From Campylobacterales bacterium (GTDB lineage: Bacteria; Campylobacterota; Campylobacteria; Campylobacterales; JALSKU01): DNA of 36,833 nucleotides. The stretch is from positions 1-36,833 of the forward strand of contig JALUBK010000012.1 in assembly GCA_027044945.1 (NCBI GenBank). The letters run 5' to 3'. The translations under genes were made by a program, and so were the position numbers. Of this stretch, positions 1 through 36,833 are shown one piece after another; the stretch's first letter is position 1; each line of letters opens with the position of its first letter. The notes under the pieces are model-generated. The model saw only the letters and a list, made by a program, of their open reading frames with translations, ran no database searches and was not told the origin of the DNA.

Positions 1-96
1 AAATCATCTCTTGTAAAATCAAAAAACTATAGAAATAAAAAAGAAGAAACCGAAAAACTACTTAATGATATAGCTAAAAATTGTTCTAAAGATTAA
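1..96 (+). CDS. C-terminal end of an unidentified protein (partial)
   Basis: An open frame runs from the window edge to a TAA at 94-96 and encodes the last 31 residues of a protein. The tail is Lys/Glu-rich and ends in NCSKD. It has no recognisable motif and the start lies outside the window. It sits upstream of the hyf promoter on the same strand. In related genomes this place could hold a formate dehydrogenase or maturation gene, but that is a guess. Confidence 0.5.
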   Translation, partial: KSSLVKSKNYRNKKEETEKLLNDIAKNCSKD

Positions 97-125
97 ATAA
101 AATAATTTTTTAAGTAAATTTTGGA

Positions 126-131
126 TATAAT
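126..131 (+). promoter_or_regulatory. Probable -10 box of the hyf operon promoter
   Basis: A perfect TATAAT lies in the gap after the partial gene. No clear -35 is visible, which is common for sigma70 promoters of this phylum, where T-rich tracts replace it. Transcription would start near 138 and leave a leader of roughly 98 nt before hyfB. Confidence 0.5.
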
Positions 132-182
132 CTCCCCCCACTTTTATGAAATGTTATTAGATGCTCACTAGTTGCTTTTTGG

Positions 183-206
183 GCTGATCCTACAGCTGAC
201 CTTACA
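183..206 (+). repeat. Tandem 12-nt repeat in the hyfB leader
   Basis: Two adjacent 12-mers, GCTGATCCTACA and GCTGACCTTACA, match at 10 of 12 positions and are followed by a further GCT. They lie 31 nt upstream of the chosen hyfB TTG start. Read in the hyfB frame they encode ADPT-ADLT-A, and that frame stays open from about 150. The repeat may be a leader RNA element or may mark an N-terminal extension of HyfB that uses a non-standard start. Confidence 0.45.
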
Positions 207-236
207 GCTTTAAATTATGTTTATGAGGTTTTTAAA

Positions 237-2120
237 TTGTTTATTTTTGATTCTTTATCCATACTATTTTTATTTTTAATTGTTTTGGGTGCTGTGCCAA
301 ATATGTTTTATTCTTTTGGATACACAAAAGGTTCTAAAAGAAATGTATATTATTATATACATTATTTTGGTTTTATTCTGTCCATGATGGGGGTTGTTGT
401 ATCAAATAATCTTTTGTTGTTTCTTTTCTTTTGGGAAGTCATGAGTCTTACTTCTTGGCAACTTATTTTAACAAATCCAGAAGAAAAATCAACAAGAGAT
501 GCTGCAAAATTTTATTTTTTTATGACACATTTTGGCTTTGTTTTTTTACTTCTTTTTTTCTTGATCATTTCAAATGGAAATTTGAATATAAACTTAAATG
601 AAGCACAAATTATAGCAAAGAATTTTGCATATCCTACTTTATTATTTGTTTTTATGAGTTTTGGATTTTTAAGCAAAGCAGGAGTTGTTCCTTTTCATGT
701 ATGGCTTCCTTATGCCCATCCCGAAGCTCCAAGTGCTGTGAGTGCATTGATGAGTGGAGTTATGCTGAAAGTTGCGATTTATGGTCTTTTTAGATTTTTA
801 TTTTATGTGCTTTATCCTTGGCCTCTTGAGTGGAGTATAATTATTTTGACACTCGGTTCTTTATCTGCTTTGGTAGGTGTTTTATATGCTCTAAGCGAAC
901 ATGATATAAAAGCCCTTCTTGCAAATCACTCTATAGAAAATATAGGTATTATTTTGATAGGTTTTGGAATGGGTATGATATTTGATACTTTGGGTCTTCA
1001 TGCATTGAGTAGTTTTGCTTTTATTGCGGCACTTTTTCATACATTTAACCATATGAGTTTCAAATCTCTTTTATTTATGGGTGCAGGAAGTGTTTTGCAT
1101 CAAACTCATACAAAAAATATGGAAAAATATGGCGGTCTTATCAAAACTATGCCAATAACAGCTTTAACATTTTTATTGGCATCAGTTAGTATTACCGCTT
1201 TACCGCCGACAAATGGATTTTTGAGTGAATGGATGATTTTTCAATCAATGCTATCATCAAGTCATATTAATACTTTATCTTTAAAGATTTCAATTCCTTT
1301 TGCTATTTTTGCTTTGGCTCTAACTGGTGGATTGGCAATAGCCTGTTTTGTAAAAGCTTATGGAATAACATTTTTAGGATTACAAAGAAGTGTAAATGCT
1401 AAACACGCCAAAGAATCAAATATTTTTATGCAAATTGGTATGATTTTGATGAGTTTGGTTATCATATCTTTAATGTTAATTACCCCTTTTTATATAAAAC
1501 TTTTCGACAAAGCTACATCAGGTCTTCATCAAGTTCATATTTATAATGATATTTTTAAAGGTGGTTTTTTAAATATTCATTCTATCAGCGATAATGGTGG
1601 AGTTGTGAGCCCTATTATTTTACTTATAGCATTATTAGTAATCGTTTGGGTTATTTATATTGCTTATAAAAGTTTGAAACTTCCTGTAAGGATAAAAAAT
1701 TCTTGGAGTTGTGGCAATAAACTTACAAGTAGAACACAATATTCTGCCACAGGTTTTGCTGGTCCTATTAGAAGATTTTTTAGTTGGCTTTATCACCCAA
1801 AAGAACATTTTCAAAAACAAATTATTCATGGACACGAAACAAAATTTTCAACTTCGCTATATGAAGTTCATGTTGCACCTTTATTTGAAAAATCTCTTTA
1901 TAAAGGAACAAAAAATTTAGTTAATAAAATAAGTTATTTTGTTTATAAACTAGCACATTTTGAGCAAACAAGATATTCTGCTATTATTTTTAATCTTATG
2001 CTTAGTGTTTTATTTGGTTACAGGATAATTGCACATAGTTTTAGTTGGTCAATGTTTGCTTTAGAGATAATTATTCTTATAGCATCGGTAAAAATATTAA
2101 TTATTGGAGATAAAAAATGA
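237..2120 (+). CDS. hyfB: HyfB-like proton-pumping membrane subunit (NuoL family) of a hydrogenase-related complex
   Basis: This 627-residue polytopic protein belongs to the NuoL/HyfB/MrpA antiporter-like family and would form an ion channel in the membrane arm. Most of the chain is hydrophobic helix. Family signatures are the Lys/His/Glu-rich segment with PFHVWLPYAHPEAPSAVSAL near residues 150-170, the following GVMLKVAIYG helix, and ANHSIENIGIILIG near 225-240. The C-terminal third is more polar before a last pair of hydrophobic segments. The length is close to E. coli HyfB (about 670). I take the TTG at 237 because GAGG (225-228) lies 8 nt upstream. The frame stays open upstream to about 150 without an ATG, so a longer protein is possible. 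The gene overlaps hyfC by 4 nt (ATGA), which implies translational coupling. Confidence 0.9.
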   Translation: MFIFDSLSILFLFLIVLGAVPNMFYSFGYTKGSKRNVYYYIHYFGFILSMMGVVVSNNLLLFLFFWEVMSLTSWQLILTNPEEKSTRDAAKFYFFMTHFGFVFLLLFFLIISNGNLNINLNEAQIIAKNFAYPTLLFVFMSFGFLSKAGVVPFHVWLPYAHPEAPSAVSALMSGVMLKVAIYGLFRFLFYVLYPWPLEWSIIILTLGSLSALVGVLYALSEHDIKALLANHSIENIGIILIGFGMGMIFDTLGLHALSSFAFIAALFHTFNHMSFKSLLFMGAGSVLHQTHTKNMEKYGGLIKTMPITALTFLLASVSITALPPTNGFLSEWMIFQSMLSSSHINTLSLKISIPFAIFALALTGGLAIACFVKAYGITFLGLQRSVNAKHAKESNIFMQIGMILMSLVIISLMLITPFYIKLFDKATSGLHQVHIYNDIFKGGFLNIHSISDNGGVVSPIILLIALLVIVWVIYIAYKSLKLPVRIKNSWSCGNKLTSRTQYSATGFAGPIRRFFSWLYHPKEHFQKQIIHGHETKFSTSLYEVHVAPLFEKSLYKGTKNLVNKISYFVYKLAHFEQTRYSAIIFNLMLSVLFGYRIIAHSFSWSMFALEIIILIASVKILIIGDKK

Positions 2121-3049
2121 ATTTAATATATTATTTTTTTTCTATTTTTTTTCTTGCTTTGATTTCTCCTTTGATTTTAGGTTTTATCAAATCATTTAAA
2201 ATGTGGCTTTTGTTTAAAAAACCAGTTTCTATTTTTCAGCCATATAAAAACTTTTTAAAACTTTTTTCAAAAGAAGTTATTATTAGCGAAGAAGCAAGTG
2301 CCATAACAAGAGTTGCACCTTTTTTGATATTGGCTCCGTTGGTTTTAGTATTATTTTTCTTGCCTCCTATTTTTAAAGGAAGCTATTATGTAAGTTTTGT
2401 TGATGCTTTTACAATAACTGGTTTAATGTCTCTTTCAACTTTCTTTTTGATGCTTTTGGGGCTTGATAGTGGTAATAGTTTTGGGGGTATTGGCTCTAGT
2501 AGAGAAGCTTTTATATCAGCTTTGGTTGAACCAGCCATGGTGCTTACTATTTTCAGTTTATCTCTTATGGCAGGCAACTTAGGTGTCGCAAAAGCAGCAG
2601 TAAATTTAAATAATTATTTTCCATCAAATCATATGGCAAGTTTTGTTTTTGCTTTTATCAGTTTTTTTATTCTTTTGTTAGCTGAAACTGGTCGAATTCC
2701 AGTAGATAACCCTGAAACACATTTGGAACTTACAATGGTTCATGAAACAATGATACTCGATGTTAGTGGAGCTTATTTGGGAATTGTAGAAATTGCAGGT
2801 TCTTTAAAATTTATTATTTTTGCCTCTTTGTTCGCTTCATTATTTTTGCCTTTTGGTTTAAGTTCCAATCCCTTGATATCATTTGTCTTTTTTGTTTTTA
2901 AGATTTTTTGTATAGCAGTTGCTGTTGCTTTGGTAGAAACAAATATGGCAAAACTTAGACTCTTTAAAGTTCCAAATCTTTTAGGTGTTGCTATTGTTTT
3001 TGCTTTTTTAAGCTTGATTAGTTTTTATGTTTTAGGAGGAGTTAAGTGA
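2117..3049 (+). CDS. hyfC: HyfC/HycD-like membrane anchor subunit (NuoH family)
   Basis: This 310-residue membrane protein is of the NuoH/HycD/HyfC family, which joins the Fe-S module to the pumping subunits. It has about eight hydrophobic segments. The conserved loop RIPVDNPETHLELTMVHE (about residues 193-210) is the family hallmark facing the small subunit. The length matches HyfC/HycD (about 310-320). The ATG at 2117 overlaps the hyfB stop and the gene end overlaps the next start, so the operon is tightly coupled. Confidence 0.92.
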   Translation: MNLIYYFFSIFFLALISPLILGFIKSFKMWLLFKKPVSIFQPYKNFLKLFSKEVIISEEASAITRVAPFLILAPLVLVLFFLPPIFKGSYYVSFVDAFTITGLMSLSTFFLMLLGLDSGNSFGGIGSSREAFISALVEPAMVLTIFSLSLMAGNLGVAKAAVNLNNYFPSNHMASFVFAFISFFILLLAETGRIPVDNPETHLELTMVHETMILDVSGAYLGIVEIAGSLKFIIFASLFASLFLPFGLSSNPLISFVFFVFKIFCIAVAVALVETNMAKLRLFKVPNLLGVAIVFAFLSLISFYVLGGVK

Positions 3050-3642
3050 TTGATTTTTTTATAGGATTATTTTTAGCAAATCTTATAATAGCACTTTTTA
3101 CAACAAGACTTTATAGATTGCTCGTATGGTATAGTTTAAACTCTATTTCTCTTGGTATAACAGCTATATTAATAGGTAAAAATTTGCATGATGTTGCTAT
3201 GATAATAACTGGTTCTATAACAATACTTTTAAAAGGTATAGTTGTTCCTTATGTATTAAAAATTTTGAGTAAAAGATTTATTTTAAAAAGACAAGTGCAA
3301 CCAAATATCAAAACACCTTATTCTGTTATGCTAATCCCTGCTGTCATAGTTTTTACTTTTTACTTGACTGCACCGATTGTTCATATGATAGGAGGCAATC
3401 AAAATTATGTTGCTATTTCCATTGCTTCTATGTTTTTATCTCTTATTCTAATGTTAGAACATAAACATATAGCTCCTAAAATTGTAGGTTTTTTGAGTAT
3501 GGAAAATGCACTTTTTTTGCTAAGTATCAGTGCTACTAATGGTATGCCGATGCTTATTGAGCTTGGAATATTTTTCGATTTATTGATGGCGATTGTTGTT
3601 ATAAATTTATTATTTAAAAAAGAGGAAATGCAAAATGTTTGA
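3046..3642 (+). CDS. hyfE: HyfE-like membrane subunit (NuoK-related)
   Basis: This 198-residue protein has about six hydrophobic helices and little else. Size, hydropathy and position between hyfC and hyfF fit HyfE, whose C-terminal part is related to NuoK. It would form part of the membrane arm. The start is a GTG at 3046 that shares bases with the hyfC TGA stop, and a strong AGGAGG (3034-3039) sits just upstream, which decides the start. The end overlaps hyfF by 8 nt. The sequence itself has few diagnostic residues, so context carries much of the call. Confidence 0.8.
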   Translation: MIDFFIGLFLANLIIALFTTRLYRLLVWYSLNSISLGITAILIGKNLHDVAMIITGSITILLKGIVVPYVLKILSKRFILKRQVQPNIKTPYSVMLIPAVIVFTFYLTAPIVHMIGGNQNYVAISIASMFLSLILMLEHKHIAPKIVGFLSMENALFLLSISATNGMPMLIELGIFFDLLMAIVVINLLFKKEEMQNV

Positions 3643-5041
3643 ATTTCTGGCTCCCCCAATTATTATTTTTTTAGTTACATTTTTTGATATTCAAAAAGTA
3701 AAAAAAATTGTGCCTTTTATAGCATTGTTGATACTTTTTCCTACTGTTTTATCTTTTTATAAAGGCGATATTCATTATTATGGTGATATTTTCATATTGA
3801 ACAATTTATCAAAATATGTTTTATTAGTATCATCTATTGTTGGAATAGGTATTTCTCTTGCTCTTGTAAATTTGGATAAACATGTTAGCATATCCCAAAA
3901 TGCTTATAAAAATTTTTATCGTTTTTTTGCTCTATTTTGGATAGGTCTTACTGTTTCAATTTTATCAAACAATATGGGTGTTTATTGGATTGGATTGGAA
4001 ATGGCAACTTTAAGCACAGTTTATATGATAAAAACAAATGCAACTTCTTCAACGCATAAAGAAGCTTGGAATTATATGATTGTTGGAGCTATTGCGGTAT
4101 CTTTGATTTTGTTTGGCATTATTCTTATATATGCAAGTGCAAAGCCATTGCTTGGCGAAAATGCTATGAATTTTTCTATGCTTTTAAAATCAGCAAAAGA
4201 GATAAAAAATAGTTATTTGTTTGAAATAGGATTTGCTTTTGTTGCTGTTGGAAGTTTTATAAAAATGGGTTTTTTCCCTATGACATTATGGCTTGCAAAT
4301 ATAGAAAGAGCATCATTTTATCCAGTTGCCGCCCTTTTTAGCGGTATTTTGGAAAGTGCTATTATGATAGGATTTTTCAAATTTTCAACTATAGCAAAAG
4401 AGATAAATTATTCACATTTGATAGATTTTAGTTTTATATATATTATTTTAACTCTTTTTGTTATATCTTTTTTAATTTACAGAGTGAAAGATTTTATGAG
4501 ACTTTTTAGTTTAAGTGGTATTGAGCATATGGCTATTATATCCATATTTTGGGTTAGTGGTGCACATTTTGCAGCACTTTTGCATTTTGGGGCTCATGCT
4601 TTTTTAAAACCTGCACTTTTTCTTTCTACAGGTGTTTTAGAATCTAATGGTAAATACCATATAGCAGGTGCTTTAAGAGGATATAGCGGTTTTAAGGGTA
4701 AAAGTTTTGTTTTCATTGTATCTCTTTTGATGCTGGCTATCATTTCTCTTCCTCCAAGTCCTATGTTTTTCAGTGAAATTTATGGATTTGGTTCTATGAT
4801 AAAATTAGCAAAAAATTCCGATCACTTAATAATCATGCTTTTTGGCATAGGGGCTTTATTGATATTTTTATCTATCATATTTTATAAATTTATAGAAGTT
4901 TATCAATCCATGAAATATGAAGGAATTGAAAATAAAAAAGTTGTTTATAGCTCAGAATTATTTGCTTTGATGATTTTTTCCGCATCTACACTTTCGTTAC
5001 TTTTGCCAAAAGTATTTAATTTTCTTGAGAGTATAGGATGA
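3635..5041 (+). CDS. hyfF: HyfF-like proton-pumping membrane subunit (NuoN/NuoM family)
   Basis: This 468-residue polytopic protein is of the proton-conducting transporter family (NuoM/N, HyfF) and would be a second antiporter-like channel beside HyfB. Signatures are the YWIGLEMATLSTVYMI segment with the charged helix residue (about 120-135), FIKMGFFPMTLWLANIERASF (family KxGxxPxHxWLPxA region, with the usual His replaced) and HFGAHAFLKPALFLSTG (about 315-331). It is shorter than E. coli HyfF (about 526). The start overlaps hyfE. A 34-nt gap separates it from hyfG. Confidence 0.88.
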   Translation: MFEFLAPPIIIFLVTFFDIQKVKKIVPFIALLILFPTVLSFYKGDIHYYGDIFILNNLSKYVLLVSSIVGIGISLALVNLDKHVSISQNAYKNFYRFFALFWIGLTVSILSNNMGVYWIGLEMATLSTVYMIKTNATSSTHKEAWNYMIVGAIAVSLILFGIILIYASAKPLLGENAMNFSMLLKSAKEIKNSYLFEIGFAFVAVGSFIKMGFFPMTLWLANIERASFYPVAALFSGILESAIMIGFFKFSTIAKEINYSHLIDFSFIYIILTLFVISFLIYRVKDFMRLFSLSGIEHMAIISIFWVSGAHFAALLHFGAHAFLKPALFLSTGVLESNGKYHIAGALRGYSGFKGKSFVFIVSLLMLAIISLPPSPMFFSEIYGFGSMIKLAKNSDHLIIMLFGIGALLIFLSIIFYKFIEVYQSMKYEGIENKKVVYSSELFALMIFSASTLSLLLPKVFNFLESIG

Positions 5042-5075
5042 TAAAGAATATTTGTATTAAAGCGAGGATAAAACT

Positions 5076-6440
5076 ATGAGATTTATTGCAAGATTTGCAA
5101 ATGACAATGGAGATAATTTTGAAATAATAGATATTTATGAAAATAAAACAGAAAGAACTGTTGTTGATAAAAATAAACCAATTATTAAAAGCATTACAAA
5201 AAAATATCCTGGTGCGATATGGTTTGAAAGAAAAATAAAAGATGATTTTGGAATCGAATTTGAAGGTAGTTTTGACAATAGAGTATTAAATCATCATGAA
5301 AGATTTCCCGATATACATCCAATGAAAAAAGATTTTAATCAAAAAGAGATAGACTTTAGTGAGCCTAAACCATATAAATATGAAGTTATAGACGGCGATG
5401 GAGTATTTGAAGTATCTGTTGGTCCAATTCATGCTGGTATTATTGAGCCAGGACATTTTCAATTTTCACAAGAAGGGGAAAATATACTTCATTTGGAGGT
5501 TAGACATTTTTACACATACAAAGGTATTGAAAAAATGTGTGAAAATAAAAAACCTTTAGAAATCTTTTCTATTATTGAAAAAATAAGCGGTAAAGACTCT
5601 CTTGGTTATCAAAATGCATATTTGAATATTTTAGCACAAGCAACACATCAAAATATTCCATTGAATATAAAAAAATATAATGCTTTGTTATTGGAAATTG
5701 AAAGATGTGCCAATCATATAGCTGATTTGGGTGCTATTCCAAATGATGGTGGTTTTGCTCCTGCTTTAGCATTTTGTTCTAAAAAAAGTGAAGAGTTGAA
5801 AAGAATTTTGCAAACTATTTGTGGCCATAGATTTGGCTTTGGAGCTATTAGAGGATATTCAAAAGAGTTTGATAAAAATAAAATAATTACTTTTTTTGAT
5901 AATCTTGAAAAAGAGATGAAATGGTTTGAGGATTGGATTATAGACATACCATCTCTTTGGGACAGACTTGATACAACGGGAATTTTAACAACTCAAAATG
6001 CTATAAAATATTCTTGTGTAGGAGTTATGGCAAAAGCTAGTGGTGTTGAAATGGATACAAGAAATAATAATTTTTATAAAGAACACGGTTTTATTCAGCA
6101 AAAAGAAAAAACAGGAGATGTTGCTGCTCGATTTAAAATAAGATTGAAAGAAGTTTTTAATTCTATCGAAATGATTAGAAATTTTATAAATTTTGAAGAA
6201 AAAAAAATTGAATTTAATGAATTTTTTGATGGAGAATATTATTCTTTTGTTGAGAGTTCTATTGGCGAATTATTTATGTTTGTGAAAATAAAAAATGGTG
6301 TTATAGACAGATTTTTTTCTAGAGATCCTAGCTTTTTAAACTGGCAAGCATTGCACACTATGATGAGTGGCAATATTATGGCAGATTTTCCTCTTATCAA
6401 TAAAAGTTGTGATTTAAGTTATGCCGGTAATGATTTATAA
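5076..6440 (+). CDS. hyfG: HyfG/HycE-like large subunit lacking the Ni-Fe ligands (Ehr-type)
   Basis: This 454-residue protein fuses a shortened NuoC-like domain (about 1-85, with YPGAIWFERKIKDDFGIEFEG) to a NuoD/hydrogenase large-subunit domain. In true group 4 [NiFe] hydrogenases the active site is held by an N-terminal RxCGxC and a C-terminal DPCxxC. Here the matching places read EKISGKDS (168-175) and DLSYAG (446-451), so the four ligand cysteines are replaced by Ser171, Asp174, Ser448 and Gly451. Fold motifs such as LLLEIERCANHIADLGAIPNDGGF (205-227) remain. The protein therefore cannot bind Ni-Fe in the known way. It matches energy-converting hydrogenase-related (Ehr) complexes, which are thought to couple another redox reaction to ion pumping. 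The redox partner is not visible here. Confidence 0.88.
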   Translation: MRFIARFANDNGDNFEIIDIYENKTERTVVDKNKPIIKSITKKYPGAIWFERKIKDDFGIEFEGSFDNRVLNHHERFPDIHPMKKDFNQKEIDFSEPKPYKYEVIDGDGVFEVSVGPIHAGIIEPGHFQFSQEGENILHLEVRHFYTYKGIEKMCENKKPLEIFSIIEKISGKDSLGYQNAYLNILAQATHQNIPLNIKKYNALLLEIERCANHIADLGAIPNDGGFAPALAFCSKKSEELKRILQTICGHRFGFGAIRGYSKEFDKNKIITFFDNLEKEMKWFEDWIIDIPSLWDRLDTTGILTTQNAIKYSCVGVMAKASGVEMDTRNNNFYKEHGFIQQKEKTGDVAARFKIRLKEVFNSIEMIRNFINFEEKKIEFNEFFDGEYYSFVESSIGELFMFVKIKNGVIDRFFSRDPSFLNWQALHTMMSGNIMADFPLINKSCDLSYAGNDL

Positions 6441-6470
6441 AATTATGAATGTTGAATGTAAAGGGATAAA

Positions 6471-6962
6471 ATGATACGATTTTGGCAAAAAAGATTTGCA
6501 GAAGGTATAAAAACTGAAAATCTTGAAATAGATAATGAATTGGAAGAAATAAAAAAAGAATTAAAAGAAAGTATTAGTAAAAACTTTGCCGGAAGTCTTG
6601 CTATTAGATATGTAGATAGTGGTAGCTGTAATGCCTGTGGAGCTGAATGCGGGGCTCTTTCAAATCCTTATTATGATCTTGAAAGACTTGGGATTTATTT
6701 TGTAGCAAGTCCAAGACATGCAGATGTTTTACTTGTAAGCGGTGTAAATACTGTCAATATGTCGCACCATTTGATAGAAGCTTATGAACAAGTTCCTTTT
6801 CCAAAATGGGTTATAACATTAGGAGATTGTCCTTTTGAAAAGAATTTTGCTATTAAAAAAGATATAGATAAAATATTGCCAGTTACTCATCATATCAAAG
6901 GTTGTCCTCCTGAGCCTAAAGAGATTATAAAAGGATTTTTGCAATTTTTGAAAAAAATTTAA
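6471..6962 (+). CDS. hyfI: HyfI/HycG-like small Fe-S subunit (NuoB family)
   Basis: This 163-residue NuoB/HycG/HyfI-type subunit carries the proximal [4Fe-4S] (N2-like) cluster. The ligands are visible as CNAC (Cys53, Cys56), Cys120 in LGDCPF and Cys145 in KGCPPEP. An additional Cys60 sits in GAECGAL. Unlike the large subunit, this electron-transfer protein keeps all expected ligands, so the complex probably still carries electrons. The ribosome site AAGGG lies just upstream of the ATG. It is the last gene of the operon. No hyfD, hyfH (ferredoxin) or hyfA is seen in the window. Confidence 0.9.
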   Translation: MIRFWQKRFAEGIKTENLEIDNELEEIKKELKESISKNFAGSLAIRYVDSGSCNACGAECGALSNPYYDLERLGIYFVASPRHADVLLVSGVNTVNMSHHLIEAYEQVPFPKWVITLGDCPFEKNFAIKKDIDKILPVTHHIKGCPPEPKEIIKGFLQFLKKI

Positions 6963-6979
6963 TTAGCTTTAAGTATTTT

Positions 6980-7015
6980 TAAATCTAGAAAAAAGTATAC
7001 TTTTTTCTAGATTTA
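6980..7015. terminator. Perfect 36-bp palindrome, probable (bidirectional) terminator of hyf
   Basis: The sequence is a perfect inverted repeat centred on GTATAC at 6995-7000. Each half carries a run of A or T next to TCTAGA/TCTAG. As RNA it folds into an AT-rich hairpin whose 3' arm contains a T run, as terminators do in either direction. It lies 17 bp after the hyfI stop and 17 bp before abiEi. A dimeric-protein binding site is the alternative. Confidence 0.6.
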
Positions 7016-7032
7016 TTTATTAAGGAAAACCT

Positions 7033-7650
7033 TTGCAAAACCTCACAGATAAAGCATTTTATTTTATATCAGGACATGGTAGGGGGTGGGTATTTTCATC
7101 AAAAGATTTACTAGGAAAATTTAGTCGTTCACAAACAGATAATCTTCTTTGTGAGCTTGTTAAACAAGGTAAGATACGCCGTATTGCTCGCGGTATTTAT
7201 GATTACCCCAAGTATAGTAAATTGCTCAAGCAGACTATGAGTCCAAATATTGACCAAGTAGCTAGAGCTATTGCTAGAAAATTTAATTGGCATATTGAAA
7301 TTTCCGGTGAAAGTGCACTTAATATATTAGGACTTTCTACTCAAATTCCTGCTAAATATATATATCTTAGCGATGGTCCAAATAGAAATTACGATATCAT
7401 GAAAACAATGCTCGAATTTAAAAAATCTTCTTTAAAAAATATCGGTTTTAAATATAAAGAGAGTTCGCTTATTGTGCAGGCACTCAAAGCTTTAGGGCAA
7501 GAGCATATTACTGAAGTGATTATTAAAAAAATTCGGCAACAAATAGATGAAAACATGTATGATAAGATACTCAAAGACACACAAATATCAACTTCATGGA
7601 TTTATGAAGTCATAAAAAAAATATTTAAAAAAGAGATAAACGGTGAATAA
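7033..7650 (+). CDS. abiEi: AbiEi-type antitoxin (type IV toxin-antitoxin)
   Basis: This 205-residue protein resembles the DUF6088/AbiEi antitoxin family. The N-terminal winged helix (about 1-70) contains KDLLGKFSRSQTDNLLCELVKQGKIRRIARGIYDYP, with the typical 'G.I.R..RGIY' wing. The part around HIEISGESALNILGLSTQIP (about 86-106) is the start of the C-terminal domain. AbiEi proteins repress their own operon and counter the AbiEii toxin. The start is TTG at 7033, chosen for AAGGA at 7022-7026. The gene overlaps the toxin gene by 8 nt. It follows a terminator, so it likely has its own promoter. Confidence 0.85.
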   Translation: MQNLTDKAFYFISGHGRGWVFSSKDLLGKFSRSQTDNLLCELVKQGKIRRIARGIYDYPKYSKLLKQTMSPNIDQVARAIARKFNWHIEISGESALNILGLSTQIPAKYIYLSDGPNRNYDIMKTMLEFKKSSLKNIGFKYKESSLIVQALKALGQEHITEVIIKKIRQQIDENMYDKILKDTQISTSWIYEVIKKIFKKEINGE

Positions 7651-8638
7651 AGTTGCAAATCTCTCGAATAAGGAGAGAAAAGAACTTTTTTGGGAGACTG
7701 CTAACTTGATGGGTATTCGTCCTGCTATTGTAGAAAAAGATTTTTGGGTAGTTTGGGTTTTAGATAAGATTTTTTTGGACAATAAATTAAATAAGATCTT
7801 AATGTTTAAAGGCGGAACATCACTTTCTAAAATATTTAACTTAATTGGCAGGTTTTCTGAAGATATTGATTTGATCCTTGATTGGCGAGAAGTAGCAGAA
7901 GAAGATCCTAAAGTGGATAGAATTTCTAAAAATCAACAAGTTAAATTTAATGAAAAGGTTAATAAAAAAGCACTTATTTATATTGAACAAAAGTTATTTC
8001 CTATTGTAAAAAAAATTGTTTCTCCTTTGTGTAGTTGCAAAATAGATATAGATAATCCATATAATATTAAAATAATCTATCCTGCTGCTTTTGAAGATGC
8101 TTATTTAAGAACAGAAATTTTACTAGAGATTGGACCTTTGGCATCTTGGTTACCATCAGGCTATTTCGAGATTGAATCATATGCAGCTAAACAATTTCCT
8201 ATTGTTTTTAAAAGAACCAAATGTAAAGTTAATGCTATTGTTGCTAAAAGAACTTTTTGGGAGAAAGCAACTATTTTACATCAAGAATCAAATAGAATCT
8301 TAAGCAAACCTTTGCCACCAAGGTATTCACGCCACTACTATGATCTTGCGGTTATGGCAAAATCATCAGTTAAAACAGAAGCATTAATAGATATGCAACT
8401 ATTAGAACAGGTAGTATCTTTTAAACAAAAATTTTATCCTGCTGCTTGGGCGAAATTTGAAGATGCTAGGCCAGGAAGTTTTAAGCTTTTACCTTCTGTT
8501 GAGCGTATAAATGAATTAAAAAAAGATTATAAGGCAATGGAACATATGATTTTTGATAAAGCTCTTAGCTTTGAAGAAATATTAAAAATAATTAAAGATT
8601 TAGAAGATGAAATAAATACTGTGCAGTGGTCTAATTAA
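7643..8638 (+). CDS. abiEii: AbiEii-type nucleotidyltransferase toxin
   Basis: This 331-residue protein is of the AbiEii/AbiGii nucleotidyltransferase family, known as the toxin of type IV systems and linked to phage abortive infection. The NTP-binding core reads MFKGGTSLSKIFNLIGRFSEDIDL: a GGTSLSK loop followed by the D-x-D metal pair EDID (about 54-77). Further family features are the RTEILLEIG strand and KRTFWEKATILH (about 199-210) and RYSRHYYDLAVM (about 228-239). The start is a GTG at 7643 inside the antitoxin end, which points to coupled and low-level translation. All key motifs are intact. Confidence 0.9.
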   Translation: MNKVANLSNKERKELFWETANLMGIRPAIVEKDFWVVWVLDKIFLDNKLNKILMFKGGTSLSKIFNLIGRFSEDIDLILDWREVAEEDPKVDRISKNQQVKFNEKVNKKALIYIEQKLFPIVKKIVSPLCSCKIDIDNPYNIKIIYPAAFEDAYLRTEILLEIGPLASWLPSGYFEIESYAAKQFPIVFKRTKCKVNAIVAKRTFWEKATILHQESNRILSKPLPPRYSRHYYDLAVMAKSSVKTEALIDMQLLEQVVSFKQKFYPAAWAKFEDARPGSFKLLPSVERINELKKDYKAMEHMIFDKALSFEEILKIIKDLEDEINTVQWSN

Positions 8639-8697
8639 CTTAAAAAATTAAATTATACATCAATTTATATTATGAAGTTCTTTTCACAGATTGGTAG

Positions 8698-9738
8698 TTA
8701 ATTAGCTTTTAAACTTTCTAAAAAATAGAGTAAATTATTAAAATCTTTATTGCTTAGCCAGCTAAAAGAGGGCATTGACATGATTTTGCCTGATTTTATG
8801 GCTTGTTGAAATTTTGGATTTATGAATTTTGATGGATTTAGTAATGATTCTTTTAAAAATTTTTTATTTGCATATCCTCCTATATTTGTTAGCATTGGGG
8901 CTATATTTTTAGGGGCAGTTGTGTTTGCATTGTATCTGTGACAGGCTATACAGTTTTGTATAAAGATTTTTTTTCCATCTTCAAGATTGAGATTATTTGA
9001 ATTATTGTTTAAATCTATAGGAATTTGCATATTGTTTTGCAGATCTATTTTTATCCATTTAGATATATATTTTATTGATTTGTTTGCATCTTTGTGATAA
9101 ATTCCAAAAGAAACATAAAAATTTGAAATATTATTGTCAAAATTTTTAATTAAAAAAAACTTATTTTTATTTGAGCCTATACTTAAAGTTTGATTGTTAT
9201 CGGTAAAAAGCTTATACTTTTCTAGTCCATTTGAGACATATCCAAAAATTATTGTTTTTATTATTTTAGTTTTATTTTGTGAATAAAAAATGGTTTGATT
9301 GTTTTCGTAAGAAATATTATTATCTATTTTTGTAAAATTTTGATAATTTCTTTCTACTCCTACGACATTGACACTATTATTCAAATCACCTCCATTTACA
9401 TAAGGAAGATTTGAACTATGATTTGTAGGATATTGTATATAAAATTTATTTATTTTTGTTTTGGAATTATTTTGAAAAGAAAAAGTTGCTAAAAGAGCAA
9501 TATCATTTTTATTATAAATACTTTTAACAGTTATATTTTTTTTTAAAGAGATATTATTGTCTATACTATAAAGAGTAATATTATAATCATTTGAGCTAAG
9601 CCATGCTTTTGAAGTGGCATTTATATCTTTTAAATCACCGGGAACTTGAGTGGCAGGAAAAGCTAATAGGCGGTAGTAAGCAGTGAGCAATAGAAACAAA
9701 GAGAGTAAAAATACTCTCTTTGTAAAATCTTTTTGCAT
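8698..9738 (-). CDS. Monohaem cytochrome c with a large periplasmic N-terminal domain
   Basis: This 346-residue exported protein starts with a basic tip and a hydrophobic segment (RVFLLSLFLLLTAYY), a signal peptide or anchor. The C-terminal ~85 residues are a class I cytochrome c: haem motif CIACH (263-267) and a likely axial Met322 in SMPSF. The middle (about 30-250) is Asn-rich and beta-like. It begins with PGDLKDINATSKAWLSS followed by TLYSI, which recalls the ethylbenzene-dehydrogenase-type haem-binding domain, but I cannot confirm this. The gene is the second of a minus-strand pair, 7 nt after the porin gene. It probably carries electrons in the periplasm. Its partner enzyme is unknown. 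Confidence 0.75.
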   Translation of the reverse strand: MQKDFTKRVFLLSLFLLLTAYYRLLAFPATQVPGDLKDINATSKAWLSSNDYNITLYSIDNNISLKKNITVKSIYNKNDIALLATFSFQNNSKTKINKFYIQYPTNHSSNLPYVNGGDLNNSVNVVGVERNYQNFTKIDNNISYENNQTIFYSQNKTKIIKTIIFGYVSNGLEKYKLFTDNNQTLSIGSNKNKFFLIKNFDNNISNFYVSFGIYHKDANKSIKYISKWIKIDLQNNMQIPIDLNNNSNNLNLEDGKKIFIQNCIACHRYNANTTAPKNIAPMLTNIGGYANKKFLKESLLNPSKFINPKFQQAIKSGKIMSMPSFSWLSNKDFNNLLYFLESLKAN

Positions 9739-9745
9739 AAAAATC

Positions 9746-11254
9746 TTAGTATCTGTATCTTACAGACAATCTAAAATCAGATGCACTTTTTACAGCACCC
9801 GGTGTTGAATCAACATTCATTGGAGTTCCTGTTTGTCCAAAGAACATATCGCTTCCAGTATATTTATAATCAATATATGTATATCTAACTTGACCCATAA
9901 GTTTTTTACCAATTATTGGGAAGTTATAGAATGCTTCATAAGCATTGCCTCTTGCAGAAAGTTTGCTTCCTATAAGTGTATCTTCTCCATAGTCAAAACT
10001 TCTCCAGTATTTACTTCCATGGTTGTATTCAAGTCCAAATCTGGAATTTGCTATAACAGGAGCAGGGAAATTTACACCCATATATACAGAAGTTCCTGTT
10101 TCATCTTTTGATGAACCAAGCATTTCTGTCCCCTGAACTATACCACCACTTCTAGTCATAACACCATGTGTTCCTTTTGGATCAGTTCTGCTCCAAGCAA
10201 ATGATACAAATGCATTTGTATTAAATAAGAAGTCGCTTGAGCCATCACCTATACCAATACTTTCAAGAGATAATACTCCTCCAGTCATATCACCAACATC
10301 TGTTAAAGCAACTTGATATCCATTATTCATATCACCATTTAAACTAGCACCCATCATATTCCAGCCTTTGAATATGTTAAAGTTTGCTTTATATTGACCA
10401 TCATCATATAAGCTGATTAAGAAACCTGCTAAATCCATATTTGCTGAATCGTATGATGTTTGAGCATAAGGATAATGCTGACTCATTAGAGTTTGACCGC
10501 TCATTGTTCCCTGAAAGTAATCAAATGCAGGATATTTTGAATCAACATTAGAGTTTCCTCTTCCTAAACAAATTTTTACAGCAAATCCAGGGATGCCTGT
10601 AACATCTCCAAAATGAGCTGCTATACTTGCTCCATCAAATTCCATGTTGATATTGTGTGATATTGGAGAAGTTGGTTTAAAGTTTTCTTCTCTCCAGTTT
10701 GCTAAAAGTCCATCTACCGCTGGTCTTCTACCTATACTTAATGTATAAGGAACTTTACCTGCATTTCCATAATAGATAAAATATGCTGATTTAAGTCTTA
10801 AGTTTGCATCTCCACTTGGTGTTTCATTAGGATACCAATCCATATTTTGGAAACTATTATATTCTTCAGCACTATTATAACCAAAAGTTTTATAAACACC
10901 TATAGCACCATGAAATGTTAAATTTTTTGCTGCTTGAGCTGACATATGTAAAACAAATTTATTTGTCCAAATACCATTTGTTTTATTATGTTGACCGTTT
11001 ATGTTATAATCAATATAATCATAAGCACTTCTTAAATCAGCATTAAATTTAATGTTATCATGTGCATCATGAGCTTTTACTGCATTTACTTCTTTTCTAA
11101 GAGCAGTAATGTTCATTGTTTCTTGAGCTTTTTTCAACTCTTGCATTTGAGCTTTCAACTGCTCAACTTCTTTTTGAAGGTTTAAGTCTTGTGCATTGAC
11201 ATTTGATGCCAAAAAGAACATACCTATCAAAGCTGGTGAAATTAATCTTTTCAT
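9746..11254 (-). CDS. Outer-membrane porin, DUF3373-like
   Basis: This 502-residue protein has a signal peptide ending near NVNA-Q (about residue 21), a coiled coil (about 24-50, EVEQLKAQMQELKKAQE) and a long beta-barrel region rich in Gly, Asn and aromatic residues. The chain ends in SVRYRY, with the C-terminal aromatic expected for BAM insertion. The layout matches Campylobacterota porins of the DUF3373 type, whose solutes are mostly unknown. The start has GAGGAG a few bases upstream. It is the first gene of a pair with the cytochrome c gene, so pore and electron carrier are made together. Confidence 0.8.
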   Translation of the reverse strand: MKRLISPALIGMFFLASNVNAQDLNLQKEVEQLKAQMQELKKAQETMNITALRKEVNAVKAHDAHDNIKFNADLRSAYDYIDYNINGQHNKTNGIWTNKFVLHMSAQAAKNLTFHGAIGVYKTFGYNSAEEYNSFQNMDWYPNETPSGDANLRLKSAYFIYYGNAGKVPYTLSIGRRPAVDGLLANWREENFKPTSPISHNINMEFDGASIAAHFGDVTGIPGFAVKICLGRGNSNVDSKYPAFDYFQGTMSGQTLMSQHYPYAQTSYDSANMDLAGFLISLYDDGQYKANFNIFKGWNMMGASLNGDMNNGYQVALTDVGDMTGGVLSLESIGIGDGSSDFLFNTNAFVSFAWSRTDPKGTHGVMTRSGGIVQGTEMLGSSKDETGTSVYMGVNFPAPVIANSRFGLEYNHGSKYWRSFDYGEDTLIGSKLSARGNAYEAFYNFPIIGKKLMGQVRYTYIDYKYTGSDMFFGQTGTPMNVDSTPGAVKSASDFRLSVRYRY

Positions 11255-11391
11255 TCCAAATCTCCTCTGTTTTTTTTTCGTTTACTTTCGCATGATAAAC
11301 TTTGACCGAAATTATTTCATTATTTTTATAAGAAAAAGATAAAATTAATGAATACTTGTTCAAAAGCTTTGTCATAACAACTACAAAAGCA

Positions 11392-11397
11392 ATTATA
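11392..11397 (-). promoter_or_regulatory. Possible -10 box for the porin/cytochrome operon
   Basis: Read on the minus strand, TATAAT occurs in the 166-bp gap between mnmH and the porin gene. It would give a leader of about 130 nt. No convincing -35 is visible, and other AT-rich hexamers closer to the gene could serve instead. Confidence 0.3.
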
Positions 11398-11420
11398 TGC
11401 TTTTTATACTGAATGTTTAT

Positions 11421-12422
11421 TTAATTTAAAGAGGAGATGAAATTTTTTATTTTTTCTTTAGAATATTGCAATGAATCATTATAAATACTAACTATGTGAT
11501 CGCCCCTATGTTTATAAACTTTATCATAATATTTTTCGAGTAAAATTGAGGCACATTTTTGCAAATCTTTTTGATAAAAAGATGTTATAATTTCATTTAA
11601 ATATTTTTTTTCTATATAGGGTCTTATTTTTTCTATTGCTGTTTCAAAAAAAACTTCATCAATGTTTTTATAATCTTTTATGATTCTTTGAACTCTATCT
11701 TTTAGCGATGCTTCTATCCATATTCGAGGTGCTTTTAACATTTTTTGATGCAATCTGTGAGGAACATGTAGCTTTCCTATTTTTTTGCTTTCCCCTTCTA
11801 TTAGGATATATTTATATTTTTCCATTTTTCTTAACTGATGAAAGATACTGTTTTGAAATTGTTTTGTGCTTGGTTGTTCTCCGTTGATTTGTCCAAAGCT
11901 TGAACCATAATGGTTGGCTAATTTTTCAAGATCTATTTTATTTTCAAACTCTCTTATGATTTCACTTTTTCCGCTTCCTGTGAGTCCATCAAGCACCAAA
12001 AAATTATCATATTCGAAAGTATCAAGATAATCCAAAACATAATTTCTGTAAGCTTTGTATCCGTTTTTAAGTTTATAAACTCTAAATCCTATGTTCGATA
12101 AAACAGTTCCGAAAGAACCACTTCTTAATCCTCCTCTTGAGCAATATAAAAAGATTTTTGTTTTTGGTGTGATATTTGCGAGTTTGTTTTGCAAATGGAA
12201 ACTGATATTTTTACATATCAAAGAAGCTCCTAACATTTTTGCCTTAAAAGGTGATTGTTTGTAAAGAGTGCCTACTTCTTCTCTTTCTTTATTATTTAGC
12301 GAATAAAGATTTATGCTACCTATGATGTGAGATTGGTCGAATTCTTCAGGACTTCTTGTATCTATCAATATAAAATCTTTATCCATTGAGTCCAAAAAAA
12401 TTTTTATATCCAATTCTTTCAT
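11421..12422 (-). CDS. mnmH: tRNA 2-selenouridine synthase MnmH (SelU)
   Basis: This 333-residue enzyme replaces sulfur by selenium in 2-thiouridine at the wobble position of certain tRNAs, using selenophosphate and a geranyl intermediate. It has the two expected domains. The rhodanese domain (about 1-130) carries the catalytic Cys94 in YCSRGGLRSG. A P-loop domain has GLTGSGKS (146-153), followed by the family segment NHYGSSFGQINGEQPS. The length is normal. It lies 42 bp downstream of the tRNA-Sec gene on the same strand and is probably transcribed with it, so selenium-related genes are grouped. The ATG is at 12422. Confidence 0.93.
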   Translation of the reverse strand: MKELDIKIFLDSMDKDFILIDTRSPEEFDQSHIIGSINLYSLNNKEREEVGTLYKQSPFKAKMLGASLICKNISFHLQNKLANITPKTKIFLYCSRGGLRSGSFGTVLSNIGFRVYKLKNGYKAYRNYVLDYLDTFEYDNFLVLDGLTGSGKSEIIREFENKIDLEKLANHYGSSFGQINGEQPSTKQFQNSIFHQLRKMEKYKYILIEGESKKIGKLHVPHRLHQKMLKAPRIWIEASLKDRVQRIIKDYKNIDEVFFETAIEKIRPYIEKKYLNEIITSFYQKDLQKCASILLEKYYDKVYKHRGDHIVSIYNDSLQYSKEKIKNFISSLN

Positions 12423-12464
12423 AAGTTGCCTTTTGTGGATTGTTGATAGCGGAGTAATTTAAAA

Positions 12465-12564
12465 TGGCGAGAGGGTGGAGGAATCGAACCTCCCTTCGCA
12501 ACTGACACCAGCACAAACAAACGGGTTTGAAGCCCGCGGTGTCCACCAGGATCACATACCCCCC
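12465..12564 (-). tRNA. selC: Selenocysteine tRNA (anticodon UCA)
   Basis: A 100-nt minus-strand tRNA gene with an encoded 3' GCCA. The anticodon loop CUUCAAA, on a G/C-rich stem, gives anticodon UCA, which reads UGA as selenocysteine. The T arm is GGAGG-UUCGAUU-CCUCC and a long variable arm is present, as in tRNA-Sec and unlike normal tRNAs. Pairing is imperfect: the acceptor starts with six G, giving two G-U pairs and a mismatch near its base. The D stem pairs as GTG/CAC plus TCC/GGA with one unpaired A, and the variable arm needs one unpaired base. The exact 5' end is uncertain by 1-2 nt. Confidence 0.88.
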
Positions 12565-12577
12565 AAATATTTTTCAA

Positions 12578-12583
12578 ATTATA
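12578..12583 (-). promoter_or_regulatory. Extended -10 promoter for tRNA-Sec and mnmH
   Basis: On the minus strand TATAAT is preceded by TGC, which makes an extended -10 (TGN-TATAAT). Transcription would start near 12571, a few bases before the tRNA 5' end. The upstream region overlaps the oppositely directed helicase promoter. Confidence 0.6.
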
Positions 12584-12601
12584 GCACAAAAAAAATAATT
12601 T

Positions 12602-12630
12602 TTGACTTATGGCAATATTTAAGGTATAAT
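12602..12630 (+). promoter_or_regulatory. Sigma70 promoter of the DEAD-box helicase gene
   Basis: TTGACT (12602-12607) and TATAAT (12625-12630) are spaced by 17 bp, close to an ideal sigma70 promoter and the best full promoter in the window. Transcription would start near 12637, giving a leader of about 112 nt. Confidence 0.75.
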
Positions 12631-12689
12631 ATGATTACTTAATTCAAGCTATGCTACTTTATCGATACTCTGTTCTTTTTTTTAAAAAC

Positions 12690-12727
12690 ATTTTAATCTG
12701 GCTAAAGTCTTTGGTTTGGATTAAAAT
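12690..12727 (+). promoter_or_regulatory. Hairpin in the helicase mRNA leader
   Basis: ATTTTAATC (12690-12698) and GATTAAAAT (12719-12727) can form a 9-bp stem with a 20-nt loop, 21 nt before the helicase ATG. Leaders of cold-shock RNA helicases are often structured and autoregulated. A role here is inferred only from position. Confidence 0.35.
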
Positions 12728-12748
12728 TTAACAAAAAGAAAGAATTTA

Positions 12749-14209
12749 ATGCAAGAAAATTCAACAATAAAAAGCCAATTTTTAGATTTTGGTTTTAGCA
12801 AAGAGATAAACCAGGGTATAGAAAATGCTGGTTTTAAAGTCCCAAGTCCTATACAAGAAAAAGCTATACCTGTTATAATGGAAGGTAAAGATTTGGTTGC
12901 TCAAGCAAATACAGGAACTGGAAAAACAGCAGCTTTTGGTCTTCCTACAATGAATAAAATAGCCAATTTAAAAGAAACAGGGCTTTTGGTAATAACACCA
13001 ACTAGAGAATTGACTTCTCAAGTTGCAGATGAACTTTATACTTTAGGTAAATATGCAGGTATAAGAACTGCTACTGTTTATGGAGGAAGTTCGTATTCAA
13101 GACAACTTTCTCTTATTTCAAAGGGTGCTCAAGTAGTTGTTGCAAATCCAGGTAGATTGAAAGATTTATTAAGTAGTGGAAAATTGAGAAATTTTAATCC
13201 TCAAATCGTTGTTCTTGATGAAGCTGATGAAATGCTTGATATGGGTTTTTTAGAGGATATAAAAGATATATTTTCTTATCTTCCTAAAAAAAGACAAACT
13301 ATTCTTTGCTCAGCGACTATGCCACAGCCTATTAAAAATTTGGCAGCAAAAATACTAAATAACCCCGTAGTCGTAAGTGTAGTTGATAAAAATGATGCTA
13401 CAAATAAAGATATAAAACAAAGTTATTATGTTATAGAAGAAAGAGAAAGAAATGATGCTCTTGTAAGATTGATTGATCATAATGATCCTGCAAAAGCTAT
13501 CATATTTTGTAGGATGAAGATAGAAGTTGATAGACTCGCGGATGCTCTTATATCAAAAGGATATAGTGCAAAAGGACTTCATGGTGATATGGATCAAAGA
13601 GCAAGAGAAGAAGTGATAAAAAATTTTAGAAATTCTAAAATAAATATTTTGGTAGCGACTGATGTAGCTGCTAGAGGTTTAGATGTCAAAGATGTAAGTC
13701 ATGTTTTTAATTATCATATTCCTTTTGACCCTGAAAGTTATGTTCATAGAGTAGGAAGAACTGGAAGAGCTGGAAATAAAGGACATGCTATCACTTTGAT
13801 AACACCTATAGAATTTAAAGAATTGGTTAGAATCCAAAAAAGCATGGGTGCTCCTTTGAGTCTTGAAAGTATTCCAAGTTCTTTTGAGTTAAAGGCAAAA
13901 GAATTAAAATCATTGGCAGATGAAATTGAAAAAACAAATATTAAAAATGAAGCAAGTAGTATTTTGTCGAAACTTGTTTTAGAACATGACAGTAGTGAAA
14001 TCGCTTTAAAGGCTATATCTTTACTTCTTTCAAAACACTCATCAAATGGCCCTGAACATATAGGTTTCAGTCAAAAAGAGGCAAAAAATTTACTTGAAAA
14101 ATTTCAAGCAAATAGCAAAAGAAGAGATAACGGAAGAGGCAGAAGAAATGGCAGAAGTTCTGATAGAAACAGAAGAAATGGCAATAGAAGTAGAAGCAGA
14201 AGAAGATAA
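12749..14209 (+). CDS. DEAD-box ATP-dependent RNA helicase
   Basis: This 486-residue RNA helicase would unwind structured RNA in mRNA decay, ribosome assembly or cold adaptation. The Q motif (FGFSKEI..PSPIQEKAIP) is near 14-41, Walker A ANTGTGKT at 53-60, PTREL and the DEAD box at 157-160 (VVLDEADEMLDMGF), SAT in LCSATMP, and the second RecA domain has IIFCRMK, ATDVAARGLDV and HRVGRTGRAG. The C-terminal tail is rich in Arg, Gly and Asn (RGRRNGR type), a common RNA-binding extension. It resembles CshA/DeaD/RhlE proteins, and I do not choose between those names. It has its own strong promoter and its end overlaps rnhB out of frame. Confidence 0.93.
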   Translation: MQENSTIKSQFLDFGFSKEINQGIENAGFKVPSPIQEKAIPVIMEGKDLVAQANTGTGKTAAFGLPTMNKIANLKETGLLVITPTRELTSQVADELYTLGKYAGIRTATVYGGSSYSRQLSLISKGAQVVVANPGRLKDLLSSGKLRNFNPQIVVLDEADEMLDMGFLEDIKDIFSYLPKKRQTILCSATMPQPIKNLAAKILNNPVVVSVVDKNDATNKDIKQSYYVIEERERNDALVRLIDHNDPAKAIIFCRMKIEVDRLADALISKGYSAKGLHGDMDQRAREEVIKNFRNSKINILVATDVAARGLDVKDVSHVFNYHIPFDPESYVHRVGRTGRAGNKGHAITLITPIEFKELVRIQKSMGAPLSLESIPSSFELKAKELKSLADEIEKTNIKNEASSILSKLVLEHDSSEIALKAISLLLSKHSSNGPEHIGFSQKEAKNLLEKFQANSKRRDNGRGRRNGRSSDRNRRNGNRSRSRRR

Positions 14210-14759
14210 AAAACTTTGTGGCATTGATGAAGCAGGAAGAGGACCACTTGCTGGTCCTCTCGTTGTTGCTGCGGTAGTTCTTAAAAAAAAGATAAACGGT
14301 TTAAAAGATTCTAAGAAATTAACTGCAAAAAAAAGAGATGAATTATTTTACAAAATCATCTCCTCAAGCGAATATAAAATAATTTTTACAAATAATGAAA
14401 CAATAGACAAGATAGGGCTTAGCAAAGCTCTTAGAAATTCACTTCAAGAGATAAAAAATCATTTTTATGGTTATGATATTTTGATGGACGGAAATACAAA
14501 TTTCGCAGTCAAAGGTATTAGATGGATGATAAAAGCCGATGATAAAGTGCCTGAAGTAAGTGCGGCAAGCATACTTGCAAAAGTTAGTAGAGATAAATAT
14601 ATGTTGCAAATCTCGAAAAATTATCCAAAATACGGTTTTGAAAAGCATAAAGGTTATGGAACAAAAGAACATATAAAAATGATACAAAAATATGGTTATT
14701 CAAGTTTACACAGAAAAAGTTTTTATATAAAAAAATTGCATCAAGGGGTATTGTTTTAA
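14178..14759 (+). CDS. rnhB: Ribonuclease HII
   Basis: RNase HII cuts the RNA strand of RNA-DNA hybrids and starts removal of misinserted ribonucleotides. Catalytic residues are seen in LCGIDEAGRGPLAGP (Asp-Glu), the central MDGN aspartate, and ADDKVPEVSAASILAKVSRDKYM. The C-terminal part with YGFEKHKGYGTKEH is typical. I place the start at ATG 14178, giving 193 residues, the normal family size. The frame is open further upstream with ATGs at 14094 and 14148, but those would add an unusual acidic tail. The chosen start lies inside the helicase gene and overlaps it by 32 nt in another frame, so the two are probably co-transcribed. Confidence 0.9.
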   Translation: MAIEVEAEEDKKLCGIDEAGRGPLAGPLVVAAVVLKKKINGLKDSKKLTAKKRDELFYKIISSSEYKIIFTNNETIDKIGLSKALRNSLQEIKNHFYGYDILMDGNTNFAVKGIRWMIKADDKVPEVSAASILAKVSRDKYMLQISKNYPKYGFEKHKGYGTKEHIKMIQKYGYSSLHRKSFYIKKLHQGVLF

Positions 14760-14771
14760 TAAAAAATTTGT

Positions 14772-14777
14772 TATAAT
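14772..14777 (+). promoter_or_regulatory. Probable -10 box of the chemoreceptor gene
   Basis: TATAAT lies 13 bp after the rnhB stop and 33 bp before the chemoreceptor ATG. AAAGGA (about 14799-14804) is a good ribosome site. No clear -35 is visible. Confidence 0.5.
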
Positions 14778-14810
14778 ACTCAAATTTCATCTTTTCAAAA
14801 GGATTCTGTT

Positions 14811-17042
14811 ATGCTTGGAAATATGACAATTAAGAAAAAACTATTATTATTGGGTTGGATTGCGATAATAACTATTTTTGTTTATGCGACTTCAACTTTT
14901 GTATCAGAATATAAAGATTACTTGGATGCTAAAGATACCATAAAAGTTGTAGAGCTTTCTGTTAGACTTAGTAATGTTGTGCATGAATTGCAAAAAGAAA
15001 GAGGCGCAAGTGCTGGATATTTGAATTCAAAAGGGCATAAATTTGGTTCAATTTTAGAAAGACAGACAAAAGATACAGATAAAAAAATAGCTATTTTAGA
15101 AAATTATATGCGAAAACATAATAATCCATATGTCAAAATCGTTGAAAATCGTATTGATTTTAGTGGTATCAAAGATATGAGACAAAAAGTTAAAACTTTA
15201 TCAATAAGCACTAAAAAAGAAGTAGCTTTTTACACTCACTTAAATACAATTATGTTAGATACGATAGCAAATTTTTCTACAATTCCAAAATTTCCTCTTA
15301 TAAGAAATGAAATGAATTCTATGGTGCTATTTATTACTGCCAAAGAAAGAGCTGGTATAGAACGAGCAATGCTTGCAAGTGTGTTTGCAAGAAATTCTTT
15401 TACTCCTTTTTTGCATAATAAATTTATATCGGTTGTTTCGCAGCAAAAAGTGCTTTTACATCTTTTTAAAACAACTGCAAATAGTAAAATTTTACAACAT
15501 TATAAACAAATTAGTAGTAATGTAGCTTTTTCAGAAGTTGAAAGAATGAGAAATATAGCACTTTCAAAAAATAATAATTTTGGTGTAAATCCAGTTTATT
15601 GGTTTAATACTATAACAAAAAAAATAAATTCACTTAAAAAAATGGAAAATTTTATAGACAATACATTAATAGCATCATCTAAAAGAATAAGAGATAAAAT
15701 AATGCTTGTATTGATAATCGCTTCTATTGTTTCTTTACTCGTGCTTTTTGCTATTGCTTTTATATCAAGAAATATCATGAAATCTATTTTAGCTTCGATT
15801 GATAGATTTAAAAAAGTTATAAGTATTGTCAATACTGGTGATTTTTCTGTTGTGGTTGATAGAAGAAAGAAAATAAGAAATGAAATGGATATTATTACAC
15901 ATGAGCTTTTTGTATTGGTTAATACCATAAAAGATTTAACAAATAGAATAAATCAATCAGTTAATAGTGCAGAAAAAGGTGATTTTTCGTATCAATTAAG
16001 TGATGAAGGGATGCAAGGAGATTTTGCAACTTCTATACATATGGTTCAAAATGGTATAAAAGCTATGAAAGATGCAAATGATAAACAAAAAATTATCATA
16101 TTTGGAGGAAAAGTAAGAGCAGTTGGAGATGTTGGAAAAGGTTTGAATTTAATACAAAATGAAACTACAAATTTGGTAAAAGATCTTGATACAGTTTTAA
16201 ACAGTTCTGAAAATGCCAGCAACCAATCAACAAAAAGTTTAACAATGCTTGAAAAAATTTTAGATAATATGCAAAATTTGTCAGACCAGATAAATGATTC
16301 AAATGTGGCTATAAATGAATTGAATGAAATGAGTAGCAATATAACATCTATAGTTGATCTTATTAAAGATATTGCTGAACAAACCAATCTACTTTCTTTG
16401 AATGCTGCCATTGAAGCCGCAAGAGCAGGAGAACATGGAAGAGGTTTTGCTGTAGTTGCTGATGAGGTTAGAAAATTGGCTGAAAGAACACAAAAAGCGA
16501 CAAGCGAGATAAATGTATCTATAAATACAATGAAACAAGAAACAAATGATATGGTGGCCAAATCAAAAGATATTATTGAAGTATCAAATAATGTGTCTGA
16601 AATAGTCGAAAATTATAAAAAAACAATGCAAGAACTTGAAGGAAATTCAAAAGAAGCTTCAAAATTGACTCAGGACATGATAAATCAAATGTCTTTGATC
16701 ATGATTAAAATAGACCATATTATTTATAAAGCAAAAGCTTATGATACAATAGTAGATGCAGATAAAAATGCTAAATTTATTGATAGCAATCATTGCAAAC
16801 TTGGAGTTTGGTATCAAAATGATGGTAAAAAAGTATTTGGTAAAACTTCTTCTTATGCAAAGATTGATAATCCTCATAAAACAATTCATCAGAAAGTTTT
16901 AGAAAACATGAAATTTATCGAAAAAGATGACAAAAGAGTTGAAAACGAAGCTACAATAATAAACAATTTTAGACAAATGGAGAGAGCGAGTGATGAATTA
17001 TATAAACTTTTAGATACTCTAAAAGATGAAATAAAAGGCTAA
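14811..17042 (+). CDS. Methyl-accepting chemotaxis protein with NIT sensor and CZB zinc domain
   Basis: This 743-residue chemoreceptor has TM1 (about 11-30), a periplasmic sensor (about 31-290), TM2 (about 294-318), a HAMP-like region, and the cytoplasmic signalling hairpin with [22 protein letters not shown] (about 520-541), which docks CheA/CheW. The sensor begins with [19 protein letters not shown], the hallmark of the NIT (nitrate/nitrite-sensing) family, although the true ligand may differ. The C-terminal ~100 residues look like a CZB domain: [11 protein letters not shown], then NHCKLGVWY (His and Cys near 660) and [12 protein letters not shown], the usual zinc His/Cys set, known in other receptors to sense hypochlorite or zinc. 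It is followed after 3 nt by the FAH-family gene. Confidence 0.88.
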
Positions 17043-17045
17043 AGT

Positions 17046-17654
17046 ATGAATACTGTTATGTTTGAAAAAAAGGAATTAGAACCTTCTAAAATTGTTTGTG
17101 TGGGCAGAAACTATGTTGAGCATATTAAAGAACTTGATAATGAAATACCAAAAGATATGGTTTTGTTTGCCAAGCCAAACTCTTCTATAAGCGATGAATT
17201 AAAAGAAGTTAGTTTTGATAATCATTATGAAGGAGAGATAAGCTTTTTGATACTCAATCAAAAAATTGCTGGAGTTGGTTTTGGCTTGGATTTGACCAAA
17301 AGAGAGTTGCAAAGTTATTTAAAAAATAAAGGTTTGCCATGGGAGAGAGCTAAAAGCTTTGACGGTGCAGCTGTATTTAGTGAATTTGTTTCATTTGAAA
17401 ATGATATTAATGAGCTTAGTTTGGAGTTGTATATCAATGATAAATTAGTTCAAAAAGGTGGAGTAAATCTTATGATATATAAACCCAAAACCATCTTAAA
17501 AGAGATAAAAAGTTTTATGAGTTTGCAAGATGGGGACATAATCATGAGCGGAACACCAAAAGGTGTTGGAAAATATAAAAAAGAAGATAAATTTTTAGGT
17601 AAAATTTTATATAAAGATAAAGTTATTGTTCAAAAAAATTGGATAGTTAAATAA
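17046..17654 (+). CDS. Fumarylacetoacetate hydrolase family protein
   Basis: This 202-residue member of the FAH superfamily acts on C-C bonds of 2,4-dioxo acids or decarboxylates oxaloacetate-like substrates with a divalent metal. Motifs are KIVCVGRNYVEHIKEL at the start (about 15-30), the metal ligands Glu62 and Glu64 in HYEGEISFLI, KSFDGAAVFSEF, and DGDIIMSGTPKGVGK near the C-terminus. The size suits the small bacterial branch (about 200-220). The exact substrate cannot be read. The gene begins 3 nt after the chemoreceptor stop and should be on the same transcript. Confidence 0.85.
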   Translation: MNTVMFEKKELEPSKIVCVGRNYVEHIKELDNEIPKDMVLFAKPNSSISDELKEVSFDNHYEGEISFLILNQKIAGVGFGLDLTKRELQSYLKNKGLPWERAKSFDGAAVFSEFVSFENDINELSLELYINDKLVQKGGVNLMIYKPKTILKEIKSFMSLQDGDIIMSGTPKGVGKYKKEDKFLGKILYKDKVIVQKNWIVK

Positions 17655-17698
17655 ATTATTTTGCCAATTTTTTAAGTAAAAATTTATATTTTATTTGA

Positions 17699-17704
17699 TA
17701 GAAT
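17699..17704 (+). promoter_or_regulatory. Possible -10 box of the tetR-efflux operon
   Basis: TAGAAT, one mismatch from the consensus, lies directly before the AACTAA palindrome, with an AT-rich tract upstream. A repressor on the palindrome would block this promoter. Confidence 0.35.
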
Positions 17705-17705
17705 T

Positions 17706-17721
17706 AACTAAGTAGTTAGTT
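17706..17721. promoter_or_regulatory. Probable TetR operator (AACTAA-N4-TTAGTT)
   Basis: A perfect inverted repeat with 6-bp arms and a GTAG centre lies just after the putative -10 and 11 bp before the tetR ATG. TetR-family repressors bind such short palindromes as dimers, usually before their own gene, so this is the likely autoregulatory site of the operon. Confidence 0.55.
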
Positions 17722-17732
17722 GGAGTATATCG

Positions 17733-18365
17733 ATGACAAATGAGAGAGACAGTATAAAAACAAAACAACGCATTATTGTTTCTGCCATAGAGCTTTTTGC
17801 AAAAGATGGATTTGATGGAGTTAGTGTTGATCTTATTGCTAAAAAGGCAGATGTTAATAAAGCGATGATATATTATTATTTTAAAAACAAAGCAAAACTG
17901 TATGAAAAAGTTATAAAAACTCTTTTGGATAATATTTATGAACAAATTGTTTTAGATATTAAAAAAGCCAAAAAACCAAGAGATGAACTTAAAATATTTA
18001 TAGAAACATTTTGTAATTTTGCATGGAATAATCCCTATCTTTCATCTTTGATGTTGGCTGAACTTGGAAGTGGAGCTAAAAATTTGCCTAGCGATATGTT
18101 CGTAGGTCTTAAAAAAATCTTTTTGTTGTTGAGTAATATTTTAAAAAAAGGAGAAGAAAAGGGGTGTTTTTTTGATGTAAAACCGATTATTATACATTTT
18201 ATGATAATTGGGACTATCAATCTTTTTATCTCTACAAAAGATTTAAGAAATAGAGTTGTTCAAAAGATTGATGCTGATGTTTGTAATGAGTGTGACGAAA
18301 AAGAATTATCATCTTATGTATATAAAAAAATAGTAAAAATGTTAAAAGGAGAGCAACCATGTTGA
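17733..18365 (+). CDS. TetR/AcrR-family transcriptional repressor
   Basis: This 210-residue regulator has the N-terminal TetR DNA-binding domain: TKQRIIVSAIELFAKDGFDG, then SVDLIAKKADVNKAMIYYYFKNKAKLYEKV (about 10-63), with the typical YYYFKNK end of the recognition helix. The C-terminal ligand domain (about 70-210) is helical and carries two cysteines near the end (DVCNECDEKE). It is the first gene of a run with an outer-membrane factor, adaptor and RND pump, so it most likely represses the pump until an effector is bound. It overlaps the next gene by 7 nt. The ligand is unknown. Confidence 0.9.
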   Translation: MTNERDSIKTKQRIIVSAIELFAKDGFDGVSVDLIAKKADVNKAMIYYYFKNKAKLYEKVIKTLLDNIYEQIVLDIKKAKKPRDELKIFIETFCNFAWNNPYLSSLMLAELGSGAKNLPSDMFVGLKKIFLLLSNILKKGEEKGCFFDVKPIIIHFMIIGTINLFISTKDLRNRVVQKIDADVCNECDEKELSSYVYKKIVKMLKGEQPC

Positions 18366-19636
18366 AAAAAGTAACCATTTTCTTGGGTTTATTAATAACC
18401 TTGAATTTGAATGCAATGACAATAAGAGATTTATTTCAATCTTTAAAAAATCAGCCTATTTCCAAGAAAGATGAAATGAGTTTGAAAATTGCACAATTAA
18501 GTAAAAAACAAGCTCAAGACAGATTATTCCCAAAAATATATGGAATTGTTTCTTATGAGCATTTTAACAGACCCTCTAGTATGAGACCTGTTTTGCCTAC
18601 TGAAACATCAGAAAGACTGAGAAATGGAGATCCTCTTCCGTTCAGTCAAAACATAACAAAATTTGGTTTGTCTTTTGATTTTCCTGTTTTTGTGAAATCA
18701 CTTTATACAATTAAAGATAAAGCAAATATGTTAAAACTTGCAGAAAAAGAAAAAATAAAAATAAATTTTATTCAAAGAGAAGCTACAATACTTGGAGCTG
18801 ATGCCAATTTGAAATATTTGGAAAAATTATCATTGGCTTTACAGGCAAAAAGAAAATCTTTAATGAAAATGAGAGAAGATATCTATTTGAAAGTTAAAAA
18901 TGGAAGATTACCTCAGATCGCTCTTGTGAAAATAGATGAAAATCTAAATAATATTGATATAGCTCAAAATAAAATAAATATTAATAAAAATGCTTTAGAA
19001 AATGTTATTTATACTTTAAGTGGTGTTAAAATTAAACAAAGTATTGATTTTGAACAACAAAGAGGAATAAATAAAGATAAATTTTTTGCCTTATTGCCTT
19101 TAAAAGCTGTCCTAAAAGCAAAAAAATTAGGACTTCAAGCATCGCAAGAATCTTTATATCCATCACTTTTTTTGAAAGCAAACTATGCTCAAAGTTATGC
19201 CGATGGATACAATAATGATAAATCTCTTCATACCGATTTTGGCTCCATAGGATTGTCCTTGAGTATTCCTATATTTGATAAAACAAAATACACCAATATT
19301 CAAAAAAGCAGGGTTGCTTATGAGCGTGAAATGCTAAATATTGCTGATGTAAAACATTCTTTAAAATCTAAAGTTATAAAAATAGAGAAAGATTTAAAAT
19401 TATTAAAAGTGAGTAAAAAATTAGCTAAAAAAAGTGTGAAAATAAATAAAAAATTATTAAAAGTTGCACAAGTAGCATATGAAAATCAAAGAATGACTGA
19501 AGAGGAGTATTTGAGATATGAAAATGCTCTTTTTAATGCAAGGGCATCAGTGGCTGAAATAGAGGCAAAAAAATGGCAAGATATCGCAACTCTTGCGGTA
19601 ATTTATGGAAATGATTTAGAGGAGGTTGTAAAATGA
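18359..19636 (+). CDS. TolC-family outer-membrane efflux protein
   Basis: This 425-residue outer-membrane factor has a signal peptide (MLKKVTIFLGLLITLNLNA, cut near residue 19) and two halves of long amphipathic helices typical of TolC, with beta segments at SLFLKANYAQSYADG and SIGLSLSIPIFDKTKYTNIQKSRVAYERE (about 260-325). It would form the exit duct of the tripartite pump made by the next two genes. The start lies within the tetR end (7-nt overlap) behind AGGAGAG. The end overlaps the adaptor gene by 4 nt. Confidence 0.88.
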   Translation: MLKKVTIFLGLLITLNLNAMTIRDLFQSLKNQPISKKDEMSLKIAQLSKKQAQDRLFPKIYGIVSYEHFNRPSSMRPVLPTETSERLRNGDPLPFSQNITKFGLSFDFPVFVKSLYTIKDKANMLKLAEKEKIKINFIQREATILGADANLKYLEKLSLALQAKRKSLMKMREDIYLKVKNGRLPQIALVKIDENLNNIDIAQNKININKNALENVIYTLSGVKIKQSIDFEQQRGINKDKFFALLPLKAVLKAKKLGLQASQESLYPSLFLKANYAQSYADGYNNDKSLHTDFGSIGLSLSIPIFDKTKYTNIQKSRVAYEREMLNIADVKHSLKSKVIKIEKDLKLLKVSKKLAKKSVKINKKLLKVAQVAYENQRMTEEEYLRYENALFNARASVAEIEAKKWQDIATLAVIYGNDLEEVVK

Positions 19637-20721
19637 AATATATAAAAGGTTTAATTTGGATAATAATAGCTGTTGTATTGGTTATTATTGGTGTAAGGGC
19701 AGTAAAGAAGAAAAAAGCAGAAGAAGCTCATATAAGAATGGCAAAAACATATAAAATAAATGTTTCTGCATTGAAGCTTAAAAAAGATAGAGTAATATTG
19801 ACTTTGCCATATTTAGCTACTGTTAAAAGCGATAAAGATATTACAATAAGCACAAAAGTGGCTGAGAGAGTTTTAAGTAGTCTAAAAGCGGGAGATAAAG
19901 TTAAAAAAGGTGAAATTGTTTTAAGACTTGATGATAGTAATTTACGAGAAAATTTGCAAGCTTTGCAACTTTCAATGAATTCATTAAAAAATAATATTGA
20001 TGCTAAAAGAATTGTTTTAAAAAATCTTCTTTTGACTCATAAAAGAACAAAAGAATTACTTGATGTAAAAGGTGCTTCTATAGAGCAATATCAAGGTGAA
20101 GCAGATAAAATAGCACTTACAAAAGCAGGAATAAAAGCACTTCAAAATAATGTAGCTATTATTGAAACAAAAATAAAAGAGATAAAAAATCTTATTAGCT
20201 ATACTATTATAAAATCTCCAATAAATGGTAGAATAAGTGCTTCTTTTGTAAATGCTGGAGAGATGGCAATGCCAGGACACCCATTGCTTAAAATCGCAAA
20301 TCAAAATGGTAAATATTTAGCTATAGCTCTTCCGCCTTCTCAAAAAATTCAAGGCATTATTTATAATGGTAAAAAATATCATGTAGTTCCATTAAATGAA
20401 ACAATCAATGGACTTGATTTATATAGAGCTAATGTCAAAACAGATGCAAATGAAGGAGAAAGAGTTGATATAAAAGTTATAGTTTTTGATAATGAAGCTG
20501 TTAAAGTTCCGTTAAATGGTATTTTGCAAATAGGCAATAAAAATTATATTTTTATTGTTAATAATGATAAAGCTGTCCAAACTAAAGTAAAAATTTTAAG
20601 TTCCGGTGAAGAAGGATTTGCTGTTAGTGCTAAATTTGATGGAAAAGAGATAGTTTTAGCCAAACCAGATCTATTTTTGAAAATTATCGGTGGAGTTGGT
20701 ATTAAAGTTAAAGGAGAATAA
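19633..20721 (+). CDS. Periplasmic adaptor (membrane fusion protein) of an RND pump
   Basis: This 362-residue AcrA/HlyD-type adaptor has an N-terminal membrane anchor (about 4-24, GLIWIIIAVVLVIIGVRAV). The biotinyl-lipoyl half motif (VAERVLSSLKAGDKVKKGEIVLRLDD, about 76-101) is followed by a coiled-coil hairpin (about 105-180) and the second lipoyl half YTIIKSPINGRISASFVNAGEMAMPG (about 193-218), then the beta-barrel. It bridges the inner-membrane pump and the TolC-like duct. It overlaps the TolC gene and lies 2 nt before the RND gene. Confidence 0.9.
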   Translation: MKYIKGLIWIIIAVVLVIIGVRAVKKKKAEEAHIRMAKTYKINVSALKLKKDRVILTLPYLATVKSDKDITISTKVAERVLSSLKAGDKVKKGEIVLRLDDSNLRENLQALQLSMNSLKNNIDAKRIVLKNLLLTHKRTKELLDVKGASIEQYQGEADKIALTKAGIKALQNNVAIIETKIKEIKNLISYTIIKSPINGRISASFVNAGEMAMPGHPLLKIANQNGKYLAIALPPSQKIQGIIYNGKKYHVVPLNETINGLDLYRANVKTDANEGERVDIKVIVFDNEAVKVPLNGILQIGNKNYIFIVNNDKAVQTKVKILSSGEEGFAVSAKFDGKEIVLAKPDLFLKIIGGVGIKVKGE

Positions 20722-20723
20722 AA

Positions 20724-23700
20724 ATGTTTGATTTTTTTTATAAAAGACCATATCTTCTTTTTAGTAGCATAGCTTTAATTTTTGTTATGGGTGTTATGGG
20801 TCTTATGAAGATGCCAAAAAATCTTTTTCCAGATAGCAATTATCCAACAGTTGTTGTTATTACTAGAATACCAGGAGCTACTGCTGCAGTTTCAGCTAGC
20901 ACTGTTTCAAAACCTATAGAAGAAGAGGTATCAAGACTTTCACTTGTTAAAGATATAAGTTCAGTAAATGTTCCTAACTTTTCTATAGTAAAAGTTGAAT
21001 TTGGATATAAAAAAGGTTTAGAAGCTGCTGCGGTGGATGTAAGCAATGCTCTTTCTATTGTAAAAGCCAAACTTCCTATGGGAGCAAATCCTGCGGTTTA
21101 TACTACAGGTGCTTTTACTCTTCCTGTTGATGTTATAGCATTGAGTCCAAAAAATAAAAATATTTCACTTGCTGATATTAGAAAAATAGCTGATAGTTTT
21201 ATAAAACCTTATCTTTTGAGCAATCCAGCTATCGGAAATGTTGAAGTTTTTGGAGGATATCAAAGTGCTATTAATATAGAATTAAATCCTATGCTCTTAA
21301 AAAAATATAAGTTGAATTTCAATACTGTTTTCAATGTTATAAGAGCTACAAATAAAGATATTCCAATGGGATTTATAAAAGGTAAAAATGGATTTTTTAC
21401 ACTTACTATGTATGGAGAAAAAGATAGAATTAGTGGACTTGAAAGATTGCATGTTGCTCCTAATATTATGTTAAAAGATATAGCAAAAATTAAGTGGGCT
21501 TATCAAAAAAGAACTTCGGGCTATATAGGAGATGGAAATAAAGCTATCGCATTAGCTGTGCAAAGAGCACCTGAAGGAAGTGTGCTAACAGTTAGTAATG
21601 TAGCAAGAGCTGAGATGAAAAAATTGGAAAAAAAATACCCAAATATTAGATTTCAAATCAGCGACACACAAAGAACACTTATCAAAACAGCTAATACTAA
21701 CATGTTAGAAGCATTAAGAGATGCAATTATTTATACTCTTTTGGTTTTGATGTTTTTCTTGGGTAATTTTAGAGCTATTATAGCTGCTGGTGTTTCTATC
21801 CCTATGGTATTTTTTGGAACAATGGCTGTTTTGTATTTGACAGGAGGAGAGTTAAATATAGTTATTTATACTGCTATTATTTTAGCTCTTGGAATGCTTG
21901 TTGATGATGCGGTTGTTGTCCTTGAAAATATTGAAAGGCATTTGAGTATTGCTCATGAAACTCTTGAAGTTGCTATACAAAAAGGAACAAAAGAGGTTGT
22001 CAATCCTATATTTGCAGGAACTATTTCAACCATAGCTATCATGTTTCCTTTGATGTTCGTAGGAGGATTTCCTCAAAAGATTTTTAGACCTCTTATTTCT
22101 ACACTTATTATAGCACTGTTATGTTCATATTTTTTATCTATAACTCTTATTCCGAAATTGTCAATTTATTTATATAAAAATGGGACACAAAAAACAAAAA
22201 TAGAATTATGGTTTGAAAGATTATATGAAAATACTTTAGGAAAACTTATAAAACCTTACGAAAATGTTTTAAGATTTTCAAATGGCAAATTTTCATTTTT
22301 AAGAAAACTTATTTTAACTCTTGGTGTTTTAATAGTATTAGTAGTTTCATTAAAAACTATTATGCCTCTTATTGGAAAAGATACAATGCCTCCTATGGAT
22401 ACTGGAATCATAAAAGCTAAAATTGCTTTTAGCACAAATGATACTGTTAATGAAGCTGAAAATAGACTTAAACCATTTTTAAAATGGCTTAAAAGCAGAA
22501 AAGAATTTGTCATGAGTTCTATAGCTTTTGGAAGTGAAGATGGAGTTTTATCTTTAGGTAGTGGAAATTTGCCTACCGAGGCAACTATAACTATTAATGC
22601 TGTTGATAGATTTCACAGAAAAGAAACTATATGGCAACTTGAAAATGACATACGAAATGAATTGCATACATTGAAAGGGATTAAAAGAGCAGATGTTTTT
22701 GATTTTGGTGCAACTGCAGTATCAAGCATCAAAGCACCTCTTGATGTAAGAATACAATCAAGTGAATATAATGATTTACCTCAAAAAGCCAAAGAAATTA
22801 AAAAAGCAATACAAGGTATAAAAGGATTGACAAGCACCTCTATTAGCTGGGGTAAAAATTTTAGCGAAGTAGAAGTTGAAGTAGATAAAAATAAGGCTTT
22901 AAGTTATGGATTGACACCATTTTCTATTATGGCTCAAATACCTATAAAAGGACAAATAAGTTCTCTAAATGCTGATTTGGCATCAATGAATACACAATTT
23001 GTTAGAATTTATTTACACGGCAAATTTAATAAAAATGTCCAAAGTTTGAGATTATTGCCTATTCATACAAAATTTGGAGATATACCTTTGGAAGCTGTAG
23101 CCAAAATTAAATACAGATTAACTGAAGCTAAAATAGAAAGAGATAATATGCTTTATAGTATTGATGTCAATTCTTATAGAGCAAAACGACCTATAACTCA
23201 TATAACAGACGATGCTATAAAAGCTTTAAAACACATAGATAAAACCGGATATAAAATAACACAAGAAGGCGACATAGTTTCATTGAATGACAGTTTTCAT
23301 AGAATGATAAAAGCTATTAGTATTGGTGTTATTATTTTATTGATGGCTTTGATTGCTATATATAAATCTGTTAGATTATCTCTTGTTATGATAGTGGTTC
23401 TTCCGCTTTCTTTGATAGGAGCTGCATGGGGAATGTTACTATTTGACAAACCAAGTTGTATGCCAAGTCTTGTTGGTATATTGTTATTGTTTGGTATTAT
23501 CATCAAAAATGCAGTCTTGTTGGTCGATTTTTATCAACAATACAGAAAAGAAAAACCGCCTTTTGAAAGTGCATTAGAAAGTGTAAATGTTAGATTTCGT
23601 CCTGTCATGATGACTGCTTTTGGAACAATTGCAGGATTGATACCGATAGCTTTGGAACAAGCTGTGGGCTTGGAAAGACTTTCTCCATTGGCAGATGTTG

Positions 23701-23795
23701 CAGTGGGAGGTTTGATAGTAGGAACACTTTTAACATTGATATATGTTCCTATGTTTGCTTATGGATTTGATAAAGATGATAAAAAAAATAAATAG
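20724..23795 (+). CDS. RND-family inner-membrane efflux pump
   Basis: This 1023-residue proton-driven RND transporter has the usual duplicated design: TM1 (about 10-30), a large periplasmic loop, TM2-6 from about 330, TM7 near 525, a second large loop and the final helices. The TM4 proton-relay motif ALGMLVDDAVVVLENIERH (about 388-406) contains the Asp pair. ILLLFGIIIKNAVLLVDFYQQYR in the second half is the matching TM10 signature. The length fits the AcrB/HAE family. The N-terminus has the family's FPDSNYPTVVV segment. The motif set suggests drug or organic substrates over metals, but this is not decisive. The gene is followed 9 nt later by the rhodanese genes. Confidence 0.9.
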   Translation: MFDFFYKRPYLLFSSIALIFVMGVMGLMKMPKNLFPDSNYPTVVVITRIPGATAAVSASTVSKPIEEEVSRLSLVKDISSVNVPNFSIVKVEFGYKKGLEAAAVDVSNALSIVKAKLPMGANPAVYTTGAFTLPVDVIALSPKNKNISLADIRKIADSFIKPYLLSNPAIGNVEVFGGYQSAINIELNPMLLKKYKLNFNTVFNVIRATNKDIPMGFIKGKNGFFTLTMYGEKDRISGLERLHVAPNIMLKDIAKIKWAYQKRTSGYIGDGNKAIALAVQRAPEGSVLTVSNVARAEMKKLEKKYPNIRFQISDTQRTLIKTANTNMLEALRDAIIYTLLVLMFFLGNFRAIIAAGVSIPMVFFGTMAVLYLTGGELNIVIYTAIILALGMLVDDAVVVLENIERHLSIAHETLEVAIQKGTKEVVNPIFAGTISTIAIMFPLMFVGGFPQKIFRPLISTLIIALLCSYFLSITLIPKLSIYLYKNGTQKTKIELWFERLYENTLGKLIKPYENVLRFSNGKFSFLRKLILTLGVLIVLVVSLKTIMPLIGKDTMPPMDTGIIKAKIAFSTNDTVNEAENRLKPFLKWLKSRKEFVMSSIAFGSEDGVLSLGSGNLPTEATITINAVDRFHRKETIWQLENDIRNELHTLKGIKRADVFDFGATAVSSIKAPLDVRIQSSEYNDLPQKAKEIKKAIQGIKGLTSTSISWGKNFSEVEVEVDKNKALSYGLTPFSIMAQIPIKGQISSLNADLASMNTQFVRIYLHGKFNKNVQSLRLLPIHTKFGDIPLEAVAKIKYRLTEAKIERDNMLYSIDVNSYRAKRPITHITDDAIKALKHIDKTGYKITQEGDIVSLNDSFHRMIKAISIGVIILLMALIAIYKSVRLSLVMIVVLPLSLIGAAWGMLLFDKPSCMPSLVGILLLFGIIIKNAVLLVDFYQQYRKEKPPFESALESVNVRFRPVMMTAFGTIAGLIPIALEQAVGLERLSPLADVAVGGLIVGTLLTLIYVPMFAYGFDKDDKKNK

Positions 23796-23804
23796 GAGCA
23801 AAAA

Positions 23805-24176
23805 ATGGATAGAATGGATGAAATAGTAAAAAATACAATGATGAAAGATATTGGAAAAAATAAAGTTTCTATAGATGAATTTATTGAACTTTATAATGCA
23901 AATAAAGCTATACTTTTAGACATAAGATATCCTTTTGAAACAAAAGTATGGGGTTTTAAATTTGCTTTGGAGATTCCTTATAATGAACTTCCAGATAGGC
24001 TGAATGAATTACCAAAAGATAAAATAATAGTTTGTAGTTGTCCTAAAGATTATAGATCAAATATGGCAAAAGATTATTTGATCTATAAAGGTTTTAATGC
24101 AAAAGATTTGGACAAAGGGCTTATCTCGCTTGTAGATAGATTTTCTGGTGGACAAGCAAAAGACATAAAAATATAA
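23805..24176 (+). CDS. Single-domain rhodanese (first of tandem pair)
   Basis: This 123-residue cytoplasmic rhodanese-like protein would carry sulfane sulfur on a cysteine. The active loop is VCSCPKDYRSNMA, where the second Cys starts the C-x4-R loop. A preceding Cys two residues earlier is unusual and shared with the next gene. The N-terminal part IDEFIELYNANKAILLDIR with D-x-R is the standard CH2A-like motif. The chain ends GGQAKDIKI. It has no signal peptide. It lies 9 nt after the RND gene and 11 nt before its near-copy. Confidence 0.85.
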   Translation: MDRMDEIVKNTMMKDIGKNKVSIDEFIELYNANKAILLDIRYPFETKVWGFKFALEIPYNELPDRLNELPKDKIIVCSCPKDYRSNMAKDYLIYKGFNAKDLDKGLISLVDRFSGGQAKDIKI

Positions 24177-24187
24177 AAAGGATTGAT

Positions 24188-24559
24188 ATGGATAATATGG
24201 TTAGAAATACTGTTTTAAAAGATGTAAAAAAGATGAAAATTGATATAGATAATTTCGTAGAGCTTTTTAATGATAACAAAGCGATACTTTTGGATATAAG
24301 AGAGCCATTTGAAACAACTGTTTGGAGTTCTAGTTTTGCTGTAAAAATACCTTATAATAAATTGCCAGATAGACTTGATGAATTGCCAAAAGATAAAATA
24401 ATAGTTTGTGCATGTCCTGGTGAATACAGAGCCAATATGGCAAAAGAATATCTAAGATATAAAGGTTATGATGCTAAAAGTTTAGATGGTGGTCTTTTAG
24501 AGCTTATGAAAAAACTAAAAGGTGGACAAGCAAAAAATATAAAATTGTCAATATCTTAA
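24188..24559 (+). CDS. Single-domain rhodanese (second of tandem pair)
   Basis: This 123-residue paralogue of the preceding gene is identical at about 77 of 119 aligned residues by hand count (about 65%), including KAILLDIR, ELPKDKIIVC and GGQAK. The active loop VCACPGEYRANMA keeps the Cys and Arg, so both copies look functional. The loop residues differ, which could mean different sulfur acceptors. The gene lies between the first copy and a TauE-type exporter with short gaps, so it is in the same operon. Confidence 0.85.
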   Translation: MDNMVRNTVLKDVKKMKIDIDNFVELFNDNKAILLDIREPFETTVWSSSFAVKIPYNKLPDRLDELPKDKIIVCACPGEYRANMAKEYLRYKGYDAKSLDGGLLELMKKLKGGQAKNIKLSIS

Positions 24560-24574
24560 CTCTGAGGAAAAAAG

Positions 24575-25309
24575 ATGATGCACTATATGGAATATTTTTT
24601 TATAACACTTTTTCTCTCTACATTTTTTGCGATGGGGGGAGTTGGAAGTGCTGTGGCTTTGGTTCCAATATTTGATATGTTGGGACTTAGTTTTAATTTA
24701 GCTAAGGCCATAGCCCTTTTTGTTAATACTTCAACAACTATTACGGCAAGTATTATGAACTTAAAGAGAAAAGTACTTGATGTTCGATTTGCATTTCCTT
24801 TGGTTATATCTTCAATGATTTTTTCACCATTAGGAGCATATAGTTCAAAATTTGTTAATGTTTATATAGTCAAATGGGGATTTGTAGCATTTTTGATTTT
24901 TAGTGCCAGTATGATGCTTTTTGCTAAAAAAGAAGCCAAGTTCAAATATGAAAAAAAATGGATACTTTATGTTGTTGGTAGCATAGTAGGATATATTTCA
25001 GGGCTTTTGGGAATCGGAGGAGGAGGTTTGATATTGCCTTTGATGATACTTTTAGGATACGATGCCAAAAAAATAGCAATAGCAGTTAGCTTTGTTCTTC
25101 CTTTTTCTACTTTTGCTTCTTTCTTATCATATTCTTCTTTTGTAAAAATAGATTGGATTTTACTTATAATTACTGCTATTGCAGCAATTCTTGGAGGTTA
25201 TATAGGTAATGCTATAATGCATTTTAAATTGGATGCCAAACAGATAAAAAAAATTATAGCATTTTTACTTTACATTTTAGCCTTTAAAATGATATACTCT
25301 CTTACATAA
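24575..25309 (+). CDS. TauE/SafE-family sulfite/organosulfur exporter
   Basis: This 244-residue membrane protein has about eight hydrophobic helices in two repeats. The first repeat contains FAMGGVGSAVALVPIFDMLGL and the second GLLGIGGGGLILPLMILLGYDAKKIA, the Gly-rich family signature. TauE/SafE proteins export sulfite, sulfoacetate or related compounds, or take part in thiol/sulfur balance. Following two rhodaneses by 15 nt, it may move a sulfur product of their reactions out of the cell. The substrate is inferred from context only. Confidence 0.85.
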   Translation: MMHYMEYFFITLFLSTFFAMGGVGSAVALVPIFDMLGLSFNLAKAIALFVNTSTTITASIMNLKRKVLDVRFAFPLVISSMIFSPLGAYSSKFVNVYIVKWGFVAFLIFSASMMLFAKKEAKFKYEKKWILYVVGSIVGYISGLLGIGGGGLILPLMILLGYDAKKIAIAVSFVLPFSTFASFLSYSSFVKIDWILLIITAIAAILGGYIGNAIMHFKLDAKQIKKIIAFLLYILAFKMIYSLT

Positions 25310-25318
25310 GGAGAAAAA

Positions 25319-25975
25319 ATGAGAAAATATGAAACTTATAAGTGTGAAATTTGTGGCAATGTAATAGAAGTTCAAACAGTTGGCGGAGGAGAATTGACTT
25401 GTTGTTCTCAGCCTATGGTAAAAATTACGAGTGATTTGACTTTGGTAAATCTGTTAAAAGCATTTGCAGGAGAATCTCAAGCTAGAAACAGATATGAATA
25501 TTATGCTAAAGTAGCTCAAAAAGAGGGTTACAGAGATATAGCGATGCATTTTCAAAGAGCAGCCAATAATGAAAAACAACATGCAAAATTACAATTAGCA
25601 TTGCATAATCGCTTAAAAAATAATAGTGATAAGTCTTGGGGCAACACTATAGCAAATCTAAAAGATGCAATTGCCGGTGAAAGTTATGAAAATCTTACAA
25701 TGTATCCGGAATTTGCCAAAATTGCAAAAGAAGAAGGCAACAAAGAAGCTGCAAGACTTTTTACCAATATTTGTAAGGTTGAAGTTGAACATGAAAAAAT
25801 GTATAAAGAATTATTAACTCGTTTAAGCGAAGGCCATGAATTTGCAAGTGAAGATGAGGAAGTTTGGATTTGCGAAGTTTGTGGACATGTTCACTATGGT
25901 AAAAAAGCCCCCTTAAAATGTCCAGTTTGTTCTCATCCACAAGAATATTTTTCAAGAAAAGTAGAATCAAAATAA
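25319..25975 (+). CDS. Desulforubrerythrin (peroxide reductase)
   Basis: This 218-residue protein has three iron domains. The N-terminal desulforedoxin-like domain has Cys10, Cys13, Cys29 and Cys30 (CEIC ... CC). The ferritin-like di-iron domain (about 45-170) has FAGESQARNRYEYY, EKQHAKL, AGESYENLTMYPEFA and CKVEVEHEKMY. The C-terminal rubredoxin has WICEVCGHVHYG and CPVCSHPQEYF. Desulforubrerythrin of this layout was described in Campylobacter jejuni and reduces hydrogen peroxide with electrons from NAD(P)H. It is the last gene of the pump/sulfur run, 9 nt after the exporter, suggesting a link to oxidative stress. Confidence 0.92.
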   Translation: MRKYETYKCEICGNVIEVQTVGGGELTCCSQPMVKITSDLTLVNLLKAFAGESQARNRYEYYAKVAQKEGYRDIAMHFQRAANNEKQHAKLQLALHNRLKNNSDKSWGNTIANLKDAIAGESYENLTMYPEFAKIAKEEGNKEAARLFTNICKVEVEHEKMYKELLTRLSEGHEFASEDEEVWICEVCGHVHYGKKAPLKCPVCSHPQEYFSRKVESK

Positions 25976-25980
25976 AACAA

Positions 25981-26007
25981 GGCTGGAACAATTTTCCTGT
26001 TTCAGCC
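25981..26007. terminator. Terminator between the convergent operons
   Basis: GGCTGGAACA and TGTTTCAGCC form a 10-bp stem (one G-U pair) with a 7-nt loop, between the desulforubrerythrin and galE stops. On the minus strand it is followed by a T-rich stretch, so it best serves galE. It can also form on the plus strand. Confidence 0.7.
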
Positions 26008-26035
26008 CAATATAAATCGTTCCAAGTTTAACATT

Positions 26036-27070
26036 TTATTCACAATATCCGTTAGGATTTTTACTTTGCCAATTCCAACTATCTTTGCACATTTGTTCTA
26101 TATTTTTTTCAGCTTTCCAATTTAAAAGTTGTTTTGCTAAAGTTGGATCGGCAAAGCATTTTGCTATATCTCCAGCTCTTCTTGGTGCTATTTTATAGGG
26201 TATATTTTTACCACTTGCTTTTTCGTATGCTTTTACTACTTCAAGCACACTATATCCTCTACCAGTTCCGATATTTGTTATAAGTAATCTTTTATTTTTA
26301 TATAAATATTCTATCGCTTTTACATGTGCTTTTGCTAAATCAACTACATGAATATAATCTCTTACACCAGTTCCGTCAATAGTATCATAATCATTTCCAA
26401 AAATATTTAAAAATTCTCTTTTTCCTATGGCAACTTGAGATATAAATGGCATAAGATTGTTTGGAATACCATTAGGATCTTCTCCTATCAATCCGCTTTC
26501 ATGTGCTCCTACCGGATTGAAATATCTTAATATAGCAATATTCCATGCATTATCACTTTTGTATAAATCTTTCAAAATTTCTTCTATAAAATACTTGCTT
26601 TTTCCATATGGATTTGTTGTGGCACCAGTTGGAAAGTTTTCTTTGATGGGAGTAGAAGTAGGGTCTCCATATACAGTGGCAGAGGAGCTAAAAACAATAG
26701 TTTTGCAGTTAAATTCTTTCATAATTTCCAAAAGAGATATGGTTCCACTAATATTGTTGTCAAAATATTTTAGAGGTTTTGCAACAGACTCTCCTACTGC
26801 TTTTAATCCCGCAAAATGGATGACACTGTCGATATTATATCGAGTAAAAACAGTTTTTAGAGTTTTTTTGTCCCTTATATCACCTTGTTCAAAAATAATT
26901 GGCTTTTGTATTATTTGCTCTACTTTTTTAATAGCTTTTAAATATGAATTTGATAAATTATCATATATTACAAAATCATATCCATTGTTTGATAATTCTA
27001 CCAAAGTATGGCTACCTATATATCCTGCTCCGCCTGTTACTAAGATTTTATTATCTTTTTCTAAAAACAT
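26036..27070 (-). CDS. galE: UDP-glucose 4-epimerase
   Basis: This 344-residue short-chain-dehydrogenase-type epimerase interconverts UDP-glucose and UDP-galactose (or the N-acetyl forms) using tightly bound NAD. The NAD motif TGGAGYIGS is at the N-terminus, followed by the catalytic SSSATVYG (about 127-134) and Tyr-x3-Lys in NPYGKSKYFIEE (about 152-163), and LRYFNPVGAHESGLIGEDP. The length is typical. It supplies sugar nucleotides for lipooligosaccharide or capsule. It directly abuts the small membrane-protein gene upstream and lies behind the remains of an EPS-type MarR gene, a common genetic neighbour. Confidence 0.93.
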   Translation of the reverse strand: MFLEKDNKILVTGGAGYIGSHTLVELSNNGYDFVIYDNLSNSYLKAIKKVEQIIQKPIIFEQGDIRDKKTLKTVFTRYNIDSVIHFAGLKAVGESVAKPLKYFDNNISGTISLLEIMKEFNCKTIVFSSSATVYGDPTSTPIKENFPTGATTNPYGKSKYFIEEILKDLYKSDNAWNIAILRYFNPVGAHESGLIGEDPNGIPNNLMPFISQVAIGKREFLNIFGNDYDTIDGTGVRDYIHVVDLAKAHVKAIEYLYKNKRLLITNIGTGRGYSVLEVVKAYEKASGKNIPYKIAPRRAGDIAKCFADPTLAKQLLNWKAEKNIEQMCKDSWNWQSKNPNGYCE

Positions 27071-27259
27071 TTAAAATCCTCTAGGAATCATAAACATACT
27101 AAACATTCCACCAAATACCACTCCAAATAACATAAATACAAACCAAATAATAAATAATGCTGGTATGGAAGCGAATGCTATTTTAACTATAAAAACAACT
27201 AAATTCCAAAATGAAATATCAACTCCTGTTAAAACTACTTTTGTTTCCTTTTCTTCCAT
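27071..27259 (-). CDS. Small membrane protein of unknown function
   Basis: This 62-residue protein has a short acidic/basic head (MEEKETKVV) and one long hydrophobic stretch from about 15 to 57 that could cross the membrane twice, with GVVFGGMFSMF near the end. It is unrecognised. It is kept because it sits exactly between the MarR remnant and galE, its stop touches the galE start, and its composition is that of a real membrane segment. Its start overlaps the degraded MarR frame by about 41 nt. Confidence 0.55.
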   Translation of the reverse strand: MEEKETKVVLTGVDISFWNLVVFIVKIAFASIPALFIIWFVFMLFGVVFGGMFSMFMIPRGF

Positions 27260-27508
27260 TATTAATCCCTTCTATAAACTTTTTGGTTAATTTTATTTTC
27301 TCTTTTATACCCTCATCGGTTAGTAAATACTTATACTTTGACTTATCTTTTGAGTTGGAAAATTTTTCTATTTTAATAAGATCTTTTTTACAAGAGATTT
27401 ATGATGAAATTTACTTTTTCTATTGTTATATCCTATTTTTTTAGGAATTTTTGGCTGAGATATATCTTCATTTTATGTCTTATAATACTTGTAACTTATT
27501 ATATTCAT
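27219..27508 (-). pseudogene. Decayed EPS-associated MarR-family regulator
   Basis: Read on the minus strand from ATG 27508, the frame gives MNIISYKYYKT, then a TAA (27475-27473), then NEDISQPKIPKKIG and so on. A six-A run (27384-27389 on the map) is one base short. Adding one base restores LIKIEKFSNSKDKSKYKYLL followed by TDEGIKEKIKLTKKFIEGI. This follows the winged-helix pattern of EPS-associated MarR regulators, which have ISQRELAKKLG, GLIKIENFKNSKNK and YLLTPKGIEEK. One stop and one frameshift show that the gene is broken unless the sequence has errors. It ends at TGA 27221-27219. Confidence 0.65.
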
Positions 27509-27522
27509 TTGTCAAAAATGCT

Positions 27523-27535
27523 ATCCTTTTAGGAT
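27523..27535. promoter_or_regulatory. Palindrome ATCCT-TTT-AGGAT next to a -10 box
   Basis: A 5-bp inverted repeat lies 15 bp upstream of the broken MarR gene. It overlaps a minus-strand TATAAT at 27539-27534. It could be the old operator/promoter of that gene and may still drive galE. Confidence 0.3.
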
Positions 27536-27559
27536 TATATCTAAATTAATCTTTTCAAT

Positions 27560-27820
27560 TTCTGAAATAATTCAAGGGATCACTGAAAAAAAATCGCCTT
27601 TTAAGACCGATAAAATCCACTTACATAATACAAGGAAGATTGATGATAAAATAGCATTAACCAAATCAGTTAATATTGGAGCATTAAAGAAAATCCAAAT
27701 GTAGCTATTATGATATCTATACAAATTGCTAATACAAAGAATGACATAGCAGATTTGAAAACAAAAATTATTGTTTTAAAAAGTATCTCTAAAAAACATT
27801 TAAAGCATATAGCGAAGTAA
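27560..27820 (+). pseudogene. Degenerate remnant resembling an OmpA-like C-terminal domain
   Basis: The gap between the MarR remnant and bax (27509-27788) holds no intact gene. On the plus strand one frame gives IHLHNTRKIDDKIALTKSV and GALKKI up to a TAG near 27701. After a frameshift, another frame gives KENPNVAIMISIQ, NTKNDIADLK and LKSISKKHLKHIAK to a TAA at 27818-27820. The pattern (ENPNV, hydrophobic strand, NT.ND, K-rich helix) resembles the peptidoglycan-binding end of OmpA/MotB proteins, with the GHTDN motif lost. The resemblance is moderate. The end runs into the bax 3' end. Confidence 0.35.
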
Positions 27821-28553
27821 AAATTTGTTTATTAGCTTTATTATCAGCAATATCATATTTTAAAAATTTATTTTTTTGAATAAAATTACTAATCATTTGG
27901 ATATATTTTTCTTTCAACTGGGAATAATCTCTTAAAGTTTGTGCTGCATCTAAGCCACTATATGTTTCATTTAATATTCTAGCTTGATATCTTTGAAGTC
28001 TAAAATTCCTGTATGCTCGATTTGTATTTAAATTTGCTACATATGCATTTACAGAGGCTTGTATAGAATGGAATATTTTTATCTTATATGTTTTTCCTTT
28101 TGCCCTATATTTTGGAATTAAGCCTTTTGTTTTATATGTCCATTGCCCAAAAATATTATCTGCATATTTTGCAAATCTACTTTTTCCCCATGCACTTTCT
28201 ATGGCTGCTTGAGTGAGAGCTAAGGATTCTGGAATTTTATCTATTTTTAAAAGATATTCGTTTTTATCAAAAAGATTTTTTATTTTATATTCTTTTGATA
28301 TTTTTACCAATTTTATTAAATCATCTTTTTTGATATTTTTAAAACCTGTTTTTTCCAATTTATTAAAAAATTTTATAACAAATCGTCTTTGTTCTAAAGT
28401 TTTTTTATTTGCTTTTTTTATAAGTGGTAACATTATTTGCACAAATTTTTTCTTTTGCAAAGAAACATTTTTTATTTTATAATACCAAGATGGCAGTCCT
28501 CCTGCAAAGACAAGTGATGAAAATAATAAAAATATTGTTAAAATTCTCTTCAA
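27789..28553 (-). CDS. Bax-like glucosaminidase (peptidoglycan hydrolase)
   Basis: This 254-residue exported protein begins with the signal peptide MKRILTIFLLFSSLVFAGG (cut near 18). The core SLALTQAAIESAWGKSRF, AKYADNIFGQWTYKTKG and IFHSIQASVNAYVANLNT, RAYRNFRLQR is that of the Bax/glucosaminidase superfamily, where the Glu in AAIESAWG (about 118) is the catalytic acid. It would cut peptidoglycan glycan strands during growth or remodelling. The length is typical. It lies 37 bp downstream of dapF, so it may be transcribed with coaE-dapF. Confidence 0.88.
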   Translation of the reverse strand: MKRILTIFLLFSSLVFAGGLPSWYYKIKNVSLQKKKFVQIMLPLIKKANKKTLEQRRFVIKFFNKLEKTGFKNIKKDDLIKLVKISKEYKIKNLFDKNEYLLKIDKIPESLALTQAAIESAWGKSRFAKYADNIFGQWTYKTKGLIPKYRAKGKTYKIKIFHSIQASVNAYVANLNTNRAYRNFRLQRYQARILNETYSGLDAAQTLRDYSQLKEKYIQMISNFIQKNKFLKYDIADNKANKQIFTSLYALNVF

Positions 28554-28590
28554 ATTTTAACCTCCATGTATGTAAAATGTATGTAAAATT

Positions 28591-29343
28591 TTATTTTATA
28601 TTCTTTATTATATCGAAAATCTTTAAAACTTCTCCTTTAAAATATATTTTATTATTTTTATAAGTTAATATTAATTTTTCTTTACTTTTTGGATAAACTT
28701 CTGCTTCATTTACAATCTTTTTTTCTCTGATAGCTCTAAAAAAACAAGCAGACATTCCTGTTCCACAAGCCAAAGTTTCATCCTCTACACCTCTTTCATA
28801 AGTTCTAACAAAGATTTTATCATCTTTTATTTTTGCGAAATTAACATTAGCATTATATTTATCTCTCATTTTTTTTGCAATATTTTTATCATACAAATCC
28901 AAATCACTAACAAATGTTACCAAATGAGGAACTCCTGTATCATAAAAAGACCAGTTAAAACTTTCCTCTTCAAAACTTTCATCAATTATTTTAGTTTCTG
29001 TAAGGGTCGATTCTACTATATTTTCTGTAACATTAGCTTCTATGATTCCAGCTCCTGTTAGAAATTTCATTTTATTGTTACAAAGTCCGTTATTATAGGC
29101 ATAATGAGCCACTGCTCTACTACCATTTCCACACATATTAGCCTCACTACCATCATTATTATAAAATTGCCATTTAAAATCATATTCATTATTTTTTCCA
29201 GGTAAAATAACAATAAGTCCGTCAGCCCCCACTCCAGAATGCCTATCACAAAGTTTTTTTGCCAAATTTGTTCTATCTTTTTCTATAAAAGTATGAAATA
29301 TAACAAAATCATTGCCACTTGCACTATATTTTGAAAATTGCAT
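28591..29343 (-). CDS. dapF: Diaminopimelate epimerase
   Basis: This 250-residue enzyme converts LL- to meso-diaminopimelate, the precursor of lysine and the peptidoglycan cross-linker. Catalytic cysteines lie in ANMCGNGSRAVAHYA and DETLACGTGMSACFFRA. The N-terminus MQFSKYSASGNDFVIFHTF is the standard start. The length is slightly under the usual ~270. The ATG follows the coaE stop with no gap. Its product feeds cell-wall synthesis, fitting the neighbouring bax gene. Confidence 0.94.
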   Translation of the reverse strand: MQFSKYSASGNDFVIFHTFIEKDRTNLAKKLCDRHSGVGADGLIVILPGKNNEYDFKWQFYNNDGSEANMCGNGSRAVAHYAYNNGLCNNKMKFLTGAGIIEANVTENIVESTLTETKIIDESFEEESFNWSFYDTGVPHLVTFVSDLDLYDKNIAKKMRDKYNANVNFAKIKDDKIFVRTYERGVEDETLACGTGMSACFFRAIREKKIVNEAEVYPKSKEKLILTYKNNKIYFKGEVLKIFDIIKNIK

Positions 29344-29916
29344 TTATTCTCCAATAAATTTGATTGTTTTAAAAATTTCTTTTTTTAAAAATTTTAAATC
29401 TTTAGAATTGTCTACAACAAAATCTCCTAAAATTTTTTTCTTTTCTATATCAATTTGAGACTTTATTCTTTGTTTTGCTTCCTCTTTTGAAATATTATCT
29501 CTTTTTATCAATCTTTTTAACTCTATATCTTCGGGTGCATATACAACAATAACTTTATCAGCTTTATAATTATTTGTTTCATAAAAAAGTGGAATATCTA
29601 CTAAATATCTTTTTTTTTCTTTTTTATACTGCTCTTCCAAAGATTTTATAATATCTTGAATTTTAGGATGCAATAAAGTTTCTAAAAGCTTTTTTTTTAG
29701 TGGATTTGAAAAAATTAATTTTCCTAATTCTTTTCTATCAACTCCATCATTTTTTATATATTGTTTACCAAAATTTTTTTCTATCTCTTTTATATTTTCA
29801 TTTAAAACTCTATGAGCTATTTTATCAGCATCTATTATTAAAAAACCTTTATCTTTTAAAATGTTGCAAACTGTGCTTTTGCCTGTGCAAATACCACCAG
29901 TTATAACGATACTCAT
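29344..29916 (-). CDS. coaE: Dephospho-CoA kinase
   Basis: This 190-residue kinase phosphorylates dephospho-CoA in the last step of coenzyme A synthesis. The Walker A motif GGICTGKST (about 7-15) has Cys-Thr where many have Gly-Ser. LLETLLHPKIQD, YLVDIPLFYET and VIVVYAPEDIELKRLIKRD are family segments. The length is typical. It is first in the coaE-dapF(-bax) minus-strand run and diverges from the next gene across a 65-bp gap. Confidence 0.92.
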   Translation of the reverse strand: MSIVITGGICTGKSTVCNILKDKGFLIIDADKIAHRVLNENIKEIEKNFGKQYIKNDGVDRKELGKLIFSNPLKKKLLETLLHPKIQDIIKSLEEQYKKEKKRYLVDIPLFYETNNYKADKVIVVYAPEDIELKRLIKRDNISKEEAKQRIKSQIDIEKKKILGDFVVDNSKDLKFLKKEIFKTIKFIGE

Positions 29917-29932
29917 TATTCTCCTTTTATCA

Positions 29933-29960
29933 ATATTTTATCATATAAAAGATAAAATAT
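29933..29960. promoter_or_regulatory. Inverted repeat in the coaE / small-protein divergent gap
   Basis: ATATTTTATC (29933-29942) and GATAAAATAT (29951-29960) are perfect 10-bp arms around 8 AT-only bases. The gap holds divergent starts, so the repeat may be an operator or simply symmetric overlapping -10 regions. Confidence 0.3.
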
Positions 29961-29981
29961 CAAAAAAAAGAAGGAGGAAAT

Positions 29982-30203
29982 ATGTGCTATCAAAAAATAC
30001 AGAGATTATTAACTTCTATTGTGCTTGGAATAAATTTATTATTTTTTATAATTGGTTTACAAGGTAATCAAATAATATTTAAAATCGCAATTATATTTCA
30101 AGTTTTTGTCATAATTATGTTAGTTATTTGGGCATTTACAAATTTTTGTCCTTCTATTTGGTTTTTGAAAAAAATATTTCCACCTTGTAATTGGAAGGAA
30201 TAA
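29982..30203 (+). CDS. Small two-helix membrane protein, unknown function
   Basis: This 73-residue protein has two hydrophobic helices (about 10-28 and 32-52) and a short conserved-looking tail FCPSIWFLKKIFPPC with two cysteines, plus Cys2. The C-P...P-P-C tail suggests a redox or metal role and loosely recalls DUF2892-type proteins, but I do not recognise the family for certain. A strong AAGGAGGA precedes the ATG. The stop lies 2 nt before the purM ATG, so it is likely the first gene of the purM run. Confidence 0.65.
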   Translation: MCYQKIQRLLTSIVLGINLLFFIIGLQGNQIIFKIAIIFQVFVIIMLVIWAFTNFCPSIWFLKKIFPPCNWKE

Positions 30204-30205
30204 TC

Positions 30206-31201
30206 ATGAGTAAAATTAGTTATAAAGATGCTGGTGTTGATATAGATGAAGGTGCTAGATTTGTTGAAAAGATAAAACCGTATGTCAAACAAACATTTGA
30301 TAAAAATGTTTTAGGAGGCATTGGTTCATTTGCAGGAGCTTATGAACTTCCATCTGGTTATAAAAAACCTGTTATTTTAGGAGCAACTGATGGAGTTGGC
30401 ACAAAATTAAAACTTGCCATAGAAGCTAAAAAATTTGATACTGTGGGTATAGATTTGGTTGCTATGTGTGTTAATGATCTTATTTGTAACTTTGCAACTC
30501 CTATGTTTTTTTTAGATTATTATGCAACCGCAAAATTATTGGTAGAAGAAACTGCTACTGTTGTAAAAGGTATAAGTGAGGGATGTTTACAAAGCGAATG
30601 TGCTTTAATCGGTGGAGAAACTGCCGAAATGCCGGGAATGTATAAAAAAGATGATTTTGATTTGGCAGGATTTGCAGTTGGAATTGCTGAAAAAGATGAA
30701 CTTGATAGAATCAATAAAGTAAAAGAGGGGGATATTTTAATAGCACTTCCTAGTTCTGGAATTCATTCAAACGGTTTTTCACTTGTAAGAAAATTATTTT
30801 TTGAAAAACTCAAACATAATTTTAATGACGAAATAGATGGAAAGAAATTGATAGATATTCTTTTAGAACCTACAAAAATTTATGTTAAAACTTTTAAAAA
30901 GTTAAAATATTATATAAATGCCTTGGCACATATAACAGGAGGTGGACTTATAGAAAATTTACCTAGAGCATTACCTTCTCATTTGACAGCAGTTATTCAA
31001 AAAAATGATATTAGAGTTTTACCTATTTTTAAATATATGCAAAAATATATAGATGAAACTGAAATGTTTAGAACTTTTAATATGGGTGTTGGTATGGTTT
31101 TAATCGCAAATAGAGAAAATTTGGATTATATTTTACAAAATTCTCAAGGATATGTCATAGGATATGTCAAAGCTGGAAATGAAAAAATAAAATTAGTATA
31201 A
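30206..31201 (+). CDS. purM: Phosphoribosylformylglycinamidine cyclo-ligase (AIR synthetase)
   Basis: This 331-residue ATP-dependent enzyme closes the imidazole ring in purine synthesis. The N-terminus [20 protein letters not shown] is the family signature. [27 protein letters not shown] and [19 protein letters not shown] are conserved ATP/substrate segments. I choose ATG 30206, which has GGAAGGA 7 bases upstream. A TTG 15 nt earlier would add five residues and is less likely. Length and order are normal. Confidence 0.94.
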
Positions 31202-31214
31202 AGGATATTCTATC

Positions 31215-32237
31215 ATGCAAAGAAAAAAAATATATAATCCTTCTTCACGAGAAGATGTAAATCATAGAAAAATTTTTGGTGGAAATCCAACAGGTATTTT
31301 TGAACTTAATAATATAAAATACCAATGGGCATATAATCTTTGGGATATGATGCTTAACAATACTTGGTTTCCAAAAGAAGTGGATATGACACAAGATGTA
31401 AGAGATTATAAACTTTTAACTGAACAAGAAAAAACTTCTTACGATAAAGCTCTTTCACAATTAATTTTTATGGATTCACTTCAAACAAATAATTTAATAG
31501 ATAATGTCAATCCTTTTATAACAGCTCCAGAAATAAATCTGATACTTGTTAGACAAGCTTATGAAGAAGCACTTCATTCTCAAAGTTATGCAGTCATGGT
31601 TGATAGTATTTCAAATAATACAGATGAAATATATGAAATGTGGAGAAATGATTTAGAACTTAAACATAAAAATGATTATATAGCAAGTGTTTATGAAAAA
31701 TTGGCCGATAATCCTACTGATGAACAAATAGTAAAAGCAATGTTTGCAAACCAAATTTTAGAAGGACTTTATTTTTATAGTGGATTTACTTTTTTTTATA
31801 CACTCGCTAGAAGTGGTAAAATGTTGGGTTCTGCTCAAATGATAAGATTGATTCAAAGAGATGAAGTAACTCATCTTCTTCTTTTTCAAAATATGATAAA
31901 TTCTACAAAAAAAGAAAGGCCCGAACTTTTTACAAAAAAATTAATTGATGAAGTTTATCATATGTTTGAAGAAGCAACTAAGCTTGAAATATCTTGGGGA
32001 CAATATATTACAAATGGACAAATTCTTGGACTTACAAATGATATTATAGAAGAATATATAAAATATCTTACAAATAATAGATTAAAAGCAGTAGGAATGA
32101 AACCTCTTTATGAAAATATAAAAAATCCTATAAAATGGGTTGATAGTTTCAGTAAATTCAACGAGCAAAAAACAAATTTTTTTGAAGGAAATGTTGCTAA
32201 TTATTCAAAAGGAAGTTTAACTTTTGATGATTTTTAA
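31215..32237 (+). CDS. nrdB: Class Ia ribonucleoside-diphosphate reductase, beta subunit
   Basis: This 340-residue small subunit generates the radical for deoxyribonucleotide synthesis with NrdA. Di-iron ligands are visible: Asp in [19 protein letters not shown] (Glu, His and the radical Tyr seven residues after the Glu), [14 protein letters not shown], and [12 protein letters not shown]. The C-terminal tail ends GSLTFDDF, typical for docking to the large subunit. The radical Tyr is present, so this is a normal Tyr-type R2. nrdA is not in the window. It lies 13 nt after purM. Confidence 0.94.
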
Positions 32238-32955
32238 AAAAGTTATTGCTTTACAATTTAAATACTATGATTTTTTATTTGAGAAAAATTTTAAAAAACT
32301 CTCTTCTTTAATAAAAAATAGTGAAGAGGAAAGCCTTATAGTTACACCTGAATTATCTCTTAGTAATTTTTGTTATAAAGATATGAAAAAGGCTGCTGAT
32401 TTTTCAAAATATATAACTAACAAACTAACAAAACTAACAAATAATAAAACTGTTTGTTTGACTATGTTAGAAGAAGAAAATGGTAAATTTTATAATAGAG
32501 CCAAATTTATACACAATGAAAAAATCATTTTTCAAAGAGATAAATATGAACTTTTCAAATTGGGCAATGAAGACAAATATTTTACAAAAGGAAAAGAAGA
32601 AGATATTAAAGTATTTGAATGTGAAGGAATAAAATATGCTATTTTAATCTGTTTTGAACTTAGATTTATAAATCTTTGGGAAAAAATAAAAGGAGCAGAT
32701 ATAGTGATTATTCCTGCACTTTGGGGAAAATCTAGAAAAAGACATCTTGAAATTATAGCAAACAGCCTATCTATAATCAATCAATGTTATGTTATTGTTT
32801 CAAATAGTGCAAATGACGATATGGGAAAAAATTCACTTATTTCTTCGCCTTTTGGAAAACTAACAAAAGATAACAGAAAACAAAGTATTAAAAGTATTAT
32901 AAATTTAAAAGAGATAAAAAAAATGAGAAAATATTTAAATATTGGAATGAAATGA
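32227..32955 (+). CDS. Carbon-nitrogen hydrolase (nitrilase superfamily)
   Basis: This 242-residue amidase-like protein has the Glu-Lys-Cys triad of the superfamily: Glu in [10 protein letters not shown], Lys in FQRDKYELF and Cys in [49 protein letters not shown] follows as usual. It hydrolyses a small amide or nitrile that cannot be named from sequence. I use the ATG at 32227 (a TTG one codon earlier is possible). It overlaps nrdB by 11 nt and its end overlaps pcm by 4 nt. Confidence 0.85.
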
Positions 32956-33596
32956 TAGAAAAAATTAAACTGCAAAAATCTATAAATTTAGCAAATGAAA
33001 TTGATAAAATTTTTTTATTAGATGAAAAAATAAAAAAAGCTTTTTCTGAAGTGCCAAGAGAATATTTCGTGCCAACAGGATTTAACCATTATGCTTATAA
33101 ACTTGATGCCTTACCTTTATCATCAAATCAATGGATAAGTTCTCCATTAACAGTAGCAAAAATGACTACTTATCTGAAAATAGACAAAAATGTTGATTCT
33201 ATTTTAGAAATTGGCTGTGGAAGTGGATATCAAGCATCAATTTTAAGTAAATTAGCAAGACGAATTTTTACTATAGAAAGGATTGAAAAATTAGCTTTGA
33301 AAGCAAAAAAAACTTTCAAAGATTTAAATTTATCAAATATTCATGTTAGATATGATGATGGACAAAATGGATGGCCTACTTTTGCTCCATTTGACAGAAT
33401 ATTATATTCTGCTACTGCTAAAAAAATTCCAAATAAAATTTTTGATCAATTAAAAATTGATGGGATTTTAATAGCACCGATTGAAAAAAATGGTAAACAT
33501 ATTATTACTCAATTTTTAAAAACAAAAAATAATATAGAAAAAATTGAAATAGAAGATTCATATTTTGTTCCTATTTTAAATGGTGTAGAAAAATAA
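32952..33596 (+). CDS. pcm: Protein-L-isoaspartate O-methyltransferase
   Basis: This 214-residue SAM-dependent enzyme methylates isoaspartyl residues in aged proteins so they can revert. The motifs VPREYFVPTGF, QWISSPLTVAKMT and the SAM loop ILEIGCGSGYQASILSKLA (about 78-96) are visible, and ARRIFTIERIEKL follows. PFDRILYSATAKKIP is the later family motif. The length is normal. It ends the purM-nrdB-nitrilase-pcm run, before the SRP RNA promoter. Confidence 0.9.
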   Translation: MIEKIKLQKSINLANEIDKIFLLDEKIKKAFSEVPREYFVPTGFNHYAYKLDALPLSSNQWISSPLTVAKMTTYLKIDKNVDSILEIGCGSGYQASILSKLARRIFTIERIEKLALKAKKTFKDLNLSNIHVRYDDGQNGWPTFAPFDRILYSATAKKIPNKIFDQLKIDGILIAPIEKNGKHIITQFLKTKNNIEKIEIEDSYFVPILNGVEK

Positions 33597-33653
33597 ATTT
33601 TAATTTTTCAAATAATATAATATATCTTTATGAAAAATTCAACTATTTTCTAG

Positions 33654-33659
33654 TATAAT
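33654..33659 (+). promoter_or_regulatory. -10 box of the SRP RNA gene
   Basis: A perfect TATAAT lies 7-8 bp before the RNA 5' end. The matching -35 region is AT-rich without a clear TTGACA. Confidence 0.6.
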
Positions 33660-33666
33660 ACAGATG

Positions 33667-33769
33667 CTTCTCTTCAGACCTGTGCAATAGAATTTTAGGA
33701 TAATGCTTCAGGGTGGGAACACAGCAGAGCACCCTAATCTTTTATGTGCCGCAGTAATCTGGAGGGGAG
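33667..33769 (+). ncRNA. ffs: Signal recognition particle RNA (4.5S, ffs)
   Basis: A 103-nt bacterial SRP RNA that binds Ffh for co-translational membrane targeting. The conserved domain IV is seen as TTCAGG-GTG-GGAA-CAC-AGCAG (about 33707-33725): GGAA tetraloop, GTG/CAC stem and the 5' CAGG / 3' AGCAG internal loop. The outer stem is CTTCTCTTCAGA (33667-33678) with TCTGGAGGGGAG (33758-33769), 12 pairs including G-U. The 3' end touches the oppositely directed HD-domain gene, with no clear terminator in between. Confidence 0.9.
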
Positions 33770-33772
33770 TAA

Positions 33773-34984
33773 TTATTCCAAATCTTCATTGAAATATTTT
33801 TCAATATCTAACGATAATTTATAAAAATCTATATTATTTATTTTAGGATTTCGTTTTAGTCTATTTAATATCTCTTTTTTGCCTTTAACAAGTTCTTTAG
33901 ATTTAACTCCGTATGATATTGATAAAGTAGCTTCAATAAAAGCTGCAATTCTATCACATTCTTTCAATGCTTTACCATCTATCGCATTAAATTTGTCTTC
34001 ATTAAAACCGCTTAAATCTTTTACTTCTTTAATTTTATCAGTTTTTATTTTATTTGAAAATTCATCTTTTTTTCCATCATATAATCCCAAAATATATTTA
34101 AATTCATTTATATAAGTTCTAGGAACTAGTGGTAAAATTTCCTCATTAATTTTATTTATTTCATATTCACTTATGATATCATCTAATCCACTAACAGAAT
34201 ATTTTACAGGGGAAATAATATCTCTAGTTAAAGCTTCCGGTAAATCATGAAACAAAGCACAAAAAAAGTTATTTTCCACTCTTTTTGGGCAAGCATTGAT
34301 TTTGATTGAATAAAAATATCCCAAAAATGCAACTATTAACATATGACCCAAAACAGAAGTATTTGGAATACGGGGAGTTTGAGCCCATCTTTTTTGAAAT
34401 CTAAGTCTTCCGCTTATATCTACTAAATGAGCAAGTTTTTTCCCAAGAGCTATTTTTCTTACACCAATCAATTCATAATAATCTTCAATCTCTTCTTCAA
34501 TTGCAATTTTTGTTTTATCAATATCGCTTAAAAAAGAACTTGTTTGATAAACAATGGAAAATTCCCATTTTGTAGCAAGATATGAAGCTGCTTTTAAAAT
34601 AAATCTTTCTTTTATATTGGTTTGATCATTTGTAAAATATTCTTGAAATTTATTTAAAAATTTTCCATCATCTATATCTTTAATAGAAGTTTTTAATTTT
34701 TTAATAACCCATTTATTAATATCATCTTTTTTTTGCATTAAAGCTTTATGAAAAACATCTGGTCGTATATCGGTTACAACTACTCTTCTTAAAAATTCAA
34801 ATATACCACTCTCAATAAGAGCAATATAATTTACATCTTTTTCTTGTTTGGCTATAAAATATGCTATTATAAATTTATGTGCTTGTTTATCAAGTTCTAC
34901 CAAATCAATCATCCTAGGATAATCATTCCACCTTTGAATTGAAGCTGCTGTAAAAAAATAATCAATTAATTTTGGATTTAACAT
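33773..34984 (-). CDS. HD-domain phosphohydrolase, YfbR-like
   Basis: This 403-residue protein carries an HD metal-binding domain in its second half: NTSVLGHMLIVAFLGYF, then CALFHDLPEALTRDIISPVK with the HD pair and the E-x-L-x-x-D motif, like the 5'-nucleotidase YfbR and dGTPase-like enzymes. CDRIAAFIEATLSISYG is the late helix with an Asp. The first ~170 residues are helical and not recognised. I use ATG 34984 (MLNPKLIDYF), which overlaps queF by 23 nt. An ATG at 35014 has a Shine-Dalgarno motif too close to it. It likely dephosphorylates nucleotides. The substrate is unknown. Confidence 0.82.
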   Translation of the reverse strand: MLNPKLIDYFFTAASIQRWNDYPRMIDLVELDKQAHKFIIAYFIAKQEKDVNYIALIESGIFEFLRRVVVTDIRPDVFHKALMQKKDDINKWVIKKLKTSIKDIDDGKFLNKFQEYFTNDQTNIKERFILKAASYLATKWEFSIVYQTSSFLSDIDKTKIAIEEEIEDYYELIGVRKIALGKKLAHLVDISGRLRFQKRWAQTPRIPNTSVLGHMLIVAFLGYFYSIKINACPKRVENNFFCALFHDLPEALTRDIISPVKYSVSGLDDIISEYEINKINEEILPLVPRTYINEFKYILGLYDGKKDEFSNKIKTDKIKEVKDLSGFNEDKFNAIDGKALKECDRIAAFIEATLSISYGVKSKELVKGKKEILNRLKRNPKINNIDFYKLSLDIEKYFNEDLE

Positions 34985-35351
34985 CTTTTTCTCTTTCGAT
35001 AATAGTATGAACATTTCCTCTAGGATTAAAATCTCCCACTATTTTCATTTTTTTAGGTTTTAATTTTTTTTCCAATATATTAAAAATTTCATTTATACTA
35101 TCTTCATGACTAATATATCTATCTATAAAAGAATTAATATATAATTTTAAAGCTTTTAATTCTATTACTTTTTCATTTGGAATATATTCAATATATATAG
35201 TAGCAAAATCAGGATATCCACTTCTTGGACATTTACACATAAATTCAGGGAGTGTTATTTTAATAGTATAATCATTTTTATTTTTATTTGGCCAAAAATT
35301 TTCTTTATTATTTATATCAAATTTTTTAATCTCTTTTTCACCATATTTCAT
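34962..35351 (-). CDS. queF: NADPH-dependent 7-cyano-7-deazaguanine reductase
   Basis: This 129-residue enzyme reduces the nitrile preQ0 to the amine preQ1 for queuosine tRNA modification. The catalytic Cys41 lies in CKCPRSGYPDFATIYIEY, with Asp48 seven residues later as in the family. VIELKALKLYINSFIDRYISHED is the substrate Glu/His segment, and the end has VGDFNPRGNVHT. It is the short unimodular (YkvM-like) form. It overlaps both neighbours and is likely co-transcribed. Confidence 0.93.
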   Translation of the reverse strand: MKYGEKEIKKFDINNKENFWPNKNKNDYTIKITLPEFMCKCPRSGYPDFATIYIEYIPNEKVIELKALKLYINSFIDRYISHEDSINEIFNILEKKLKPKKMKIVGDFNPRGNVHTIIEREKDVKSKIN

Positions 35352-36775
35352 CTCATCTCCTTAATTTGTTCTAATGTTTTTGGCTTGTCAATTACATAAC
35401 CTTCTATAAAATCTATACCAATATTTTTAAAAAAATTAAAACTTTTTTTATCTTCCACAAATTTTACAACTGTTTTAATATTTAATTTTTCAAAAATTAA
35501 AATAAATCCTTTTATAATATTTTTAATTTTTTCATTTTGATATTTTTTTGTCCAATCAATATCAAACTTTACAATATCATAATCTAAATTTTTTATATAA
35601 TTACAAGATGTATCATTTGCACCAAAATTATCTATCGAAATCAAAAAACCAAGTTTCCTTAATATTTGTATATTTTCATTTAATCTTTTAATATCATTTT
35701 GACAATTACTTCCACTTATTTCAAATATAATTTTTGAATTGTCTAACTGATATTTTTTACATAATGATTTAATATTATTAATAAAATTATTATTTTCTAA
35801 TGAATTTGAAGATATTTTTATTGACAATTTTATATCTTTTTTAATTTCTAAAAATATTTTACATATTTCTTCAATCAATATCTCATCAAATAATATTTCA
35901 TACCCAATTCTATTGACAACAGAAATAAATTGCTTTTTTGTTATTTTTCCATATTTTTGAGAATCTAATTTAACTAATACTTCTATTATTTCACATTTAT
36001 TTGTTTTTATATTATTTATTTTTTGAAATCTAAAATCAAATTTTCTATTTTCTATTAAATTAATCACTAATTTTTCAAATTCATTTACTTTTATATTTAA
36101 TCTTTTTTTCTTTCTTTTTTCTATATCATCAAATTTTAAATGCTCAAATAATGAAGTTAATAAATCTTTTGCATTATTTTCACTGTTACTTTGAATATAA
36201 GAATATTTTGTTTTTACAAGAATATTATCAATAGGATGATTTTTTTGTTGTATTATAAATATATTCATTAAATGATTTATTTTTTTATCATCACATTTTA
36301 TCAAAAAAGAAAAATTTCCTCCAATTATATATCCTATAATATTATTTTTATAACCATTGGCTTTTAAAAAATTATCTAATTTATTTATAAAATTTTTCAA
36401 AAAATTATCTGTTTTTTTAATACCATATCTTTCATTAATATCAATTATATTATCTATTTTTATCCCTACTAATAAAAACTTTTCATTTTTCATTTTTTTA
36501 TTTATAATTTTTAACATATATTTTCTTGAAAAAGCTTTTGTTATTGGTTCTATAACAGTTGTTTTAAAAACCATATTAATTTGATATAATGTATAATAAA
36601 CATATAAAAAAAATATAATTAAAAATGCAATAATATTATTACAAATAAGTAATTTAACATTTATATCATTAATAATTATAATAGCTAAAAAAAGTAAGAA
36701 AAAAAGAAAAGGAATAGTAATTTTTAAAGAAAGAAAAAAACGATTTTCTCTTTCTTTAATTTCTGAAAAAAGCAT
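35348..36775 (-). CDS. Membrane protein with degenerate GGDEF and EAL domains
   Basis: This 475-residue protein has two N-terminal helices (about 17-36 and 40-66), a GGDEF-like domain (about 75-215) and an EAL-like domain (about 230-475). Key residues are changed. GGDEF reads GGNFS (152-156) and the EAL signature reads EVLVK (265-269). The DDFG motif is IDNFG (381-385), the EGVE motif is KFVED (438-442) and QGY is EGY (458-460). Glu352 and Lys403 remain. It is probably catalytically weak or inactive for c-di-GMP, and may act as a receptor or scaffold. The start overlaps the gyrB stop as TAATG and the end overlaps queF. No other GGDEF or EAL protein is seen in the window. Confidence 0.85.
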   Translation of the reverse strand: MLFSEIKERENRFFLSLKITIPFLFFLLFLAIIIINDINVKLLICNNIIAFLIIFFLYVYYTLYQINMVFKTTVIEPITKAFSRKYMLKIINKKMKNEKFLLVGIKIDNIIDINERYGIKKTDNFLKNFINKLDNFLKANGYKNNIIGYIIGGNFSFLIKCDDKKINHLMNIFIIQQKNHPIDNILVKTKYSYIQSNSENNAKDLLTSLFEHLKFDDIEKRKKKRLNIKVNEFEKLVINLIENRKFDFRFQKINNIKTNKCEIIEVLVKLDSQKYGKITKKQFISVVNRIGYEILFDEILIEEICKIFLEIKKDIKLSIKISSNSLENNNFINNIKSLCKKYQLDNSKIIFEISGSNCQNDIKRLNENIQILRKLGFLISIDNFGANDTSCNYIKNLDYDIVKFDIDWTKKYQNEKIKNIIKGFILIFEKLNIKTVVKFVEDKKSFNFFKNIGIDFIEGYVIDKPKTLEQIKEMR

Positions 36776-36833
36776 TAAACATCCAAATGAACAACATCTT
36801 TTGCATGTTCTTGAATATAATTTCTTCTAGGTT
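36775..36833 (-). CDS. gyrB: DNA gyrase subunit B, C-terminal end (partial)
   Basis: On the minus strand the frame from the window edge gives PRRNYIQEHAKDVVHLDV and stops at TAA 36777-36775. It matches the conserved GyrB end (PRR.FI..NA....LDI type). Only the last 18 residues are in the window. The stop overlaps the start of the GGDEF-EAL gene, so the two are translationally coupled. Confidence 0.8.
   Translation of the reverse strand, partial: PRRNYIQEHAKDVVHLDV

Follow-up and report, generated by a model that had tools for sequence, protein, structure and literature searches.

An Ehr complex of Campylobacterales without Ni-Fe ligands keeps its membrane-arm channel residues and a single [4Fe-4S] cluster site

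What does a complex built like a hydrogenase do when its large subunit has no Ni-Fe ligands? The question is raised by the six-gene operon hyfB-C-E-F-G-I at positions 237-6962 of the window, the whole 36,833-nucleotide stretch of Campylobacterales DNA that was analyzed. The open reading frames lie where a first-pass annotation, made by a model from the sequence alone, had placed them, and Pfam and NCBIfam matches agree with the six subunit assignments (Table 1).

Table 1. Genes of the operon and codons of interest in the window
Feature	Position	Strand	Evidence
hyfB, NuoL/M-like antiporter subunit	237..2120	+	TTG start; PF00361 7e-58; closest solved HycC 7z0s_C 1.5e-63
hyfC, NuoH/HycD-like subunit	2117..3049	+	PF00146 2.7e-33; HycD 7z0s_D 1.4e-30; residue mapping
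hyfE, small membrane subunit	3046..3642	+	NF008556 hydrogenase 4 membrane subunit 3e-11
hyfF, NuoN-like antiporter subunit	3635..5041	+	PF00361 3.5e-19; conservation
hyfG, large subunit (30 kDa + 49 kDa domains), without Ni-Fe ligands	5076..6440	+	PF00346/PF00329; HycE profile alignment
HyfG codons S171-D174, aligned with HycE C241/C244	5586..5597	+	
HyfG codons S448-G451, aligned with HycE C531/C534	6417..6428	+	
HyfG codon I396, site of HycE canopy Arg R478	6261..6263	+	
hyfI, small subunit, one [4Fe-4S] site (C53, C56, C120, C145), without ferredoxin domain	6471..6962	+	PF01058 3e-19

The annotation had read HyfG as lacking all four Ni-Fe cysteines and proposed an alignment with E. coli HycE as a check. 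The profile alignment with HycE (7z0s_E, E=2e-57) has no gaps around both motifs and places S171, D174, S448 and G451 on the four ligand sites, which bears the claim out. S171, S448 and G451 are invariant across 16 order-level orthologues (54-68% identity), and site 174, Asp here, is Glu in nearly all of them. No cysteine was found at any of the four sites in 26 Campylobacterota rows, one of which ends before the last two. A group 4 [NiFe] hydrogenase has four large-subunit cysteine ligands, and HyfG has none. C445 was rejected as a displaced ligand because the site is Phe in some orthologues and in the family's intact hydrogenases (SFELCYxC).

The rest of the large subunit is hydrogenase-like. 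The predicted structure of HyfG (AF2 mean pLDDT 92.8) has its best PDB match in 7z0s_E (TM 0.93), and the same E. coli formate hydrogenlyase-1/hydrogenase-4 structure is the closest solved one for HyfC and HyfB. The HycE proton-transfer residues (PMC9474812) are kept in HyfG: E193=E124, H188=H119, H284=H214, E437=E359, R395=K320 and D529=D446, with the HycE residue given first. Outside Campylobacterota, the invariance from H119 to H127 is in part a product of the search patterns used. Orthologues show no variation in the beta1-beta2 loop, and the confidence of the model is lowest there (residues 118-123); a mobile loop involved in coupling would be expected to combine the two. The canopy Arg site is Ile or Leu in 26/26 Campylobacterota rows, compared to Arg in 63/64 other family members. 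Because of this replacement, the Campylobacterota pocket is less polar.

HyfI has C53, C56, C120 and C145, with a CxxC spacing of the hydrogenase type, so the four [4Fe-4S] cysteines reported at first pass are indeed there. Every Campylobacterota HyfI examined has all four and, therefore, the site is under selection. Most intact-hydrogenase relatives have a ferredoxin domain fused to HyfI, which is absent here, as it is in Nitrospira and gammaproteobacterial rows. Without this domain, a separate protein must supply the electrons.

In the membrane arm, channel residues are present in HyfB (E67, K147, K178, K225, E331) and HyfF (E122, K210, K325, E381, with H321 also kept), and HyfC carries the E-channel glutamates E130, E138, E190, E200, E204 and E210. 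Both pump subunits had been called complete. This is true of their channel residues, but HyfB lacks about 71-75 N-terminal residues, that is, helices 1-2, which is a trait of the Campylobacterota clade. An upstream start or a separate small ORF supplying these helices was ruled out, as in-frame stops occur shortly upstream in most relatives.

These features support assignment of the operon to the Ehr (energy-converting hydrogenase-related) complexes, as the first-pass annotation had filed it. The large subunit is of group 4 without the CxxC Ni-Fe ligands, the antiporter-like and NuoH-like subunits have conserved channel residues (with the HyfB N-terminal helices missing), and the tree groups the operon with Nitrospira, Thaumarchaeota and CPR lineages, all apart from HycE. 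The Ehr of these lineages is published, and the tree covered sequences from them other than the published references themselves; it sets the group apart from HycE without fixing the deep order within it. In the literature, Ehr complexes lack the Ni-Fe ligands and their function is not known (PMC6349859, PMC10284858, PMC10432482, PMC7304191). The Ehr of Nitrospira, ammonia-oxidising archaea, Margulisbacteria and CPR are like this one in the kind of subunits and in ligand loss. In contrast to these, the Campylobacterota clade sits on a long stem, with Ile/Leu at the canopy, Glu/Asp at the C244 site and HyfB without helices 1-2. Judged by its sequences, the Campylobacterota Ehr is a distinct variant, marked by the canopy change from Arg and the missing first two HyfB helices. 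A literature search, with most subscription journals outside its coverage, found no paper naming Ehr in Campylobacterota, which is weak evidence of novelty.

Compared to E. coli formate hydrogenlyase-1, the operon is without Ni-Fe ligands, HycB/HycF-type ferredoxin subunits and FdhF. No linked formate dehydrogenase with HycB/HycF-type subunits was found, the left flank being seen in relatives only. Complex I (NuoD/Nqo4) shares the fold and coupling elements, but here there is no quinone His/Tyr pair (Nqo4 His38 is I123 and Tyr87 is G172), HyfI has CxxC in place of the N2-type adjacent CC pair, and there is no NuoI and no NADH module.

A redox partner was then sought around the operon. Since the window begins at the contig start, left flanks were compared in relatives only. 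Beyond the six subunits, no gene was shared widely beside the operon in relatives, left flanks included, which rules out a conserved neighbor as the partner. Arsenite-oxidase-like genes adjoin the operon in one relative (G004, locus L039) and in no other. Nitrogenase as a ferredoxin user was also ruled out, with nifH in 0/17 Ehr-bearing genomes among the relatives. A possible link with complex I that lacks NuoF was considered as well: NuoF was found in 3/17 Ehr genomes and 19/43 others (p=0.076, kinship ignored).

We propose, at a probability of about 0.42, that in the Campylobacterota-specific variant a low-potential soluble carrier trades electrons with the single cluster of HyfI, and that a substrate other than H2, bound in the pocket left by the Ni-Fe center, drives ion transport. 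For the occupancy of the cluster and the carrier, substrate, direction and ion of the pump, we infer the following. HyfC, HyfE, HyfF and HyfB would form a complex I-type pump for protons or sodium. The cytoplasmic arm, HyfG and HyfI, has a single [4Fe-4S] site at the interface of the two, with no Ni-Fe site and no in-built ferredoxin relay. A ferredoxin or flavodoxin may dock where the ferredoxin domain was lost and swap electrons with the HyfI cluster, which in turn would swap electrons with the substrate in the pocket. The substrate is probably hydrophobic, with menaquinone as the first candidate. Protonation through E124 and the H214/E359/K320 path would shift the mobile beta1-beta2 loop, which the E-channel of HyfC would couple to HyfF and HyfB, and either direction is possible. 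This proposal is supported by the retained HyfI cysteines and HycE proton path, the loop, the E-channel and antiporter Lys/Glu residues, the lack of a built-in relay and of a conserved neighbor, and the less polar pocket. The absence of the complex I quinone residues from HyfG counts against it, as do the family members without a cluster site described below and the share of the search patterns in the H119 to H127 invariance outside Campylobacterota. Ferredoxin, a partner suggested at first pass, would fit by one route only: a soluble carrier docking straight onto HyfI.

The strongest rival, though rather unlikely, is that the complex is a non-redox ion antiporter or small-molecule transporter, in which the arm resembling a hydrogenase serves only as a gate that binds a ligand, and the cluster is structural or a redox sensor. 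In seven family loci (L079, L087, L094, L088, L092, L108, L133), at most one cluster cysteine is left in HyfI and the Ni-Fe ligands are gone as well, but they have the same subunit set with conserved pump residues. In members that have no cluster site, the pump persists, as does most of the pocket in HyfG, so the HyfI cluster could be structural. The family pattern suggests that redox centers were lost stepwise, and no electron partner is linked to the operon. Against this, the four cysteines are in all Campylobacterota HyfI rows, and the residues of the proton path leading to the former Ni-Fe site have been retained. Coupling to some redox reaction, as first annotated, is plausible, but for the family as a whole a redox step may be dispensable, given that the pump residues are the same in complexes whose HyfI has no cluster cysteines. 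A broader and doubtful possibility is that Ehr is a hydrogenase decayed stepwise, losing the Ni-Fe site, the ferredoxin relay and, in some lineages, the last [4Fe-4S] cluster, with the pump under selection. Ehr would then transport ions with no redox chemistry at all, or with redox acting only as a gate, and the Campylobacterota complex would be a late stage, with its orphan cluster and no canopy arginine.

An improbable explanation is a sulfane sulfur reductase like Pyrococcus MBS, with polysulfide reduced by the HyfI cluster itself. MBS and MBX have also lost the Ni-Fe site and kept the pump, named relatives come from sulfur-metabolising genera, the genome has three PhsA/PsrA-like enzymes, and the less polar pocket would suit this reading. 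In MBS, however, the CxxC loop is three residues shorter, the cluster has three cysteines and one open Fe, and two of the four MbsL cysteines are kept (C85, C385) (PMC7684303). The HyfI loop aligns to MbhJ without gaps and is not shortened, and all four large-subunit cysteines are lost rather than two, so the sulfur candidate of the annotation fails on both diagnostic features. Moreover, E124 is present, while its equivalent, MbhL E21, is reported absent in MBS, and the subunit set is Hyf and not Mrp/Mbx.

A formate dehydrogenase-Ehr complex, an association suggested for other lineages (PMC6349859), is more improbable still. FDH/DMSO-reductase family proteins occur in 50/60 relatives, but there is no HycB/HyfA-type link subunit, no dehydrogenase conserved near the operon in relatives and no co-occurrence signal (p=0.26). 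The genome has no full-length formate dehydrogenase above the curated cut-off, which leaves the formate candidate of the annotation with a truncated FdhA/NasC-like fragment at one end of contig C46.

Finally, the genome has an unlinked, intact Ni-Fe subunit of another type on contig C48, in a Coo-type group-4 arm (CSLC/DPCISC) that has no CooM/CooK, and no non-Nuo membrane subunits other than those of the window were found in this genome; that these serve as its membrane arm is rejected as very improbable, since G030, G022 and G027 have the membrane-less hydrogenase operon without Ehr and most Ehr genomes lack that hydrogenase.

Ehr is a known kind of complex with an unsolved function, and its role is an open matter in nitrifiers, soil Acidobacteria and CPR. 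The Campylobacterota variant, the loci without cluster cysteines, the loss of the HyfI-fused ferredoxin domain and the lack of a conserved partner gene go beyond the first-pass annotation. The series of losses turns the Ehr question into testable points: whether one cluster is needed, and whether cluster-free relatives transport ions. Should the pump prove to work with no redox centers, coupling would be separable from electron transfer, which bears on how the arms of complex I are coupled. The Campylobacterales variant offers a place for testing, as cultured isolates exist in the order.

The six open reading frames at 237-6962 matched the HyfB, HyfC, HyfE, HyfF, HyfG and HyfI families. The first-pass annotation had described an energy-converting hydrogenase-related (Ehr) complex without Ni-Fe ligands, and this assignment was supported. 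In a profile alignment with E. coli HycE, the large subunit of formate hydrogenlyase (FHL), ligand sites C241, C244, C531 and C534 are occupied by S171, D174, S448 and G451 of HyfG, with no cysteine among them. Chain 7z0s_E of the FHL structure is numbered as HycE plus 12, in keeping with the His-tag insertion that PMC9474812 reports. All four cysteines are missing in 16/16 aligned HyfG sequences from the same taxonomic order (the window and 15 orthologues, 54-68% identity). Chance decay of a single gene does not account for the loss, since the orthologues share the pattern and have intact reading frames. HyfG gave a confident AlphaFold2 model (mean pLDDT 92.8), whose closest solved structure is HycE (TM 0.93). 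As first annotated, HyfI retains all four [4Fe-4S] cysteines (C53, C56, C120 and C145), and its CxxC spacing is of the hydrogenase type.

A scan of named genomes using the orthologue alignment returned >580 loci with relatives; the search patterns P[IV]HAGIIE and PGHF[QH]FSQ bias the set of loci recovered, and also how invariant that loop appears outside Campylobacterota. Among 90 aligned large subunits, 12 have four cysteines, one has two and the rest have none. Cysteine-bearing members form one group in the tree (support 84/84), and Campylobacterota form one clade on a long stem (100/100). The tree does not settle the deep branch order, and how many losses there were, and in which order, is therefore inference. 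The two-cysteine HyfG (L137, 4406-5824, a Desulfosporosinus MAG; ligand sites S, C, S, C) is nested among intact relatives and is possibly an independent loss under way. An N-terminal ferredoxin domain with at least six cysteines is found on HyfI in 8/11 rows of the cysteine-bearing set. In Acidobacteria and ammonia-oxidising archaea, many Ehr loci still encode the domain, with a smaller number of cysteines; it is missing from the rows of gammaproteobacteria, Nitrospira and Campylobacterota. Two same-genus genomes encode a second, distantly related complex that also lacks Ni-Fe ligands (L146, 4311-11846; L147, 738-8276), with gene order C-E-F-G-I-B, HyfG motifs SERTAGTT and TLGLSVAEND, and a HyfI carrying a reduced ferredoxin domain and four cluster cysteines.

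The Campylobacterota complexes are a variant. The site of the canopy arginine, HycE R478, is Ile or Leu in 26/26 Campylobacterota rows (I396 in the window) and Arg in 63/64 other family members, intact and cluster-free ones included. HyfG position 174 is Glu in 25/26 of these rows, with Asp in the window. HyfB lacks 71-75 N-terminal residues (helices 1-2) compared to NuoL and most Ehr from outside Campylobacterota, and in most relatives in-frame stops lie shortly upstream of its start. A literature search found no description of these traits and no paper joining Ehr with Campylobacterota; for two Sulfurimonas species, a comparative study (PMC7952632) lists group 4 'Hyc' hydrogenases, which may in fact be Ehr.

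To the left of the operon, window base 1 is the contig start. When ORFs around the operon were clustered across ~95 loci, no gene but those of the six subunits proved to be widely shared, and in relatives with flanking sequence these six stand by themselves. Foreign genes interrupt the hyfF-hyfG gap in some relatives: L039 has an MFS transporter there and L040 an AAA/DUF4143 protein. In L046, hyfI lies several kb off. One single-contig genome has a 931-aa frame, apparently a hyfF-hyfG fusion (L049, 6756-9551). An arsenite-oxidase-like Rieske and molybdopterin subunit pair adjoins the operon in one same-genus genome (L039, 5988-8969). The AbiE-type toxin-antitoxin pair and the cytochrome c/DUF3373 pair that follow the operon on its right are outside the Ehr system. 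The tRNA-Sec, SelU-like and possible selD genes could point to selenium use (Table).

Coordinates of features in the window and in related loci
Feature	Location	Positions	Strand	Remark
AbiE-type pair (DUF6088/AbiEi-like antitoxin, AbiEii-like nucleotidyltransferase)	window	7033-8638	+	directly behind hyfI
Rhodanese-domain protein, SelU-like by domain	window	11421-12422	-	adjoins tRNA-Sec
tRNA-Sec	window	12469-12564	-	
AIR-synthase-type gene	window	30191-31201	+	could be selD
Tandem hyfB pair	L048	4558-8340		in front of operon
Tandem hyfB pair	L062	2910-6682		in front of operon
Coo-type group 4 arm	L056 (window genome G000, contig C48)	7798-12546		intact
HyfI homologue without [4Fe-4S] cysteines	L079	3771-4301		
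HyfI homologue without [4Fe-4S] cysteines	L087	11373-11885		
HyfI homologue without [4Fe-4S] cysteines	L094	11303-11827		
HyfI homologue without [4Fe-4S] cysteines	L088	4105-4647		
HyfI homologue without [4Fe-4S] cysteines	L092	4112-4651		
HyfI homologue without [4Fe-4S] cysteines	L108	3791-4333		
HyfI homologue	L133	4118-4660		retains one of four [4Fe-4S] cysteines

The window genome also encodes Ni-Fe hydrogenases on contigs C25 and C43 and, on C48, a Coo-type hydrogenase (motifs CSLC/DPCISC) whose membrane subunits are absent; CooM/CooK were found neither beside this arm nor elsewhere in the genome. The arm comprises a small subunit with a ferredoxin domain, NuoC, the large subunit, CooF-like, HypA and GltD/NfnB-like proteins. 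Further membrane-less arms occur at L162, L165 and L166, and two genomes (G039, L164; G053, L163) have the same arm with membrane subunits. The membrane-less form is possibly a soluble group 4 hydrogenase. Three other genomes, without Ehr, have the same membrane-less operon, so the window complex does not serve as the membrane arm of this hydrogenase.

Residues assigned to proton transfer and coupling in FHL (PMC9474812) are kept in HyfG: HycE E193, H188, H284, E437, R395 and D529 correspond to E124, H119, H214, E359, K320 and D446. The E-channel glutamates are retained in HyfC, and Lys/Glu in HyfB and HyfF. The complex I quinone pair was absent from HyfG, with I123 and G172 at those sites. 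Unlike FHL, the window complex has no separate ferredoxin subunits; the fused ferredoxin domain is absent too, and electrons could therefore enter only via a separate protein. For this reason we prefer, at a probability of about 0.4, a model in which a soluble low-potential carrier would exchange electrons with the lone HyfI cluster, the former Ni-Fe pocket would hold a non-H2, probably hydrophobic substrate, and the exchange would be coupled to ion movement. Such redox coupling, as originally proposed, is plausible and unproven.

Of the redox candidates put forward with it, formate became less likely, and so did sulfur chemistry of the MBS type. The window genome, listed as 100% complete, has no full-length formate dehydrogenase match above the cut-off; one FdhA/NasC-like fragment is cut by a contig end. 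The diagnostic features of MBS, the Pyrococcus sulfane sulfur reductase (PMC7684303), were not found in the window complex, which argues against MBS-type sulfur chemistry; the genome has three PhsA/PsrA-like molybdopterin enzymes. Among 60 genomes, nifH was found in 0/17 with Ehr, and Ehr showed no significant association with NuoF or the FDH family (uncorrected for kinship).

The strongest rival to the soluble-carrier model, which we hold to be somewhat less probable, is that the complex is not driven by redox at all. It is favored by seven relatives that have lost HyfI cluster cysteines, all four in six of them. Their hosts are Methanoregula, Methanosarcina and Dehalococcoidales MAGs, Moraniibacteriota and Magasanikbacteria. 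These HyfI homologues adjoin HyfG homologues without Ni-Fe ligands, and the pump subunits are intact. These loci apparently encode metal-free Ehr complexes in methanogen, Chloroflexota and CPR MAGs, and we regard these cluster-free relatives as the most interesting lead.
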